DNA from: Prevotella sp. | GTDB lineage: Bacteria > Bacteroidota > Bacteroidia > Bacteroidales > Dysgonomonadaceae | Reading direction: 5' to 3' | Assembly: GCA_031285625.1 (NCBI GenBank) | Contig: JAITVV010000093.1 | Location: 124,001-188,000, forward strand | DNA: 64,000 bases | Part shown: in pieces, positions 1-64,000 of the stretch | How positions within the stretch are numbered: position 1 is the stretch's first letter | How the letters are laid out: every line of letters begins with the position of its first letter | Position numbers and translations under genes: made by a program | Notes under the pieces: model-generated | What the model was told of the DNA's origin: nothing | The model's input: only the letters and a program-made list of their open reading frames with translations | Database searches by the model: none

Positions 1-132
1 AAGTCGCTGTAAATAGAAATTACAGTTATCCATCGTTATCTTTTTCTAGAAACGATAAATGTTATGTCACATATGACTAGTTTTTATACTAAAATGACTT
101 GAAATTACACTCTTTTATCAGACTGAATGGTC

Positions 133-140
133 TATTTTTG
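133..140 (+). promoter_or_regulatory. Putative -7 promoter box (DUF418 gene)
   Basis: The box TATTTTTG matches the Bacteroidetes -7 consensus TAnnTTTG. It lies 40 bases before the ATG at 180, so the open frame that extends back to 99 would be partly untranscribed. I see no good -33 TTTG at the expected distance. Confidence 0.45.
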
Positions 141-179
141 CAATCTCGGAAACTAACTATTAATGCCTGTGACACTATC

Positions 180-1385
180 ATGAATCAAACATTAAACTTG
201 ACCCCCAAGAAACGTATCAACTCTATTGACGCTCTCCGGGGGGGTGCATTATTTGGTATTCTAATGTTTCACTGCATGGAACATTTCGATCTAATGCTTA
301 TTCCGGAATTGACTTCACCTTTTTGGCAAAATGTGGATAATAAAGTATATGAAATTATAGCTTTCCTATTTGCAGGTAAGGCCTATGCTATTTTCTCGTT
401 GCTTTTCGGCCTTAGTTTCTTTATGCAAATGGATTCACAAGCAGATAAAGGAGTTGATTTCCGTCTGCGATTTTTATGGCGGCTGACAATATTGCTAGTA
501 TTGGGTTATCTCAATGGAATCATATATATGGGTGAATTCTTCGTAGTATATGCAATCCTTGGAGTCTTTCTTATTCCTCTCTTTAAGGTACCCACTAAAT
601 GGTTAGTTGCTTTGGGTATACTATTATTTCTTCAGATTCCTGATATTATCAGCTTTATTTCATTATTGAGTGGTAATGAACCAAATGAACCAAGTAGTGC
701 TGTTATATTTATGGATCAGTTATATAAAGAATGTGCCAATATCTTCATACATGGTTCATTAACCGATGTTCTCGAATTTAACTTATGGAAAGGGCAGGCA
801 GCTAAATTACTGTGGGTATTCAATAATGCTCGCTATCCACAGCTTATTGGCTTATTCATAACAGGCATGCTCATAGGACGTTATGGTATCCACAAAAGCG
901 AGGAGAAGATGGTAAGGTACAGCCGCAAAGCTCTTCCTTTTAGTATTCTGGTTTTCGTTGTATTTTATACTGTAGTATCATTGCTTCCATATTTGGGAAT
1001 AGATGGTTTTGCTTTACAGGTAGGTACAACATTATTCAAATCATATGCCAATCTGGGTATGATGATGATGTACATATGTTGCTTTATACTAATATATTAT
1101 AATACAAGCTTCAAAAAAGGATTAGACTATATAGCTCCGGTTGGACGTATGAGTGTAACCAATTACATGATGCAGTCTCTTATTGGAGTAACATTATTTT
1201 ATGGATTTGGAGCTAATCTTGCAGTACAATTGAGCTTCGTGCAATGTCTGCTATTAGGTTTAGTTATCTATACTGTGCAGATCATCTATAGTAACTGGTG
1301 GATGAAGCGTCATTATTATGGACCTGTAGAGTGGGTATGGCGGGTACTCACATGGTTAAAGCCTATTCCCCTTCGTAGAAAATAG
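180..1385 (+). CDS. DUF418 family integral membrane protein (YeiB-like)
   Basis: A protein of 401 residues with many hydrophobic segments. The N-terminal motif SIDALRG (about residues 15-21) and the C-terminal motif GPVEWVWR are hallmarks of the DUF418/YeiB membrane family, which is related to acyltransferase-3 and heparan N-acetyltransferase folds. The substrate is unknown. The frame is open from 99, but I choose the ATG at 180 because the IDALRG motif normally starts within the first 20 residues and because a -7 promoter box lies at 133-140. It seems to be a single-gene unit: the next gene begins 138 bases later behind its own promoter box. Family assignment is firm; the function is not known. 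Confidence 0.9.
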   Translation: MNQTLNLTPKKRINSIDALRGGALFGILMFHCMEHFDLMLIPELTSPFWQNVDNKVYEIIAFLFAGKAYAIFSLLFGLSFFMQMDSQADKGVDFRLRFLWRLTILLVLGYLNGIIYMGEFFVVYAILGVFLIPLFKVPTKWLVALGILLFLQIPDIISFISLLSGNEPNEPSSAVIFMDQLYKECANIFIHGSLTDVLEFNLWKGQAAKLLWVFNNARYPQLIGLFITGMLIGRYGIHKSEEKMVRYSRKALPFSILVFVVFYTVVSLLPYLGIDGFALQVGTTLFKSYANLGMMMMYICCFILIYYNTSFKKGLDYIAPVGRMSVTNYMMQSLIGVTLFYGFGANLAVQLSFVQCLLLGLVIYTVQIIYSNWWMKRHYYGPVEWVWRVLTWLKPIPLRRK

Positions 1386-1476
1386 AAGAAAGCTTTTAAT
1401 AAAAAGTGTGCAATCGTTTGCAATCTTTTTTAGTCAAGATAAGAATTGTAAGCAATAATGGTTCAAATAAATAGCA

Positions 1477-1484
1477 TAGTTTTG
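1477..1484 (+). promoter_or_regulatory. Putative -7 promoter box (GH13 gene)
   Basis: TAGTTTTG fits TAnnTTTG and sits 38 bases upstream of the GH13 start codon. No clear -33 element is visible. Confidence 0.4.
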
Positions 1485-1522
1485 CTGTTGATAAATCTAT
1501 ATCAATCTAATAATTTAAAACC

Positions 1523-3415
1523 ATGAAATTTTTACGATTATTTCTTCCATTTCTATTTTTTATACTTTTAGCTTGCAGTGATGATTCCACTCCAAACATC
1601 ACTATACCGGAACCTGGAACAGTACCTGCACAATTACGTGATGGTATAAATATCATTAGTGATGATTCACTTGGTTTCGTACTATTTGCACCTAAGAAAG
1701 AAACAGTACATCTTATTGGTGATTTTAACAACTGGCAGGTCTCAGACTCATATAAGATGAAAAAAGACGGGGATCGTTTCTGGATAAAAATTGGAAATTT
1801 GGAAAAAGGAAAAGAATATGTTTGTCAATACTTAATAGATAATTCTATAAAAATAGCAGATCCCTATGCCTCAAAAATAGCAGATCCGTGGAATGATAAA
1901 GATATATCAAGCACAATATATCCCAGCTTAATATCCTATCCTACAGGCAAAACAACCGAAATAGCAATGGTTGTAAATACAGCGCCAGCATCATATTCAT
2001 GGAAAGTAGCAAACTTTAAAATAGACAAACCTGAAAGTATGGTTATTTATGAAATACTCATCCGTGACTTTACAACTGATGGAAGCATAAAGGCCGTTCA
2101 GGGGAAACTTAATAGTCTAAAGCAATTGGGTATAAACGCCATAGAGTTAATGCCTTTTAATGAGTTTGAGGCAAATAACAGCTGGGGATATAATCCCTCA
2201 TTCTATTTTGCAACAGATAAAGCTTATGGCACATCCAATGATTATAAAGCTTTTATTGATGCATGCCACTCAAACGGTATCGCTGTAATTATGGATATGG
2301 TACTGAATCATAGTTATGGACAGAGTCCTATGGTAAGAATGTATCAGGATGCAAACAACAGTCCTACAGCCGATAATCCATGGTATAATCAAAAATCGAA
2401 CTTCGCAAACCCAGATGCACAGTGGGGGTATGACTTTAATCATGAAAGTAAATACACCCAGGCATTTGTGGATAGCGTTTGCGCATATTGGATGAAGGAA
2501 TATAAAGTAGACGGATTCCGTTTCGATTTCACAAAAGGTTTTTCTAATACATCATATCCGGCATCCGGTGCTGGTAGCTGGGGAGAACCATACGATGCCG
2601 CACGTATAAAAAATCTGAAACGCATCTATAATGAAATAAAGAGAAGAAATCCTGATGCCGTATTAATCTGTGAACATCTCTCTGATAACGAAGAAGAGAA
2701 AGAACTGGCCGAATACGGAATTATGCTATGGGGCAAAATGACTGAAAACTATAACGAAGCCACTATGGGATGGGGAGCCGAAGCCGGAGATTATGGACCA
2801 AAAGGAGATGTTTCGTGGACTTCATATAAAGAAAGAGGCTGGTCAAAACCCAATTTAGTAGCCTATATGGAAAGTCATGATGAAGAGAGAATTATGTTTA
2901 AGAATCAGAAATGGGGTAAAACATATGGTAACTACAATGTTACCGATCTGAAAACAGGACTTAAACGTACTGAAGCTGCTGCAGTCATACTGATGTCGTT
3001 TCCCGGACCTAAAATGATATGGCAATTCGGTGAAGTAGGATATGACGAAGAACTCAATAATGATCGTTTGGGTAAGAAACCGCCTCATTGGGAATATTAC
3101 GATGTGACGGAAAGAAAAGCTCTCTATGATGTATTTTCAAAAATGAATACACTCCGCAATTCGAACGCAGCATTTTCTACCAGCGATTATCTTGCAGATG
3201 TTAGGAATCAGTTTAAGCAAATACTTCTGAAGTCATCAGGTGGATATGTATGTGCTATTGCTAATTTTGATGTAGTGGAATTAGCGCAAGAAGTCAACTT
3301 CGGAAAAACAGGCCAGTGGGAAGATTATTTTTCCAGCAATAAATTAAATCTCACTGGTACCACACAGAATATCAAATTACAACCGGGTGAATACCGGCTA
3401 TATATAAGTAAATAA
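1523..3415 (+). CDS. GH13 alpha-amylase family lipoprotein with N-terminal CBM48-like domain
   Basis: A 630-residue glycoside hydrolase that should cleave alpha-1,4-glucans at the cell envelope. The first 18 residues form a lipoprotein signal (hydrophobic stretch then LLAC, Cys18). Residues about 45-110 look like a CBM48/isoamylase N-domain (GDFNNW at 66-71). The four GH13 regions are present: DMVLNH (258-263); GFRFD with probable nucleophile Asp335; CEH with probable acid/base Glu384; SHDE with Asp453. A short beta domain closes the protein. No SusC/SusD pair flanks it, so it is not inside an obvious polysaccharide utilisation locus. The lipobox suggests attachment to a membrane, possibly the cell surface as in SusG, but this is inference. 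Substrate (starch, glycogen or maltodextrin) cannot be decided. Confidence 0.95.
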   Translation: MKFLRLFLPFLFFILLACSDDSTPNITIPEPGTVPAQLRDGINIISDDSLGFVLFAPKKETVHLIGDFNNWQVSDSYKMKKDGDRFWIKIGNLEKGKEYVCQYLIDNSIKIADPYASKIADPWNDKDISSTIYPSLISYPTGKTTEIAMVVNTAPASYSWKVANFKIDKPESMVIYEILIRDFTTDGSIKAVQGKLNSLKQLGINAIELMPFNEFEANNSWGYNPSFYFATDKAYGTSNDYKAFIDACHSNGIAVIMDMVLNHSYGQSPMVRMYQDANNSPTADNPWYNQKSNFANPDAQWGYDFNHESKYTQAFVDSVCAYWMKEYKVDGFRFDFTKGFSNTSYPASGAGSWGEPYDAARIKNLKRIYNEIKRRNPDAVLICEHLSDNEEEKELAEYGIMLWGKMTENYNEATMGWGAEAGDYGPKGDVSWTSYKERGWSKPNLVAYMESHDEERIMFKNQKWGKTYGNYNVTDLKTGLKRTEAAAVILMSFPGPKMIWQFGEVGYDEELNNDRLGKKPPHWEYYDVTERKALYDVFSKMNTLRNSNAAFSTSDYLADVRNQFKQILLKSSGGYVCAIANFDVVELAQEVNFGKTGQWEDYFSSNKLNLTGTTQNIKLQPGEYRLYISK

Positions 3416-3445
3416 GAAGTCAAAATGGTTAATTCCATTTTAAAT

Positions 3446-3476
3446 AAAGCTGGTTGTCGGGATGACAATCAGCTTT
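3446..3476 (+). terminator. Terminator hairpin after the GH13 gene
   Basis: AAAGCTGGTTGTC and GACAATCAGCTTT form a 13-bp stem with one G-U pair and a 5-base loop. The T-tract afterwards is weak. A smaller hairpin (AAAATGG/CCATTTT, 3422-3441) precedes it. Confidence 0.6.
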
Positions 3477-3528
3477 GTGTATTTCTAAGCCTGTATGGAC
3501 TAGATTTAGCTTAATTTTTAATACTAAC

Positions 3529-3559
3529 TTTAAACTCCCGCCTAAATTTGATATATTTG
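3529..3559 (+). promoter_or_regulatory. Putative promoter of the DPP IV gene
   Basis: TTTA at 3529-3532 and TATATTTG at 3552-3559 are separated by 19 bases, close to the Bacteroidetes -33/-7 layout. A second -7-like box, TAAATTTG, lies at 3543-3550. The start codon is at 3581. Confidence 0.5.
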
Positions 3560-3580
3560 TCAAAAATAAATTGAAAGGAT

Positions 3581-5734
3581 ATGAAAAATATTTTAGGATT
3601 ATTGTTTGCCATGCTATTCTTTGCTACAGCCAGTGCGCAACGATTAGATTTAATGGATATTAATTCGGGAAAATACTATGCACGGGGCGTTCAGCCGGTA
3701 GTATCATCTGCTGATGGTGAATCTTATTTTCAGGCAGACAATAATTACACAATGATTATTAAATACTCATATAGCACAGGCTTACCTACCGACACGATAT
3801 TCGATGTGAAAAAGGCCAGGGAATCTACTATCAGTTCATTTCAGGGATTCGTCATTAGTCCTGATGAGAAAAGATTATTGGTATTTAATGATCATGAACC
3901 TATCTATCGACATTCATATAAAGCGAACTATTATTATTACGATGTTCGCCGCAATCTGATACGCAAATTAACTCAAAATAAAGAAAAACAGTCCATTCCT
4001 ACTTTTTCCCGCGATGGGCGGATGCTGGCATATGTATCGAATAATAATATCTGGCTAGCCAAATTCGATTATGATACAGAATCGCAAGTAACAAGAGATG
4101 GGGAATTGGGTAAAATAATAAATGGTGGAACCGATTGGGTATATGAAGAAGAATTCGCGACAACAAGCCTCATGGACTTCTCTGAAGATGGGCGACTCTT
4201 AGCCTTTGTTCGTTTTGATGAGACAAACGTTCCCGAATACTCAATGCAGATGTATGCGAATAATCTTTATCCTTCTTCATTTTCTTTTAAATATCCTAAA
4301 GCCGGAGAGCAAAATTCGATAGTAACATGCAACGTATTTGATATAGATGCTAAAACTATCAGGAAAATGAATATTCCTGCAAACACAGAATATATACCGC
4401 GTATCCAGTTTCTTCCTAAAGGGGATGATCTGGCTATAATGGCTTTGAACAGGGAACAAAATAAGTTTGACCTATATCTGGCTAACGGAAGATCGTCTGT
4501 GAGCCGCTCTATATTACATGAGGAAAACAATCGTTATATAGATTCCGAACTGTTTGATTATATCAAATTCTTTGATAATCAATTCACCTATGTTAGTGAA
4601 AAAGATGGTTATACTCATATTTATCTGTACGATAATACAGGTGTTATGCAGAAACAACTAACCTCCGGTAATTATGATGTAACCAGTCTTCTTGCCGTTG
4701 ATCCTATTTCAAAAACAGTATTTTATGAAGCGGCAGAAGAAAGCCCTCTACAACGTGCTATCTATAAAGTAGACATGGTAAAAGGCATAAAGACAAAACT
4801 GTCGGCAAAGCAGGGCACTAATAATGCTACATTCAGCAATAACGGCAAATATTATATCAATAATTTTAGTAATATATCCACACCGAGAATAGTTACAGTA
4901 CATGACGCATCAGGTAAAGAATTACGGGTATTAGAAGATAATGCAAGACTGAAAAATTCATTAACTGGACTAAATCTTCCTACAAAAGAATTTATCACAG
5001 TAAAATCTGCTGATGGACGCGACCTGAATGCCTACATAATGAAACCGGCTAATTTTAACCCATCTCAGAAATACCCATTGGTAATGGTGCAATATAGCGG
5101 GCCTAATTCACAGGAAGTAAAAGATAGCTATAGCATTGACTGGACTGATTATCTGACAACACAGGGTTTTATTGTAGCTAGTGTGGATGGACGTGGAACG
5201 GGTGCCAGAGGCGAAGATTTCCGTAAATGTACTTATATGAACTTAGGTATATATGAGTCGGATGATCAGGCAGCTGCCGCCCGACATTTTGCCTCTCTTC
5301 CATATATCGACGGCAGTAAAATTGCTATTTGGGGATGGAGCTACGGGGGATATAATGTACTTATGAGTATGAGCCGTGGCAATGGCGTATTTAAGGCCGG
5401 AGTGGCTATAGCACCCGTTACAGACTGGAAATTCTATGACACAGTATACGCTGAACGTTTTATGCGCACGCCGCAGCAGAATGCTGCCGGATATCAGGCG
5501 GGGTCCCCTATCCTACTTGCAAATAAACTTCAAGGTAGTTTATTGCTGATTCATGGCTCTGCAGATGATAATGTCCATTTTCAGAATACAATGGATTATG
5601 CAGCTGCCTTGGTTAAGGCTAATAAGCAATTCGATATGTTCGTTTTCACAGACAAAGATCATTCTATAAGAGGAGCTGCCAACCGTACTTATCTTTATGA
5701 AAAGGTTATAAAATTCTTGAAAACAAATATGTAA
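3581..5734 (+). CDS. Dipeptidyl peptidase IV (S9B serine peptidase)
   Basis: A 717-residue exported peptidase that should release X-Pro or X-Ala dipeptides from peptide N-termini. Residues 1-19 are a signal peptide ending in ATASAQ. An N-terminal beta-propeller (about 35-460) carries DWVYEEE at 185-191, the double-Glu motif that binds the substrate amino group in DPP IV. The C-terminal alpha/beta hydrolase has GWSYGG (Ser587), ADDNVHF (Asp662) and DKDHS (His694), giving a complete catalytic triad. Length is typical of bacterial DPP IV. It probably acts in the periplasm in peptide use. A purine-rich GAAAGGA lies just before the start. It is a single-gene unit closed by a strong terminator. Confidence 0.96.
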   Translation: MKNILGLLFAMLFFATASAQRLDLMDINSGKYYARGVQPVVSSADGESYFQADNNYTMIIKYSYSTGLPTDTIFDVKKARESTISSFQGFVISPDEKRLLVFNDHEPIYRHSYKANYYYYDVRRNLIRKLTQNKEKQSIPTFSRDGRMLAYVSNNNIWLAKFDYDTESQVTRDGELGKIINGGTDWVYEEEFATTSLMDFSEDGRLLAFVRFDETNVPEYSMQMYANNLYPSSFSFKYPKAGEQNSIVTCNVFDIDAKTIRKMNIPANTEYIPRIQFLPKGDDLAIMALNREQNKFDLYLANGRSSVSRSILHEENNRYIDSELFDYIKFFDNQFTYVSEKDGYTHIYLYDNTGVMQKQLTSGNYDVTSLLAVDPISKTVFYEAAEESPLQRAIYKVDMVKGIKTKLSAKQGTNNATFSNNGKYYINNFSNISTPRIVTVHDASGKELRVLEDNARLKNSLTGLNLPTKEFITVKSADGRDLNAYIMKPANFNPSQKYPLVMVQYSGPNSQEVKDSYSIDWTDYLTTQGFIVASVDGRGTGARGEDFRKCTYMNLGIYESDDQAAAARHFASLPYIDGSKIAIWGWSYGGYNVLMSMSRGNGVFKAGVAIAPVTDWKFYDTVYAERFMRTPQQNAAGYQAGSPILLANKLQGSLLLIHGSADDNVHFQNTMDYAAALVKANKQFDMFVFTDKDHSIRGAANRTYLYEKVIKFLKTNM

Positions 5735-5752
5735 GGATATAATTTTCTAAAT

Positions 5753-5789
5753 AAAAAAACAGGCTATTCGTTAATAGCCTGTTTTTTTT
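5753..5789. terminator. Bidirectional terminator between converging genes
   Basis: A perfect 16-bp stem (seven A then CAGGCTATT, loop CGTT, AATAGCCTG then seven T). The A-run and T-run make it usable from both strands. It overlaps the stop codon of the minus-strand DUF3008 gene (5788-5790). Confidence 0.9.
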
Positions 5790-5958
5790 ATTTCTTTTTC
5801 TTTGTAGACTTTGGTTTTGAAGCAAAATCTTCCAATTCCTTTTCAGTCATGCCATTTGCAACTTTCTTTATCTCATCACTGGCATTTTTATTTTCTCCTC
5901 TCTTATACGAGAGAGCCGCCCCCATCAATCGTCTTTGTTTCTCACTTTTAGCTGGCAT
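5788..5958 (-). CDS. DUF3008 family small protein
   Basis: A 56-residue basic protein starting MPAKSEKQRRLMGAAL and ending in a Lys-rich tail. The pattern MPAKSxxQxRLMG...YKxGE...ASxxIKKxAxGMTEKEL-DFAS is that of DUF3008, a widespread small-protein family of unknown function. It starts 15 bases after the upstream 50-residue gene on the same strand, so the two are probably co-transcribed. The stop codon lies inside the right arm of a terminator hairpin. The family match is from memory of the consensus, and no function is implied. Confidence 0.85.
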   Translation of the reverse strand: MPAKSEKQRRLMGAALSYKRGENKNASDEIKKVANGMTEKELEDFASKPKSTKKKK

Positions 5959-5973
5959 ATACCCATATTTTAG

Positions 5974-6126
5974 TTAATCTTCTTCGTATTCATTGATTTT
6001 CTCTCCCGACTCAAGATGCATATCTTTAAATGGTTCGGATTTCAATTGGTTATCTATCTTTTGTTGTGCTTCAGATTTTTCTGCTTGAGATGCCTGTTGA
6101 TTTGTTTTGATTTCCTTGTCTTCCAT
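5974..6126 (-). CDS. Small acidic hypothetical protein (50 aa)
   Basis: An ATG-initiated 50-residue frame that starts MEDKEIKTNQQ and ends NEYEED. It is rich in Glu, Lys and Gln and has no membrane segment, so it is probably soluble and perhaps disordered. I do not recognise a family. It lies directly upstream of the DUF3008 gene on the same strand, 15 bases away, which supports it being a real gene in a two-gene unit. It could still be a chance frame. Confidence 0.55.
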   Translation of the reverse strand: MEDKEIKTNQQASQAEKSEAQQKIDNQLKSEPFKDMHLESGEKINEYEED

Positions 6127-6240
6127 AATTTCTTATTTTAATAAACACTATAAACTACTTTTTTAGAACAAGCTGATAACCAAAAGAGTTTACATTATCC
6201 ATGGGAGAATATATTAAAATAATTAAACGAATTATAATAC

Positions 6241-6276
6241 AAAAAGGATGGTGAAAATACTATCACCATCCTTTTT
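6241..6276. terminator. Terminator hairpin after the GNAT gene
   Basis: AAAAAGGATGGTGA and TCACCATCCTTTTT form a perfect 14-bp stem with an 8-base loop. It begins 24 bases beyond the GNAT stop codon on the minus strand, and A/T runs at both ends allow use in either direction. Confidence 0.9.
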
Positions 6277-6299
6277 CATTTACTTATTTCTTATAGAAG

Positions 6300-7442
6300 T
6301 TATTTTATACTTTTAATATAAGCTCTACGCATCTTATGATTCTCAGCACTAAAACCATCCCAGAGGGATGCTACCTTATTGTTCATTTCCAGTTCAGGAT
6401 TTGATTCGGCGAACTGAAATCCACACTTGTATGCAGATGGTATAAAATCATTGAAGATGATTGCATTTACACCTTTTCCTTGATATTCAGGAGAGATTCC
6501 AATTAACATCAGATCTACAACCGGATTTTTCTTACTCTTCAGATCTTTCAGAAGATGTCTCCATCCAAACGGGAACAATTTGCCGCGTGATTTTATAAGC
6601 CCGTCTGAAAGGCTTGGCATTCCAATACCGAATCCGACCACTTCATCTGTATCTACTTTTATTATAATCGATACCAAGTCCCAACGGAGCAAGGGTACAT
6701 ACATTTTTACATAATAGTCTATTTGCCTTTGTGTTAACGGTGCAAATCCATATAAAGGTTTGTAAGCATCATTTAATAGTTCAAATAACTTATTTACATA
6801 TGGAGTTATTTGTTTCAAATTTTTAAATTTAAGAACTTTCAATCCATATCGTTGCATCACCATATTAGCTATTCGCTGATGTCTTTCAGGAACAGAATCC
6901 GGCACAGGAATACGATATTCGTTCCAGTCGGCATCTTTTACAAAGCCTAATCGTTCTATCTGCTCCCGGTAATATGGATAACTATATGTTGTAGACATAG
7001 TAGATACTTTATCATATCCTTTGATTAGCAATCCTTCATGATCCAGATCAGTAAAACCCATCGGCCCTATAATAGAATCCATGCCTTTATTCTTCATCCA
7101 GTTTTCTGCAGCAGCAAACAAAGTATCCACAACTTCGTTATCATCTATGAAATCAACAAAACCAAAACGGCCTTGTTTTTTATTCCATATTTTATTTGCT
7201 TCATGATTTATAATAGCTGCTATCCTACCCACTATTTTTCCATCTCTGTATGCCAGAAATAATTGGTTTTCGCAAAAATCAAATGCCGGATTTTTCTTTT
7301 GGTTAAGAGTTTCCAGCTCATCCATTACTAGCGAGGGAACATAATAAGGAGAATCTTTATATAGGACATCTATAGGGAATTTAACGAATGCTTTTTTCAA
7401 AGCTTTATCATCCTCCTTTACTTCCTTGATTATTATAGACAT
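6300..7442 (-). CDS. GNAT-fold N-acyltransferase-like protein of unknown substrate
   Basis: A soluble 380-residue protein. The N-terminal half (VKEDDKALKKAFVKFP..., then LFLAYRDGKIVGRIAAIIN at about 60-80) has the strand pattern of an acyl-CoA N-acyltransferase. The C-terminal half has another GNAT-like stretch (DLMLIGISPEYQGKGVNAIIFND) that resembles the acetyl-CoA-binding motif QxxGxG/A. This double-GNAT architecture is common in Bacteroidetes proteins annotated only as GNAT or hypothetical. The acceptor is unknown. The gene is flanked by its own -7 box upstream (7572-7579) and a terminator downstream, so it is probably monocistronic. Confidence 0.85.
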   Translation of the reverse strand: MSIIIKEVKEDDKALKKAFVKFPIDVLYKDSPYYVPSLVMDELETLNQKKNPAFDFCENQLFLAYRDGKIVGRIAAIINHEANKIWNKKQGRFGFVDFIDDNEVVDTLFAAAENWMKNKGMDSIIGPMGFTDLDHEGLLIKGYDKVSTMSTTYSYPYYREQIERLGFVKDADWNEYRIPVPDSVPERHQRIANMVMQRYGLKVLKFKNLKQITPYVNKLFELLNDAYKPLYGFAPLTQRQIDYYVKMYVPLLRWDLVSIIIKVDTDEVVGFGIGMPSLSDGLIKSRGKLFPFGWRHLLKDLKSKKNPVVDLMLIGISPEYQGKGVNAIIFNDFIPSAYKCGFQFAESNPELEMNNKVASLWDGFSAENHKMRRAYIKSIK

Positions 7443-7571
7443 ATTTTTATGTACTAAATAAATTACAACTAAGGTCTCAGACCTATTTATTACTTTGGTA
7501 AGCAGAACAACAATAAGTTGTTATGATTCTAAAATATATCATTAAATACTTACTGCTACTTATTAACGTCG

Positions 7572-7579
7572 CAAAGATA
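7572..7579 (-). promoter_or_regulatory. Putative -7 promoter box (GNAT gene)
   Basis: On the minus strand this reads TATCTTTG, an exact TAnnTTTG. It would give a leader of about 120 bases before the GNAT start codon at 7442. No -33 TTTG is evident. Confidence 0.45.
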
Positions 7580-7611
7580 GTATTTTTATTTATTAGATAT
7601 TATTTGCGATA

Positions 7612-7640
7612 ATAACCATATCAAGATTTGATATAGTTAT
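7612..7640 (-). terminator. AT-rich hairpin at the end of the cyclo-ligase gene
   Basis: ATAACCATATCAA and TTGATATAGTTAT pair over 12 of 13 positions with a 3-base loop, overlapping the stop codon of the cyclo-ligase gene (7637-7639). It lacks a clean T-run, so it is a weak terminator candidate. Confidence 0.4.
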
Positions 7641-8200
7641 TTCCAAATTAATTCATTTTCAGAAACGATGAAATCCATTTTTACATCATTCGGATCGGTT
7701 GGAATAGTATCGAAAAGCTGAAAATCAAAACATATGCCCATTTTAGGAGCAGATATTTTAGGCAAGAATCGATCATAAAATCCTTTTCCCCTCCCCATCC
7801 GGTTCATTTTCCGGTCGAAAGCTACCCCGGGTACAATTATTAAATCGATTTTATTATATTCTGTAAAATCTTCACCAACAGGCTCCATTATACCGTATGA
7901 AGACTGCTGAAAACTTGTTGAGAAGTCACAAGCTCTGAATACAATTTCATCTCCGGTTACTACAGGCAAATAAAAATTCTTCTCACTACCCCATTTATGG
8001 ATAAAGTCATATGTTTGCACTTCATCCTCCAGGCTATTATATATAAATATTGCCTTAGCTTGCTGAAAGGCACCTGTTATCTCCAAAACAGACAATACTT
8101 CTTCCGAACGGTTATATAAATCGTCTGAAGTATAATTTTTTTTACGTAAAGAGATTTCTTTTCTTAGCTTTTCTTTTTCCTGATATATATTTTTCGCCAT
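7637..8200 (-). CDS. 5-formyltetrahydrofolate cyclo-ligase
   Basis: A 187-residue cytoplasmic enzyme that converts 5-formyl-THF to 5,10-methenyl-THF with ATP. The diagnostic glycine-rich motif GRGKGFYDRFL is present near the C-terminal third (about 137-147), preceded by IIVPGVAFDRKMNRMG. The basic N-terminus (KEKLRKEISLRKKNYT) also fits the family. Length is normal. It reads in the same direction as the S41 protease and the GNAT gene but has its own -7 box (8262-8269). It supports one-carbon metabolism and thus nucleotide synthesis; the nearby dCMP deaminase is thematically related but lies in another unit. Confidence 0.95.
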   Translation of the reverse strand: MAKNIYQEKEKLRKEISLRKKNYTSDDLYNRSEEVLSVLEITGAFQQAKAIFIYNSLEDEVQTYDFIHKWGSEKNFYLPVVTGDEIVFRACDFSTSFQQSSYGIMEPVGEDFTEYNKIDLIIVPGVAFDRKMNRMGRGKGFYDRFLPKISAPKMGICFDFQLFDTIPTDPNDVKMDFIVSENELIWK

Positions 8201-8261
8201 TTATTCTGTTTAATGAAGGTCGCAGACTTACTACTTTTATATCTGTCACAATAGTATCGAA

Positions 8262-8269
8262 CAAAAATA
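8262..8269 (-). promoter_or_regulatory. Putative -7 promoter box (cyclo-ligase gene)
   Basis: Minus strand reads TATTTTTG, matching TAnnTTTG, 62 bases before the start codon at 8200. Confidence 0.4.
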
Positions 8270-8315
8270 CATTTCTTTAATTATAATATCAAAATATCTT
8301 TTCTTTAAAAAATGA

Positions 8316-8345
8316 AAGGGATAAGATTTTGTATTCTTATCCCTT
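8316..8345 (-). terminator. Terminator after the S41 protease gene
   Basis: AAGGGATAAGA and TCTTATCCCTT form a perfect 11-bp stem, 14 bases after the protease stop codon on the minus strand and followed there by a T-rich tract. Confidence 0.85.
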
Positions 8346-8359
8346 ATTTTGAAATTATA

Positions 8360-10084
8360 TTATTTGTAACGTCCATTCTTTATTGCGTCAGGACTTGCCT
8401 TATCAGCTTTTAATAGCTTTATAGCCTCCTTTATCATTGTTTCATCCCTCTGATACAATTCGTAGAAAGCATCTTCGCCAAATATGTTACGAATAATAAA
8501 TGCTTCAAGTTGATTTTGTAATAGTTTTCTCGATTCTTCAATCAAGTATGGCTGACGGCGAATTCCTTTTATATAGGCATATTCCACCAGATTATCTACT
8601 AAAGGCTGTATAGAAAGAAATTTAGCAGCCTCGCGCCATGATTTATAGCCTGTCAATTTTTCTCTGTATTTTTCAGTAAATACGTAGCTATATTCCCTTA
8701 ATAAGCCTTTATTGGCAACCCTTATATAATAAGAGTTTACACCAGCCGTGTCGCGAGGTATAAATACATCAGCCAATATACCATCATCTCCATATACAGG
8801 TCTTCCCGATAGGGTATGGAATAAAGGTAAGTTATCTAATTTGATACTATCCCTATTGTCAAATTCACCCCTGTTAAACCGGTTGTATATATCCATATTA
8901 TAATTCTGACGGTCGCCTCTCTCGTAAGCTTTTTGAATGCATCTGCCCGAAGGTGTGTGATAACGGGCAATAGTAAGACGAAGCGCAGAACCGTCATTGA
9001 ATTTATACTGTGTTTGTACTAACCCTTTGCCAAATGAGCGGCGTCCTACAATTAGTCCTCTGTCATTATCCTGTATAGCTCCTGCAAAAATCTCACTGGC
9101 TGAAGCACTGCCTTCATCCATCAGTACCACTATCTGACTGGTCTTACATGTTCCCGAATTGTCAGCATAATAATTTTCTCTCGGGTAAGCCCGTCCTTCA
9201 GTATATACAATCAGGTTTCCACTCGAAAGGAATTCATTGACCATCATAATAGCAGCCTCCATATAACCACCGGTATTCTGTTGGAGGTCAATAATAAACG
9301 ACTCGCAATTTTGACTTTTAAGCTTAGCTATAGCCGTTATAAACTCATTATATGTCGGACTACCGAATTTGCTAACTTTGATATATCCAATCTTATCGTC
9401 TACCATATAAGAAGCATCAACGCTTCTTACCGGAACATCTGCACGTGTAACAAGAAATGGAATAATCTCCGCCTTGCCGGGTCTTCTCACTCCTAGTTTT
9501 ATCTGAGTGCCTTTTGGACCTTTCAGTGTACTGTACACTGTATTTTCATTTATCTGTTTTCCAGAGAACAATGTATCATTTACATAAATAACCCTGTCGC
9601 CGGGCATTATACCAACAGCTTCGGAAGAGCCTCCCGGTATAGCATTCACGATAGTAAGCGTATCGTTCAGTATCAGGAATTCGACTCCGATACCGCTAAA
9701 ATGCCCTTCTAACTCATCTCCTTTCCGGGACATAGTCTCGGCTGAAATGTAGTCTGAATGCGGATCTAATCCTGCTAAGATAGAAGGTATAGCATTTTCA
9801 ACCAGATCATTTACATTGACAGTATCTACATAAGCCTTATTAATGTATTCAAATACTGTTTCCAGTTTATTATTTCCTTTGCTAAACCAATGAGCCCCGG
9901 AACCGAATATAGAGAACGCATTCCCTATAAAGATACCAATAGCTATGCTGATAGCAATACATAAAGGTAACCAGATAAATATTCCTTTATTCGTTTTTTT
10001 GGGTGTAGCAGTATACCTGTTCGGATTAGAAGGATATTCTGCTGTTCTTTCCTCGTCCTTGTTTAATTCTTTTTCACCTTCCAT
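8360..10084 (-). CDS. S41 family C-terminal processing peptidase (CtpA/Prc-like)
   Basis: A 574-residue membrane-anchored serine protease. A charged 30-residue N-terminus is followed by one transmembrane segment (about 34-58), so the enzyme should face the periplasm. A PDZ domain follows (about 128-205, with FSGIGVEF and PGDRVIYVND). The S41 core carries GSASASE with probable catalytic Ser328 and FGKGLVQ with Lys353, spaced 25 residues as in the CtpA dyad. A Bacteroidetes-type C-terminal extension completes it. It overlaps the upstream dCMP deaminase gene by 11 bases and so is translated from the same transcript. Likely role: processing or degrading envelope proteins. Its substrates cannot be predicted. 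Confidence 0.95.
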   Translation of the reverse strand: MEGEKELNKDEERTAEYPSNPNRYTATPKKTNKGIFIWLPLCIAISIAIGIFIGNAFSIFGSGAHWFSKGNNKLETVFEYINKAYVDTVNVNDLVENAIPSILAGLDPHSDYISAETMSRKGDELEGHFSGIGVEFLILNDTLTIVNAIPGGSSEAVGIMPGDRVIYVNDTLFSGKQINENTVYSTLKGPKGTQIKLGVRRPGKAEIIPFLVTRADVPVRSVDASYMVDDKIGYIKVSKFGSPTYNEFITAIAKLKSQNCESFIIDLQQNTGGYMEAAIMMVNEFLSSGNLIVYTEGRAYPRENYYADNSGTCKTSQIVVLMDEGSASASEIFAGAIQDNDRGLIVGRRSFGKGLVQTQYKFNDGSALRLTIARYHTPSGRCIQKAYERGDRQNYNMDIYNRFNRGEFDNRDSIKLDNLPLFHTLSGRPVYGDDGILADVFIPRDTAGVNSYYIRVANKGLLREYSYVFTEKYREKLTGYKSWREAAKFLSIQPLVDNLVEYAYIKGIRRQPYLIEESRKLLQNQLEAFIIRNIFGEDAFYELYQRDETMIKEAIKLLKADKASPDAIKNGRYK

Positions 10085-10535
10085 TTACTTCTTCTGATTC
10101 CTCTGTATTTGTTTCTATATCAATATATACGACTTCTACGCCTGCCCGTTCGAGCAAAGAAGCACCATCTGTACGTCTGTATTTCTGATTATAAACAACC
10201 CGTTTGATTCCTGCCTGAATAATCAGCTTAGCACACTCTATACATGGGGAAGTAGTTACATACATTGTTGCACCCAGACTACTGTTATGCGAACAAGCTA
10301 CCTTCGTAATTGCGTTTGCTTCGGCATGTAAAACATAGGGTTTTGTCTCATTGTTTTCATCTTCACATACGTTTTCAAATCCTGAGGGGGTACCATTATA
10401 ACCATCAGATATTATCATTTTATCCTTAACAATGAGTGCACCTACTTTTCTGCGTTTACAATATGAATTTTCTGCCCAAATAGCAGCCATCCTCATATAA
10501 CGCTCATCGAGCAACCTTTGTTTGTTTTCGCTCAT
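10074..10535 (-). CDS. dCMP deaminase family protein
   Basis: A 153-residue zinc-dependent deaminase that should convert dCMP to dUMP for thymidylate synthesis. The zinc ligands are visible in HAEANAI and SPCIECAK, with NGTPSGFENVCED typical of ComEB/dCMP deaminase proteins. The frame is open back to 10589, but the ATG at 10535 (MSENKQRLL) is chosen because a -7 box lies at 10562-10569, inside the longer frame. It is the first gene of a two-gene unit with the S41 protease, and the two overlap by 11 bases. Confidence 0.94.
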   Translation of the reverse strand: MSENKQRLLDERYMRMAAIWAENSYCKRRKVGALIVKDKMIISDGYNGTPSGFENVCEDENNETKPYVLHAEANAITKVACSHNSSLGATMYVTTSPCIECAKLIIQAGIKRVVYNQKYRRTDGASLLERAGVEVVYIDIETNTEESEEVNGR

Positions 10536-10561
10536 GAAATTGTGTTCTAAAATTTTGAACA

Positions 10562-10590
10562 CAAAGATAATGAAAAGTTCACGAATCAAA
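10562..10590 (-). promoter_or_regulatory. Promoter of the dCMP deaminase-protease unit
   Basis: On the minus strand TTTG (10587-10590) is followed after 17 bases by TATCTTTG (10562-10569), close to the Bacteroidetes -33/-7 arrangement although the spacer is slightly short. It lies 27 bases before the chosen ATG. Confidence 0.55.
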
Positions 10591-10821
10591 CTATTTAGCT
10601 TAGAGCAAACTCCTGAAAAGTTTTCAAAATTTATCTATTATATGATAGTTGTAAAATATTATTACCAAAGATGACTGAAATATAAAAAAGTAACACTTGA
10701 AATATATGATAAAAGTGTCACTTTTGTCACTTTTTAACCAAATATAGTTAATGAATGTAAAATAAAATTCATGTGGAAATTCTCAGATTCACAGAGCTAA
10801 TTTCCCAAATATTGGGTAACA
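10591..10821. other. Divergent intergenic region with imperfect hairpin
   Basis: The 353 bases between the divergent dCMP deaminase (starts 10535) and pyrophosphatase (starts 10889) genes contain no convincing gene. They hold the two promoters and an imperfect 13-bp hairpin at 10686-10725 (AAAAGTAACACTT paired with AAGTGTCACTTTT, one mismatch). A further half-copy, GTCACTTTTT, lies at 10726-10735. The function of the hairpin is unknown. Confidence 0.4.
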
Positions 10822-10853
10822 GTAGGAGATACGGAAATATTCATGTAAATTTG
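10822..10853 (+). promoter_or_regulatory. Putative promoter of the pyrophosphatase gene
   Basis: TTGG at 10822-10825, a 20-base spacer, then TAAATTTG at 10846-10853, which fits the Bacteroidetes -7 consensus with one mismatch in the -33 box. The start codon is at 10889. Confidence 0.5.
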
Positions 10854-10888
10854 CAGGTGATTAATATAACACAAGTTTTAGAGTAAAA

Positions 10889-11512
10889 ATGATGAATGAC
10901 CAAAAGTTTAAAGCTCATCCATGGCATGGAATAAATGCCGGAAACAATGCCCCACAAGTAGTTACATGTTTTATAGAAATTGTACCTACTGATACGGTAA
11001 AATACGAAGTGGATAAAGAAACCGGCTATCTAAGCATCGATAGGCCTCAAAAATATTCGAATATAATTCCAGCTCTTTACGGGTTCATCCCTCAAACATA
11101 TAGTGATAAGCTTGTAGCTGAACTTACGAACAGAGAATTAGGAAGAACAGATATAGAGGGGGACAATGACCCCGTTGACATATGTGTACTTACCGAAAAA
11201 GACATTACACATGGTGACATCATCGTTAAAGCACGGCCTATTGGCGGATTTCGTCTTTTAGACCATAATAAAGCTGATGATAAACTCATCGCTGTATTAG
11301 AAAATGATGCCATCTACGGCTCATACAAAGATATTACAGATGTACCATCAATGGTTATTGACAGATTGAAACACTATTTTACAACATACAAGGATTTGCC
11401 GAATGATAAATCTCCCCGTTGTATACTTACAGGTATATACGATGTGAAGATGGCGCATGAGGTAATACGCCGTTCGATACAAGACTACGACAATAATTAT
11501 AGAAATGGCTAA
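10889..11512 (+). CDS. ppa: Inorganic pyrophosphatase (family I)
   Basis: A 207-residue soluble enzyme that hydrolyses pyrophosphate to phosphate and so drives biosynthetic reactions forward. The metal-binding signature GDNDPVDICVL (Asp-x-Asp-Pro-x-Asp) is present near residue 94, with the preceding FIEIVPTDTVKYE...IDRP typical of family I. Two in-frame ATGs open the gene and either could be used. It overlaps the following phosphoesterase gene by 8 bases, so the two are co-transcribed. Confidence 0.95.
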   Translation: MMNDQKFKAHPWHGINAGNNAPQVVTCFIEIVPTDTVKYEVDKETGYLSIDRPQKYSNIIPALYGFIPQTYSDKLVAELTNRELGRTDIEGDNDPVDICVLTEKDITHGDIIVKARPIGGFRLLDHNKADDKLIAVLENDAIYGSYKDITDVPSMVIDRLKHYFTTYKDLPNDKSPRCILTGIYDVKMAHEVIRRSIQDYDNNYRNG

Positions 11513-12359
11513 AAAGAGGAAGTATCTGTCGGGCATTGCACTTGCAACTATTTTAACTGCTTGTGCCTGCCTATTGTACGGATATACCGAAGCCAGAAAT
11601 ATACAATTAAAAGAACTGACATTTTCGAGTAAAGATATACCGGATGCGTTTATTGGAAAGAAAATTATTTTTATTTCTGATATACATACGGACAAGTATT
11701 TTGCAGGAGAAGATGTTGCCCAGCTTGTTGATAGAATCAACGAACGAAATCCTGATATTATAATACTAGGAGGCGATAATACACGGAAGGATGCTGAATA
11801 TTCAAAACCCTTTTTCGAAGAAATAAGTAAACTGAAAAGTACGTATGGTGTATATTCTGTTTTGGGTAACCATGATTATTGGGAAGATCCAAAACTTATA
11901 CAACAAGGTTTGATCAACTGCGGTTTCAATGTATGTGATAATCAGTCATACTGGATAAAACAAGGTAATGATAGTATAAAAATTGGTGGCGTAGGTGAAT
12001 TCTGGGAAGATACACAAATATTGGAAAATACAACAAAAGATGTGAAACCAGACAATTTTTGTATACTATTGTCCCATAATCCTGATTATATGGAAATGAT
12101 GGATTCAGACAATATTGATCTGATGTTATCGGGACATACACATGCCGGACAAATAACCCTATTTGGTCTATGGGCTCCTGTCATGCCCAGTACAGGACAC
12201 CCCGAATATCTGCAAACAGGTCAAAAATACAGATATGGATGGAAAGAGAAAGGAAATACCAAACTCTATGTCACATCTGGTATTGGTATGGGTGGAGTAC
12301 CCTTTCGCTTTTTTGCCAAACCGGAGATTGTCGAGATCACGTTAGTGAATAATCAGTGA
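11505..12359 (+). CDS. Membrane-anchored calcineurin-like metallophosphoesterase (YkuE-like)
   Basis: A 284-residue protein with an N-terminal signal anchor (about 8-26) and a full metallophosphoesterase core: SDIHTD, GGDNT, GNHDYW, LSHNPDY and SGHTHAGQ supply the two-metal ligands. The order and spacing match the YkuE/LpxG-like group of envelope phosphoesterases, some of which act on phospholipid or lipid A intermediates. The substrate here is not predictable. It overlaps the end of ppa by 8 bases, implying translational coupling. Confidence 0.92.
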   Translation: MAKKRKYLSGIALATILTACACLLYGYTEARNIQLKELTFSSKDIPDAFIGKKIIFISDIHTDKYFAGEDVAQLVDRINERNPDIIILGGDNTRKDAEYSKPFFEEISKLKSTYGVYSVLGNHDYWEDPKLIQQGLINCGFNVCDNQSYWIKQGNDSIKIGGVGEFWEDTQILENTTKDVKPDNFCILLSHNPDYMEMMDSDNIDLMLSGHTHAGQITLFGLWAPVMPSTGHPEYLQTGQKYRYGWKEKGNTKLYVTSGIGMGGVPFRFFAKPEIVEITLVNNQ

Positions 12360-12407
12360 ATTTAACTAAAAAGATACTAAAGAATGTTACCTACCAATTA
12401 TTGAAAG

Positions 12408-12421
12408 TGAACGAATGTTCA
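12408..12421 (+). promoter_or_regulatory. Operator-like palindrome TGAACGAATGTTCA
   Basis: Perfect 5-bp arms TGAAC/GTTCA around GAAT, placed where the -33 region of the downstream promoter would be. The shape resembles TetR/AcrR-family operators. No TetR-type regulator gene is seen in this window, so this is an inference. Confidence 0.4.
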
Positions 12422-12431
12422 TTCCTGTTGT

Positions 12432-12439
12432 TATCTTTG
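12432..12439 (+). promoter_or_regulatory. Putative -7 promoter box (BamA-like/EptA operon)
   Basis: TATCTTTG is an exact match to TAnnTTTG and lies 17 bases ahead of the start codon at 12457, implying a very short leader. Confidence 0.55.
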
Positions 12440-12456
12440 AACAATGCCAATAAAGA

Positions 12457-13602
12457 ATGAACAATCGCATCACATATATCCTGTTATTTCTTGCGCTAGG
12501 AAGCAATATTATTTGCTATAGCCAGACAGACTCCACGAAGACTGGAGAGAAGAAGAACCTGATAAAGAAGGTATACGAATACTTTGAGAAATCAAATGAA
12601 GTGAATAACGATAAACGCTTTGATATCTCATTTATCGGAGGGCCACATTATTCCAGCGATACTAAGTTGGGTTTAGGATTGGTGGCTTCAGGGCTATACA
12701 GAATAGATAGTACCGATTTGAGCATTTCTCCCTCTAATGTTTCTATTTACGGAGACTTTACCACATCCGGATTTTACATGCTGGGCATAGGGGGTAATAC
12801 GATATTTCCTAAAGATAATTACAGATTAGATATGGATATGTTCTTTTCGTCAATGCCTAGCAAGTATTGGGGAATAGGATACGATAACGGGAGGAATGAG
12901 GATAACTATTCTAAATATACCAAAAAGGAGATACAAATAAAAGTCGACTTCCTAAAGAAACTGGCTGACCACACTTACATCGGTATCACAGGTATGGGAC
13001 AGCATGTAAGAGGTGATAAATTCAGGGATATAACTTTTCTTGACGGAGCTCGAAGGAATAATACTGCTATAGGAGGAGGTATTATTATTTCATATGACTC
13101 AAGAGACTTTATTCCAAACCCATATCACGGCCTTTATTTAAAATTAGAACAAAACTTTTATCCTGAATTTTTAGGCAGTTCCAGCAATTTCAACAGAACA
13201 GAAGTTGTTGCCAGATATTATACTCCGGTATGGAAAGGCGGCATACTTGCTTTTGATTTTCAGGGAACTTTTAATAACGGAAATGTACCATGGAGTATGG
13301 TAACGTTACTAGGTAGTTCTTATCAAATGAGAGGTTACTATAAAGGGCAATATAGGGACAAGAAATTGTTGCAAACGCAGGTGGAACTCCGGCAAAAAGT
13401 ATATAGAAGAAGTGGTATTGCACTATGGGCAGGAGCTGGAAATATATTCCCCGATTTTGATGAGTTTAAATGGAAACACACTCTACCTACATTTGGAGTA
13501 GGATATCGTTGGGAATTTAAGAACAGGGTAAATGTACGTCTCGACTATGGTATTGGTAAAGGGCAGACAGCATTCTATTTTAATATAAATGAGGCATTCT
13601 GA
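12457..13602 (+). CDS. Omp85/BamA-TamA superfamily outer membrane barrel protein
   Basis: A 381-residue exported protein with a signal peptide (about 1-22, ending CYSQ). It has repeated amphipathic strands and a C-terminal Phe typical of outer-membrane barrels. GSSYQMRGYYKGQYRDK (about residues 285-301) matches the conserved Omp85 loop-6 motif (V/M-R-G-Y/F), and the final strand VRLDYGIGKGQTAFYFNINEAF fits a bacterial surface antigen (D15) domain. It is far shorter than BamA and has no POTRA repeats, so it is a barrel-only paralogue of unknown role. The EptA-like gene begins immediately after its stop codon, suggesting a joint outer-membrane task. Confidence 0.9.
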   Translation: MNNRITYILLFLALGSNIICYSQTDSTKTGEKKNLIKKVYEYFEKSNEVNNDKRFDISFIGGPHYSSDTKLGLGLVASGLYRIDSTDLSISPSNVSIYGDFTTSGFYMLGIGGNTIFPKDNYRLDMDMFFSSMPSKYWGIGYDNGRNEDNYSKYTKKEIQIKVDFLKKLADHTYIGITGMGQHVRGDKFRDITFLDGARRNNTAIGGGIIISYDSRDFIPNPYHGLYLKLEQNFYPEFLGSSSNFNRTEVVARYYTPVWKGGILAFDFQGTFNNGNVPWSMVTLLGSSYQMRGYYKGQYRDKKLLQTQVELRQKVYRRSGIALWAGAGNIFPDFDEFKWKHTLPTFGVGYRWEFKNRVNVRLDYGIGKGQTAFYFNINEAF

Positions 13603-13603
13603 G

Positions 13604-15319
13604 ATGATGATAGATACACTGAAAAAATATATAAATACTTTCCTGGATTCCCCGTCAAAGCTAATCTGGTTCTATATTATATTAAATATGATCCCCAGTA
13701 TTTTTTTAATATTCACAGAGCCAATAAATATATATGGAAAAATCATTCTTATTACTTTTCCATTAGGATTGTATATTATACTCTTCTCTTTGATGAGGAA
13801 TACGGGACTCATACAACTTATATTATTTCCTCTTCTTATAATACATGCTTTCCAGCTGGTAGTATTCTATCTCTTTGGTGAAGATGTCATTGCTGTCGAC
13901 ATGTTTCTCAATGTGGTGACAACAAATCCGTCGGAAGCAGGCGAGTTGCTTAATAGTCTGTGGCCATCCATCATATTTGTTTGTATATTATATATACCAA
14001 CCACTGTTATTGCTATTTACCAGATGAAGTATAAAACCTATCTTGAAAATACTTTAAGGAAGAAGCTTGTTGTAATGGGAGGAATATTAATAATTGCTTC
14101 TTACATATTATCATTATTATCTAAAGATAATAATACAGACAGATATACCTTCCATGAAAATGTGTATCCCGTAAATGTTTTTTACAATCTGAATTTTGCA
14201 ATTAACAAATGGCATAAAAGCAGGCTTTACCCAGTAACATCAAAGGACTTTACTTTCGAGGCCAGAAAGGATACTATCGCTAAGCAGAGAGAAATATACA
14301 CATTGGTTATAGGGGAAACCAGCCGGGCCGAAAATTGGAGCCTGTATGGGTATGAACGGGAAACAACTCCTCTACTGAAGCAAAAAGAAGGGTTGGTATT
14401 CTTTAATGATGCCATAACCCAGTCTAATACTACACATAAGAGCGTGTCAATAATGATGTCAGCAGCATCAGCAGAGAATTACAATATAATATATGAACAA
14501 AAGAGTATTATTGAAGCATTTAAAGAGGTAGGCTTCACTACTATATTTTTATCAAATCAAGGTGCGAACAACACTTTTACTCAATACTTTGCAGAAGATG
14601 CTGATTATTATCGGAATATCCGTTCACCTAAAGATGATGGAAAAATTATAGATAATTATGATGATGCCCTGCTCCCACTTCTTGATCACTGCATAGATTC
14701 CATATCGGGGAATCTATTTATTATATTACATACATATGGCTCTCACTTCAACTATGAAGAACGTTACCCAAAAGGTTTCTCGAAATTTAAGCCTGATAAT
14801 GTAAAAGAAATAACAAGGAAGGAGAAAGAGAAGCTTGTAAATGCATATGACAATACAATCTTATATACTGATGATTTTCTTTCCCGTATTACAGACATCC
14901 TAAATAATTCTGGTTCATGTTCTTCTATGCTTTTTGCATCAGATCACGGAGAAGATATACTGGATGATGATAGAATGAGATTTTTACATGCATCACCAAA
15001 TCCTACTTTCTATCAGTTAAGGATTCCTATGCTTGTCTGGTTCTCTTCAAATTATCAAATGAATTTCCAACAAAAATATGAAGCTGCTAAAGCCAATAAA
15101 TTGAAACCGGTTTCTACGAATGCTATATTCCACACATTATTGGATATTGCTTCAGTTAAAACAAATTATTTACAATCGGACTTATCTTTAGTAAACCCTT
15201 CTTTTAAAATAGCGAAAAGGATGTACTTGGGAGATCATGATAATCCCGTGTTCTTTTATAATGCTAACTTGAAGGAAGAAGATAAGATTATGATTGAGAA
15301 ACGAAAGATATACCACTAA
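13604..15319 (+). CDS. EptA-like phosphoethanolamine transferase
   Basis: A 571-residue inner-membrane enzyme. About five transmembrane helices (residues about 15-175) precede a periplasmic sulfatase-fold domain. GETSRAENWSLYGY, TNTTHKSVSIMMS (containing the probable acceptor Thr), HTYGSH, YDNTILYTDDFLSRI and SDHGEDI match the EptA/EptB/CptA family, which moves phosphoethanolamine from phosphatidylethanolamine to lipid A, LPS core or other glycans. The open frame begins at 13589, inside the barrel gene, but the ATG pair at 13604/13607 just after that gene's stop codon is more natural. Translational coupling with the barrel gene is likely. Such enzymes can lower cationic peptide binding; which glycan is modified here is unknown. 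Confidence 0.93.
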   Translation: MMIDTLKKYINTFLDSPSKLIWFYIILNMIPSIFLIFTEPINIYGKIILITFPLGLYIILFSLMRNTGLIQLILFPLLIIHAFQLVVFYLFGEDVIAVDMFLNVVTTNPSEAGELLNSLWPSIIFVCILYIPTTVIAIYQMKYKTYLENTLRKKLVVMGGILIIASYILSLLSKDNNTDRYTFHENVYPVNVFYNLNFAINKWHKSRLYPVTSKDFTFEARKDTIAKQREIYTLVIGETSRAENWSLYGYERETTPLLKQKEGLVFFNDAITQSNTTHKSVSIMMSAASAENYNIIYEQKSIIEAFKEVGFTTIFLSNQGANNTFTQYFAEDADYYRNIRSPKDDGKIIDNYDDALLPLLDHCIDSISGNLFIILHTYGSHFNYEERYPKGFSKFKPDNVKEITRKEKEKLVNAYDNTILYTDDFLSRITDILNNSGSCSSMLFASDHGEDILDDDRMRFLHASPNPTFYQLRIPMLVWFSSNYQMNFQQKYEAAKANKLKPVSTNAIFHTLLDIASVKTNYLQSDLSLVNPSFKIAKRMYLGDHDNPVFFYNANLKEEDKIMIEKRKIYH

Positions 15320-15330
15320 ATATAAATATT

Positions 15331-16296
15331 ATGATAAAGTTTGAGAAAAAACAGATATTATTGATGTTTATGTTTCTATCATCATTGTACTCATATTCGC
15401 AAAAAGAAACAGTAGCTCCTATCCAGTTCGGAGATATGAACCAATGGATGGTTCGCAAAATATCAGAATCGAGAGTGATCGGAGGTAACACGAAATATCT
15501 ATATGAAATAGCATCCGGAGATACACTGATTGACAAACCGTACAAGAATACAAAATCCCCATGGGCCGTATCTTCTGTGCTGGCAAAAGTTAAAGGAGTA
15601 ACAAAAACCAGTGTTACGGTTTTTCCTGAAAAGAGGGACAACGGCTATTGTGCTCGTTTAGAAACACGTATAGAAGAGTGTAAAGTATTAGGTCTTTTTA
15701 GTATTAAGGTATTAGCAAGTGGTACCATCTTTCTTGGTGAAATGGTTGAGCCTATCACAGGGACAAGCGACCCTCAGAGCAAACTGGTTACGGGTATTCC
15801 ATTTACTCAACGACCCAATGCATTGGAATATGACTATAAGGTCGTAACCGGAGGACTATGCATAAAGGCTACAGGATTCAGTAAGCAATCGCAACTACAG
15901 GAAAAAGATATGGCTGAAACTCAATTGTTATTACAACATAGATGGGAAGATGCCGACGGGAATGTATTTGCAACACGGGTTGCCACAGCATGGGAACGTT
16001 TTGATAAAACAGTCGAAGCCTGGCAAAACAAACATCGTTTATCAATACATTACGGTGATATATCTAAGCAGGCTTACTACCGTTCGTATATGGACCTCAA
16101 AAGCGGGGACAATGCGTATTATACCCGAAATAGTAAAGGTAAAATGGTACCAATACAAGAAATAGGCTGGGCTAATGAAAACGAAGATATTACACACATA
16201 GTCCTACAATTTTCATCCAGTAATGGGGGCGCTTACATAGGAAATACCGACAGCCGCCTTTGGGTAGATAATGTGAAATTGGTATATAACCATTGA
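15331..16296 (+). CDS. PCMD domain-containing exported protein
   Basis: A 321-residue protein with an N-terminal signal peptide (about 6-24, ending SYSQ). The C-terminal part ending SRLWVDNVKLVY and the internal SGTIFLGEM/ARLETR strands match the PCMD family (putative carbohydrate metabolism domain), common in Bacteroidetes and thought to be glycan-associated. It lies 11 bases after the EptA-like gene in the same direction, so it is the third gene of the barrel-EptA unit. It ends only 6 bases from the converging TOPRIM gene, with no terminator between. Biochemical role unknown. Confidence 0.85.
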   Translation: MIKFEKKQILLMFMFLSSLYSYSQKETVAPIQFGDMNQWMVRKISESRVIGGNTKYLYEIASGDTLIDKPYKNTKSPWAVSSVLAKVKGVTKTSVTVFPEKRDNGYCARLETRIEECKVLGLFSIKVLASGTIFLGEMVEPITGTSDPQSKLVTGIPFTQRPNALEYDYKVVTGGLCIKATGFSKQSQLQEKDMAETQLLLQHRWEDADGNVFATRVATAWERFDKTVEAWQNKHRLSIHYGDISKQAYYRSYMDLKSGDNAYYTRNSKGKMVPIQEIGWANENEDITHIVLQFSSSNGGAYIGNTDSRLWVDNVKLVYNH

Positions 16297-16302
16297 CAGA
16301 TA

Positions 16303-17016
16303 TTACTTTTTACCTTTGAAATTTTCTACCACTTTCAATAGTTTATTGAGCGAAGGTATATCATAGCGCAATTGCTGACGGATATTATTGAAATCAAGTT
16401 TGTTAACTACCCGTATAGTTGTGTTATATTTCTTTGTATATGATTTGCCAACAAGCCTGTATATATTATCTAAATCCTTTGCCGGGTGAGTCCTCGACTC
16501 AGAATCTGTTATGTAAGGATCAAAGCCTAGTCTTTCTTTTATGAATCGCCCGGTAAGCCGTTTATCTATTTTCTTGAAGTGATTGGTCTCTGCCATAAAC
16601 CAGGCCTCTATTTCGTGAACAGCTATCACGATATCAAAATAAGGGGCATCATTTTTCAGGTGATGAGGCAAATAACGCAATCCTTTTTCCAGCCTTTCCA
16701 GGTCATCTATCGGGATTGGATACAGATCTCGTAAACCTACAATCATTTCATATCCCTTACTTCTCAGGCTGGATATATTCTCCAGAATCTCAGATTTCAC
16801 CCTATTATCTGAGCCACAATCGAATATTAAAATCTCATACAGAGGATTGCGCGAAAAAGAAGAGTTACGAACAATCTCCTGCTTCGGAATATTTGTCCCT
16901 CCCCTAAACTGTTTTTGGATTATATTTACCTGTGACGAACCGAGGATTTCTTTTATCAAGCGATTTACAAAAATCTGCTCAGTCTGTCCTTCAACAAAAA
17001 AAGCTATCCTTTTCAT
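16303..17016 (-). CDS. TOPRIM/DUF4276-like protein, partner of the AAA ATPase
   Basis: A 237-residue cytoplasmic protein. The N-terminus AFFVEGQTEQIFVNRLI has the hydrophobic strand and EGxTE of TOPRIM domains (probable catalytic Glu9). Two later acidic motifs follow: LIFDCGSDN (about 65) and VGLRDLYPIP (about 95). HEIEAWFMAE (about 136) resembles the E-x-E-A motif of DUF4276 proteins. The ATG at 17016 overlaps the ATPase stop codon as TGATG, so the pair is translationally coupled; a TTG one codon earlier is less likely. TOPRIM proteins paired with ABC-type ATPases (OLD family, PARIS AriA/AriB, AbiL/RloAB) are phage-defence effectors with nuclease or related activity. I infer a similar role here. 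Exact family and activity are unproven. Confidence 0.8.
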   Translation of the reverse strand: MKRIAFFVEGQTEQIFVNRLIKEILGSSQVNIIQKQFRGGTNIPKQEIVRNSSFSRNPLYEILIFDCGSDNRVKSEILENISSLRSKGYEMIVGLRDLYPIPIDDLERLEKGLRYLPHHLKNDAPYFDIVIAVHEIEAWFMAETNHFKKIDKRLTGRFIKERLGFDPYITDSESRTHPAKDLDNIYRLVGKSYTKKYNTTIRVVNKLDFNNIRQQLRYDIPSLNKLLKVVENFKGKK

Positions 17017-18149
17017 CAATAGTTATCTTCATCCATTATGCCAAACCCTTTACGGTAAAAGTCTGTGGTCAGGAAATCAAAGTTGTTAAGTCCCGTATAT
17101 TTAAAGTCTTCGAATGTGTCTTTCGAGTTAGAATAATCATAGAATATCGATTTATTATATTTACGGTCAATAACAGACCAGTAACGAAGAGGTATCTGAT
17201 TCATGATATGCCTGTCATTGGTAGTCATAAAGAATTGCATATTCGAATTGCTTACTTTTTTGATAACGATATCCATCATTTTCTTCGAACTATCAAAATC
17301 AAGCCCTTCTCCCATATCATCAATAAGTAAACAGAACGACATATTACTCAATCGGGCGTAACCTAGCATAATAAAAAGAGATAAGGCTCTGAACATCCCC
17401 TGTGACATCTCACGTTGCGACACTGTATATTCGCCCTCTTCCTCAATGAAAAGGCCATACCAGCCGTCAGTCTCCTGAATATCGATATCTGAAACATAGT
17501 AGCCTAAGTCTTGCATTCCGGAAATTATGTCTGATATAAATTCTTCACCAAATTCTTCTCTACCCTTATGGAAGGTATAAATGAGAACATCCGGATCATC
17601 AATATCCTGATCGTCTCCGTCAATCTGAGTATAATCTTTAACCAATCGATTCTTTTCCAACTGATTAGCAAAAAGATAATTCTTTAATGATTGCCCCCAT
17701 AAGATAAAACTGTCAAAATATGGTTTTCCTTCTGCATTATCCGAAGTGATCACAAGTTCATAATCTTTGGTTTCAAATGATACATTATTATCAGAACTTA
17801 TAAGTATCTTCTTATTCCGATCCAATAAAACCTTACCATTAATAGTTAGTATTTCATCAGTTACAACTCTGTCTTTAAATGACAGAATATACTTATATGA
17901 AGACTCTCCTTCCGTGAACAATAATTCAAAGAACTCACTTGGACTAAACGCCTGTTTCAGATTTATCCTCCCAGATAACAGGTTTGCTATTTCGCGAATA
18001 ACATTCAACGTCCGACTCTTTCCCGATGCATTTTTCCCTATCAATAAATTGATATTATCAAAATAAGCAAAATCATCATCTTTTCCGACAATACTCCATT
18101 CGCGGGGCTCACCTGCATAACGTGTATATTTTAAAGCTCTAATTATCAT
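17016..18149 (-). CDS. AAA/ABC-type ATPase of a putative two-gene defence module
   Basis: A 377-residue soluble ATPase. Walker A GKNASGKS lies at 38-45, a signature-like SQREMSQGMFRALSL at 244-258, Walker B LLIDD at 274-278 with a D-loop GEGLD, and a switch region TTNDRHIMN at 309-317. The order and the insertion between Walker A and signature match OLD/AAA_15/AAA_21-type ATPases rather than transporters. It is the first gene of a two-gene unit with the TOPRIM protein, with a one-base stop/start overlap, and has a -7 box at 18201-18208. By analogy with PARIS and RloA/AbiL systems it may sense infection and control the TOPRIM effector. This is inference. Confidence 0.88.
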   Translation of the reverse strand: MIIRALKYTRYAGEPREWSIVGKDDDFAYFDNINLLIGKNASGKSRTLNVIREIANLLSGRINLKQAFSPSEFFELLFTEGESSYKYILSFKDRVVTDEILTINGKVLLDRNKKILISSDNNVSFETKDYELVITSDNAEGKPYFDSFILWGQSLKNYLFANQLEKNRLVKDYTQIDGDDQDIDDPDVLIYTFHKGREEFGEEFISDIISGMQDLGYYVSDIDIQETDGWYGLFIEEEGEYTVSQREMSQGMFRALSLFIMLGYARLSNMSFCLLIDDMGEGLDFDSSKKMMDIVIKKVSNSNMQFFMTTNDRHIMNQIPLRYWSVIDRKYNKSIFYDYSNSKDTFEDFKYTGLNNFDFLTTDFYRKGFGIMDEDNY

Positions 18150-18492
18150 CTATCTAAGTATTATAATAGAGAATACATTAATTCAGATCTGTTTTCTCTT
18201 CAAATATACACTTTTTATCAGAAAGTCGCATGTTCTAATTTACTTAAGTTTGGTCAATCCTTTTAACAACTTTCTTCGTTCGTTCTATCAAAAAAGTAAC
18301 AAAATAGACAAATAATACACTTTCTACAAATCTCAATAATATATTGATAATAAGAAAATTAAAATTTACATATCACAAAAAGGTGACAAAAGTAACAACT
18401 TTTAGCCTGTTTTAGATTGTTACTTTATCCACTATCTCATTGTGTAAAAGATCGTACAATAAGATAAACTTTATACATAAAGTTATAGATAG
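18150..18492. other. Intergenic region before the transporter operon
   Basis: The 601 bases between the ATPase gene and the adaptor gene contain no credible gene. This first part holds the ATPase promoter box and AT-rich sequence with AAAAAAGTAACAAAA-type motifs (for example at 18292), which also occur at 10684 and, in a variant, at 63885. The rest of the gap holds a palindromic repeat, an enhancer-like palindrome and a sigma-54 promoter, listed separately. Confidence 0.5.
18201..18208 (-). promoter_or_regulatory. Putative -7 promoter box (ATPase-TOPRIM pair)
   Basis: Minus strand reads TATATTTG, matching TAnnTTTG, 52 bases before the ATPase start codon. No clear -33 box. Confidence 0.4.
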
Positions 18493-18573
18493 TTGTCATG
18501 CTGACGAAGGAAGCATCTCGACTCGTTTATCAAGAAAAAAAGCGAAGAGATCCGTCGTTCCTCAGGATGACAA
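18493..18573. repeat. Palindromic intergenic repeat, complete copy
   Basis: About 80 bases with imperfect 26-base terminal inverted repeats: 18494-18519 (TGTCATGCTGACGAAGGAAG...) and 18547-18572 (...CGTTCCTCAGGATGACA). It belongs to the family of short GTCATnCTGA...GAAnnATCTC repeats scattered in many Bacteroidetes genomes. A second copy starts at 63934. It carries no protein gene and may be a non-autonomous element or a structured RNA signal. Confidence 0.8.
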
Positions 18574-18642
18574 AATAAAATAATATGAATTCCAGAATCC
18601 TTTCCAACTTGAATATAGAGAAGAATTTATTTTCGTACAAAG

Positions 18643-18658
18643 TGTCCGATATCGGACA
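18643..18658. promoter_or_regulatory. Enhancer-like perfect palindrome for the NtrC-type regulator
   Basis: TGTCCGATATCGGACA is a perfect 16-bp palindrome. It sits about 60 bases upstream of the -24/-12 promoter, the usual place for binding sites of sigma-54 activators. The regulator encoded at 30116-31468 at the end of the same gene block is the natural candidate to bind it. Binding is inferred. Confidence 0.7.
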
Positions 18659-18703
18659 TTAGATAAGATACATAAATAATTCATAATATGACATTTATAT
18701 ATA

Positions 18704-18719
18704 TGGCATACGACTTGGT
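18704..18719 (+). promoter_or_regulatory. Sigma-54 (-24/-12) promoter of the transporter operon
   Basis: TGGCATACGACTTGGT matches TGGCACnnnnnTTGCW with the correct spacing; GG and TTG are kept, and there are two mismatches (C to T, C to G). It lies 31 bases before the adaptor ATG. The presence of a sigma-54 activator gene downstream supports it. Confidence 0.7.
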
Positions 18720-18750
18720 ATATATCATGTAAACTATTAAATAATTAAAT

Positions 18751-20001
18751 ATGGATAGGGAAATACCTTTGAGTATACAACAAAAACAAAAACAAAAACG
18801 AAAACAAATAATTAAATACGGATCTATTCTGCTTGTAATAGTAATAGCTATTGTATTTATTCTTAATTTTCTACAAAGTTCCATATCTCAAAAAAATATA
18901 CTATTGGGAACAGCTGACAGAGGTACAATTGAGATAACTGTAAATGCCTCAGGCAAGATTATTCCTCTAACTGAAGAAATTATTGTTTCTCCTATCAATA
19001 GCCGTATTCTGGAGGTTTACAAAGAAGCCGGAGACTCAGTCGGTGCCGAGGAACCTATACTAAAACTGGAACTAGCCTCAATAGAAACTGACTATAAACA
19101 AAAACTGGACGAAAAAGAAATGATGAGAAGCAAACTCATTCAATCTCAAGTCGGCCTGGATAATTCACTTTCTGACCTACAGATGCAACTAGAGGTAAAA
19201 GATATGAAAATGAGGCAACTACAAACAGAACTGAAAAATGAGAAATATCTGGATAGTATAGGTGCGAGTACTTCCGATAAAGTTCGGCAAGTTGCCCTAA
19301 ATTTTGAAGTAGCAAAACTCGAATTACAACAGTTGAGACAGCAGATAAATAATGAAAAGAAAAATGCGGCAGCAGAAGTTAAAGTAAAAGAACTGGAACT
19401 GAGCATTTTCGAAAAATCACTGGCAGAGAGCGCACGTCTATTAAAAGATGCCCGGATTTTATCTCCACAAAAAGCAACCCTTACTTATGTAAATAATCAG
19501 ATAGGATCTCAGGTATCGGCAGGTACGCAGATTGCCATTGTATCAGATTTAAGCCACTACAAAGTATTGGCAGAAATAGCCGATAGTTATGCCGAAAAAT
19601 TAAGCTCTGGTGCAAAGGCTATTATCAAAATCGGACAGATGCAATTGGATGGCACTGTTGTCAATATCACCCCTTCTGTAAAAAATGGAGTTATAAACTT
19701 TACCGTAATGCTCAAAGATGCAGGTAATTCAAGACTCAGAAGTGGACTGAAAACGGATGTATATGTAACTCATGGTATACAGGATGATGTTGTACGCATA
19801 CCTAACTCCTCCTACTACATTGGCCCCGGAGAATACGAATTATGGGTAGTCAAAGATGGTAATGCCGAAAAACGAAAAATAAAATTAGGCGAAAGCAGCT
19901 TCGAATATGTAGAAGTTACAAGTGGACTTAATGTCGGCGAACAAGTGATTATATCTGATATGAATCAATATAAAAATAAACAAACTCTAAAAATAAATTA
20001 G
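18751..20001 (+). CDS. HlyD/MacA-type periplasmic adaptor (membrane fusion protein)
   Basis: A 416-residue protein with a basic N-terminus (repeated Gln-Lys), one membrane anchor (about 20-42), then the classic adaptor order: beta/lipoyl half (ILEVYKEAGDSVGAEEPIL), a long coiled-coil hairpin (about 105-230), the second lipoyl half, a beta-barrel and a membrane-proximal domain ending EQVIISDM. It should link the inner-membrane ABC transporter to the TolC-like channel. It is the first gene after the sigma-54 promoter, and the ABC ATPase follows 32 bases downstream. The exported substrate is unknown. Confidence 0.93.
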   Translation: MDREIPLSIQQKQKQKRKQIIKYGSILLVIVIAIVFILNFLQSSISQKNILLGTADRGTIEITVNASGKIIPLTEEIIVSPINSRILEVYKEAGDSVGAEEPILKLELASIETDYKQKLDEKEMMRSKLIQSQVGLDNSLSDLQMQLEVKDMKMRQLQTELKNEKYLDSIGASTSDKVRQVALNFEVAKLELQQLRQQINNEKKNAAAEVKVKELELSIFEKSLAESARLLKDARILSPQKATLTYVNNQIGSQVSAGTQIAIVSDLSHYKVLAEIADSYAEKLSSGAKAIIKIGQMQLDGTVVNITPSVKNGVINFTVMLKDAGNSRLRSGLKTDVYVTHGIQDDVVRIPNSSYYIGPGEYELWVVKDGNAEKRKIKLGESSFEYVEVTSGLNVGEQVIISDMNQYKNKQTLKIN

Positions 20002-20033
20002 TAGTAATAAATCATTAACAAATATTTAGCACT

Positions 20034-20702
20034 ATGTCAATCATCAATTTACAAGGTATTACAAAGATATACCGAACAAAGGAAGTTGAAACTGTAGCAT
20101 TGGAAAATGTAAATCTGGAGGTAGAAAAAGGCGACTTTCTTTCAGTAATGGGGCCTTCGGGTTGTGGAAAGAGTACGATGCTTAACATCATGGGATTGCT
20201 CGACGTAGCCAATGAAGGAAAAATTCTCATCAATGGTACAGAAACCAATAATATGAAAGATAAGGAAATGGCGGAGTTCCGAAATAAAACTCTAGGATTT
20301 GTTTTTCAAAGTTTCCACTTGATAAATTCATTAAATGTACTTGACAATGTGGAGCTCCCCCTTCTTTATCGTAAATCGGGCGAAACCAGCCGCCGCGAAT
20401 TAGCAAAGCAAGTATTGGAAAAAGTGGGTCTTTCTCATCGTATGAAGCATTTCCCATCACAGCTTTCCGGAGGGCAATGTCAGCGTGTTGCTATCGCCCG
20501 TGCCATCATAGGTAATCCTCAGATTATATTAGCCGATGAGCCTACCGGTAATCTGGATAGTAAAATGGGTACGGAAATTATGGACTTATTATTCGAATTG
20601 AACAATGAAGGTACAACAATTGTGATGGTTACCCATGATGAACATATAGCCAAGAGTACAAAACGCATCATCCGTTTCTTTGACGGAAGACGTGTAGAGT
20701 AA
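20034..20702 (+). CDS. ABC transporter ATPase, MacB/LolD type
   Basis: A 222-residue ATPase with Walker A GPSGCGKST, Q-loop FVFQSFHL, signature LSGGQCQR, Walker B ILADEPTGNLDS and switch THDEH. The spacing and the KIYRTKEVETVAL start are those of the MacB/LolD subgroup that works with FtsX-like permeases and does mechanical work rather than classical transport. It is the only ATPase in the operon, so it probably serves all six permeases downstream. A 161-base gap with no gene separates it from the first permease. Confidence 0.96.
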   Translation: MSIINLQGITKIYRTKEVETVALENVNLEVEKGDFLSVMGPSGCGKSTMLNIMGLLDVANEGKILINGTETNNMKDKEMAEFRNKTLGFVFQSFHLINSLNVLDNVELPLLYRKSGETSRRELAKQVLEKVGLSHRMKHFPSQLSGGQCQRVAIARAIIGNPQIILADEPTGNLDSKMGTEIMDLLFELNNEGTTIVMVTHDEHIAKSTKRIIRFFDGRRVE

Positions 20703-20863
20703 GATCGCTCTTATTATCGGATTAAATCTGTATATATCGTATTTCCAGAAATCAGTCTTCAAATTATAATAAAATCTGCGTTGTCTACATTTATTCCCTA
20801 TGATAAGCGTATTGTATCCCGCACAGAAAATCAGTAGAGCACAACCTGCAAGAGGCATAACCG

Positions 20864-22147
20864 ATGAAAATAAGTTATTTTAAACAAGCAATAAGAACGA
20901 TTAAGGATAATCCTTATTCAGCATTTATATCCATTATAGGGGTCGCCTTATCTATTGGTCTTATCATATCATTATTAGTTGCCATACGGGCCAAAGTGAT
21001 GGATCTGGATCCTGAGAATAACCGTTCGCGCTCGCTATATGTAAAGTGGGTTGGAGTAAAAGAAAAGGAAACTAAAGATCATGTCGTTAATGGTTTTATG
21101 TCGTTAAAAACAATCAGGGAATGTTTTCAGTCCCTGAAAACACCTGAAGCTGTTACTGTATCGTCTTTTATCCATTCACATCTGGCAACATTACCCGGAG
21201 GAGGCAATCAGAAAAGGTGCTATGTTCTGTATACCGACGACATTTTCTGGAAAGTATTTGATTTCAAATTCACAGATGGAAAAGGGTATAATAAACAGGA
21301 GTTTGAATCGGGAATAAAAAAGATAGTTATAAGCAAACAATTGGCTCGTACAATCTTCGGTACTGCAGAGAATATAATAGGAAAACAAATGCAGTTGAAT
21401 TATATAACATATACAGTCTCTGGTATAGTCGAAGATCTTTCTCCTATAACTGTTGCTACCTATGCTCATGCATGGATACCTTATACCTCTGTACAACAAA
21501 GCCAAAGTTCGGATTCAGAAGGTATAACCGGCATGTATAAATGCCAGATCATAGCTAATTCTCCCAACGATTTCGAAGCTATACGTAAAGAAGTAGAACA
21601 ACAGGTCGATCGTTATAATACGACTTTAGTCAATTATAAAGTTGAATTCTATGGTCAACCGGATATCAGGTATGTAGAAGATCATCGCTTTGGTGCCGGT
21701 TATCCGGATATGAAAAGATCATATTTGTCCGATATAGGAATGATTCTCATTCTGTTATTAGTGCCTGCAATCAACTTGTCAGGGCTTACACTGTCACGAA
21801 TGAGAAAAAGAATAACAGAATTAGGTGTTAGAAAGGCCTATGGAGCAACAAAGACGACACTAATGGGACAAGTCATAAGTGAACAATTGGTATACTCTCT
21901 TATCGGGAGCGCTTTAGGATTGTTATTATCATTTATTACAGTTCACTTTATCAGTGATTATGGATTTAATCAAAATAACTATTTCGGCTTAGATATTAAA
22001 GGTGATTTTAATCCTGCAGTATTTATCACGCCTACGACATTTCTCCTGGCATTTATCTTTTGTCTCATTATTAACCTGCTATGTGCCGGAATTCCTGCAT
22101 GGAAAGTATCGTCTGTGCCTATAGTTGACTCATTAAAGGAGGAATAA
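20864..22147 (+). CDS. FtsX/MacB-like ABC permease, type A, pair 1
   Basis: A 427-residue inner-membrane protein with a MacB layout: one N-terminal helix (about 20-42), a large periplasmic domain (about 45-285), then three C-terminal helices. TELGVRKAYGA (just after the second helix) is the cytoplasmic coupling motif typical of FtsX domains. It starts MKISYFKQAIRTIK, the type A start shared with the genes at 23418 and 25950, but it is the most diverged of the three. The partner type B gene follows after 2 bases. Confidence 0.93.
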   Translation: MKISYFKQAIRTIKDNPYSAFISIIGVALSIGLIISLLVAIRAKVMDLDPENNRSRSLYVKWVGVKEKETKDHVVNGFMSLKTIRECFQSLKTPEAVTVSSFIHSHLATLPGGGNQKRCYVLYTDDIFWKVFDFKFTDGKGYNKQEFESGIKKIVISKQLARTIFGTAENIIGKQMQLNYITYTVSGIVEDLSPITVATYAHAWIPYTSVQQSQSSDSEGITGMYKCQIIANSPNDFEAIRKEVEQQVDRYNTTLVNYKVEFYGQPDIRYVEDHRFGAGYPDMKRSYLSDIGMILILLLVPAINLSGLTLSRMRKRITELGVRKAYGATKTTLMGQVISEQLVYSLIGSALGLLLSFITVHFISDYGFNQNNYFGLDIKGDFNPAVFITPTTFLLAFIFCLIINLLCAGIPAWKVSSVPIVDSLKEE

Positions 22148-22149
22148 AT

Positions 22150-23403
22150 ATGCTGAAACAAATATTTATAATAATATTCAATCAACGTAAAAACAATTTC
22201 TGGATACTGTCCGAACTATTGTTTGTTGCGGTATGCCTTTGGTACATAGTTGACTATATGGGAATACTACAATCTATAAAGAATATCCCTTTGGGATATA
22301 ATATAGAGAATACATACCGTATCGATTTAAGTGAGCGTATAGAAGGTAGTGACAATTATATTTCTCCTACAGATAAAATAACTACCACAGGTGAAGACTT
22401 ATTGTCTATAGTGGAGATTATCCGGCAATATCCGGCAATAGAATCTGTAAGTCTATCCATTGCTTCACAACCTTATGCAGCAACTCCATATAGCCAGATA
22501 TTCTATAAAAAGTTACTTTGTGACACGATCGGTATTTCGGCTCAGGAATATAGGGTTACCCCATCATTTTTTGACGTATTTAAGACTCAATCTATTGACA
22601 GAAAAGATTTAAAACAAGCATTAAATATGCATTCCATCATCATATCTTCGAATACTGCAGCAGAACTTGTGGAAAATGATAATGTAATCGGTAAAACTAT
22701 AGTAATAGGAGAAAATGGTCCGGAAAAACAGATAACAGCACAGTATATTCCGGTTAGATGGACAGAATATTTTAAGGCTAATCTTTCATTTTATACCTTA
22801 TTATCAGAGGATGAAATTGCTAAGACGGTGAATCCGGATAACCTGTCACAAATAGAATTGTGTATAAGGGTGAAACCTAACATGGATCACGACTTTATCG
22901 ATACTTTCATCAAGGATATGGGAAGTAAGGTAATGATAGGTAATATTTATCTGATGGATGTACGCCCGACGTCTTACATTCGGAAAGGTGCTATAGGACC
23001 CGAAGAAAGTACCATATTCGTAAGAACCTTTCTTTTGGAGTTTTTATTGATCAACATATTTCTGGGAATATCAGGTGTATTTGGCTTACGAACTCAGCAA
23101 CGAAGGAGCGAATTGGGGTTACGCATAGCCTTGGGATCCCGTCGGACAGATTTACAACTATTGGTTATCGCAGAAGGGTTATTGTTGTTGACCGTAGTAA
23201 TGGTACCGGTTATTTTCATAGCGTTCAACTTTGGACTTTTTGAACTGGTTCATGTAGATTGGGTGGAATTTACCCCTATCCGTTTCATTTCCAGTATTTT
23301 TATCACATATATCATATTGGCATGTATCATTCTCATCGGAACATGGTACCCCGCTTATCGTACAACTCTTATCAATCCTGCAGAAGCACTACATAACCAA
23401 TAA
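22150..23403 (+). CDS. FtsX/MacB-like ABC permease, type B, pair 1
   Basis: A 417-residue membrane protein with one N-terminal helix, a large periplasmic domain and three C-terminal helices. It starts MLKQIFIIIFNQRKNNFWIL, the type B pattern also found at 24674 and 27214, and carries the coupling motif RRSELGLRIALGS. Type B proteins keep LLINIFLGISGVFGLRTQ before that motif, unlike type A. It probably forms a heterodimer with the type A gene just upstream. A short tandem repeat of ATCCGGCAAT occurs near 22422. Confidence 0.92.
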   Translation: MLKQIFIIIFNQRKNNFWILSELLFVAVCLWYIVDYMGILQSIKNIPLGYNIENTYRIDLSERIEGSDNYISPTDKITTTGEDLLSIVEIIRQYPAIESVSLSIASQPYAATPYSQIFYKKLLCDTIGISAQEYRVTPSFFDVFKTQSIDRKDLKQALNMHSIIISSNTAAELVENDNVIGKTIVIGENGPEKQITAQYIPVRWTEYFKANLSFYTLLSEDEIAKTVNPDNLSQIELCIRVKPNMDHDFIDTFIKDMGSKVMIGNIYLMDVRPTSYIRKGAIGPEESTIFVRTFLLEFLLINIFLGISGVFGLRTQQRRSELGLRIALGSRRTDLQLLVIAEGLLLLTVVMVPVIFIAFNFGLFELVHVDWVEFTPIRFISSIFITYIILACIILIGTWYPAYRTTLINPAEALHNQ

Positions 23404-23417
23404 TACAAATTAAAATC

Positions 23418-24677
23418 ATGTATAAAACCTACCTCAAACAAGCTATTGAAATGCTGAAGCAAAATAAGTTTATCAGCATTATTACAATCATAGGCACAGC
23501 ACTTGCCATTATGATGATCATGGTGATTATAGTGACCGATTCTATAAAAACAACTAACATCCCACCTGAAATAAATAGGGATAGAACCCTGTATATTTTA
23601 CGTGAATGGACAAAAAGAAAGGATGGAAAAGGGAATAGTCAAAACGGGACCATTAGCTATAAGGTATATAAAACATATATATCTGAGATGAAAGTACCTG
23701 AACTACATTCTGCTATAGCCATGGAATGGGAAAAAAGTGTCATAACATCTCCTGAAAACGAAATGGAACGTGTGCCTATGGATTTAAAGCCAATAGATGC
23801 AAATTATTGGAAAATTATGTCTTTTTCCTTCGTTAGTGGAAAGCCTTTTACACAAGAAGATTTTGATTCGGGACTAAAAAAAGCTGTTATAACAGAAAAT
23901 ACTTCAAAAACATTATTTGGTACTCAGAATGCTCTGGGCAAAACAATAAATATAAATTTCATACCATACACAGTAGTTGGAATTATAAAGGATGTATCAC
24001 CTATATTTCATTACGCTTATTCTAACGTATATATTCCGTATACTTCGCGTGAGGCATATGAAAGTAACTGGTTTCGTATTATGGCTTTAGCTAAGAATAA
24101 ACAGGATTTTGGCTTGATAGATAATGAAATCAGAGCCATGGAACGAAAATTTAATTCTGTTGACACAGAATGGGATCTGGAATTAAAAGGACCATATGAT
24201 CACTCGGCACAAGAAATATCCAGAAATTCAGAAGAAGACCCGGATATGAAAAGCCAGTTAAGAAAAACGATATTTATATTATGTATTCTTTTACTAGTTC
24301 CGGCAATCAATCTATCTAGTTTCAGCCTTTCGCGTATAAAAAAACGGAGAGAAGAGATAGGTATTAGAAAAGCATTTGGCGCAAAAAAATATGTTATACT
24401 TATTCAGGTACTCTACGAAAATTTGATCACTTCGCTTATTGGAGGTATAATTGGACTCCTGTTATCATATGCTGTTGTTATATGGCTTAAACAATGGTTG
24501 TTAGGCATAAACTCCGACAGCATTGTACCATTAGAAGCATTTATATCGTTGCCTATCTTTATTGCTGTATTTATTGTTTGTATACTACTTAACTTACTTT
24601 CGGCGGGAATCCCTGCTTACAAAGCATCCAAAGTAAAAATTATAGATTCACTTAACCAAAATAACGAAAAATCATGA
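23418..24677 (+). CDS. FtsX/MacB-like ABC permease, type A, pair 2
   Basis: A 419-residue type A permease starting MYKTYLKQAIEMLKQNKFIS. Its first 60 residues are close to the permease at 25950, and both are 419 residues long, which indicates a recent tandem duplication. Coupling motif EEIGIRKAFGAKK is present. It overlaps its type B partner by 4 bases (ATGA), so the pair is translationally coupled. Confidence 0.93.
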   Translation: MYKTYLKQAIEMLKQNKFISIITIIGTALAIMMIMVIIVTDSIKTTNIPPEINRDRTLYILREWTKRKDGKGNSQNGTISYKVYKTYISEMKVPELHSAIAMEWEKSVITSPENEMERVPMDLKPIDANYWKIMSFSFVSGKPFTQEDFDSGLKKAVITENTSKTLFGTQNALGKTININFIPYTVVGIIKDVSPIFHYAYSNVYIPYTSREAYESNWFRIMALAKNKQDFGLIDNEIRAMERKFNSVDTEWDLELKGPYDHSAQEISRNSEEDPDMKSQLRKTIFILCILLLVPAINLSSFSLSRIKKRREEIGIRKAFGAKKYVILIQVLYENLITSLIGGIIGLLLSYAVVIWLKQWLLGINSDSIVPLEAFISLPIFIAVFIVCILLNLLSAGIPAYKASKVKIIDSLNQNNEKS

Positions 24678-25927
24678 TAAAGCATATATTAAAAATAATC
24701 TGGACAGAGCGCAAGGTGAACGCATGGATTCTTTTAGAACTTATTCTCGTATTTTGCATATTATGGTTTTGTGCCGATTATATGCTTTATATAGGTAAAA
24801 AATATATCGAACCCAGAGGATTTGATATCACACATACTTACAAGGTAGGAATAAACCTGAAGGAAGAAGGACGCAAAATCGCGAGTTTCGGGACTGACGA
24901 GGAAAAGAAACAAATGCTTGACCATCTTTGGACTATATATGACAGAGTAAAACAATATCCCGCGATAGAAAATGTCAGTTATTCTTTTTCTGCCGCGCCC
25001 TATTCAGGCTCCTGGTCTTCGGGAGACTTCACCATGGACTCTGTTGTTGTACCGCATCGACGCAAAACGGTATCCCCCGGTTTTTTTGAGGTTTTCGACA
25101 TTAAAATCATTCACGGAAAGGCTTTTACTTTTGATAATATAATTGCGGAAAACCCAGCTATGATAGGCCCCGGGGCCAACAATATGTTTGGCCCGAGAAA
25201 ACCAGAGAATGTAGACTATGCAAAATACTCCGAAGAATATAAATATAAAATCATTGGGGTAGCAAATAAGGTGAAAAAGAGCGAGTACGAGAATTATGAA
25301 CAAATATTATATTTCCCTCTAAAAAAAGATAATATGAATATTCTTGATTACCGGGAAATGTGTATTAGAGTAAAACCTGAAGCCGATAAAAATTTCGTAG
25401 AACAATTTAAAAAGGATATGACAAGACAACTGGAGATTGAACATTATTTCTTATCATCTATCACACCACTCGAAAATGACAGGGAAATCCATATGGACTG
25501 GAACGGTTATTCAAACAATTTTAAAAGTATATATTCTGTTTCCGCCTTCCTTATTATAAATATCTTTTTGGGGGTAATAGGCACATTCTGGTTCAGAATA
25601 CAATCACGCAGAAATGAGATAGGACTCCGGATAGCTTTGGGTGCAACGAAGAAAAATATAAAACGGATATTTATAAGTGAAACTCTCCTTCTGTTATTTC
25701 TGGCTAGTATTATCGCTACGATATTTTGCATAAACATAAGCATATCTGATATCTTAAAAGATATAGGAGTACCAGTTATCGACAAAGATGAGAGTTCTGT
25801 TATTTCACAATTGACAAACTATATAGCGACTTTCGCATTCCTTGCCATTATTGCCTTCATTGCAGTATGGTATCCCGCAATGAAGGCTTCGAAGATACAA
25901 CCAGCAGAAACATTGAGAGCAGAATAA
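24674..25927 (+). CDS. FtsX/MacB-like ABC permease, type B, pair 2
   Basis: A 417-residue type B permease (start MIKHILKIIWTERKVNAWIL), very similar at the N-terminus to the gene at 27214. Coupling motif RRNEIGLRIALGATKK follows LIINIFLGVIGTFWFR. The start overlaps the stop of the type A gene by 4 bases. Confidence 0.93.
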   Translation: MIKHILKIIWTERKVNAWILLELILVFCILWFCADYMLYIGKKYIEPRGFDITHTYKVGINLKEEGRKIASFGTDEEKKQMLDHLWTIYDRVKQYPAIENVSYSFSAAPYSGSWSSGDFTMDSVVVPHRRKTVSPGFFEVFDIKIIHGKAFTFDNIIAENPAMIGPGANNMFGPRKPENVDYAKYSEEYKYKIIGVANKVKKSEYENYEQILYFPLKKDNMNILDYREMCIRVKPEADKNFVEQFKKDMTRQLEIEHYFLSSITPLENDREIHMDWNGYSNNFKSIYSVSAFLIINIFLGVIGTFWFRIQSRRNEIGLRIALGATKKNIKRIFISETLLLLFLASIIATIFCINISISDILKDIGVPVIDKDESSVISQLTNYIATFAFLAIIAFIAVWYPAMKASKIQPAETLRAE

Positions 25928-25949
25928 CTATTGAAAAAACAGTTGAACT

Positions 25950-27209
25950 ATGTATAAAATCTATTTAAAGCAAGCTGTAAAAATGCTGAAACAAAATAAG
26001 TTTATCAGTATTGTTACCATCACTGGTACAGCTTTGGCTATTATGATGATTATGGTCATTGTTGTCACCGACGCTATCAAGAATGTTGATATTGCTCCCG
26101 AAATAAACAGGAATAATACTTTTTATGTAAAACGTTATACAAAAAAGCATAAAGATGAGTCGAAACGCGGTATGTGGCAAAGTACTCCAGATTATAACCT
26201 ATATAAAAATTATTTGTCCGGATTCAAAACACCGGAATATACTACTGCCGTAGATAAAGCCTGGAGTGGCAACAGATATATGATTAAAAAAGATAATGCA
26301 GATGAGCGTTTCCTTGCCGAAATAAGGATGGTTGATGCTGCTTACTGGAAAGTTATGTCTTTCTCCTTTGTTGAAGGCAAAGCATTTACTGAAGAAGACT
26401 TTGCATCAGGCATACGAAATGTCGTTATCTCCGAAAACCTGGCAAAGAAAGTATTTGGTAATAAGGAAGCTCTGGGTAAAAGTATGGAGTTAGACTTTAA
26501 TACATACAAGGTGGTTGGCATTGTAAAAAATGTATCTCAAACTTTCACCTACGGATATGGAGAGGCGTACATACCTTATACATCAAAGAACGGGTATGAA
26601 AACCGGAGTTATCATATATTATATCTACTGAAGGACAAGAAAGACATAGTGTCCCTGATAGAAGAAATCGAAATAGGACAACGTAAATTTGACAGTGCTG
26701 ACAGTGAATGGAATATAACCTTTCACGGGCCCAACAGCCACAGACAGACTTTGATGAATGAAACCCGGGATATGAAGCCTGACGAAAAGACTACGAACAG
26801 GAAGATGATATTTATTTTTTGTGTTTTGCTCCTTATCCCTGCGGTCAACCTGTCCAGCTTCAGTATGTCACAGATAAAAAGACGGATAGAAGAAATCGGT
26901 GTGAGGAAAGCTTTTGGAGCTAAAAAGTATATTATCCTCATTCAGATTTTATTCGAAAACCTTATTACCACTTGTGTCGGTGGAATTATCGGGCTGGTAC
27001 TATCCTATTTTATAGTCCTATGGCTCAAAGAATGGCTTCTTGACATTGGGACTGAAAGCACCATACCGATACATGCCTTGATGTCATTCCCGGTGTTATT
27101 AGGTGTATTTGCAGCTTGCTTTATTCTCAATCTCCTGTCGGCGGGAATACCTGCATATAGGGCATCTAAAGCGAACATAGTTGATTCTATTAATAAGAAA
27201 AACATGTAA
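25950..27209 (+). CDS. FtsX/MacB-like ABC permease, type A, pair 3
   Basis: A 419-residue type A permease (MYKIYLKQAVKMLKQNKFIS) nearly parallel to the gene at 23418, with EEIGVRKAFGAKK as coupling motif. Differences cluster in the periplasmic domain, which suggests divergence in substrate or partner contacts after duplication. Confidence 0.93.
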   Translation: MYKIYLKQAVKMLKQNKFISIVTITGTALAIMMIMVIVVTDAIKNVDIAPEINRNNTFYVKRYTKKHKDESKRGMWQSTPDYNLYKNYLSGFKTPEYTTAVDKAWSGNRYMIKKDNADERFLAEIRMVDAAYWKVMSFSFVEGKAFTEEDFASGIRNVVISENLAKKVFGNKEALGKSMELDFNTYKVVGIVKNVSQTFTYGYGEAYIPYTSKNGYENRSYHILYLLKDKKDIVSLIEEIEIGQRKFDSADSEWNITFHGPNSHRQTLMNETRDMKPDEKTTNRKMIFIFCVLLLIPAVNLSSFSMSQIKRRIEEIGVRKAFGAKKYIILIQILFENLITTCVGGIIGLVLSYFIVLWLKEWLLDIGTESTIPIHALMSFPVLLGVFAACFILNLLSAGIPAYRASKANIVDSINKKNM

Positions 27210-27213
27210 TACC

Positions 27214-28470
27214 ATGATACGACAGATCTTTAAAATAATATGGACAGAGCGAAGAATCAATATCTGGATATTATTTGAGCTTATATTAGTTTTTTGCATT
27301 CTTTGGTTTTGTGTAGATTATATCTATTTCTTTACAAAACGGTATCTGGAACCTACAGGCTATAATATCGAGCATGTTTATAGTGTCAATTTGGGAATAA
27401 AGGAAGAGGGAAATGTAATAATAAATAATGGCAGTGATGCACAAAAAGATTCTTTGCTAAATACTGTATGGACAATCATGGATCGTATAAAGACATATCC
27501 GGATGTTAAATATGCAAGCTTAGCATTTGATGCAATTCCTTATTCCGGAAATTATAGAAATAATTCTTTTACAATAGATTCCGTAGCGGAGTATATACAA
27601 ATCAAAACAGTTGCTCCTGATTTTTTTTATGTTTTCGATATTAATATACTGCAAGGGAACATACCTGAGTGGAACAATCCTGATGATATAGTCATTAGTG
27701 GCACCCGTGATAATATGTTTCTGAAGAAAGATGTCAGACAAATAAAAACGCTTGACTTTGAAGGAGAAAAGAAGAAAGTGATTGGAGCGGTAGAATCTTC
27801 AAAAAGAAGTGAGTTTAATAATAGTGACCCTATAATTTACATACTATTACCCAGAAATAATGTTGAGGCCATCAATATGGAAGGTTATTCCCAAATATGT
27901 GTACGGGTAAAGGCTGAAGCAGACAAAAATTTTATTGAGAGGTTTACGAAGGATATGCAAAATCAAATAGCAGTAGACCCCTATTTCTTATCATCCGTAA
28001 CCTCCATTGACGACATAAGAAAAGATTATATAAAATGGACTGGTTATGATAGCAATTTTAAAAGTATTTTTTCTATATCGGCATTCCTGTTGATTAATAT
28101 TTTTCTGGCGGTAGTTGGTACTTTCTGGTTTCGTACACAAACACGCCGCAGCGAAATAGGATTGCGTATAGCATTAGGCTCGTCACGGGTGAATGTTCAG
28201 ACAATATTCATTATCGAAACCATATTGCTGATATTCTTTGCCAGCATTATAGCCACAATAATCAGTGTAAATGTAGCTCTGGCGGATGTTCTTAAAGATA
28301 TAGGAATTCCGGTAGTAGAAAGAGGCGAAGATGAAATACGGCTTGGTCAGTATCTCATTAATTATTGCATTACATTTTTCATATTGGTTACTATTTCAAT
28401 AATCGCAGTGTGGTATCCATCACGCAAAGCATCCAATATACAGCCGGCTGAAGCATTAAAAGACGAATAA
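27214..28470 (+). CDS. FtsX/MacB-like ABC permease, type B, pair 3
   Basis: A 418-residue type B permease. The frame is open from 27181, inside the upstream gene, but the ATG at 27214 gives the type B start MIRQIFKIIWTERRINIWIL and lies 4 bases after the upstream stop. Coupling motif RRSEIGLRIALGSSRV is present. The TolC-like gene follows 13 bases later. Confidence 0.93.
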   Translation: MIRQIFKIIWTERRINIWILFELILVFCILWFCVDYIYFFTKRYLEPTGYNIEHVYSVNLGIKEEGNVIINNGSDAQKDSLLNTVWTIMDRIKTYPDVKYASLAFDAIPYSGNYRNNSFTIDSVAEYIQIKTVAPDFFYVFDINILQGNIPEWNNPDDIVISGTRDNMFLKKDVRQIKTLDFEGEKKKVIGAVESSKRSEFNNSDPIIYILLPRNNVEAINMEGYSQICVRVKAEADKNFIERFTKDMQNQIAVDPYFLSSVTSIDDIRKDYIKWTGYDSNFKSIFSISAFLLINIFLAVVGTFWFRTQTRRSEIGLRIALGSSRVNVQTIFIIETILLIFFASIIATIISVNVALADVLKDIGIPVVERGEDEIRLGQYLINYCITFFILVTISIIAVWYPSRKASNIQPAEALKDE

Positions 28471-28483
28471 AAAACTAAATGAT

Positions 28484-29965
28484 ATGAAAAAGATCCTAAC
28501 AACAATAATACTATCTATTTGTTTGTCTACTAGCTATGCACAAGACACAATTATAGTAAGCCTGAGCGACGCTATTCAACGCAGTGCTTCAATTTCAGTA
28601 GATGCTGTTGTTGCCCGTAATGAATATAAATCAAGTTACTGGGGGTATAAGACATATAAGGCTGAATTGTTGCCTGAGGTAACATTAAACACGACCCTAC
28701 CCTATTATTCCAAATCTTACAATTCTTTTCAAAATTCCGATGGATCTTATACTTTTGTCAGTAATGACTATAGTAAGATAGATGCAGGAATATCCATATC
28801 ACAGAATATACCATTAACTGGTGGTATCCTATCTGTAGAAAGCAGTTTTCAACGGCTACAGCAATATGGAGATAATGGTTCTACTCGTTATATGTCGATA
28901 CCGGGCTCTATCACACTCACCCAACCAATCTTCGGGTTTAACCGTGTAAAATGGTTACAGAAGATAGAACCTGTCAAATTTCAGGAAGCAAAACAGCAGG
29001 TGATTGCTAATATGGAAGAAGTATCGAATACAGCTATACAATATTATTTTAATTTATTGTTAGGGCAAATTAATATGGAAATAGCACAGCAAAATCTCAA
29101 AAATTCAGAAAAGCTATATACAATCGCCGAAGCTAAACGTAAAATTGGACAAATATCCGAGAATGATCTGCTTCAATTGAAGATTTCTCTTCTTAAAGCA
29201 GAATCATACCTTACTGATGCACAATCATCTTTAAACTCACGGATGTTTCAGTTGCGCTCATTTCTTGGTTATGGAGAAGATATTATTTTAAAACCATTTA
29301 TACCTGAAACATTATCGCAAAATATACCGACACTATCATACCCTCAGGTAATAGGTCTTGCTCGTGAAAATAATCCATTTACTCAGAATATCCAGAAAAG
29401 AATGCTCGAAGCCTCACGTGATGTAAGCCAGGCAAAAGCAGACAGATGGAATGCTGAACTTTTCGTTTCATTCGGTATGTCAGGACAAGAAGATACTTTT
29501 TCCAAAGCATTTAATTCCAATAATTTAAGAAGTAATCAGATTGTGCAGATTGGAGTAAAAATTCCAATACTCGACTGGGGTAAGAGCAAGGGTAAGGTTA
29601 AAATAGCAGAAGCAAACAGAGAGGTTGAGAATTCAAAGATAGAAAAAGAACAGATGGATTTTAATCAAAATATCTATCTCCGTGTGCAGAACTTCAACAA
29701 CCAGTCTAAACAGTTGGAATTGGCTAAAGAAACCGATATTATAGCTCAGCAAAGATACAATACTTCTATTGAAGCCTTTGTTTTAGGTAAAATAGATGTA
29801 TTAAACCTGAATGACTCTCAAACCTCGAAAGATGAAGCCAGACGCAATTATATTGAACAAATGTATTTACTTTGGTCTTATTACTATCAGATACGAAGTC
29901 TGACTCTTTATGATTTCATAAATAATAAAGAAATCTCAGTTAATTACGAAAATATTGTTGATTGA
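28484..29965 (+). CDS. TolC family outer membrane efflux channel
   Basis: A 493-residue exported protein with a signal peptide (about 1-19, ending SYAQ) and two OEP repeats of long helical hairpins. NTAIQYYFNLLLGQINMEIAQQNL and IDVLNLNDSQTSKDEARRNY are typical of the TolC coiled barrel. It should complete the tripartite export system formed by the adaptor at 18751 and the ABC components between. It is probably the last structural gene of the sigma-54-driven unit. Confidence 0.94.
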   Translation: MKKILTTIILSICLSTSYAQDTIIVSLSDAIQRSASISVDAVVARNEYKSSYWGYKTYKAELLPEVTLNTTLPYYSKSYNSFQNSDGSYTFVSNDYSKIDAGISISQNIPLTGGILSVESSFQRLQQYGDNGSTRYMSIPGSITLTQPIFGFNRVKWLQKIEPVKFQEAKQQVIANMEEVSNTAIQYYFNLLLGQINMEIAQQNLKNSEKLYTIAEAKRKIGQISENDLLQLKISLLKAESYLTDAQSSLNSRMFQLRSFLGYGEDIILKPFIPETLSQNIPTLSYPQVIGLARENNPFTQNIQKRMLEASRDVSQAKADRWNAELFVSFGMSGQEDTFSKAFNSNNLRSNQIVQIGVKIPILDWGKSKGKVKIAEANREVENSKIEKEQMDFNQNIYLRVQNFNNQSKQLELAKETDIIAQQRYNTSIEAFVLGKIDVLNLNDSQTSKDEARRNYIEQMYLLWSYYYQIRSLTLYDFINNKEISVNYENIVD

Positions 29966-30115
29966 GGATTAGACTTTGTTAAGGAACTACAATTATGATA
30001 ACATATTGGTAGCAAAAGAACAGGAAAATCACTACTTTTAAGGTCTCAGGTCCATTTATTGTTGTTTGATAATAACGATATACTTACTGTTACTTATTAT
30101 TAAAAAAGAAAATGT
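29966..30115. repeat. Intergenic segment with copy of a short repeated tract
   Basis: The 150-base gap before the regulator contains AAGGTCTCAGGTCCATTTATTG (near 30040) and, further on, ATACTTACTGTTACTTATTA (near 30080). A similar pair of tracts occurs at about 7470-7555, and weaker versions start at about 8216 and 57713. No clean promoter box is seen here. It may be a degenerate dispersed repeat. Confidence 0.4.
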
Positions 30116-31468
30116 ATGATACTCATTTGCGACGATGATGCCGCCATACGGTCTTCACTAAGTCTGGTACTAAAGCGTGCAGGATACGAAACAGCCAGTG
30201 TTTCCACACCACTTGAAGCGATCAATTTTATAAAAAATATATCACCAGATCTTATTCTCATGGATATGAATTATACCAAAGGGACAAGTGGAGAGGAAGG
30301 GCTTACATTATTGCGACAAGTAAAGATATACCGTCCTGAGGTACCTGTAATTCTCATAACGGCATGGGGCTCTATCAATCTGGCTGTGAGAGGCATTCAG
30401 GCTGGAGCTTTCGATTTTATAACAAAGCCTTGGAGCAATATGGCTCTAATAAATACGATACAAACTGCTTTAGAGCTTAAAGAAGATAGAGGTACCGAAA
30501 CTGAGCAAACTAAAAATACTGATTTTCACTATGATAAAATAATCGGCAAATCACCTTTATTACAAAATGTTTTCAATACAATATCCCGCATAGCTAAAAC
30601 GAATGCATCAGTATTAATTACAGGCGAAAGTGGTACTGGAAAAGAGTTAATCGCAGAGGCGGTACATGAAAACAGTAATCGAAAGAAAGCACCTTTTGTA
30701 AAAGTGAATCTAGGTGGCATATCACAGTCATTGTTCGAAAGCGAAATGTTCGGACACAAGAAAGGAGCATTCACAGACGCACACTACGACCGGATAGGTC
30801 GCTTCGAATTAGCAAATAAAGGAAGTATCTTTCTGGATGAGATTGGAGAACTGGATGCAGCCTGTCAGGTAAAGCTATTAAGAGTATTGCAAGACAAAAC
30901 ATTTGAATCATTAGGGGACAGCAAACAAAAACAAGTCGATATACGGGTTATTAGTGCTACCAACAGAAGTCTTGCTGAAATGGTATCAAAAGGATCTTTT
31001 CGTGAAGACTTATTTTACCGTATCAACCTTATTACAATACGTGTGCCGGCTCTGCGCGAACGAATTGATGATATACCTTTACTAGTAAACCATTTTGCAA
31101 AAAAACAAGCCGAGATAAATGGTTTGAATAATATTGAATTTACATCCGAAGCACTTGCCTTCTTGAAAAGACTGCCTTATCCGGGAAATATCAGAGAACT
31201 AAAGAATTTGGTAGACAGAGTTATTTTAGTATCCGGAAAAGAACTGATAACAGATGTAGATTTTAAAGATCAATATACAGAAATACCAAATTCTTCTATA
31301 CCTTTATCTGACTCTATCTATCCATTAGATGAACTTGAAAGAAATATGATCGTAAAAGCAATGGAGTTATATGGGGGAAACCTGTCAAAAGTAGCAACGG
31401 CGCTTGGCGTTAGCAGGCAAGCCTTATACAGACGACTTGAGAAATATGGTATGAGTACAAACGAATGA
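30116..31468 (+). CDS. Sigma-54-dependent response regulator (NtrC/AtoC family)
   Basis: A 450-residue transcription activator. The receiver domain (1-120) has acidic CDDD (6-8), the phospho-acceptor Asp50 in LILMDM, Thr82 and Lys104. The AAA+ domain has Walker A GESGTGKE (about 165), the sigma-54 contact loop as GAFTDA, Walker B IFLDEIGEL and an arginine-finger region. The last 45 residues form a Fis-type helix-turn-helix (SKVATALGVSRQALYRRLEKY). GAFTDA differs from the usual GAFTGA, though I recall similar variants in Bacteroidetes. It is followed after 4 bases by its kinase. It probably activates the promoter at 18704 by binding the palindrome at 18643. Confidence 0.95.
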   Translation: MILICDDDAAIRSSLSLVLKRAGYETASVSTPLEAINFIKNISPDLILMDMNYTKGTSGEEGLTLLRQVKIYRPEVPVILITAWGSINLAVRGIQAGAFDFITKPWSNMALINTIQTALELKEDRGTETEQTKNTDFHYDKIIGKSPLLQNVFNTISRIAKTNASVLITGESGTGKELIAEAVHENSNRKKAPFVKVNLGGISQSLFESEMFGHKKGAFTDAHYDRIGRFELANKGSIFLDEIGELDAACQVKLLRVLQDKTFESLGDSKQKQVDIRVISATNRSLAEMVSKGSFREDLFYRINLITIRVPALRERIDDIPLLVNHFAKKQAEINGLNNIEFTSEALAFLKRLPYPGNIRELKNLVDRVILVSGKELITDVDFKDQYTEIPNSSIPLSDSIYPLDELERNMIVKAMELYGGNLSKVATALGVSRQALYRRLEKYGMSTNE

Positions 31469-31472
31469 AACA

Positions 31473-32771
31473 ATGAAATCAAAAATTCTTTTTTGGATAT
31501 TGGCCATTCTTGTATTTGGCTCCTTATTATTTATCGGATTGCTATATCTTAAAACAGATATATACAAATTCATATTAATTGAGGGAATAGCTATCCTCGC
31601 AATACTTCTGTTTATAATATTATATTACAGACTAATAAAGCCATATCAAATAATATCTGATGGTATGGAACTATTAAAAGAGCAAGATTTCTCCACCCGC
31701 CTGCGCCCTATATCTAATAGTGAAGCCAATAAGTTAATAGAGATCTTTAATAGAATGATGGATCAGCTAAAAGATGAACGGTTGCAAGTGAGGGAAAAAA
31801 ATCATTTTTTAGATTTACTTATTCAGGCTTCTCCGCAAGGGGTGATCATTCTTGATTTCGATGATAAGATATCCGAAATTAATACTTCCGGATTACGATT
31901 ATTAAATATATCAAATATTGATACTGTAAAGGGTAAAAGTATTTCCGAAACAGATATTACAATCAAAGATCAATTAAGCAAGTTGGAATACAATGAAGAT
32001 ATAGTATTACGTAGCTCTGGCATTACAATGTATAAATGCACTCGCTCATCTTTTATAGACAGGGGATTTGCCCATCCATTTATCTTAATCGAAGAGTTGA
32101 CGCATGAGTTATTAAAAATAGAAAAAAAATCATATGAGAATATTATACGTATGATGGCTCATGAAGTAAATAATTCTGTAGGAGCAGTTAGCTCTACATT
32201 AAATGTTATATCTGACATCTTAAATCAAGACGAGCAAAATGATTTGATAGATGTGCTACCAGCAGTAAACGCATCTTTTGACAGATGCAAGCATCTTGGA
32301 CAGTTTATTAGCAATTTTGCGGAAGTTGTTAAAATCCCTGAACCATCCCTATCTGCCGTTAGTATAAATGAATTAGCGCGCTCTGTGGAATCCCTAACCA
32401 GAATCGAGTGTCAACGCAGAAATATCGATCTATCTCTATATCTAACATCGGAGAAAGATACAGTATATATCGACAGTATACAATTTGAGCAAGTCTTGGT
32501 AAACATTGTGAAGAACGCATATGAAGCCATAGACTCAATTGGTCATATAGAGATCATAACAATCTCTGATCCTCTCTCCATTATTATAAAAAATAATGGC
32601 CCTGCTATCCCGAAGGAAGTAAAGCAGAAATTATTCACTCCATTTTTCACCACCAAATCATCAGGACAAGGAATCGGACTAATGTTTGTTCGTGAGGTGT
32701 TATTAAATCATAATTGTAAATTCGATCTGAAATCAGATGATAAATGGACTAAATTCGAGATATTCTTCTAA
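31473..32771 (+). CDS. Sensor histidine kinase partner of the NtrC-type regulator
   Basis: A 432-residue membrane kinase. Two N-terminal helices (about 6-27 and 33-52) leave almost no periplasmic loop, so sensing is probably within the membrane or cytoplasm. A HAMP-like segment (about 53-105), a PAS-like segment (about 112-215), then the H-box MMAHEVNN with His230. The ATPase domain has N-box LVNIVKNAYEAI and G-box TTKSSGQGIGLMF. It lies 4 bases downstream of the response regulator. The signal is unknown, but an envelope-stress or antimicrobial signal would suit the neighbouring transporter. Confidence 0.94.
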   Translation: MKSKILFWILAILVFGSLLFIGLLYLKTDIYKFILIEGIAILAILLFIILYYRLIKPYQIISDGMELLKEQDFSTRLRPISNSEANKLIEIFNRMMDQLKDERLQVREKNHFLDLLIQASPQGVIILDFDDKISEINTSGLRLLNISNIDTVKGKSISETDITIKDQLSKLEYNEDIVLRSSGITMYKCTRSSFIDRGFAHPFILIEELTHELLKIEKKSYENIIRMMAHEVNNSVGAVSSTLNVISDILNQDEQNDLIDVLPAVNASFDRCKHLGQFISNFAEVVKIPEPSLSAVSINELARSVESLTRIECQRRNIDLSLYLTSEKDTVYIDSIQFEQVLVNIVKNAYEAIDSIGHIEIITISDPLSIIIKNNGPAIPKEVKQKLFTPFFTTKSSGQGIGLMFVREVLLNHNCKFDLKSDDKWTKFEIFF

Positions 32772-32803
32772 GTTAAATTTACTAGTAAATAATTACATTT
32801 CTC

Positions 32804-32827
32804 TTTTTTATCGAATGTTCGAAAAAA
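32804..32827. terminator. T-run/A-run palindrome before the EPS promoter
   Basis: Six T, then TCGAA-TG-TTCGA, then an A-run: an AT-rich hairpin 33 bases after the kinase stop codon and directly before the EPS -7 box. It could end kinase transcription or act as an operator over the -33 region. Low certainty. Confidence 0.35.
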
Positions 32828-32832
32828 TAAAT

Positions 32833-32840
32833 TAACTTTG
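32833..32840 (+). promoter_or_regulatory. -7 promoter box of the exopolysaccharide operon
   Basis: TAACTTTG followed by CAGC is a good Bacteroidetes -7 box, 39 bases before the wza-like ATG at 32880. It overlaps the open frame extending back to 32838, so that extension is unlikely to be translated. Confidence 0.6.
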
Positions 32841-32879
32841 CAGCAATTTTTTATTAATAAATTATATTCATTTGATTTG

Positions 32880-33710
32880 ATGGAGACAAAAAGGAATAAG
32901 CTCAGGATCCTTAACACACTTATAATCTTATCCTTAACTATTGCTTTCGGTTCTTGTAATGGTTATAAACAACTACCTTATTTAAAAAATGCAGAAAATC
33001 TGTCACCAGAGATATTGGCAAGTATGTCTTCTGTACATGAGCCAGTTATCATGCCTAACGATATAATTAGCATCACTGTTAATTCAACTGTACCTGGAGC
33101 TGCTAATGATTTTAATTTACCTATGGTACCCAATAATTTAAGTAATGCTCTACAGACGACAGTAACATCATCAGCAACTACAGGTAGTCTTCAGAATTAT
33201 TTAATAGATAAAGAGGGGAAAATAAATTTCCCAGTATTAGGTGAACTGAAACTGGGGGGCATGTCTGCTAAAGAAGCACAGAATCACATTACATCTCTCA
33301 TATATCCCCGCTATATTGCTGAAAAGCCCATAGTAAATGTAAGATTTATAAATTTTGGAGTTTCTGTTTTAGGGGAAGTAGCAAGACCGGGAATATACAA
33401 TTCTGCTAACGGACAAATGACAATTTTAGATGCTCTTGCTGCAGCCGGTGATATGACTATATATGGAAAGAGAGACAATGTTCTGCTTGTAAGGGTTCTT
33501 GAAAATGGAGAAATTGCAATGCACAGGATAGATATGCAAGATAAGAACCTCGTCTTAAATAAAGACATTTTCTACCTACAGCAAAATGATAAACTCTATG
33601 TGGAGCCAAACAAAGCAAAAGGTAATAATTCTAATTTTGGTACTTTACAGACAATCGGTTTATCCGCTCTGTCAATTGTTATATCAGTAATAGCCATCAT
33701 AACTCGTTAA
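32880..33710 (+). CDS. Wza-like polysaccharide export lipoprotein
   Basis: A 276-residue outer-membrane export protein. The N-terminus has a lipoprotein signal ending FGSC (Cys about residue 27). A poly-export domain follows (VIMPNDIISITVNS), then SLBB-type beta-grasp repeats (LGEVARPGIYNSANG), and a C-terminal membrane helix (LSALSIVISVIAII) that is common in Bacteroidetes versions. It should form the outer-membrane exit for the polysaccharide assembled by the genes downstream. The ATG at 32880 is chosen because it gives a proper lipoprotein signal and lies behind the -7 box. The wzc-like gene follows after 7 bases. Confidence 0.94.
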   Translation: METKRNKLRILNTLIILSLTIAFGSCNGYKQLPYLKNAENLSPEILASMSSVHEPVIMPNDIISITVNSTVPGAANDFNLPMVPNNLSNALQTTVTSSATTGSLQNYLIDKEGKINFPVLGELKLGGMSAKEAQNHITSLIYPRYIAEKPIVNVRFINFGVSVLGEVARPGIYNSANGQMTILDALAAAGDMTIYGKRDNVLLVRVLENGEIAMHRIDMQDKNLVLNKDIFYLQQNDKLYVEPNKAKGNNSNFGTLQTIGLSALSIVISVIAIITR

Positions 33711-33717
33711 ACTTAAA

Positions 33718-36045
33718 ATGGAAAAAGCTAATAATAACTGGAAAAAAACAGATGAAACAACATCTATAACTGATATAATATTTGAGTATTTGCGTTATTG
33801 GAAATGGTTTATTGTATCTATTTTGGTATTTCTAACTATTGGAGCAATTGTTATTCTTGTTACACAAAAAGAGTATAAATCATCATTATCAATATTATTA
33901 AATGAAGACAAAGGTACTGGTAAAGCGAGTGCAGCTGAATTTGACTTGGATGCATTAGGGCTTTTATCCACAACAAATAATATAGAAAATGAAGTTGCAA
34001 TTTTATCTTCTCCCGATCTAATGCGTTCGGTAGTAGATACATTAAATTTGCAAGCAGTTTACTATATAAATAAAAGATTCAGGAAAACAGAATTATTTAA
34101 TCAATCTCCATTCTTTGTCAGCATAGAACCTGCAGATAAAAGTGGAGTTTCTGGAATTCATTTTTACATACAAAAAAATGGTAAGGAGTATCAATTAAAT
34201 GGTACATATAAATTTCAAGAAATAGACCAAAGTATAAATCAAAAATTACAGACTTTTCCCGTAAAAATAAAACTAAACGAAGGTACGGAAATGTATATCC
34301 AAGTAACTGGAAAAGAAATGATTGAGAATGAAAAATATTATGTATCAATAAGTAATAAAACGTCAACTGTTTCTTCTTTGTGTAATAATCTGTCTGTTTC
34401 CCCGACAAGTAAGACATCTTCAGTTCTTAATATTGGTTTAGTTGGCTATAACACAGAAAAAGGAGCTACAATATTAAAAGAATTAGTAAAGCAATATAAT
34501 GAGATGAATGTCAATATCAAAAATGAGATAGCATACAATACAGCTATTTTTATTAATGACAGGCTCAAAGAAATATCGGTAGAACTTGGTGATGCGGAAG
34601 AAAATGTAGTTGATTTTAAACAAAAAAATCAGATCACGGATCTAAATACAGAAGCTCAATTATTTGTTCAGCAAACAGGACAACATGAGCAAAAACTAAT
34701 GGAAGTAGAAACACAATTAAATGTAATTTCACTTATAGAACGTTTTGTTAATGATCCTGCAAATAAATATGCAGTTATACCTAATATTGGAATATCAGAT
34801 GTCGGATTGACACAGATTATTAGTGAATATAATAGTAAACTGCTTAATTCCGAAGTACAATTAAAAGGAATGGGTGAAGAAAACCCTACCCGTATAAGAC
34901 TAACAGAAGATATTAATAATACACGTAGCAGTATATCTAGTTCTCTTAAGAATGTAAAACAAACATATAATATAGCGAAACAGGATCTTCTACGACAATC
35001 TACTTCAACAAAATCTAGAGTTTTATCAGTACCACAGCAAGAAAGAGGTCTCATAGAAAAAGTTCGTGAGCAAAGGATCAAAGAAAATTTATTCTTATTT
35101 CTCATGCAGAAGAGAGAAGAAACAAACCTATCTATTGCTTCTACAGCAAAAAAAGCACGTATTATAGTATCACCAAGGGAAGACATATTACCTATTGCTC
35201 CAAAATCCAGAATAATTATTCTTTCCGTATTAATTCTCGGATTATTATGCCCAATAATATTTATATATATAATAAATCTTTTTAAAACACAGATTAGAAG
35301 TAGAAGCGAATTAGAAAGTTTATCTGATGTCTCGATCATAGGACAAATTTCTCGAAATGAAATTAAAGATCAGATTGTTGTTCATCACGGGCATAATTCA
35401 GGAATAGCCGAAATGTTTCGCTCCTTAAGAAATAATCTTAATTTCATATTTAAGCACAAGGTTAATCAACTAATATTGGTTACTTCGACCACTACTGGTG
35501 AAGGCAAAACTTTTATAAGTATAAATTTGTCCATGAGTTATGCATTAACGGGCAAAAAAGTATTGTTAATAGGTGGAGACATCCGTAATCCTAAACTAAA
35601 AAATTATGTTGAATTAGCTGGGAGAAAAGGTCTAAGTGATTATTTAGTCAGTAATGATTCCTGGAAAAATTATATACATAGTTCAGGTTTAAATAATAAT
35701 TTACAAATAATGGTTGCGGGAACAATACCTCCGAATCCCAACGAGTTATTAATGAGCCCTCGATTAAAGGACTTCTTATCTGAAGTTAAACAAGAATATG
35801 ATTTTGTTATAATCGATACAGCACCCGTTGGTTTGGTATCTGACACCTATCTTATCGATGAGTATGTTGATGCAACTCTGTATGTTGTTAGAGAAAATGT
35901 CACCCCTAAAGCGGCTGTAAATTTTATAAATGCCCAGAAAGAGGAAGAAAAACTTATAAATATGTATCTTGTTTTGAATGATTCATACCTAGATAGTAGT
36001 TATAAATATGGATATGGAAAAGCTTATGGATATGAAATTAAATAA
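33718..36045 (+). CDS. Wzc-like polysaccharide co-polymerase with tyrosine autokinase domain
   Basis: A 775-residue inner-membrane protein. It has a Wzz domain with a first helix (about 32-52), a long coiled-coil periplasmic region, a GNVR-like segment and a second helix (about 495-520). The cytoplasmic BY-kinase has Walker A TTTGEGKT (591-598), Walker A' VLLIGGDIRNP and Walker B FVIID (696-700). The tail holds a tyrosine cluster (YLDSSYKYGYGKAYGYE), the usual autophosphorylation site. It should control chain length and export together with Wza. The first Asp of Walker A' is Gly, which I believe is usual in this phylum. No partner tyrosine phosphatase is seen in the cluster. Confidence 0.95.
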   Translation: MEKANNNWKKTDETTSITDIIFEYLRYWKWFIVSILVFLTIGAIVILVTQKEYKSSLSILLNEDKGTGKASAAEFDLDALGLLSTTNNIENEVAILSSPDLMRSVVDTLNLQAVYYINKRFRKTELFNQSPFFVSIEPADKSGVSGIHFYIQKNGKEYQLNGTYKFQEIDQSINQKLQTFPVKIKLNEGTEMYIQVTGKEMIENEKYYVSISNKTSTVSSLCNNLSVSPTSKTSSVLNIGLVGYNTEKGATILKELVKQYNEMNVNIKNEIAYNTAIFINDRLKEISVELGDAEENVVDFKQKNQITDLNTEAQLFVQQTGQHEQKLMEVETQLNVISLIERFVNDPANKYAVIPNIGISDVGLTQIISEYNSKLLNSEVQLKGMGEENPTRIRLTEDINNTRSSISSSLKNVKQTYNIAKQDLLRQSTSTKSRVLSVPQQERGLIEKVREQRIKENLFLFLMQKREETNLSIASTAKKARIIVSPREDILPIAPKSRIIILSVLILGLLCPIIFIYIINLFKTQIRSRSELESLSDVSIIGQISRNEIKDQIVVHHGHNSGIAEMFRSLRNNLNFIFKHKVNQLILVTSTTTGEGKTFISINLSMSYALTGKKVLLIGGDIRNPKLKNYVELAGRKGLSDYLVSNDSWKNYIHSSGLNNNLQIMVAGTIPPNPNELLMSPRLKDFLSEVKQEYDFVIIDTAPVGLVSDTYLIDEYVDATLYVVRENVTPKAAVNFINAQKEEEKLINMYLVLNDSYLDSSYKYGYGKAYGYEIK

Positions 36046-37012
36046 TTCAAAAATATTGGTTACTGGTGGTGCCGGCTTTATTGGCTCCAACCTCTGTGAG
36101 GAATTACTAACATACGACAGTGAAGTTGTATGTTTTGATAACTTCTCAACAGGAAAAATGGAGAATATCCTCCCTTTTTTAAAAAACAAGAATTTTCGTT
36201 TAATAGTAGGTGACATAAGAAATATTGATGACTGTAATAGGGCCGTAGAAGGAATAGATTATGTCTTGCATGAAGCTGCTTTAGGATCAGTTCCCCGTTC
36301 TATTAAGGATCCAATAACAAGTAATGATGTTAATGTTTCCGGTTTTTTAAACATACTGGTTGCAGCAAGGGATGCAAAAGTTAAGCGTTTTGTATATGCA
36401 GCAAGTTCTTCTACATATGGAGATTCGAAATCTTTACCAAAAATAGAAGATACGATTGGGAAGCCATTGTCTCCATATGCTATAACTAAATATGTAAATG
36501 AGTTATATGCAGATGTATTTTCGAAAACATATGGAATAGAATGTATTGGACTGCGCTATTTCAATGTATTTGGTCGGAGGCAGGATCCTAACGGAGCATA
36601 TGCAGCTGTAATACCTCTATTTGTGAAAAAACTCATTAACCATGAGTCACCTGTCATTAATGGTGATGGTGAGTACTCCAGGGATTTCACTTATATAAAA
36701 AATGTAATTCAAATGAATATACTGGCTCTTACCTCTACTAATAAGGAAGCATTAAATACTGTATATAATACGGCTTTTGGGGAAAGAACCACTTTGAACC
36801 AGTTAGTAAGTTATCTTAAGGAATATTTAAGCAAATATGATTCTCAAATTGCTAATATAGAGATCTCATACGGTCCTAACAGATCCGGAGATATACCACA
36901 TTCATTAGCAAGCATAGAAAAAGCAAAATCTCTATTAGATTATAATCCTAAATATAGTATGAAACAAGGGCTGGAAGAAGCTGTTGAGTGGTACTGGAAG
37001 AATTTAAAATAA
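36032..37012 (+). CDS. WbpP/TviC-like UDP-N-acetylglucosamine 4-epimerase
   Basis: A 326-residue extended SDR enzyme. GGAGFIGSN binds NAD; the catalytic set is Ser-Ser-Thr plus YAITK. The stretch ALGSVPRSIKDP is characteristic of WbpP-type epimerases that interconvert UDP-GlcNAc and UDP-GalNAc. Four in-frame ATGs lie between 36008 and 36032; the last gives the normal start MKLNNSKILVTGG and a 14-base overlap with the wzc-like gene. The next gene starts right after its stop codon. With the following dehydrogenase it should supply UDP-GalNAcA. Confidence 0.92.
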   Translation: MKLNNSKILVTGGAGFIGSNLCEELLTYDSEVVCFDNFSTGKMENILPFLKNKNFRLIVGDIRNIDDCNRAVEGIDYVLHEAALGSVPRSIKDPITSNDVNVSGFLNILVAARDAKVKRFVYAASSSTYGDSKSLPKIEDTIGKPLSPYAITKYVNELYADVFSKTYGIECIGLRYFNVFGRRQDPNGAYAAVIPLFVKKLINHESPVINGDGEYSRDFTYIKNVIQMNILALTSTNKEALNTVYNTAFGERTTLNQLVSYLKEYLSKYDSQIANIEISYGPNRSGDIPHSLASIEKAKSLLDYNPKYSMKQGLEEAVEWYWKNLK

Positions 37013-38272
37013 ATGAATAAAACAAAAATTGCCATTATTGGTTTAGGGTATGTAGGACTACCTTTAGCCAGATTATTCGCGACAAAATATCCAGTCGTGG
37101 GTTTTGATATTAACAGGAAACGTGTAGATGAATTAATGTCTGGTGTTGATCACACATTAGAAGTTGAATCAGGCATTCTTAAGGCTGTATTAAAGAAACA
37201 ACCGAATGATGATAATGGACTTATTTGTAGTTATAACCTCGATGATATTAAAGATTGTAATTATTACATAGTGACGGTACCAACTCCTGTTGATAAAAAT
37301 AACCGACCAGACTTAACGCCTTTATACAAAGCGAGTGAGACAGTAGGTAAGGTTATTAATAAGGGTGATGTCGTAATTTATGAATCTACAGTATATCCTG
37401 GCGCAACAGAAGAAGATTGTATTCCTGTGGTTGAGAGAACCTCGGGCTTGAAATATAATATTGACTTTTTCGCAGGTTACTCACCAGAAAGAATAAATCC
37501 GGGAGATAAAAAACATACAGTAGAAAAAATTAAGAAAGTCACATCTGGATCGACTCCTGAAATCGGAGAGAAGGTAAATACTCTGTATTCTTCTGTAATT
37601 TCAGCAGGAACACATTTGGCTCCTACTATAAAAGTAGCGGAAGCTGCAAAAGTGATTGAAAATTCTCAACGAGATATCAATATTGCATTTGTAAATGAAT
37701 TGAAGAAAATATTCGATAAAATGGGAATTGACACAAATGCAGTATTAGAGGCAGCTGGTACAAAATGGAATTTCTTACCTTTTAAACCGGGGCTTGTTGG
37801 GGGCCATTGTATAGGTGTCGATCCGTATTATCTGGCACAAAAAGCACAAGAATATGGATACCATCCTGAGATTATCCTTGCTGGCCGCCGTATGAATGAT
37901 AGTATGGGTGAATATGTAGCCAGTGAAGTGATTAAGAAAATGATAAAACAAGGTATACAGGTTAAAGGATCTAATATCCTTGTGCTGGGTATCACTTTTA
38001 AAGAAAACTGTCCGGATGTTCGTAATACTAAGGTGGTCGATGTTATTCGTGAACTGAAAGATTATGATACGAATATAACTGTTTATGATCCTTGGGCAAA
38101 TAAGGAAGAGGTAAAACATGAATATGGCTTGAATATAGAATGTAAATTACCTAATGAGAAATTTGATGCAATAGTATTAGTAGTAAGTCATAAAGAGTTT
38201 TTAGATATTAATTATGCTTCCCTTATAAATAAAACTGGCATTATATATGATCTAAAGAATATTTTAGATTAG
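37013..38272 (+). CDS. WbpO/TviB-like UDP-N-acetylhexosamine 6-dehydrogenase
   Basis: A 419-residue NAD-dependent dehydrogenase. [10 protein letters not shown] binds NAD, ESTVYPG and [11 protein letters not shown] are family motifs, and [12 protein letters not shown] holds the catalytic Cys266. The sequence is of the TviB/WbpO type that oxidises UDP-GlcNAc or UDP-GalNAc to the uronic acid. It starts directly after the epimerase stop codon, so the two enzymes form a UDP-GalNAcA pathway pair, as in the Vi antigen and P. aeruginosa O6 clusters. The resulting sugar would make the polymer acidic. Confidence 0.94.
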
Positions 38273-38284
38273 GATTTTTAAGTT

Positions 38285-39784
38285 ATGGTAAAGAATAATC
38301 AGAGTAATACTGTTCAAGTTTTTTGGGCAGCCGCTGGAAATTTCGCATCCTTTGGCTTTGCTATGATTAGTTCCATGATTTTAAGCCGATTTTTACTAAA
38401 AGAAGACTACGGAACATATCGACAAGTTATATATATATATAGCACTTTACTAATGGTTTTTACATTAGGTCTACCAAAAGCATTCTCCTATTTTTTACCT
38501 CGAGTTGAATTAGGAGAAGCTAAAGATATTACTCAAAAAATCAATAGTGTATTTTTTGTTATTGGACTTGTTTTTTCTCTATTATTATTTCTTTTCTCAT
38601 CACAAATAGCTTCAATATTAAAGAATGACAGTCTTAGTTTTGCACTGAAGATTTTCTCACCTGTACCTTTGTTTATGCTTCCTACAATGGGATTAGAGAG
38701 TATATTGGCCACTTATAAAAAAACACAAATATTGGCAATATATACTATTATTACCCGTATAATAATGCTATTATGTGTAGCATTACCCGTCGTTATCTTT
38801 AAAGGTGATTATATATCTGCTACTATTGGATTTGTTGTATCTTCCTTTTTCACTTTGATTATTGGATTATATTTAAAAAATATACCATTCAAAACTGTTA
38901 AGAAAATTAAGACAAATGTATCCTATCGTCATATATTTAAATACTCATTACCTTTAATGCATGCAAGTTTATGGGGAATATTAATCAGTTCTGCGGATCA
39001 GTTTTTCATTAGTAGATTTTTTGGTACAGAAATATTTGCTGAATTTTCAAATGGATCATTGGAACTACCTTTTGTTGGTATGATTATTGGAGCATCATCA
39101 ACTGTTTTAATGCCTCTTTTTTCAAGAAAAATATATGAAAATGTTAATCCAAAGCAGGAAATTTTACCCATCTGGAGGAGTGCATTTGAGAAAACGGCGA
39201 AAATTATTTATCCTTTAGTGATATTTTTTTGGTTTTTTGCCGATATAGTAATGGTAATATTATATGGTAATTCTTATGAAGCTTCATCTGTATATTTTAG
39301 GATTAAATTAATCGTAAATTTTTTCACATTGATAACTTTTGCACCTTTAATCTTGGCTATCGGAGCCGTTAAATTCTATAAAAATGTACATATGTATGGA
39401 GCAATTATTCTTATAGCTTTAGAATATATTTCGATACAATTATTTCACTCTGCTGAAATTATCACTGTTATTTCCGTAATATGTCAAATAGGGCGAATTC
39501 TTGTGATGCTTTCATTTGTAGCTCGTTTTTTCGAACTGTCATTAATAGATTTATTTCCAATAAAATTATTAATAAACATTCTTTTCCCTTCAATTATTAT
39601 TTTATTTACTATCAGATATATATATACTTACTTTAGTATTAATAACTTTATACAAATAATCGTAGGCTTTATTTTATATATTTTGATATATGGGACATGG
39701 GCTTATTTTAGAAAGATTGACTACTTACCAATAATAAAACCTATTATTTTAATTTTTATTGGAAAGAACAAAACTATAAATTGA
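38285..39784 (+). CDS. Wzx-type oligosaccharide flippase
   Basis: A 499-residue membrane protein with about 12-14 hydrophobic helices over its full length and an N-terminal FASFGFAMISSMILSRFLLKEDYG that is typical of polysaccharide biosynthesis (MATE/Wzx) transporters. It should flip the undecaprenyl-linked repeat unit across the inner membrane. From this gene on, base composition is visibly more AT-rich than in the flanks. Confidence 0.92.
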   Translation: MVKNNQSNTVQVFWAAAGNFASFGFAMISSMILSRFLLKEDYGTYRQVIYIYSTLLMVFTLGLPKAFSYFLPRVELGEAKDITQKINSVFFVIGLVFSLLLFLFSSQIASILKNDSLSFALKIFSPVPLFMLPTMGLESILATYKKTQILAIYTIITRIIMLLCVALPVVIFKGDYISATIGFVVSSFFTLIIGLYLKNIPFKTVKKIKTNVSYRHIFKYSLPLMHASLWGILISSADQFFISRFFGTEIFAEFSNGSLELPFVGMIIGASSTVLMPLFSRKIYENVNPKQEILPIWRSAFEKTAKIIYPLVIFFWFFADIVMVILYGNSYEASSVYFRIKLIVNFFTLITFAPLILAIGAVKFYKNVHMYGAIILIALEYISIQLFHSAEIITVISVICQIGRILVMLSFVARFFELSLIDLFPIKLLINILFPSIIILFTIRYIYTYFSINNFIQIIVGFILYILIYGTWAYFRKIDYLPIIKPIILIFIGKNKTIN

Positions 39785-39789
39785 ATAAG

Positions 39790-40881
39790 ATGAAATTAAC
39801 AATAGTAGCAGGAGCCAGACCCAATTTTATTAAAATTGCACCAGTAATTCAAGCAGTTTTAAATGCTCAAAATAATGGTAGAAATATTACTTATCGATTA
39901 GTTCATACAGGACAGCACTATGATAAGAAAATGAGTGATACCTTCTTTGAAGAGCTAAATATACCTCTTCCTCATATTAATTTGGGAATAGGGGGAGGAA
40001 GTCAGGCCGAGCAAACTGCAGGAATAATGATTGAGTTTGAAAAAGAACTTATAAAAAATCCAACGGATCTCGTAATAGTTGTCGGGGATGTCACTTCTAC
40101 AATGGCATGCTCCATTGTGGCGAAAAAATTGGGTACTAAAGTTGCTCATATTGAAGCTGGAATTCGTTCTTGGGATATAACCATGCCTGAAGAAATAAAT
40201 CGTCTGGTGACGGACAGTATAACTGATTATTTCTTTACAACATCAACTATTGCTAATGAAAATCTGTATAACATGGGAATTCCAAACGAAAAGGTTTTCT
40301 TTGTAGGAAATGTAATGATCGATACTTTATTAAGCAATATCAAACGTTTTGTAAAACCTAATTTTTTTGATAAGATAAATTTAAGCAATGGTAAATATAT
40401 TGTACTAACACTACATCGGCCTGCAAATGTAGATGAAATTAAGAAATTGGAAAGGACAATAAACGAAATAACCAATAATGTGGAAAACCTACCAATTATT
40501 TTCCCTATACATCCTCGTACTGCAAAAATATTTTCAGGAATTAATATTACTTCCAATAATTTACATATTGTAGACCCACTAGGGTACTTAGAATTCAATT
40601 ATTTAGTAAAGAATGCTAAAGCAGTAATAACTGATTCAGGTGGAATAACTGAAGAAACGACTGTGATGGGAATTCCATGTTTAACATTAAGAGATAATAC
40701 AGAAAGACCTGAAACCTGTACAATAGGTACAAATGAACTTGTAGGAACAGATCCGGATGCTATAAGACCTGCACTCGGTAAATTATTCTCAAATGAGTGG
40801 AAAAAGGGAGGAATTCCAGAACTATGGGATGGAAAAGTTTCCGAAAGGATTGTGAACATATTAATGGAAATCATTAAATGA
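39790..40881 (+). CDS. UDP-N-acetylglucosamine 2-epimerase (WecB-like)
   Basis: A 363-residue enzyme of the non-hydrolysing 2-epimerase family that makes UDP-ManNAc. GARPNFIKIAP, HTGQHYDKKMSD, LTLHRPANVDE and TDSGGITEET are diagnostic. A TTG three codons earlier is an alternative start but the ATG at 39790 matches the family start (MKLTIVAGARP). The gene overlaps the next glycosyltransferase by 4 bases. If UDP-ManNAc were oxidised by the dehydrogenase at 37013, UDP-ManNAcA could also be made. Confidence 0.94.
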   Translation: MKLTIVAGARPNFIKIAPVIQAVLNAQNNGRNITYRLVHTGQHYDKKMSDTFFEELNIPLPHINLGIGGGSQAEQTAGIMIEFEKELIKNPTDLVIVVGDVTSTMACSIVAKKLGTKVAHIEAGIRSWDITMPEEINRLVTDSITDYFFTTSTIANENLYNMGIPNEKVFFVGNVMIDTLLSNIKRFVKPNFFDKINLSNGKYIVLTLHRPANVDEIKKLERTINEITNNVENLPIIFPIHPRTAKIFSGINITSNNLHIVDPLGYLEFNYLVKNAKAVITDSGGITEETTVMGIPCLTLRDNTERPETCTIGTNELVGTDPDAIRPALGKLFSNEWKKGGIPELWDGKVSERIVNILMEIIK

Positions 40882-41984
40882 AAATTTTAATAATATCACG
40901 GACATTTTATCCAGCTCAATATCCTCGCTCTTTAAGAACAACGGAATTAGCTTTCGAGTTTGCTCGTAGAGGGCATGAAGTTACCGTTTATGCCCATTTA
41001 GGGGATTTTAATTATAATGAAATAGAATTAGAAAAAGGTGTAAAAGTAAAAGATATAAAGACTTTTTTTCCTATGATGAATTCAGATGGAAAAAAGACAG
41101 GGAGATTTAATAATTCAATTTTGGATAAGATTTTCAGTAAGTTTTTTCAATTTATTAACTATCCTGATATTGAACTCATGTTCAAAATCCCTTCAATTAT
41201 AAAAAAAGAGAAAAAGCAAGATTTATTAATATCGATTGCTATCCCCCATTCTATACACTGGGGATGTTCATGGAGTAAAAAGAAGTATAGAAAAAAATTT
41301 CCAAAAAAATGGATTGCTGATTGTGGAGATCCATTTATGGAAAACCCCTTTCAAAAACGACCATTCTATTTTAAATATCTAGAAAAATGGTTTTGTAATG
41401 ATACTGATTATATTACAGTACCTATTGAAGAGGCTAAAAAAGCTTATTTTAAAGAATATAGACATAAAATTGAAGTCATTCCACAGGGCTTTAATTTTAA
41501 CCACTTAAAATTATATAATGGAATAATAACTAATAAAGTGCCTACATTTTCATATTCAGGTGTTTTCTATAAAAATATAAGAGATCCACGTCCTTTTTTA
41601 GATTATTTATGCACTAGAGAGGATAATTTTAAATTTATAATCTATACAAAGAATCATCAAATTATTGAACCTTACCTAAGTAAGCTTGGTGATAAATTAG
41701 AATGTTATGATTATATTAGAAGAGAAGAACTTATATATAAATTAAGCACAATGGATTTCTTAGTTAATTTTGAGAATAATGAAGACAACAATGTGCAAAT
41801 ACCAAGTAAGTTAATAGATTACGCCTATACTAAACGCCCAATTCTTTCTATTGGAGATAATTTTGAAAAATCGACAGTTAATGATTTTTTTAAAGGAGAT
41901 TACAGTAAAAGACTAATTGTTGATGTAACACCATATTGTATAGAAAATGTAGTTGATAAATTTCTTAATTTAATTAAATGTTAA
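40878..41984 (+). CDS. GT4-type glycosyltransferase
   Basis: A 368-residue cytosolic GT-B fold protein. The N-terminal pattern MKILIISRTFYPAQYPRSLRTTELA and the middle FSYSGVFYKNIRDP, with a late PSKLIDYAYTKRPI, resemble group 4 glycosyltransferases, although the E-x7-E signature is poor. Donor and acceptor are unknown. It overlaps wecB by 4 bases and abuts the CapA-like gene. Confidence 0.85.
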   Translation: MKILIISRTFYPAQYPRSLRTTELAFEFARRGHEVTVYAHLGDFNYNEIELEKGVKVKDIKTFFPMMNSDGKKTGRFNNSILDKIFSKFFQFINYPDIELMFKIPSIIKKEKKQDLLISIAIPHSIHWGCSWSKKKYRKKFPKKWIADCGDPFMENPFQKRPFYFKYLEKWFCNDTDYITVPIEEAKKAYFKEYRHKIEVIPQGFNFNHLKLYNGIITNKVPTFSYSGVFYKNIRDPRPFLDYLCTREDNFKFIIYTKNHQIIEPYLSKLGDKLECYDYIRREELIYKLSTMDFLVNFENNEDNNVQIPSKLIDYAYTKRPILSIGDNFEKSTVNDFFKGDYSKRLIVDVTPYCIENVVDKFLNLIKC

Positions 41985-43148
41985 ATGAATAGTAGTGCAA
42001 AAATACTAATTACAGGTGATTTTTGTCCAAATGGACGTATAGTAGATTTAATTAATAAAGAATATTATTCAAAAATATTCAATAATTTTCTACCACTACT
42101 TAATGCTCATGATTTGAATATCACAAACCTTGAATGTCCATTATATTCAGGGCAAACTCCTATATTAAAATCTGGCCCGAACTTAAAATCCGAACCAAAA
42201 TCAATTGAACTTCTTAAATTTGGTAATTTTCATTTGGTGACCTTAGCGAATAATCATATTATGGATCATGGTGCAGATGGATTAAGTTCAACCTTAGATA
42301 TATGCAATAATAATAATATTTTTACTGTTGGTGCAGGGATTAATTTTGAAGAAACACAAAAGGTCTTTTATCAAACAATTAATTGTATAAAAATCGCAAT
42401 AGTAAATTTTGCGGAAAATGAATTTTCAACATCTGATGGATACCAACCTGGGGCAAATCCCTTAAATCCTGTACAAAATTATTATAGCATAAACTCTGCC
42501 CGGAATAATGCAGATTTTGTTTTAGTTATTATTCATGGAGGACATGAATACTATCAGTTACCTAGTCCGAGGATGCAACAACATTATCGCTTTTTTATTG
42601 ATGCTGGAGCAGATGCTATTATTGGACATCATACACATTGTTATAGTGGATATGAATTATATAAAAGTAAACCTATTTTCTACAGCTTAGGAAATTTTTT
42701 ATTTGATAATAAAAATCATATAGATGACATGTGGAATTATGGTTTTGCAGTTAGTTTAGAATTTTCATCAAATGGAAAGTTCAATTTTAATTTGCATCCA
42801 TATGTGCAATCTGGAATTATTCCTGGAATTTTTTTATTGAATAAAAATAAATTAGAAGAGTTCAAAGAAAAAATTAATAATTTGAACCATCAAATAGCTA
42901 GCCCGGACATCTTGCAAAATGAATTTTTAAAATTGATAAAAAAAAGAGAAAGGGCATATATGTCTTATATAGAACCTATTGGAAATAGATATATGCTAGC
43001 CTTACAAGACAGTGGCCTACTACCTTTCTTATATTCGAAGAAGAAAAGAAGAACATTATTAAATATAATTCGATGTGAATCTCATCGAGATATCTTAATC
43101 AAATTATTAAAAGAAAAAGATAATGAAAATAGCAATTCACCACAATAA
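41985..43148 (+). CDS. CapA-like metallophosphatase-fold protein
   Basis: A 387-residue protein of the CapA/PgsA family: TGDFCPNGRI, NLECPLYSG, LANNHIMDHGADGL, IIHGGHEYY and IGHHTHCYSGYEL supply the metal-binding pattern of a calcineurin-like fold. In Bacillus, CapA helps synthesise and export poly-gamma-glutamate; in Gram-negative clusters its role is unclear. No signal peptide is visible, so it may act in the cytoplasm. It overlaps the ATP-grasp gene by 26 bases, and the pair suggests an amino-acid or peptide modification of the polymer (inference). Confidence 0.88.
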   Translation: MNSSAKILITGDFCPNGRIVDLINKEYYSKIFNNFLPLLNAHDLNITNLECPLYSGQTPILKSGPNLKSEPKSIELLKFGNFHLVTLANNHIMDHGADGLSSTLDICNNNNIFTVGAGINFEETQKVFYQTINCIKIAIVNFAENEFSTSDGYQPGANPLNPVQNYYSINSARNNADFVLVIIHGGHEYYQLPSPRMQQHYRFFIDAGADAIIGHHTHCYSGYELYKSKPIFYSLGNFLFDNKNHIDDMWNYGFAVSLEFSSNGKFNFNLHPYVQSGIIPGIFLLNKNKLEEFKEKINNLNHQIASPDILQNEFLKLIKKRERAYMSYIEPIGNRYMLALQDSGLLPFLYSKKKRRTLLNIIRCESHRDILIKLLKEKDNENSNSPQ

Positions 43149-44136
43149 ACAATCATTTAGTACGAGATGGATTGAATATTGTAGAAAACAAAATATACCA
43201 TACAAGATTGTAAACTGTTATGAGTCTGATATAATTGAGCAACTCTCGGATTGCTATTTTTTAATGTGGCATTTTCACCACCTCGATTATCGTGATGCAA
43301 TTTTTGCAAAACAGCTTATTTTTGCTATTGAACAAAAAGGTATAAAGGTCTTTCCTAATTTTCAGACTTGCTGGCATTTCGATGATAAAGTAGGGCAAAA
43401 ATATTTACTTGAATCGATCGCAGCTCCTATGGTAAAATCACATATATTTTACTCTAAAAAAGAAGCCTTGAAATGGATAAATAATACATCTTTTCCAAAA
43501 GTATTTAAACTAAGAGGAGGTGCAGGAGCTTCTAATGTAAGGCTAGTGAATAATAAGGCTGGTGCTATAAAAGTTATAAAAAAAGCTTTTGGCAAAGGAT
43601 TTAGTCAATATAATGGGTGGGGAAGTTTTAGTAATAAAGTTAGATTATATAAAATGAATAAAGTCACACGACTAGATCTTATTAAATCTTTTATCAGAAT
43701 ATTCTTTTCTACAAATTTTGCCCGAATGCATGGAAGGGAGAAAGGATATGTTTATTTTCAGGATTATATACCCAACAACAATTTTGATATAAGAATTATT
43801 GCAATCAATGGTAATTTTTTTGGAATTAAAAGAATGGTAAGAGAAAATGATTTTAGAGCATCTGGAAGTGGTACCATTATTTATAGTAAAGATGAAATTG
43901 ATATTAGATGTATAAAAATAGCAAAAGATGTCAGCCAAAAATTAAATACTCAAAGTATTGCTTTTGATTTTATATTTAATGAGAAAAATGAACCATTGAT
44001 AATAGAAATAAGTTATGGCTTTTCTTATGCTGCATACGATCTATGTGAAGGTTTTTGGGATAATGATTTAAATTGGCATGGGGACAAATTTAGTCCACAA
44101 GAATGGATGGTTGAAGCTTTAATACGCACTAAATGA
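43123..44136 (+). CDS. ATP-grasp fold ligase-like protein
   Basis: A 337-residue cytoplasmic protein. FKLRGGAGASNVRLV looks like the ATP-binding glycine loop, NNFDIRIIAINGNFFGIKRM and SIAFDFIFNEKNEPLIIEIS match the core and metal-binding strands of RimK/YheCD-type ATP-grasp enzymes. The usual metal-site ExN is ExS (EIS), a possible active-site change. Such enzymes form amide or peptide bonds from a carboxylate and an amine with ATP. It lies between CapA-like and Wzy genes and overlaps both. It may attach an amino acid to a uronic acid, but this is inference. Confidence 0.82.
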   Translation: MKIAIHHNKQSFSTRWIEYCRKQNIPYKIVNCYESDIIEQLSDCYFLMWHFHHLDYRDAIFAKQLIFAIEQKGIKVFPNFQTCWHFDDKVGQKYLLESIAAPMVKSHIFYSKKEALKWINNTSFPKVFKLRGGAGASNVRLVNNKAGAIKVIKKAFGKGFSQYNGWGSFSNKVRLYKMNKVTRLDLIKSFIRIFFSTNFARMHGREKGYVYFQDYIPNNNFDIRIIAINGNFFGIKRMVRENDFRASGSGTIIYSKDEIDIRCIKIAKDVSQKLNTQSIAFDFIFNEKNEPLIIEISYGFSYAAYDLCEGFWDNDLNWHGDKFSPQEWMVEALIRTK

Positions 44137-45323
44137 GAAAAGAACTAGAAAACAAATTTCATAACACAATCTTTTTCTTGGTTAGTCCTATTTTAACGCT
44201 ACCAATGACTTTGTATGGGATTTTTAAGAAGTCTCAATTTAGTTTATTTTTATTTGCATTAACCATAGGCTTTCTAAGTTATTTATATATTCCGTATATA
44301 TCAAATGACAAGGCATCTCATTACTTCAAATTCATTGAGTTGAGTAATATGTCATGGAACCAAATTGCAATTTATCTAACTGATAAACCTGATTTCTTAT
44401 TTTCAATTTATTTGGCATTAATGGCCAAGATTGGGTTTTCCTTTCAGATCTCGGCTGCCCTCATTAGTGTCATGTCTGTGAGTATAATATTTTTTATTTT
44501 CGATAAATTGACAAGAAAGCAAAATAAATTTTATTTTCTTTCTTTTGTTTTAGTTCTTCTCTCAATAAGTCTCCTTGCTTTATTTTCTGGGATACGTTAT
44601 TATTTTGCATGTACAATTGTTTTTCTTGCTTTCTACTATCTATTTTTTGAAGGGAAAAAAACTAAAGGATTGGGATTACTATTGCTTGCTGCCTTTACTC
44701 ATTTTAGCACATTACTATTTATACCTGTCGCATTTCTAGCCATTATATTAAAGAATAAACCTGATTGGGCAAAAATATTATTTTTGATATCATTCCTATT
44801 TTTATTAATACCTCGATCTGATGTATTAATACATATTTCTAATTTGGGGCTTTTTGATAATGCGATAGATTCAAAATTAAATGCATATCTAGGTGAATCT
44901 GATTTCGTTACTCGCGGTATGGAAAATTCAACAAGTGCAGTAATTATATATTGGGGATCTAATCTATGGTTATATATTTCATACCTTTATTTACTTATTA
45001 CATGGAAAAATAACTCAATATTGAGAACCATCCTTTACTGTATGATATTCTTTGTCAATATATTTTATCAAGCTCCTACAGTTTTTCAAAGATATTCACT
45101 ACTTATTCAATTCTTCTTTGGCTTATTAATCATTATTGAACTGATAAAGTCTGATAAAAAGAGAATATATTATATATTTTTAGCCCTATTCTCAATTAGA
45201 TTCATCTTTCAATTAATTATCATAAGAGATATAATATCTGCAAGCTATTTTAATTCAGACTCTCTTTTACTTATTACAGGATTATTTAGAGAAATAACAG
45301 ATATAAACTTTTTACGCAACTAG
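44133..45323 (+). CDS. EpsG/Wzy-type polysaccharide polymerase
   Basis: A 396-residue protein with about ten hydrophobic helices and the EpsG-family motif FSGIRYYFACTIVFLAFYY in the middle, followed by FTHFSTLLFIPVA. It should polymerise repeat units on the periplasmic side. It overlaps the ATP-grasp gene by 4 bases. Sequence conservation in Wzy proteins is low, so the call rests on topology, family motif and position. Confidence 0.85.
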   Translation: MRKELENKFHNTIFFLVSPILTLPMTLYGIFKKSQFSLFLFALTIGFLSYLYIPYISNDKASHYFKFIELSNMSWNQIAIYLTDKPDFLFSIYLALMAKIGFSFQISAALISVMSVSIIFFIFDKLTRKQNKFYFLSFVLVLLSISLLALFSGIRYYFACTIVFLAFYYLFFEGKKTKGLGLLLLAAFTHFSTLLFIPVAFLAIILKNKPDWAKILFLISFLFLLIPRSDVLIHISNLGLFDNAIDSKLNAYLGESDFVTRGMENSTSAVIIYWGSNLWLYISYLYLLITWKNNSILRTILYCMIFFVNIFYQAPTVFQRYSLLIQFFFGLLIIIELIKSDKKRIYYIFLALFSIRFIFQLIIIRDIISASYFNSDSLLLITGLFREITDINFLRN

Positions 45324-45326
45324 AAA

Positions 45327-46412
45327 ATGAAAAAAGTTATTTTTTTCGTTACAGGTTTAAATAGTGGTGGAATAGAAAATTATCTTCTACGTTTTTTACA
45401 ATATAAAGCTACATTTTTTTCAGAGATAGTAATATACTGTAAGGGGGGTATGGAAGGTCAATTAGATGAAGATTTTCTGATAATACCCAATGTGAAAATC
45501 TTAAGAAATGAGATTAGTTTTTTTAATCCTTTCCATTATATTAAGTTAAAATCATATCTTGAAAAGCAAAAATTTGATGCAATGTGTGATTTTACGGGAA
45601 ACTTTGCAGGGTTAATACTGCTATGTGGAAAGAAAGCTGGAATTAATAAAAGAATTGTATTTTATAGAAGTTCATCTGATCGTTTTTCTAAAACTTTATT
45701 TAAAACAAAGTATAATAATTTCGTAAAAAAACTGACCTACGAAAATGCAACCAATATTTTATCCAATTCTCGAGCTGCTTTTGATTTTTTTTACAAAAAA
45801 AATCAACATGATAAAAGATTTCAAGTTATTTACAATGGTATTGATGCTGCTAATTTCAACGTAGGAAATCATAATCTGAGACAAGCATTTAATATTCCCG
45901 AGAATGCTTTTGTAATTGGGCATACGGGTAGATTTAACCCTGCTAAAAATCATGATGTGATCCTAATGGTTGCTGTAAGATTATTATCAAAATATCCTGA
46001 TATTTATTTTATATTATGTGGAAATGGAGTTAGAAATGGTTTGGAGAATAAAATAAAAGAATTAGATATAGATGATAAAACCAGATTATTTGAGAACCGA
46101 AATGATATTCCTTTGTTTTTAAATACTATGGATATATATTTTTTTCCATCCATTACAGAAGGGCAGCCGAACGCTTTGATTGAAGCTATGATAATGGGAA
46201 TACCCTTTGTAGCTTCGGATATACCACCAATTAAAGAGACAGTAGAGGATTACCCTAATTTATACAATCCTCTTGATATTGAAGGATTCACAGATGCACT
46301 AGAATCTTTATATTTAAACGGAGTTCAAAAAGATATAAATCTACAAAAAAAAGCAATCAGCAGGTTTAATTATAAAGAGCGATTTGATGAATTTTATAAT
46401 AATTTTTTATAA
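45327..46412 (+). CDS. GT4 family glycosyltransferase
   Basis: A 361-residue GT-B enzyme. The N-terminus has TGLNSGGIENYLLRFL, and the C-terminal half has GHTGRFNPAKNHDV and the donor-site motif EGQPNALIEAMIMGIP (E-x7-E), typical of group 1 glycosyltransferases. Specificity unknown. It starts 3 bases after the polymerase gene. Confidence 0.93.
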   Translation: MKKVIFFVTGLNSGGIENYLLRFLQYKATFFSEIVIYCKGGMEGQLDEDFLIIPNVKILRNEISFFNPFHYIKLKSYLEKQKFDAMCDFTGNFAGLILLCGKKAGINKRIVFYRSSSDRFSKTLFKTKYNNFVKKLTYENATNILSNSRAAFDFFYKKNQHDKRFQVIYNGIDAANFNVGNHNLRQAFNIPENAFVIGHTGRFNPAKNHDVILMVAVRLLSKYPDIYFILCGNGVRNGLENKIKELDIDDKTRLFENRNDIPLFLNTMDIYFFPSITEGQPNALIEAMIMGIPFVASDIPPIKETVEDYPNLYNPLDIEGFTDALESLYLNGVQKDINLQKKAISRFNYKERFDEFYNNFL

Positions 46413-46438
46413 GTAAATGAAACAAGTAGAAATATTTA

Positions 46439-47608
46439 ATGAGGAAATTATTAGTAATAAGTGAACCAAATATAATTTTAGGAAATGGATGTACGCGTAA
46501 TAATGCTTTGAACAATATTATGCAGGCATATTGCAACTATTTTGACGAAGTTCATTATCTAGGCCCGACAGATGATTCCAATATAGATACTTTTTTATCC
46601 AATAATATTTATTATCACCCGATTAGAGGGTACTCGAAAGATATATATACAAGATTCAAATTTTATTTATTTACATTTTTATATAAAAAAGAAATCAATA
46701 AAATAATTGATAATATCAAGCCTGATCTTATTCAAGTAAGAGTGCCCTCTTTTTTCTCTAGTGCAATTTATAAAGTAGTAAAGGAAAAAGGAATACCTAT
46801 AACTTCATATATTGCAGGTGAATGGGATGAGGCTTTAAAGCTAAATTATAAAGATATCCCTTTCATTAATTTTATCGCAAAAAGATTATTTAATAGTCAA
46901 AAGCAGATTGTTTCTAATACAATACCAGTCTGTACTGGAGATTTGTTAAAAGAACGCTTTGCAAAATGTGATAAAGATTGTTATGCATTTTATTCGACAA
47001 CACATAATACTATAAACAAAAGGACAAAATTTAGTCATCCTGCATATAGGATACTGAGTGTAGGTAGGTTAGAGAAACTAAAGAGAAATGAAGATGCAAT
47101 ATATGCATTATCTTATTTATTAAAAGATTCAGACAAATATGGACTAACATTTATTGGAGATGGAATTGAAAAAGAAAATTTGGTAGAATTAGTAAAAAGT
47201 CTTAATTTGGAGAATTATATTCATTTCTTAGGGCATGTATCGAATAAAAAAGAACTTACTCAAATTTTTGAAACTAATGATATTCTTTTACATACCTCAT
47301 TAAGTGAAGGAACAACTAAAGTATTACCTGAAGCGATGTCTTATGGATTACTACCTATAGCTGTAAAAAATGTGGGAAGTAATAATTATATATTAGCCTC
47401 AAATAATGGATATTTAATAGAAGCTGAAAATCCAGAATCAATTGCTGAATGTATAAAAAGATATAATAATTTAGAATCTGAAATAGCTGCTAAAATAATC
47501 GATAACTGCTACAAATATGCAGAAGAGCATACTTTAACTAAAGAATTAGATAAGATGTGGGGGTGGGTCTTTAATAAAATAAAAAATGAAAATTGCCATA
47601 AATTGTAG
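46439..47608 (+). CDS. GT4 family glycosyltransferase
   Basis: A 389-residue enzyme with LSVGRLEKLKRNEDAI, FIGDGIEKENL and SEGTTKVLPEAMSYGL (E-x7-E) of GT4 proteins. Its last 23 bases overlap the next glycosyltransferase gene. Donor and acceptor are unknown. Confidence 0.93.
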   Translation: MRKLLVISEPNIILGNGCTRNNALNNIMQAYCNYFDEVHYLGPTDDSNIDTFLSNNIYYHPIRGYSKDIYTRFKFYLFTFLYKKEINKIIDNIKPDLIQVRVPSFFSSAIYKVVKEKGIPITSYIAGEWDEALKLNYKDIPFINFIAKRLFNSQKQIVSNTIPVCTGDLLKERFAKCDKDCYAFYSTTHNTINKRTKFSHPAYRILSVGRLEKLKRNEDAIYALSYLLKDSDKYGLTFIGDGIEKENLVELVKSLNLENYIHFLGHVSNKKELTQIFETNDILLHTSLSEGTTKVLPEAMSYGLLPIAVKNVGSNNYILASNNGYLIEAENPESIAECIKRYNNLESEIAAKIIDNCYKYAEEHTLTKELDKMWGWVFNKIKNENCHKL

Positions 47609-48692
47609 TTTCTTTATGCCAAAAGGTGGTGGTATAAAAGAATATATATTCAATCTAGTAAATAACCTAGCATTACTGGATAATGTCAATGAATATATAT
47701 TATATGTAGCAGCAGATCAATATGATTATGCGAAAAATAATCTTCCCAACAAAATGAAAATTAAGAAAACTCCTTTTAAATCTTCAGAGTCTTTTAAAAG
47801 AAGTCTTTTTGAAAAGAAGTTTTATTTGGAAGAGGAAAAATATGAGAATTTTGATATTTTTCACTCCCCCTTCTTTCATATTCCACCATTAAAGAGGGCT
47901 AAGAAAATTATTACAGTTCATGATCTAAGATTATATAGATACCCTAAAACATATTCATTTTTCAGATATTATTTTCTAAAATATGCTGTAAATAAGTCAA
48001 TTAAATCAGCAGATCATATAATTACAATTTCGGAATTCACAAAGAACGAAATACTATCTTTCTTTAATATATCACCTGATAAAATAACTCCAGTCCATGA
48101 AGCAATTAATACTTCTTTTTTTAGTGAAGATATAATAATGGATTATTTCCCGACTAACGATGAATTAAAAAATTCTCCTTTTTTATTATCTGTCGGACAT
48201 TTAGAACCTAGGAAGAACTATAATAAATTAATTTTAGCTTTTAACAAGTTTAAAAATCAATTTCCGGAAAATCCTTTAAAACTTGTTATTGTTGGACAAA
48301 AAAGTTTGGGATATGAAACAACTCTTAAGCTAATAGATGAATCTAAAGATATTTTATATTTAGATTTTGTCGAACATAAACTATTAGTATGGCTTTACAA
48401 AAATGCAAAATTATTTATATTTCCATCATATTATGAAGGATTTGGTTTTCCTCCATTAGAAGCAGCAGTATTAAATACAGTATCGGTTGTAAGTAATAAG
48501 TCTTCTATTCCGGAAATCTGTGGGGATTCGTCTTTTTATTTCAATCCCAATGATACAGACTCCATCTGGGAGACAATCATAACTTCTTTGGAACAAGTAG
48601 AACAGAAAAGAGTTTTACTCAAAGAAAATTTAAGTAGATTCTCTTGGGTTAAAAATGCACAATCAACATTAGATATTTATAACAATATATGA
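47586..48692 (+). CDS. GT4 family glycosyltransferase (WbaZ-like)
   Basis: A 368-residue enzyme. FMPKGGGIKEYIFNLV, FHSPFFHIPP, VHDLRLYRYPKTYSFF, SVGHLEPRKNY and YEGFGFPPLEAA are strong GT4 motifs, closest in pattern to mannosyl or rhamnosyl transferases of O-antigen clusters. It overlaps genes on both sides (23 and 4 bases). Confidence 0.94.
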   Translation: MKIAINCSFFMPKGGGIKEYIFNLVNNLALLDNVNEYILYVAADQYDYAKNNLPNKMKIKKTPFKSSESFKRSLFEKKFYLEEEKYENFDIFHSPFFHIPPLKRAKKIITVHDLRLYRYPKTYSFFRYYFLKYAVNKSIKSADHIITISEFTKNEILSFFNISPDKITPVHEAINTSFFSEDIIMDYFPTNDELKNSPFLLSVGHLEPRKNYNKLILAFNKFKNQFPENPLKLVIVGQKSLGYETTLKLIDESKDILYLDFVEHKLLVWLYKNAKLFIFPSYYEGFGFPPLEAAVLNTVSVVSNKSSIPEICGDSSFYFNPNDTDSIWETIITSLEQVEQKRVLLKENLSRFSWVKNAQSTLDIYNNI

Positions 48693-49816
48693 CTCAAAAA
48701 CTCTTCATAATCGTAAATATAGACTGGTTTTTTCTATCCCACAGGCTTCCCATAGCCCTGGTAGCAAAAGATAATGGCTATGATGTAACAATTGTAGCTA
48801 AGGATACTGGAAGAAAAGAAGAGATTGAACAACATGGCCTAAAATTTATAAATATACCTTTTGATCGTTCTGGTTCAAACCCATTATATGAATTGAAATG
48901 TATTTTTTTACTAAGAAAAATATATAAAAAAAGTAAGCCGGACATCATTCATCACGTAACACTTAAAGCAAGTTTGTTAGGTAGTATTGCAGCTAAACTT
49001 TCAAGAAAAAGGAATGTTATTAATGCTATAAGTGGATTTGGATATAATTTCACTAACGAAAGAGAAGGCATTAAACAAAAAATTATTAAACATATGATGA
49101 AATTAGCTTTTAAAAGCAAATATTTTCATTATATATTCCAAAATCCAGATGATGTAGAAGATTTTTCGAAACTTAATTTTGTTCCTGATAATCACATTCA
49201 TTTAATAAAAGGATCAGGTGTTGACTTGAATAAATTCATATACCAGAAAGAGGTGATAAAAGAAAAAGTTCGGATTATTCTGCCAGCAAGAATGCTATAT
49301 GATAAGGGAATTATCGAATTTATTAAAGCAGCCAAGATCCTAAAAAAAGAAATGTTCACTAAAGCTGAGTTTATACTGATAGGAGACTGTGACACACAGA
49401 ATCTGGCAGGTATAAATGAACAGGTTTTAGAAAAACAAATGGATTTACCATATTTGAAATGGACAGGTTTCGAAAAAAATATTTTTTCCGCATTAAAGAA
49501 TGCAGATATTGTTGTTCTACCCTCCTATAGGGAAGGGCTTCCCAAATCTTTAATAGAAGCTTGTGCTGTTGGACGGCCGATAGTCACTACTGATACTCAA
49601 GGATGTCGTGAATGTGTAAAGGAAAACTACAATGGTTTTTTAGTTCCTGTAAAAGATTATAAGATTCTATCTCAAAAGATAGAAATGCTTATTAATGATG
49701 CTCAGATGAGAGAAAAAATGGGTGAAAACTCTAGAAATCTAGCAGAGAAGGAATTTTCTATTAAAAGTGTGGTGCAGAAGCATCTAAAAATATATACCGA
49801 AATAGTAAAGCAATGA
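48689..49816 (+). CDS. GT4 family glycosyltransferase (PglA-like)
   Basis: A 375-residue enzyme starting with NIDWFFLSHRLPIALVAK, then HHVTLKASLLGS, SGFGYNF and SYREGLPKSLIEACAVGRP. This pattern is found in the transferases that sit beside WbpL/WbpM-type genes and add the second sugar to the lipid-linked amino sugar. The position here, directly before the WbpV/WbpL/WbpM-like block, agrees. Overlaps neighbours by 4 bases on each side. Confidence 0.93.
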   Translation: MTQKLFIIVNIDWFFLSHRLPIALVAKDNGYDVTIVAKDTGRKEEIEQHGLKFINIPFDRSGSNPLYELKCIFLLRKIYKKSKPDIIHHVTLKASLLGSIAAKLSRKRNVINAISGFGYNFTNEREGIKQKIIKHMMKLAFKSKYFHYIFQNPDDVEDFSKLNFVPDNHIHLIKGSGVDLNKFIYQKEVIKEKVRIILPARMLYDKGIIEFIKAAKILKKEMFTKAEFILIGDCDTQNLAGINEQVLEKQMDLPYLKWTGFEKNIFSALKNADIVVLPSYREGLPKSLIEACAVGRPIVTTDTQGCRECVKENYNGFLVPVKDYKILSQKIEMLINDAQMREKMGENSRNLAEKEFSIKSVVQKHLKIYTEIVKQ

Positions 49817-50751
49817 AGATTATACTCATTACTGGTGCGTATGGCTTTGTAGGAACAAATTTAGCTAATTATTTAAAAGCTAATTATACATTATGGGCCT
49901 TAGATATTCAACAAAAAGAAGAAGATTTATATTCTAAATATTTTTCATGGGATAATTTTAGCACTATTCCATTTAATGAAATTAATACAATTATACATCT
50001 TGCAGGGAAAGCCCATGATGTAAAAGGTAATAGCAATGCTTCTATATACTTCGAGATAAATACAGGATTAACCCAAAAGGTATTTGATGCTTTCCTCCAG
50101 TCAAACTGTGAAAAATTTATATTTTTTAGTTCTGTGAAAGCAGCAGCAGATTTTGTAGATGGACACATCTTGAATGAAGATATTACTCCTAATCCTGTAG
50201 GTCCATATGGAGAGAGTAAAATAAAAGCTGAAGAATATATTCAATCAAAAGAATGGAATAATAAGAATGTATATATTTTTAGACCATGTATGATTCATGG
50301 TCCGGGAAACAAAGGAAATCTAAATTTATTATATAACTTTATCGAGAAAGGAATACCCTATCCTCTTGGAAGTTTTGATAATAAAAGATCATTTACATCT
50401 ATTGAAAACTTGTGTTATATAATTGATTTAGTTATCAAAAGAGAAATTGAATCTGGAATCTATAATATAGCAGATGATACACCTCTATCAACCAATAGGT
50501 TGATAGAGCTTATTTGTAAAGGATTAGAAAAAAAAACAAGAATATGGAAAATGCAAAAGGGATTAATCAATTTAGTAGCTAAAATAGGAAATGTCTTACA
50601 TTTACCACTAAATACAACACGATTAGATAAACTTACAGAAAATTATGTTGTCGATAATAATAAAATAAAGAAGGCATTAAAAATCCAATTTTTACCTATT
50701 TCTTCAGAAGATGGGATACTAAAAACTATAATATCGTTTAAGAATAAATAA
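49813..50751 (+). CDS. NAD-dependent epimerase/reductase (WbpV-like)
   Basis: A 312-residue extended SDR protein. GAYGFVGTN binds the nucleotide, SSVKAAAD and YGESKIKAEEY hold the Ser and Tyr/Lys catalytic residues. The combination with WbpL- and WbpM-like genes suggests it reduces the 4-keto sugar made by the dehydratase at 52132 to UDP-QuiNAc or UDP-FucNAc. Which stereoisomer forms cannot be decided. Confidence 0.88.
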   Translation: MKIILITGAYGFVGTNLANYLKANYTLWALDIQQKEEDLYSKYFSWDNFSTIPFNEINTIIHLAGKAHDVKGNSNASIYFEINTGLTQKVFDAFLQSNCEKFIFFSSVKAAADFVDGHILNEDITPNPVGPYGESKIKAEEYIQSKEWNNKNVYIFRPCMIHGPGNKGNLNLLYNFIEKGIPYPLGSFDNKRSFTSIENLCYIIDLVIKREIESGIYNIADDTPLSTNRLIELICKGLEKKTRIWKMQKGLINLVAKIGNVLHLPLNTTRLDKLTENYVVDNNKIKKALKIQFLPISSEDGILKTIISFKNK

Positions 50752-50758
50752 ACTAACA

Positions 50759-51715
50759 ATGATTTATATACTAATCACAATATTACTAATATTTGCTATT
50801 TTAATCTATTTTAAGATGGCAGATAAATATAATATTATAGATAAACCAAATGAAAGAAGTTCTCATAAAGAAGTAACAATAAGAGGGGGAGGCATAATTA
50901 TATGGCTAGCTGCCTTATTTTATTTCATACTAAATTTTAATTCAAGCTTTTATTTTTTTATAGGTATTACTCTGGTTAGTTGTATAAGTTTTTATGATGA
51001 TATTAAGAGTTTACCAGGTAGTTTTCGTGCACTTACGCAATTCATTGCTGTAATATTGATTTTTTATGGTTTGGATATTTTTTCTCTTTTTCCGTGGTGG
51101 ATTATTACTCTATCTATAGTAATATCAATTGGAATTATCAATGCATATAACTTCATGGATGGTATAAATGGAATTACAGGATTGTATTCTATAGTTGTTT
51201 TTAGTTCTTTATTATATGCAAATAATTATATAAATTCTTTTATTAATAATGATTTTTTTATATTTCCAATAATTGCATGCATTATTTTTCTATTCTTTAA
51301 TTTCAGGAAAAGAGCTAAGTGTTTTGCGGGAGATATAGGAAGTGTTTCCATTGCTTTTTGGATAATATATTCATTGGCAAAATTAATTATCGAAACAAAT
51401 AGTATCATCTGGATATTATTTTTAGCAGTATATGGTGTGGATTCTATTTGTACAATTATACACAGACTATATCTAAGACAAAATATATTTGAACCTCACA
51501 GAATGCACTTTTATCAAATATTAAGTAATGAGTATAAAATAGATCACCGTTTGGTTTCAATCGGATACGCTATTTTACAAATTTTCATTTCTGCAATAGT
51601 GTTGGCGACATATGATAAAAATTTCAAATATTTTATATTTGTAGGAATTATATTTTCTTTAGTATTAGTATATTCGTCTAAATTTATTTTATTAAAAAAA
51701 TGGAACCACACATAA
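50759..51715 (+). CDS. WbpL/WecA-like undecaprenyl-phosphate sugar-1-phosphate transferase
   Basis: A 318-residue polytopic membrane enzyme of the MraY/WecA superfamily with about ten helices. DKPNERSSHKEVTIRGGG, FYDDIKSLPG, NAYNFMDGINGI and the late EPHRMHFYQ contain the conserved acidic and His residues. It should start the repeat unit by moving an amino-sugar phosphate onto undecaprenyl phosphate, most likely the QuiNAc/FucNAc made here. It overlaps the cupin gene by 16 bases. Confidence 0.94.
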   Translation: MIYILITILLIFAILIYFKMADKYNIIDKPNERSSHKEVTIRGGGIIIWLAALFYFILNFNSSFYFFIGITLVSCISFYDDIKSLPGSFRALTQFIAVILIFYGLDIFSLFPWWIITLSIVISIGIINAYNFMDGINGITGLYSIVVFSSLLYANNYINSFINNDFFIFPIIACIIFLFFNFRKRAKCFAGDIGSVSIAFWIIYSLAKLIIETNSIIWILFLAVYGVDSICTIIHRLYLRQNIFEPHRMHFYQILSNEYKIDHRLVSIGYAILQIFISAIVLATYDKNFKYFIFVGIIFSLVLVYSSKFILLKKWNHT

Positions 51716-52122
51716 TAAAAGGAAATATATATAATGATGTTAGAGGCTCAGTCTCCTTTGTTAATGATTTCAATTTTAAAAATATTGTTCGATTTTATAT
51801 TATAGAAAATTCAATAGAACATGAATTGAGGGCATGGCAAGGCCATAAGCTTGATACAAAATATTTTTACTGTATATCAGGATCATTTCAAGTATCATAT
51901 ATACAAATTGATAATTGGGATAAACCGTCATCGAATTTAATTATTCAACATGAAATTTTAAAAAAGGATGATAGTAAAATTTTATGTATTCCACCTGGTT
52001 ATGCAAATGCTTTAAGATCTCTAGAATCAGGATCAAGATTATTATCATTTTCCACTCTTCCCTTAAATGAAGTAAAAGATGATGATGTGAGATATGATAA
52101 AAATACATGGTCAGTTCAATAA
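51700..52122 (+). CDS. Cupin-fold sugar isomerase/epimerase (WxcM/FdtA-like)
   Basis: A 140-residue RmlC-like cupin: EPHIIKGNIYNDVRGSVSFVNDF, RAWQGHKLDTKYFYCISGSF and CIPPGYANAL are the strand and loop signatures of 3,4-ketoisomerases and 3,5-epimerases in deoxysugar pathways. Similar small genes often lie between WbpL- and WbpM-like genes in Bacteroides capsule clusters. The actual reaction is unknown. Confidence 0.85.
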   Translation: MEPHIIKGNIYNDVRGSVSFVNDFNFKNIVRFYIIENSIEHELRAWQGHKLDTKYFYCISGSFQVSYIQIDNWDKPSSNLIIQHEILKKDDSKILCIPPGYANALRSLESGSRLLSFSTLPLNEVKDDDVRYDKNTWSVQ

Positions 52123-52131
52123 TAGAATCTC

Positions 52132-54087
52132 ATGATAAATAAAACTACAAGAAAAATATATAAGAAATTTCTCGAAAACCGTTTACTAAGTAGATGGTTT
52201 GTATTATTAATAGATATAGGAATTATTATTTTGGCAACAATAATATCTTATCTATTAACACTGCAGATATACAAAAATATTAATGTCATTCATCATCCAA
52301 TATTTATTGAATATCTGGCTGTTACAATATTCTTTAATTTACTATTTTTCCGTTTTTTTAAAACCTATAAAGGGATAGTCCGTTACTCTACGGTTTACGA
52401 ATTCCAACGGATATTAAGTGCATTATTATTTGCCGACTTCTTAGTTTTTCTTACCCTATACAAAGTTATTGGTCCATCTGGTAGTGTATCTGTAGCATAC
52501 TGTAGTACATTATTTCTTGTATCTCTGGTTGGCCTTTATGGCTTTCGTATTATCGTTGTATATACATATCAATCTTTGACCCAAAAATTCGGAGATAATC
52601 CATCTATCCCAGTTTTTGTATGGGGACTAAATGAAGAGAATATCGTTTTTGCGCAATTGCTAAGCACAGGGAAGAATAAATTCAGAATTATAGGTTTTCT
52701 TACAACTGAGCCTAATTCCAAACTGAAAAAGCTAACGAATTTACCGGTTATTATTATTCAGAAACCTGAAGATTTAAATAAATATAAGACGAAAGATATT
52801 CTATTTACAAAAGAAAGCGACTTAAAAGACCGAGCTGATTATGTTGAAAAGATGTTGAATCTAAATAGACATATATACATCACACAACAGATGAATATCA
52901 ATAGTATGTCTCAATTGTCTGACGTTAGTCGCAGCATCCGATCTGTTCAGATAGAAGATTTACTAGGACGCCCTGAAATAAATATTAGTTTGGGGGCTAT
53001 AGCTGAAAATATAAGAAATAAGAAAGTACTTGTCACTGGTGCTGCCGGATCAATAGGTAGTGAAATAGTAAAACAGTTAGCAAAATTCTCTCCTAATTGT
53101 ATTATATGTCTGGATCAGGCAGAAACTCCTTTAAATGACCTGGATATTGAATTAAAGAAAGTTTATCCGACACTGAATTATAAGTCTATTATTGGAGACA
53201 TTCGAAATAAGGATAAAATAACTCAGGTTTTTGAAGAATATAAGCCCAACATAGTATACCATGCTGCGGCATATAAGCATGTTCCATTAATGGAAAAATA
53301 TCCTTGCGAAGCTATAATTACAAATGTTTTAGGAACAAAGCACCTTGTAGACCTTTCCATTGAAAATGCAGTTGAAATGTTCATCATGGTATCTACAGAT
53401 AAAGCTGTGAATCCAACTAACATTATGGGGGCAACAAAGCGTATAGCAGAGATATATGTACAAAGCTGTGCCACAAATATGAGGAAGAACAAGTCTAATA
53501 CAAAATTTGTGACTACAAGATTTGGGAATGTGCTAGGTAGCAATGGTTCTGTAATTCCACTTTTCAGAAAGCAGATTGAAAAAGGTGGCCCTATTACTGT
53601 AACAGATCGTAATATCACTCGCTATTTTATGACAATACCGGAAGCCTGTCGTCTGGTATTAGAAGCATCTGTTATTGGTAAATCCGGTTATATTTACGTA
53701 TTTGACATGGGAGAGCCTGTAAAAATATATGATTTAGCCAGGAAAATGATCGAACTAGCAGGTTTGACACCAGATAAGGATATCTCTATTGAATTTTCAG
53801 GCTTACGTCCCGGCGAAAAGCTATATGAAGAACTATTGAATGACTCAGAAGTTACAGAACCGACATCTCATAAAAAAATTATGATGGCTAAAGTTCGTGA
53901 GTATCACTTTGATGACATCTCTCCTCAAATCGACTCAATCATCACTATCGCTAAAAATGATGATAAATACAGGCTTGTAGCTAATATGAAAAATCTCGTA
54001 CCTGAGTTTATAAGTAACAATTCAGAGTTTGAATTCTTAGATCAGAATAAGATAGATCCAACAGTGAAGTCACAAATCTGGGTATAA
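52132..54087 (+). CDS. WbpM/FlaA1-family UDP-GlcNAc 4,6-dehydratase/epimerase
   Basis: A 651-residue membrane-bound SDR enzyme. Four N-terminal helices (about 20-155) are followed by a Rossmann-like linker (VWGLNEENIVFAQLL) and a catalytic domain with TGAAGSIGSEI and VSTDKAVNPTNIMGATKR. The usual YxxxK is M432xxxK436, as in WbpM and other large membrane dehydratases. It should convert UDP-GlcNAc to UDP-4-keto-6-deoxy-GlcNAc. It is the last gene of the cluster, before a strong terminator. In composition it returns toward that of the flanks. Confidence 0.95.
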   Translation: MINKTTRKIYKKFLENRLLSRWFVLLIDIGIIILATIISYLLTLQIYKNINVIHHPIFIEYLAVTIFFNLLFFRFFKTYKGIVRYSTVYEFQRILSALLFADFLVFLTLYKVIGPSGSVSVAYCSTLFLVSLVGLYGFRIIVVYTYQSLTQKFGDNPSIPVFVWGLNEENIVFAQLLSTGKNKFRIIGFLTTEPNSKLKKLTNLPVIIIQKPEDLNKYKTKDILFTKESDLKDRADYVEKMLNLNRHIYITQQMNINSMSQLSDVSRSIRSVQIEDLLGRPEINISLGAIAENIRNKKVLVTGAAGSIGSEIVKQLAKFSPNCIICLDQAETPLNDLDIELKKVYPTLNYKSIIGDIRNKDKITQVFEEYKPNIVYHAAAYKHVPLMEKYPCEAIITNVLGTKHLVDLSIENAVEMFIMVSTDKAVNPTNIMGATKRIAEIYVQSCATNMRKNKSNTKFVTTRFGNVLGSNGSVIPLFRKQIEKGGPITVTDRNITRYFMTIPEACRLVLEASVIGKSGYIYVFDMGEPVKIYDLARKMIELAGLTPDKDISIEFSGLRPGEKLYEELLNDSEVTEPTSHKKIMMAKVREYHFDDISPQIDSIITIAKNDDKYRLVANMKNLVPEFISNNSEFEFLDQNKIDPTVKSQIWV

Positions 54088-54128
54088 AGAGAGCTTTAAT
54101 AAGATACTTGAAATATTATAAAATAAAT

Positions 54129-54160
54129 AAGGCATTGGATTTGCTCCAATGCCTTTTTTA
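54129..54160. terminator. Terminator at the end of the EPS cluster
   Basis: AAGGCATTGGA and TCCAATGCCTT form a perfect 11-bp stem with a 5-base loop and a T-run. An A-rich left side lets it serve the converging kinase-like gene as well. Confidence 0.9.
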
Positions 54161-54173
54161 TACTCTATTTTTC

Positions 54174-55724
54174 TTAAGGACGTAATTCCAATATGAAACG
54201 ACAACCTTTAGTATATGTTTTATCTAAAGTCAGGTTTCCGTTTAGTTTGATGGCTATAAGTGAACATATTGGTAAGCCTAATCCATCCCCTTCGGCCAGA
54301 TCTCTTACTTTAGTAAACGGTTTAAACATATCCTCTTGCATCTTTTCAGGAATACCGGCTCCGCTATTTGTAACAACAAACTGATAAACATTTGCCCCTC
54401 TTTTTTTGAAATCCAGAATAATATATCCACTTTCGGTATGTAAAGCAGCATTTTTCAATAAGTGCTGTAAAATATGATCTAAATGCTCCTGGTTGGTTTT
54501 AATTTTTATTTTAGGCGCATTTACTGAAAGTGAAACTTCTGGTTTAACACATCCTCTGATTGAATCTAAGTTCCTTTCACAAAGAATATTCATATCCACC
54601 TCCTCTGTTTCATAAGGTTCTGATAATGTATTCTCCAGTTCAGAAAGTTCCTGAATATTATCACAGAACTTCTGTAAAGCCTCAATATGAGTTTTCACTT
54701 CACCTGCCGGTTCTGGAGCTTTATCCATTGCTTTATCTGCAGATGCAGAAATTGCATTCAAAGTAGGTGCCATTTGCTCCGATATGTTATGTATAAATTG
54801 AGATTTCAATTCATTATGTTCATTAGCTGTCTGAACACTTTTTTTCAAGGTACGGTTACGCATAACAAACCGTAATAAAGTGACAGCAAGGAAGATCAAT
54901 GCTCCCGCCAGAATAGCAGAAAGGATGCAAAGTCCTACTATAATATACATCCTTGACGATAAAGCATCATCTTTTTCACTTATAGTATTCAAACTTTCAG
55001 TGTACTTCTTCTCCTGTATTTCCAGTTCGTCTTTAACCTTCAATTGTTTCACCGAATCTGTCCACTGAATATAACGTTCATATGCAAGACTAGCCAATAA
55101 TGTATTATTTTTAGCCTTGGCCTTTTCTATTAAATTGCGGTATACCTCACTGGCCCTGTCATATTCTTTATTTTCTTTATATTGGTTAATAAGCTTCTGA
55201 ATAGAAACATCCCCCTGTGAGTTAAGACCAAATGCATAGTAATATTCTGCTTCGGAATAGAGCTTTATCTTATTTAGCGAGTCATTCTTTGTTTGATTAA
55301 CTATTTCTTCCAATTTATTTAATTCAGCTTGTGCCCGATCCGAAGATTTTCTTTTAGCATATATCTGCAAGCGTTCATTAGCCAGAGCAAAGCGCAGATC
55401 GTAGAGAGGATTGCCAAGTTTCTTCTCGTTAGCAGAAATCAGCCATTCGACTTCCAGAAGTACGTCCAAGCCTTCTTTAGAGTTATTTTCACGAGAATAA
55501 AGAGATCCGGTCTGCAAGCCACACTCAATAGCATTTGTATAATCCCCTTGCATCATAAATGCCCTGTAAGCTTGTTTAAATAAACTACGGGCCTTTACAT
55601 AATCTTTCTGCGTGAGGCTACTTTCTGCAAGACTTCTTAATTCTTCAGCTTTAGTTTGTGCATTCACATTGTTCACTGTGATTAGGCACAGAGCAACAAC
55701 AAAGAATACATTTAAAATTTTCAT
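54174..55724 (-). CDS. TPR histidine-kinase-like protein lacking the phospho-acceptor His
   Basis: A 516-residue protein with a signal peptide (1-22, ending VNAQ), TPR-like helices in the periplasm (about 25-225), one transmembrane helix (about 259-288), a dimerisation segment and a complete HATPase domain (N-box HILQHLLKNAALHT about 417-430; TNSGAGIPE about 452; DGLGLPICSLIAIKL about 480). The H-box is degenerate: in FIHNISEQMAPTLN the position of the canonical His (after Ser315) is Glu316 and the next Glu is Gln317. The nearest His, 312, is one helical turn earlier. The protein may thus be an ATP-binding sensor without normal phosphotransfer. No response regulator is adjacent. Confidence 0.9.
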   Translation of the reverse strand: MKILNVFFVVALCLITVNNVNAQTKAEELRSLAESSLTQKDYVKARSLFKQAYRAFMMQGDYTNAIECGLQTGSLYSRENNSKEGLDVLLEVEWLISANEKKLGNPLYDLRFALANERLQIYAKRKSSDRAQAELNKLEEIVNQTKNDSLNKIKLYSEAEYYYAFGLNSQGDVSIQKLINQYKENKEYDRASEVYRNLIEKAKAKNNTLLASLAYERYIQWTDSVKQLKVKDELEIQEKKYTESLNTISEKDDALSSRMYIIVGLCILSAILAGALIFLAVTLLRFVMRNRTLKKSVQTANEHNELKSQFIHNISEQMAPTLNAISASADKAMDKAPEPAGEVKTHIEALQKFCDNIQELSELENTLSEPYETEEVDMNILCERNLDSIRGCVKPEVSLSVNAPKIKIKTNQEHLDHILQHLLKNAALHTESGYIILDFKKRGANVYQFVVTNSGAGIPEKMQEDMFKPFTKVRDLAEGDGLGLPICSLIAIKLNGNLTLDKTYTKGCRFILELRP

Positions 55725-55765
55725 GCCAATAATTTTAATTATGAGTAATTGTTTTGTATAGTTTT

Positions 55766-55787
55766 AAAGATTGATTTATCAATCTTT
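55766..55787. promoter_or_regulatory. Perfect palindrome upstream of the kinase-like gene
   Basis: AAAGATTGAT-TT-ATCAATCTTT: a 10-bp perfect inverted repeat 42 bases before the start codon of the minus-strand kinase-like gene. It could be an operator or a leader hairpin. Its role is unknown. Confidence 0.45.
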
Positions 55788-55866
55788 TGTGTAAAGTTTA
55801 TGTCTCAGTGTTCCACTGGCAAAACGGATGTAGTCTAATCCGTAAAAAACGAAGGTAATATCTTGA

Positions 55867-55898
55867 ATAGCACCTCAAACTTGTGTTTGAGGTGCTAT
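55867..55898 (-). terminator. Hairpin after the phosphohexomutase gene
   Basis: ATAGCACCTCAAAC and GTTTGAGGTGCTAT form a perfect 14-bp stem with loop TTGT, 17 bases beyond the mutase stop codon on the minus strand. The T-run is about 10 bases further on, so termination is likely but not textbook. Confidence 0.65.
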
Positions 55899-55915
55899 AT
55901 GTTAATTTTCAGGAA

Positions 55916-57664
55916 TCAGATACCTAAATCTTTGCAAACCTGCTCAATTTTCTTTTCTGTTGCTGCATCCACAGCATCAAATTCGGCTCTTGATTTTAAT
56001 TTGCTTTGTACTTCTATATAAAACTTAATTTTAGGTTCGGTACCTGAAGGACGGATAGAAACTTTTGTTTTATCCTCTGTAAAATATTGCAATACATTCG
56101 AAGTGGTCGGCATTTCTAGAGTATATTCCTCATTGATATCCAGATCCTGAGCTTTTAATGTAACAAAGTCCTTTATTAAAATAACTTTAGACCCGGCGAT
56201 TTGTTTTATAGGGTTTTCTCTAAAATTTTTCATCATAGCTTCAATCTCTTCAGCTCCACTCCTGCCCTCTTTTGTTACAGAAATACCTTTCTCTTTAGAG
56301 AAGCCATATTCTACATATATATCTTGCAGCATCTCATACAATGTTTTACCATTATCTTTTGCCCATGCAGCAATTTCACCAAATAAGATAGCAGCAGACA
56401 CAGAATCCTTGTCCCGAACAAAATCTTCGGCTAAGAAACCATAACTTTCTTCACCTCCACCAATATAATTACGTTTGCCTTCCAGTTCACGCATTACAGC
56501 AGCGATCCATTTAAAACCAGTATAGCATTCAAACATTTCCACACCGTTCTTCTCAGATACAACTTGCGTTAAAGCACTGGTAACAATAGTACGGACTGTA
56601 TAATCTTTCTTTGATAATAGTCCTAATTCTTTTCTACGGGTAATTATATAATAGATAAGAATAATCATTGTCTGATTGCCATTCAGAAGAATGATCTCAC
56701 CTTTATCATCACGTATCGCCGCTCCAAAACGGTCTGCATCCGGATCTGTTGCAAATACAAGTTCTGCATTAGTTTCTACAGCTTTCTTTACCGCCAGAGC
56801 CATCGCAGCAGGGTCTTCTGGATTAGGTGAAATAACTGTTGGGAAATCACCACTCAATACATCCTGTTCCGGAACATTTATTACATTATTGAATCCACAA
56901 GCTTTCAGCGCTTTGGGTATAATAGTAAATCCAGTTCCATGTAGAGGTGTATATACAATGCCGATATTTCCATGACGCTTTATTGAATCAGGAGATAGCA
57001 ATAAAGTCTTTAAGTCCTTGATATAAGCATCATCCATCTCTTTACCCAGTGATTCTATCAGCTTTTTATCTCCACCCTTAAATTTAATCTGGTCAACCTG
57101 AACGCGGTTAACTTCAGCTATAATATTTTTATCATGAGGTGGAATCACCTGTGCTCCATCTTCCCAATATACTTTATATCCGTTGTATGCTTTTGGATTG
57201 TGAGATGCTGTAATCATAATACCACTTTGACATCCCAATTTACGGATTGCATAAGAAACTTCCGGAGTTGGGCGAAGATCTTCGAACAAATATGCTTTTA
57301 TCCCATTTGCAGCAAAAATTTCAGCTGAAATTTCAGCATATTTACGGCTGTTGTTACGACAATCATGACCTATTACAACTTTTATTTCTTTTAATGAAGA
57401 GAATTCTTTCAATAAGTAATTCGCTAACCCTTGGGTTGCTCCACCTATGGTATATATATTAACCCGATTGGTTCCTACTCCCATTATACCACGAAGACCA
57501 CCTGTTCCAAATTCCAGGTCTTTGTAGAAAGCCTCAATCAATTCGGTTTTATCTTCTTTGTCTAATAATGTCTGAACTTCTTTTCTTGTTTCAGAATCGT
57601 ATTTCTCTGACAACCAAGTCTTCGCTTTTGTTGTCACCTGCATCAGTAACTCATTACTATCCAT
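55916..57664 (-). CDS. Phosphoglucomutase/phosphomannomutase family enzyme
   Basis: A 582-residue alpha-D-phosphohexomutase. Residue landmarks: TASHNPKAYNGYK with the phosphoserine, DPDADRFGA for the metal, GGGEESYGF for sugar binding and RPSGTEPKIKFY for phosphate binding. Length matches the PgcA-type phosphoglucomutase group. It should interconvert hexose 1- and 6-phosphates and so feed nucleotide-sugar synthesis, which suits the EPS cluster, though it is a separate unit. A -7-like box lies at 57799-57806. Confidence 0.95.
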   Translation of the reverse strand: MDSNELLMQVTTKAKTWLSEKYDSETRKEVQTLLDKEDKTELIEAFYKDLEFGTGGLRGIMGVGTNRVNIYTIGGATQGLANYLLKEFSSLKEIKVVIGHDCRNNSRKYAEISAEIFAANGIKAYLFEDLRPTPEVSYAIRKLGCQSGIMITASHNPKAYNGYKVYWEDGAQVIPPHDKNIIAEVNRVQVDQIKFKGGDKKLIESLGKEMDDAYIKDLKTLLLSPDSIKRHGNIGIVYTPLHGTGFTIIPKALKACGFNNVINVPEQDVLSGDFPTVISPNPEDPAAMALAVKKAVETNAELVFATDPDADRFGAAIRDDKGEIILLNGNQTMIILIYYIITRRKELGLLSKKDYTVRTIVTSALTQVVSEKNGVEMFECYTGFKWIAAVMRELEGKRNYIGGGEESYGFLAEDFVRDKDSVSAAILFGEIAAWAKDNGKTLYEMLQDIYVEYGFSKEKGISVTKEGRSGAEEIEAMMKNFRENPIKQIAGSKVILIKDFVTLKAQDLDINEEYTLEMPTTSNVLQYFTEDKTKVSIRPSGTEPKIKFYIEVQSKLKSRAEFDAVDAATEKKIEQVCKDLGI

Positions 57665-57798
57665 GCTCGCTTTTCTTTTTAATTTATATTGTTCTTTGTA
57701 GTGTAATTATAAAAGGTTACAGACCCAATTTCAAATAACAACAACTATAACTGTTACATTCGAAATATTATCAAATAACATATGTTATTTATAACCAA

Positions 57799-57806
57799 CA
57801 AATATA
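57799..57806 (-). promoter_or_regulatory. Putative -7 promoter box (phosphohexomutase gene)
   Basis: Minus strand reads TATATTTG, matching TAnnTTTG, 134 bases upstream of the start codon. The long leader and lack of a -33 box make this uncertain. Confidence 0.3.
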
Positions 57807-57861
57807 ATAAATTTTAGCAGGAAAAAGTTAGTACAATTAAGAAATACGAATAAAAAATGAC

Positions 57862-60075
57862 TTAAATCATTCCATATTTTATTTGATCGAAAAGGAATGG
57901 AAATATATTTTTATCCACTCCATGATCTATCAAACTATCTTTATCTGCATCGAAAAGTAAAGTGAATAACTCAAAGTCATTATCAGTATACACGGCTTTT
58001 TTGTAATAGGCGATGGCTTCACTTTTGTTACCCATACATAACTCTACATGCCCTGCATTCAGATAATCATGAATAGTCGGTTTCCCTGTAAGTATTTGAG
58101 CATAGTATCTCTGAGAAACATCATATTTTTTCAATAAAAAAGCAGTCCAGGCTATTGGTCTTTGAGCTTTTATACCTTTACTATCCAGTAACTCAACTTT
58201 GAAATATGAATTTAAAGCTTGTTCGTAATCACCCAGTTCAAGGTAGCAATGTCCTATATTAAGTTCTGTACTAATATTATCCGGGGAAAGCTTAGCGGCC
58301 TTCTTATAGTAATCTAATGATAACTCAGGCTTTTTCAATGTACGATACAATTGAGCTATACGTTTTATAATCCACGAATTATTAGGTTTCAGGAGATCTG
58401 CCTGCAAATACGCATCCAATGCGCCTGGCTGATCATTCAGCATTTGCTTACAGTATCCTATTTTCTGCCATATATTATCGCTCTGATTATCGATTTCTAC
58501 CAACCGGTTGAATATATCCAATGCTTCCTTAAAGTTATTTTTATCGAAGCAATACAAAGCAATCTTCTTCATACTGTCTATATCTGAAATAAGCGGAGCT
58601 ATAGACTTTTTATCATAAAAATTTAAACTGAGTTTAAAGATATCAAAGAAGCCATTCCTGTAAGGATATAATTTAAAGAAGCGGTATAAATCCTGTATAT
58701 ATTGGTTTGAAATAACTTCATCATCGATAGTCGGATTCATTGCTTGCGCCTCTTTTTGAAGCTGCTTAATTTCTTCAGACTCGGCCCCCATTTTACCCAT
58801 CATCATTTCTCGCTGAGCAGGCGATATCTGTAACAGGCTCAGGCAGAACGAATATTTATCGGAATTACACATATGTCCCGAATCCAGAATAGCGGTTTTC
58901 AACAGGTTATTACTATTATCTTCCGGGAAGAATGATACAAATTCAGAATAAGAGGGGTCAAATGGTAAGAACCAATTTCCCATCTCAGAGAAAAAAGGAA
59001 AGCTTTTTAGTCCTGAAAAAGTAGAATGGAAAACATCAGCACCTTCCATCTGCAAATTCGAATATTCCTGTAACTTTTTTCCCAGCCCCGACTCTTCCAA
59101 TTCCTTTTGCCATTCAGGATTCTTTTCAGAAAAATCAGTATCCCCCATCAATTCTTCCATATTCAATTTCCGGCCTGCGAGATTATTAATTTTCATCATT
59201 TCAGGCAAAATTTCCTCTCTTATCTTTTTACTGATCTGTTCTGTCTCTCTAGATCGGATCAATTGAATTATAGTGCGAAGAATTGCTTTACGAAAGTCTA
59301 GGTTTTCTGACAGAATATCTAATTGATTTTGCAATTCAGGATATAAAGACCAACGGATATCATACATTTGCATAACTATCACTAATCCAACAATGGAACG
59401 GGCACGTAGTTGCATATTATCAGAAGTAGCAGCATGCATCAGTACCTGCACTTTCTTAGCATCAAACCGATGAAACAGGCTCATAGATAAGGCTGAAAGG
59501 AACAAACATTTCTCACGTACAGACAAATCCAAATTATCTATAAATGAAAGGTAATCGTTCATATCTGTATCATTAGCACGCGGAGAAACAAATATAGAAT
59601 TAAATATATCTGATCCGATCCTTTCACGCTTTACGGATAATTCTCGTTTCCTGTTCTTCTTTTCCTCAATATCTTCTATTAAATCAGCTAAAGATAAAGA
59701 ATCCAAAGTATCTTTTAATTGGAACTGGTATTCAGCTAAAGAATTATTTTTTGGTGCATTTGCTCTATATTTTTCGTAGAATATATTTGATGATTCAATA
59801 TTTAGCAATTCTTCAGTCGCATCATCCGTTAATTCGTATAATGACCGCAACAAATTGCGGTATACAGTTTCACGTTCAGGATCTGCAACTCCTTCAAACA
59901 TATAGTGAAGCATATACTTGTAGTTTGTTTCCAACTCACTTAATGTTCCGGATATTTTCCAATCTTGTAGATGTACTGATAATTTAATTAATAAATCAAA
60001 AGCATCCTTTAACTGCCTTTTTGACAGATTAAGAAGTATATCTTTTTTGAGTGATATGATATCGCGATTATTCAT
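57862..60075 (-). CDS. Large cytoplasmic tetratricopeptide repeat protein
   Basis: A 737-residue protein without signal peptide or membrane segment. The first 480 residues are helical and highly charged, with a conserved-looking SFPFFSEMGNWFLPFDPSYSEF region around 350; I do not recognise a domain. The last 240 residues hold about six TPR units (for example IWQKIGYCKQMLNDQPGALDAYLQADLLKP and ELNIGHCYLELGDYEQALNSYFKVELL). It lies 29 bases downstream of the antiporter gene in the same direction and may share its transcript. Likely a protein-interaction scaffold; the function is unknown. Confidence 0.88.
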   Translation of the reverse strand: MNNRDIISLKKDILLNLSKRQLKDAFDLLIKLSVHLQDWKISGTLSELETNYKYMLHYMFEGVADPERETVYRNLLRSLYELTDDATEELLNIESSNIFYEKYRANAPKNNSLAEYQFQLKDTLDSLSLADLIEDIEEKKNRKRELSVKRERIGSDIFNSIFVSPRANDTDMNDYLSFIDNLDLSVREKCLFLSALSMSLFHRFDAKKVQVLMHAATSDNMQLRARSIVGLVIVMQMYDIRWSLYPELQNQLDILSENLDFRKAILRTIIQLIRSRETEQISKKIREEILPEMMKINNLAGRKLNMEELMGDTDFSEKNPEWQKELEESGLGKKLQEYSNLQMEGADVFHSTFSGLKSFPFFSEMGNWFLPFDPSYSEFVSFFPEDNSNNLLKTAILDSGHMCNSDKYSFCLSLLQISPAQREMMMGKMGAESEEIKQLQKEAQAMNPTIDDEVISNQYIQDLYRFFKLYPYRNGFFDIFKLSLNFYDKKSIAPLISDIDSMKKIALYCFDKNNFKEALDIFNRLVEIDNQSDNIWQKIGYCKQMLNDQPGALDAYLQADLLKPNNSWIIKRIAQLYRTLKKPELSLDYYKKAAKLSPDNISTELNIGHCYLELGDYEQALNSYFKVELLDSKGIKAQRPIAWTAFLLKKYDVSQRYYAQILTGKPTIHDYLNAGHVELCMGNKSEAIAYYKKAVYTDNDFELFTLLFDADKDSLIDHGVDKNIFPFLFDQIKYGMI

Positions 60076-60104
60076 TCTCCTATTATTAGCTGTTATTCAA
60101 CAAA

Positions 60105-62381
60105 TTAGTTAGTTAATACTAGTGTAGAAGGAGCGTCTTTCATCAGTTTCGGATTTCTGTCATCTAGCTCTTTCCAGCTATTGAGGCTAATTAATATCAA
60201 GTCCTGTTTATTCAATATATCACTGTCCACTGGTATATTGTTATTCCATAATTGGAACAGATAAGGATTAACCGCTTTAATTGCTTTTACTGATTTTATA
60301 AATTCTATAGAATTGTCTGCCAGACCAATAGGATCCCACAAAGTAATCCTTACATATGAATTCTGAGCTAAACGTTCCATAAATTCTCCTACAAAAATAT
60401 CATCTTCGTCAAGTATGGGAACAAAAATATTACGCATACTTACCAATCCTTTATCAATAAACATGCCAACCGGCATATCACTCTTCGAAACAATAGTACG
60501 TGTATTTTCATCGAGAGGGGCAAGAAGTATACGACTCCATTTTTTCTGATTACCAAATTTCATCAACAGATAGTTTGGTATATGCAATAACTTGTTGGAA
60601 AAACCAAGAAAACGTTCAAGTACATTGTTGTTGTCAACAAATCCTTTGTAACCTATCAGAAGAAAGTCATAATCCCCCTTATTCGCTATTTTGGCTACGT
60701 TGGTACTTATATCTCCTACGACCTTAAACATTGGAGTAAAGTTCTGCTGTAAGCTATGAGCTTCTTCCTTTATCGAATCAAATACTTCTTCTGCTTCTTC
60801 TTCCACCCCATACTGATATAAAAGATTACCTTCAGAAAGATGAAGCATCGTCAGTTCAGAATTAGCCTGTTTTTTACGGATAAAGCTATTTGCCAAAAAC
60901 AATAATTTTCGTCCGGTTTTGGCACTTTTGAATGAAACAAGTATTTTATACTTATCCTCTACCTGATTTTCGTCAGTTTGCTTCTTCTTAAATACCTTCT
61001 CTATAAGACTTAACAATGGAGAAGTCATAAAAGTTGTCACTAAAGCCATAACAACCATCATTGCAAACACTTCAGGAGTAAGAATACCCAAGTCGAGACC
61101 AATATTCAATACAACCAGCTCCATTAATCCGCGGGTATTCATCAAAGCCCCAATCATAAGGCTGTCTTTCCAGCTGTTTCCTACAAAACGTGCTGCTAAA
61201 GCACTACCCATCGATTTACCAACTACTGCCAAAAAGATAATTCCTCCGCAAATTATCCATAGGTGTGGTTCGTTTAATAAGCCTATATGAGTGCGAAGCC
61301 CTGTATAAACAAAGAATAGCGGAAGGAGCAAGACAAGCGCTACATCTTCTATTTTTTCAGTAAACAGGTTTCTGAAATTATAGTTTGTCGGCATAATAAC
61401 ACCTGCAAGAAAGGCTCCGAAAAGGGCATGAATACCAATTATTTCTGTTGCATAAGCCGATAGGAACAGTACCAGAAAGAACACACCTATTACAGACTTA
61501 CTGATTGTACGGTTGGATATTTGCATATCTGCAATCCGTTTCAGGAATGGACGCACAACCCTAAACATTAATATTACATATATTACAGCCAGCAGTATAA
61601 CAAACAAAGCACTCGCCACCGATCCTGCCTTGACAATGGCAATAACAGCGGCCAATAAGCACCACGCCGTAATATCATCAATGGCTGCACAGGTAATTAT
61701 TGTTGCACCCAAAGGAGTCTTGTTAATCCCCCTCTCATGGATAATCCTGGCCATTACCGGAAACGCGGCAATACTCATGGCAATACCCATAAATAAAGCA
61801 AAAGGTAGAAAAACAGCTGTCTGATGTGTATAGTTTTCGAACAAAAAATAAGCAGCAAGGACACCAAGAGTAAAAGCGACAAAAATACTTGTATGGCTAA
61901 TGATTAAGGCGTTGTTTGCCTTGCTTCTGATCGTTTTCAGGTTAAGCTCCATCCCCACAATAAACATGAACAGGACGAGCCCTATATTACTTAGAAAACG
62001 AATATTGTCTAATGAGGATTCGGGAAAAAGAAATTCTGATGCATTCGGGAAATAATAACCCAGTAAAGAAGGCCCTAATACTACCCCGGCAAATATCTCA
62101 CCGATCACTGTCGGTTGCCCAATCTTCTGGCATATCCAACCAAAAATTCTGACCGCAAGCAGGATTACAACAATCTGTAATAATAAAACAGCTAATGGTG
62201 CAGCCAGATCTTCATGCAAATGGTTCAGGAAATCGCCCCATGCAGAAGTTTTAGATGCTAATCCGTATACATTTTGTTTTACTTCCAGATTTAGCCTTCC
62301 CGTACGGATTATAGTATATATAAGAAAAGAAAAGACAGCTAAAATAGAAGTATAAAAGATTAGGTTTTTATATTTTTTCAT
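60105..62381 (-). CDS. CPA2 family cation:proton antiporter with C-terminal regulatory domain
   Basis: A 758-residue inner-membrane protein. An extra N-terminal helix precedes a Na/H-exchanger domain of about 12 helices (about 65-455). GQPTVIGEIFAGVVLGPSLLG and CAAIDDITAW are the CPA2 landmarks, the latter carrying the ion-binding Asp pair. The cytoplasmic tail (about 470-758) looks like a universal-stress-type (Usp) nucleotide-binding region (LLIGYKGF). It should exchange Na+ or K+ for H+. The start is the ATG at 62381; a TTG two codons earlier is less likely. An inverted repeat overlaps its promoter. Confidence 0.93.
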   Translation of the reverse strand: MKKYKNLIFYTSILAVFSFLIYTIIRTGRLNLEVKQNVYGLASKTSAWGDFLNHLHEDLAAPLAVLLLQIVVILLAVRIFGWICQKIGQPTVIGEIFAGVVLGPSLLGYYFPNASEFLFPESSLDNIRFLSNIGLVLFMFIVGMELNLKTIRSKANNALIISHTSIFVAFTLGVLAAYFLFENYTHQTAVFLPFALFMGIAMSIAAFPVMARIIHERGINKTPLGATIITCAAIDDITAWCLLAAVIAIVKAGSVASALFVILLAVIYVILMFRVVRPFLKRIADMQISNRTISKSVIGVFFLVLFLSAYATEIIGIHALFGAFLAGVIMPTNYNFRNLFTEKIEDVALVLLLPLFFVYTGLRTHIGLLNEPHLWIICGGIIFLAVVGKSMGSALAARFVGNSWKDSLMIGALMNTRGLMELVVLNIGLDLGILTPEVFAMMVVMALVTTFMTSPLLSLIEKVFKKKQTDENQVEDKYKILVSFKSAKTGRKLLFLANSFIRKKQANSELTMLHLSEGNLLYQYGVEEEAEEVFDSIKEEAHSLQQNFTPMFKVVGDISTNVAKIANKGDYDFLLIGYKGFVDNNNVLERFLGFSNKLLHIPNYLLMKFGNQKKWSRILLAPLDENTRTIVSKSDMPVGMFIDKGLVSMRNIFVPILDEDDIFVGEFMERLAQNSYVRITLWDPIGLADNSIEFIKSVKAIKAVNPYLFQLWNNNIPVDSDILNKQDLILISLNSWKELDDRNPKLMKDAPSTLVLTN

Positions 62382-62396
62382 TAACAAATCCCACTA

Positions 62397-62462
62397 TATT
62401 TTCTGATTTTCCATTATTTGCAACAATTATTGCAAATTTACATGATTATTTTCTGATTTTCC
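62397..62462. repeat. Two 16-bp direct repeats flanking the antiporter promoter
   Basis: TATTTTCTGATTTTCC occurs at 62397-62412 and again, identical, at 62447-62462. The repeats flank the -7 box and the inverted repeat. Confidence 0.6.
62416..62440 (-). promoter_or_regulatory. Antiporter promoter with overlapping inverted repeat
   Basis: Minus strand reads TAAATTTG at 62433-62440 (a -7 box), 52 bases before the start codon. It is overlapped by a perfect inverted repeat ATTTGCAA-CAATTA-TTGCAAAT at 62416-62437, which could be an operator. Confidence 0.5.
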
Positions 62463-62501
62463 CTCATTATGTAAAAAATCCCCATAAACAGGCCGATGCA
62501 A

Positions 62502-63764
62502 TTAGTTCTTTTTGACCAGAATTTTATCAATACGGGCTCCGTCCATATCCATAATTTCAATTGAGAGATTTTTCCATATCAATTGTTCTCCGGCCTTGGG
62601 TATATGGCCCAATTTATCCAGGATCAGACCACTGATTGTATTATAGTCATATTTATTATATAAGTCACCCATTCTGAAATAGATAAGGAAATTATAGAAA
62701 GAGCACTGTCCGTCAACCAGACAACTGCCATCTTGCCGTTGAATTATTTCAGGCTCTTCCAGTGGATCTAAAATTGTTCCTACCAGAGCTTCCAATATAT
62801 CTTTCAACGTAACGACGCCTTTTACAGTACCAAATTCATCACATACAAGTGCATATGAGACATGATTTGATTTCATGTCTTCCAAGGCACTGTATACTTC
62901 CATATTCTCATAAAAGTATTGAACAGGTCGTGTTATTTGCTTTATATCGAAATCCGGATCTTCAATTTTGCCAAACATATCTTTAACATAAGCAACACCT
63001 TCTACATGATCCAAGTCCTTATTCCCAACCGGATATTTATCAAAAGGATTATTATGGATAAGTTTCACAATTTCTTCATTTGCCATATCAGTATCTATCC
63101 AGACAATATCACCTCTGTGTGTCATTATCGATTCCAGATCCCTGTCTCCCAGATTGAATACACGTTCTACAATATCTTTTTCAACATCCTGCACTTCACC
63201 ATCTTCGGCCCCTTCTTTTACCATCGATTTTATTTCTTCCTCAGTTACCCTGCTATCAGATGTTTTTATGCCCAGAAGCCCAAACATCAACGAAGAACTT
63301 TTAGATAAAACCCATACAAACGGAGAAGCAATAATAGATAAATAATGCATTGGTCTTGCAATAATCTTAGCCACTTTTTCAGCTGAACTCATACCAATAC
63401 GTTTAGGCACCAGTTCACCAAAAACGATTGTAAAATAAGTGACAACAATAACAATTCCGACCTGTGCTACAGGATAAGCATAATTAGCCGGAAACCCGAT
63501 ATTTATCAATAATCCGGAAACATCACCGGCCAATACATCACCCGAGTAGAGCCCTGTAACTATTCCAATAAGGGTAATACCAACCTGAACTGTGGACAGA
63601 AAGCGATCTGGATTCCCCGCCAGATCTATAGCAGCCTGAGCTGATTTATTCCCACGTTTGGCTTCATTTTTCAGGCTTGACTTGCGTGCAGATATTACGG
63701 CTATTTCCGACATTGAAAAAACACCATTTAAAAGTATCAACGCAACAATAATTAGGATTTCCAT
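62502..63764 (-). CDS. CNNM/CorC (hemolysin-type) membrane protein with CBS domains
   Basis: A 420-residue protein: a CNNM transmembrane domain (about 1-175, with LNGVFSMSEIAVISARKSSL and FGELVPKRIG), a CBS pair (about 200-335, including MTHRGDIVWID and YALVCDEFGTVKGVVTLKDILEALVG) and a CorC/HlyC C-terminal domain (about 345-418). Members are linked to magnesium or other cation efflux; hemolysin is a historical name. It lies 121 bases upstream of the antiporter in the same direction but behind a separate promoter region. Confidence 0.94.
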   Translation of the reverse strand: MEILIIVALILLNGVFSMSEIAVISARKSSLKNEAKRGNKSAQAAIDLAGNPDRFLSTVQVGITLIGIVTGLYSGDVLAGDVSGLLINIGFPANYAYPVAQVGIVIVVTYFTIVFGELVPKRIGMSSAEKVAKIIARPMHYLSIIASPFVWVLSKSSSLMFGLLGIKTSDSRVTEEEIKSMVKEGAEDGEVQDVEKDIVERVFNLGDRDLESIMTHRGDIVWIDTDMANEEIVKLIHNNPFDKYPVGNKDLDHVEGVAYVKDMFGKIEDPDFDIKQITRPVQYFYENMEVYSALEDMKSNHVSYALVCDEFGTVKGVVTLKDILEALVGTILDPLEEPEIIQRQDGSCLVDGQCSFYNFLIYFRMGDLYNKYDYNTISGLILDKLGHIPKAGEQLIWKNLSIEIMDMDGARIDKILVKKN

Positions 63765-63787
63765 ATGTGTTATTAATATTCAGAGAA

Positions 63788-63795
63788 CGAAGTTA
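63788..63795 (-). promoter_or_regulatory. Weak -7-like box (CNNM/CorC gene)
   Basis: Minus strand reads TAACTTCG, one mismatch from TAnnTTTG, 24 bases before the start codon. Confidence 0.3.
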
Positions 63796-63867
63796 AAGAA
63801 TTCTGCAATGTATTTTATATTATTTAGTATTTATTAATGTCAATTGGTATAATAGGTATAAACGTTT

Positions 63868-64000
63868 CTTTCAACTTTTTCTTGATAAAAAGTTACAAAA
63901 TCAAGTCTTCGTAATGCGATCTTTCCTCACTCTTGTCATTCTGACCGCAGGGAAGAATCTCGTCTCCTCTTTCCTTGATAAATGATTAATGCCAATCAAC
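63868..64000. repeat. Intergenic repeat block, second palindromic element (cut by window end)
   Basis: TTTTTCTTGATAAAAAGTTACAAAATCAAG (63873-63902, split here as TTTTTCTTGATAAAAA and TTACAAAATCAAG) precedes TGTCATTCTGACCGCAGGGAAG... starting at 63934. The latter matches the left arm and centre of the element at 18493-18573; the right arm would lie beyond the window. Confidence 0.65.

Follow-up and report, generated by a model that had tools for sequence, protein, structure and literature searches.

We found that a two-gene module on the minus strand of the window (the whole 64,000-nucleotide stretch of DNA that was analysed) is kept as a single-copy pair by nearly all genomes of its genus. 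We propose, at a probability of roughly one half, that it is a split OLD-type system whose role is that of a resident nuclease for surveillance or immunity. On this reading, an ancestor of the lineage took up a defence-type module, which then became part of the core genome, as opposed to a passing defence-island cassette. The first gene (17016..18149) encodes a 377-aa ATPase of ABC/SMC type (AAA_21), and the second (16303..17016) encodes a 237-aa DUF4276 protein, counted from its ATG. The two are joined by a TGATG stop/start overlap (17014..17018, minus strand), with one base common to both ORFs. Among 20 same-genus junctions, TGATG occurred 14 times, ATGA twice and TAATG once, and three had no overlap. 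The gene pair, its predicted folds, its conserved active-site-like residues and its two-gene linkage across phyla are the observations from which we argue.

The two-ORF layout spanning 16303..18149, the overlap and a gap of 6 bases to a converging neighbour are all as the original prediction described them. This neighbour is a PCMD-domain gene (15331-16296), to the left of which lie genes for an EptA-like transferase, an Omp85-domain protein, a metallophosphoesterase and a pyrophosphatase; to the right of the pair, a HlyD-type protein opens a gene set that, from its sequence, reads as an ABC export system. This setting agrees with the original description of a pair between an envelope operon and a transporter. 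Upstream of the ATPase gene, TATATTTG (18201..18208, minus strand) is a weak candidate for a Bacteroidota -7 box that starts 59 bases before the ATPase start; no -33 box was found at the usual spacing from it, both boxes being read against the Bacteroidota consensus. The palindromic repeat noted earlier beside the pair (18494..18572, no strand assigned) is real but forms no part of the system: it lies outside it, in the stretch that separates the pair from the following operon, and is dispersed, with 26 copies of its right arm in the 4.84-Mb genome and none of a reversed control. We rejected a regulatory role for this repeat on account of its 26 genome copies. It is a REP-like element. Its palindrome is imperfect, for a repeat search of 18150-18750 found no inverted pair of at least 12.

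The ATPase carries the motifs that had been read from it, namely a Walker A (GKNASGKS, with K44), a signature-like stretch (MSQGMFR, with S249 and G251) and a Walker B (LIDDMGEG, with D277-D278 and E281), as well as a conserved TGLNNFDF motif at its C-terminal end. Residues K44, S249, G251, D277, D278 and E281 did not vary in any of the 61 aligned rows, which were hand-picked from the loci with near-duplicates and fragments left out. Against Pfam, the protein matched AAA_21 above the curated cut-off (E 3e-11) and AAA_15 below it (E 0.0014). Its closest curated NCBIfam model was RecF (6e-7, far under that model's cut-off), and its solved relatives by sequence were nine distinct Rad50 sequences. 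Between genomes, dN peaked at residues 60-200 in six of the eight pairs compared and at 200-240 in the remaining two, which might be how a trigger-sensing region would look.

The small protein matched DUF4276 (PF14103) well above the curated cut-off (62.9 bits versus 30.2; E 6e-17), and its predicted model resembles an OLD TOPRIM domain; an OLD-type TOPRIM nuclease fold is predicted for the protein. The original prediction had proposed a TOPRIM fold from an EGxTE-type strand, and both the strand (VEGQTE) and the modelled fold bear it out. The profile comparisons that it called for went partly its way: DUF4276 was confirmed, Pfam OLD-like_TOPRIM (E 0.03) fell under its curated cut-off, as AAA_15 did for the ATPase, and AriB and RloB gave no match at E up to 1. 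No solved relative of the DUF4276 protein was found by sequence at E up to 1. Residues E9, E13, D97, E135, E137 and K195 were identical in 61 of 61 rows, an invariance that for E9, E13, E135 and E137 is partly by construction, because the relatives were found by two peptide patterns, either one being enough: a first that includes E9 and E13 and a second that includes E135 and E137, with D97 and K195 in neither. In order along the chain, E9/E13, D97, E135/E137 and K195 correspond to Bp OLD E400/E404, D455, T506/E508 and K562 as given in PMC6755086; the spacing agrees for the two close pairs (E9/E13 and E135/E137), E135 occupies the place of T506, and the mapping was drawn from order and spacing rather than from residue-level superposition. 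A profile alignment with OLD TOPRIMs (built from 23 of 26 loci) pairs the ExxxE stretch over 37 columns only (E 6.8e-5, probability 63). Of the two-metal catalytic set of OLD TOPRIMs (ExxxE, DxD, TxE and K), the second DxD aspartate had no counterpart: its position held Asp in 0 of 61 rows and Tyr in 52.

By its named relatives the window belongs to Dysgonomonas, although some of the close rows carry 'Prevotella sp.' MAG titles. To describe how the pair is distributed, we use "genus" (Dysgonomonas) and "sister genera" for the genome collection's own groups; NCBI calls several of the sister-genus strains Dysgonomonas too. Of 25 genus genomes, the same 23 contained both the ATPase and the DUF4276 protein, one copy each, intact except for a contig break in one genome (G011) and a stop that splits the ATPase in another (G024). 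Among genomes at least 90% complete, 17 of 18 had the pair, and the two genus genomes in which it was absent are G018 (88% complete, 7% contaminated) and G023 (2.2 Mb). As reference points, rpoB was found in 20 of the 25 (18 of 18 good ones) and a family-core gene for a 299-aa protein in 23. The pair occurred in 31 of 101 family genomes (5 of 15 genera) and, by a one-protein query, in 10 of 295 order genomes, of which two belong to the window's genus and two are weak. The pair is patchy only above the genus level, and the patchy presence among close relatives that the original prediction proposed to look for was not seen.

Retention of a defence family is not telling in itself. A control with the type I family HSDR_N matched in 21 of 25 genus genomes (long-frame matches above 60 bits in 12) and is uninformative, partly against the retention argument; finding a defence family in most genomes is thus unremarkable taken alone, and what carries the argument is the retention of one and the same single-copy orthologue. 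OLD-like_TOPRIM is itself patchy in the order (22 of 149), and the window's own genome has a separate OLD-like TOPRIM protein in a 600-aa frame (G000:C55:18560-18754). Besides the pair's own protein, strong Pfam DUF4276 matches were present in 2 of 25 genus genomes (E 1.7e-53 and 2.4e-44), both of them parts of clear pairs of HEC-01, a PADLOC candidate system (ATPase E 7.6e-131 and 2.9e-128; DUF4276 4.3e-75 and 1.6e-66). One of these, in Dysgonomonas genome G002 (L178, 372-3627), is followed by a type III restriction enzyme.

Phylogeny points to descent within the lineage. The 20 Dysgonomonadaceae rows grouped as one clade (SH-aLRT 100) in a quick tree built from both proteins. When a tree of the pair was set against an rpoB tree for 16 of the 25 genus genomes, 7 of 13 rpoB splits were common to both, including all three with support of 92 or more, while three weak rpoB splits (support 20-35) conflicted with supported splits of the pair tree; with only 3 of 13 splits at that level of support, rpoB is a weak yardstick. 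Median pairwise identity in these 16 genomes was 0.95 for rpoB, 0.77 for DUF4276 and 0.61 for the ATPase, and dN/dS was 0.009-0.026 for rpoB (8 of 8 pairs), 0.019-0.048 for DUF4276 (7 of 8) and 0.035-0.096 for the ATPase (4 of 8, the rest saturated). Inheritance of the pair in the Dysgonomonas lineage is apparently vertical and single-copy.

The place of the pair has shifted within the genus, and the two genes have moved as a unit. We inspected the 30 best loci of the 299-aa gene, which had a match in 93 genomes. All eight sister-genus genomes with the pair share the order mdh (opposite strand), 299-aa gene, ATPase, DUF4276, whereas the 20 genus genomes at the inspected loci have mdh and the 299-aa gene side by side and the pair does not adjoin them. 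The 299-aa protein (L096, 5914-6810, and homologues; L096 is the locus of the pair in the termite-gut strain D. macrotermitis DSM 27370) had no Pfam match at 1e-5, and its gene is core in the family, being present in 93 of 101 genomes and in all 62 of the good ones. Eight genus genomes carry the pair beside, or two ORFs from, a cluster of Na/H-exchanger and TPR genes, the window and five other genus genomes carry it near metallophosphoesterase-pyrophosphatase genes, and the remaining genomes carry it elsewhere. Family f8, also of the Bacteroidales, had DUF4276 in 20 of its 28 genomes, with the f8 rows in one tree group of 13; at 12 loci of this kind, a gene reading as gyrB lies within three genes downstream of the pair, and DNA_gyraseB was found in 9 of 144 neighbours scanned beyond Dysgonomonas. 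A conserved Bacteroidales cluster represented by L131, L140, L141 and others runs from genes of about 1017 aa and 560 aa through the pair to gyrB; the 560-aa gene of L131 had no Pfam match at 1e-5.

Neighbour scans covered genes of 90 to 900 aa within two genes of the pair. The 84 close neighbours at 27 Dysgonomonas loci matched six PADLOC families in nine hits, namely three generic ATPases (mad3/mad8) counted five times, a fragment of the pair's own ATPase, a dGTPase homologue, an amino-acid permease and a single partial match of MzaA type. The three ATPases are probably ABC transporters (ABC_tran was found in 3 of the 84). The MzaA-like match is a 307-aa protein near the pair in a Dysgonomonas-group MAG (L086, 4011-4931) that aligns with C-terminal MzaA residues 403-666 at 3.2e-51, and it is the one possible defence neighbour among the 84. 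The commonest Pfam names were malate dehydrogenase, TPR, Na/H exchanger, L21 and pyrophosphatase, and no defence island was seen around the pair in the genus at these loci. A core pair kept by its relatives with no defence neighbours was the outcome that the original prediction had set against a defence role, and within the genus the data come close to it.

Beyond Dysgonomonas, 144 neighbours matched 151 PADLOC families, and two proteins were traced; in a Parabeggiatoa MAG (L148, 5715-7668), a second HEC-01-like ATPase and a 250-aa gene directly follow the ATPase-DUF4276 pair. An ATPase ORF, whole or partial, lies directly upstream of DUF4276 in 77 of 80 relatives; of the other three, one starts at a contig end and two had no DUF4276 ORF by script. 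The relatives fall in Bacteroidota, Cyanobacteriota, Pseudomonadota and Planctomycetota, with one Bacteroidota row among the cyanobacterial ones. DUF4276 relatives were also present on 13 IMG/VR contigs, with the ATPase upstream in 12. A one-protein query at E up to 0.01 matched none of 50,697 INPHARED phage records and 2 of 72,556 plasmids. A plasmid record (L204, NZ_OY725969.1, 6935-8726) holds a related pair of ATPase and DUF4276-like genes inside a Bacteroides finegoldii polysaccharide (UpxY-type) locus. The cross-phylum relatives and the viral contigs are compatible with a module that spread in the past in the manner of defence systems.

A housekeeping role would account just as well for the retention across the genus and the low dN/dS. 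Such a domesticated pair, an ATP-gated nuclease serving the cell in replication, repair or RNA quality control, would suit the genus-core distribution (23 of 25 genomes), the single possible defence gene among 84 neighbours, the position beside mdh and a family-core gene in the eight sister-genus genomes (among the 30 loci inspected), the proximity of gyrB at 12 loci of a Bacteroidales group with DUF4276 in 20 of 28 f8 genomes, and RecF as closest, though far sub-threshold, NCBIfam model; archaeal Cran1 supplies a precedent (PMC12796447). It sits less easily with the relatives on viral contigs and the cross-phylum patchy tree, with the shifts of position within the genus, and with the pair not being found in 285 of 295 order genomes nor in 10 of 15 family genera, for which reason it is not generally needed. 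We hold this role as a credible second reading, tentatively.

If the pair were an ordinary mobile cassette against phages, like HEC-01, AbiL or PARIS, that would explain the PADLOC similarities (AbiLi 4e-20, AriA 2e-18, HEC-01A 3e-9, HEC-01B 5.6e-12), the patchiness at order level, the HEC-01-like ATPase next door in L148 and the MzaA-like partial neighbour in L086, and PMC3985639 describes Fusobacterium AbiLii as toxic in E. coli. We consider such a cassette unlikely for this lineage in view of the single-copy retention across the genus, whereas clear pairs of HEC-01, with an ATPase E of 3e-128 or better, were found in 2 of the same 25 genomes. The same toxicity, together with two genes that overlap or nearly so, might instead suggest a selfish, toxin-antitoxin-like pair kept because its loss is toxic; however, AbiLi did not neutralise AbiLii in PMC3985639, and whole-genus vertical retention is, in our judgement, unusual for addiction modules, making this explanation highly improbable. 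The anti-phage module originally proposed is supported in its biochemistry, as a prediction (OLD-type ATPase plus DUF4276/TOPRIM), and fails within the genus in its patchiness.

We thus favour the resident split OLD-type system, and for its mechanism we infer complex formation, nuclease activity, ATP gating and a trigger. The ATPase, with its SMC/Rad50/PtuA-type head, would most likely dimerise or oligomerise on ATP, restrain the DUF4276/TOPRIM nuclease and sense the trigger, and the nuclease may then nick or cut nucleic acid (DNA or RNA) using two metals. We also raise, as a rather doubtful extension, that this OLD-type pair, of a divergent DUF4276 lineage, may have become a core cellular system by domestication in two or more separate clades of Bacteroidales (one being Dysgonomonas with its relatives, another the gyrB-linked group). 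If true, bacteria would have their own counterpart to archaeal Cran1, and immunity would have a route into genome maintenance. Discussion of ATPase-TOPRIM pairs usually treats them as phage defences that come and go; the present pair raises the questions of what makes such a nuclease safe and useful enough to keep and whether immunity can turn to housekeeping. The genus-retained lineage beside HEC-01 in 2 of the same 25 genomes offers a natural comparison.

HEC-01 likewise consists of two genes, an ATPase and then DUF4276, of the same Pfam families. The window pair matched it significantly but weakly (HEC-01A E 3e-9, 34 bits, over ATPase residues 30-342; HEC-01B E 5.6e-12, 44 bits), whereas the clear HEC-01 pairs of the genus scored 434 and 426 bits for the ATPase and 250 and 222 bits for DUF4276 (the first value of each being that of G002). 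Because PADLOC gives no curated cut-off, distant membership is possible, and by sequence the window pair would be at most a distant HEC-01 relative; in distribution the two differ, at 2 versus 23 of 25 genus genomes. Searches of literature listings found no publication mentioning DUF4276, none linking HEC-01 with PADLOC, and no title or abstract on this ATPase-DUF4276 pair.

In the OLD family (P2 Old; class 2, including Gabija GajA), ATPase and TOPRIM are fused (classes as in PMC10568477), whereas they are separate genes in the window and at the loci examined, and the second DxD aspartate of OLD nucleases is lacking from the window protein. Cran1, an archaeal OLD-family ATPase plus nickase that is essential in the cell cycle and described as a new OLD class, resembles the pair as an OLD-type ATPase/nuclease kept by its host and is a precedent for a cellular role; it differs in being archaeal and of that new class, and is likened here by description, not sequence (PMC12796447).

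The ATPase also matched PADLOC AriA (2e-18). The PARIS effector AriB is a DUF4435 protein, whereas the effector here is DUF4276, and we rejected PARIS membership as the small protein had no Pfam DUF4435 or PADLOC AriB match at E up to 1. RloAB was rejected likewise (no Pfam RloB match at E up to 1), and so was AbiL, for which AbiLi was significant (4.1e-20) but AbiLii reached only 0.017. PtuA of Septu and retrons and the Rad50/SMC heads share 11-18% sequence identity with the ATPase, and their partner nucleases are not known to be DUF4276 proteins. These profile matches support, as a prediction, the original view of the pair as related to AriAB and AbiL and distinct from both.
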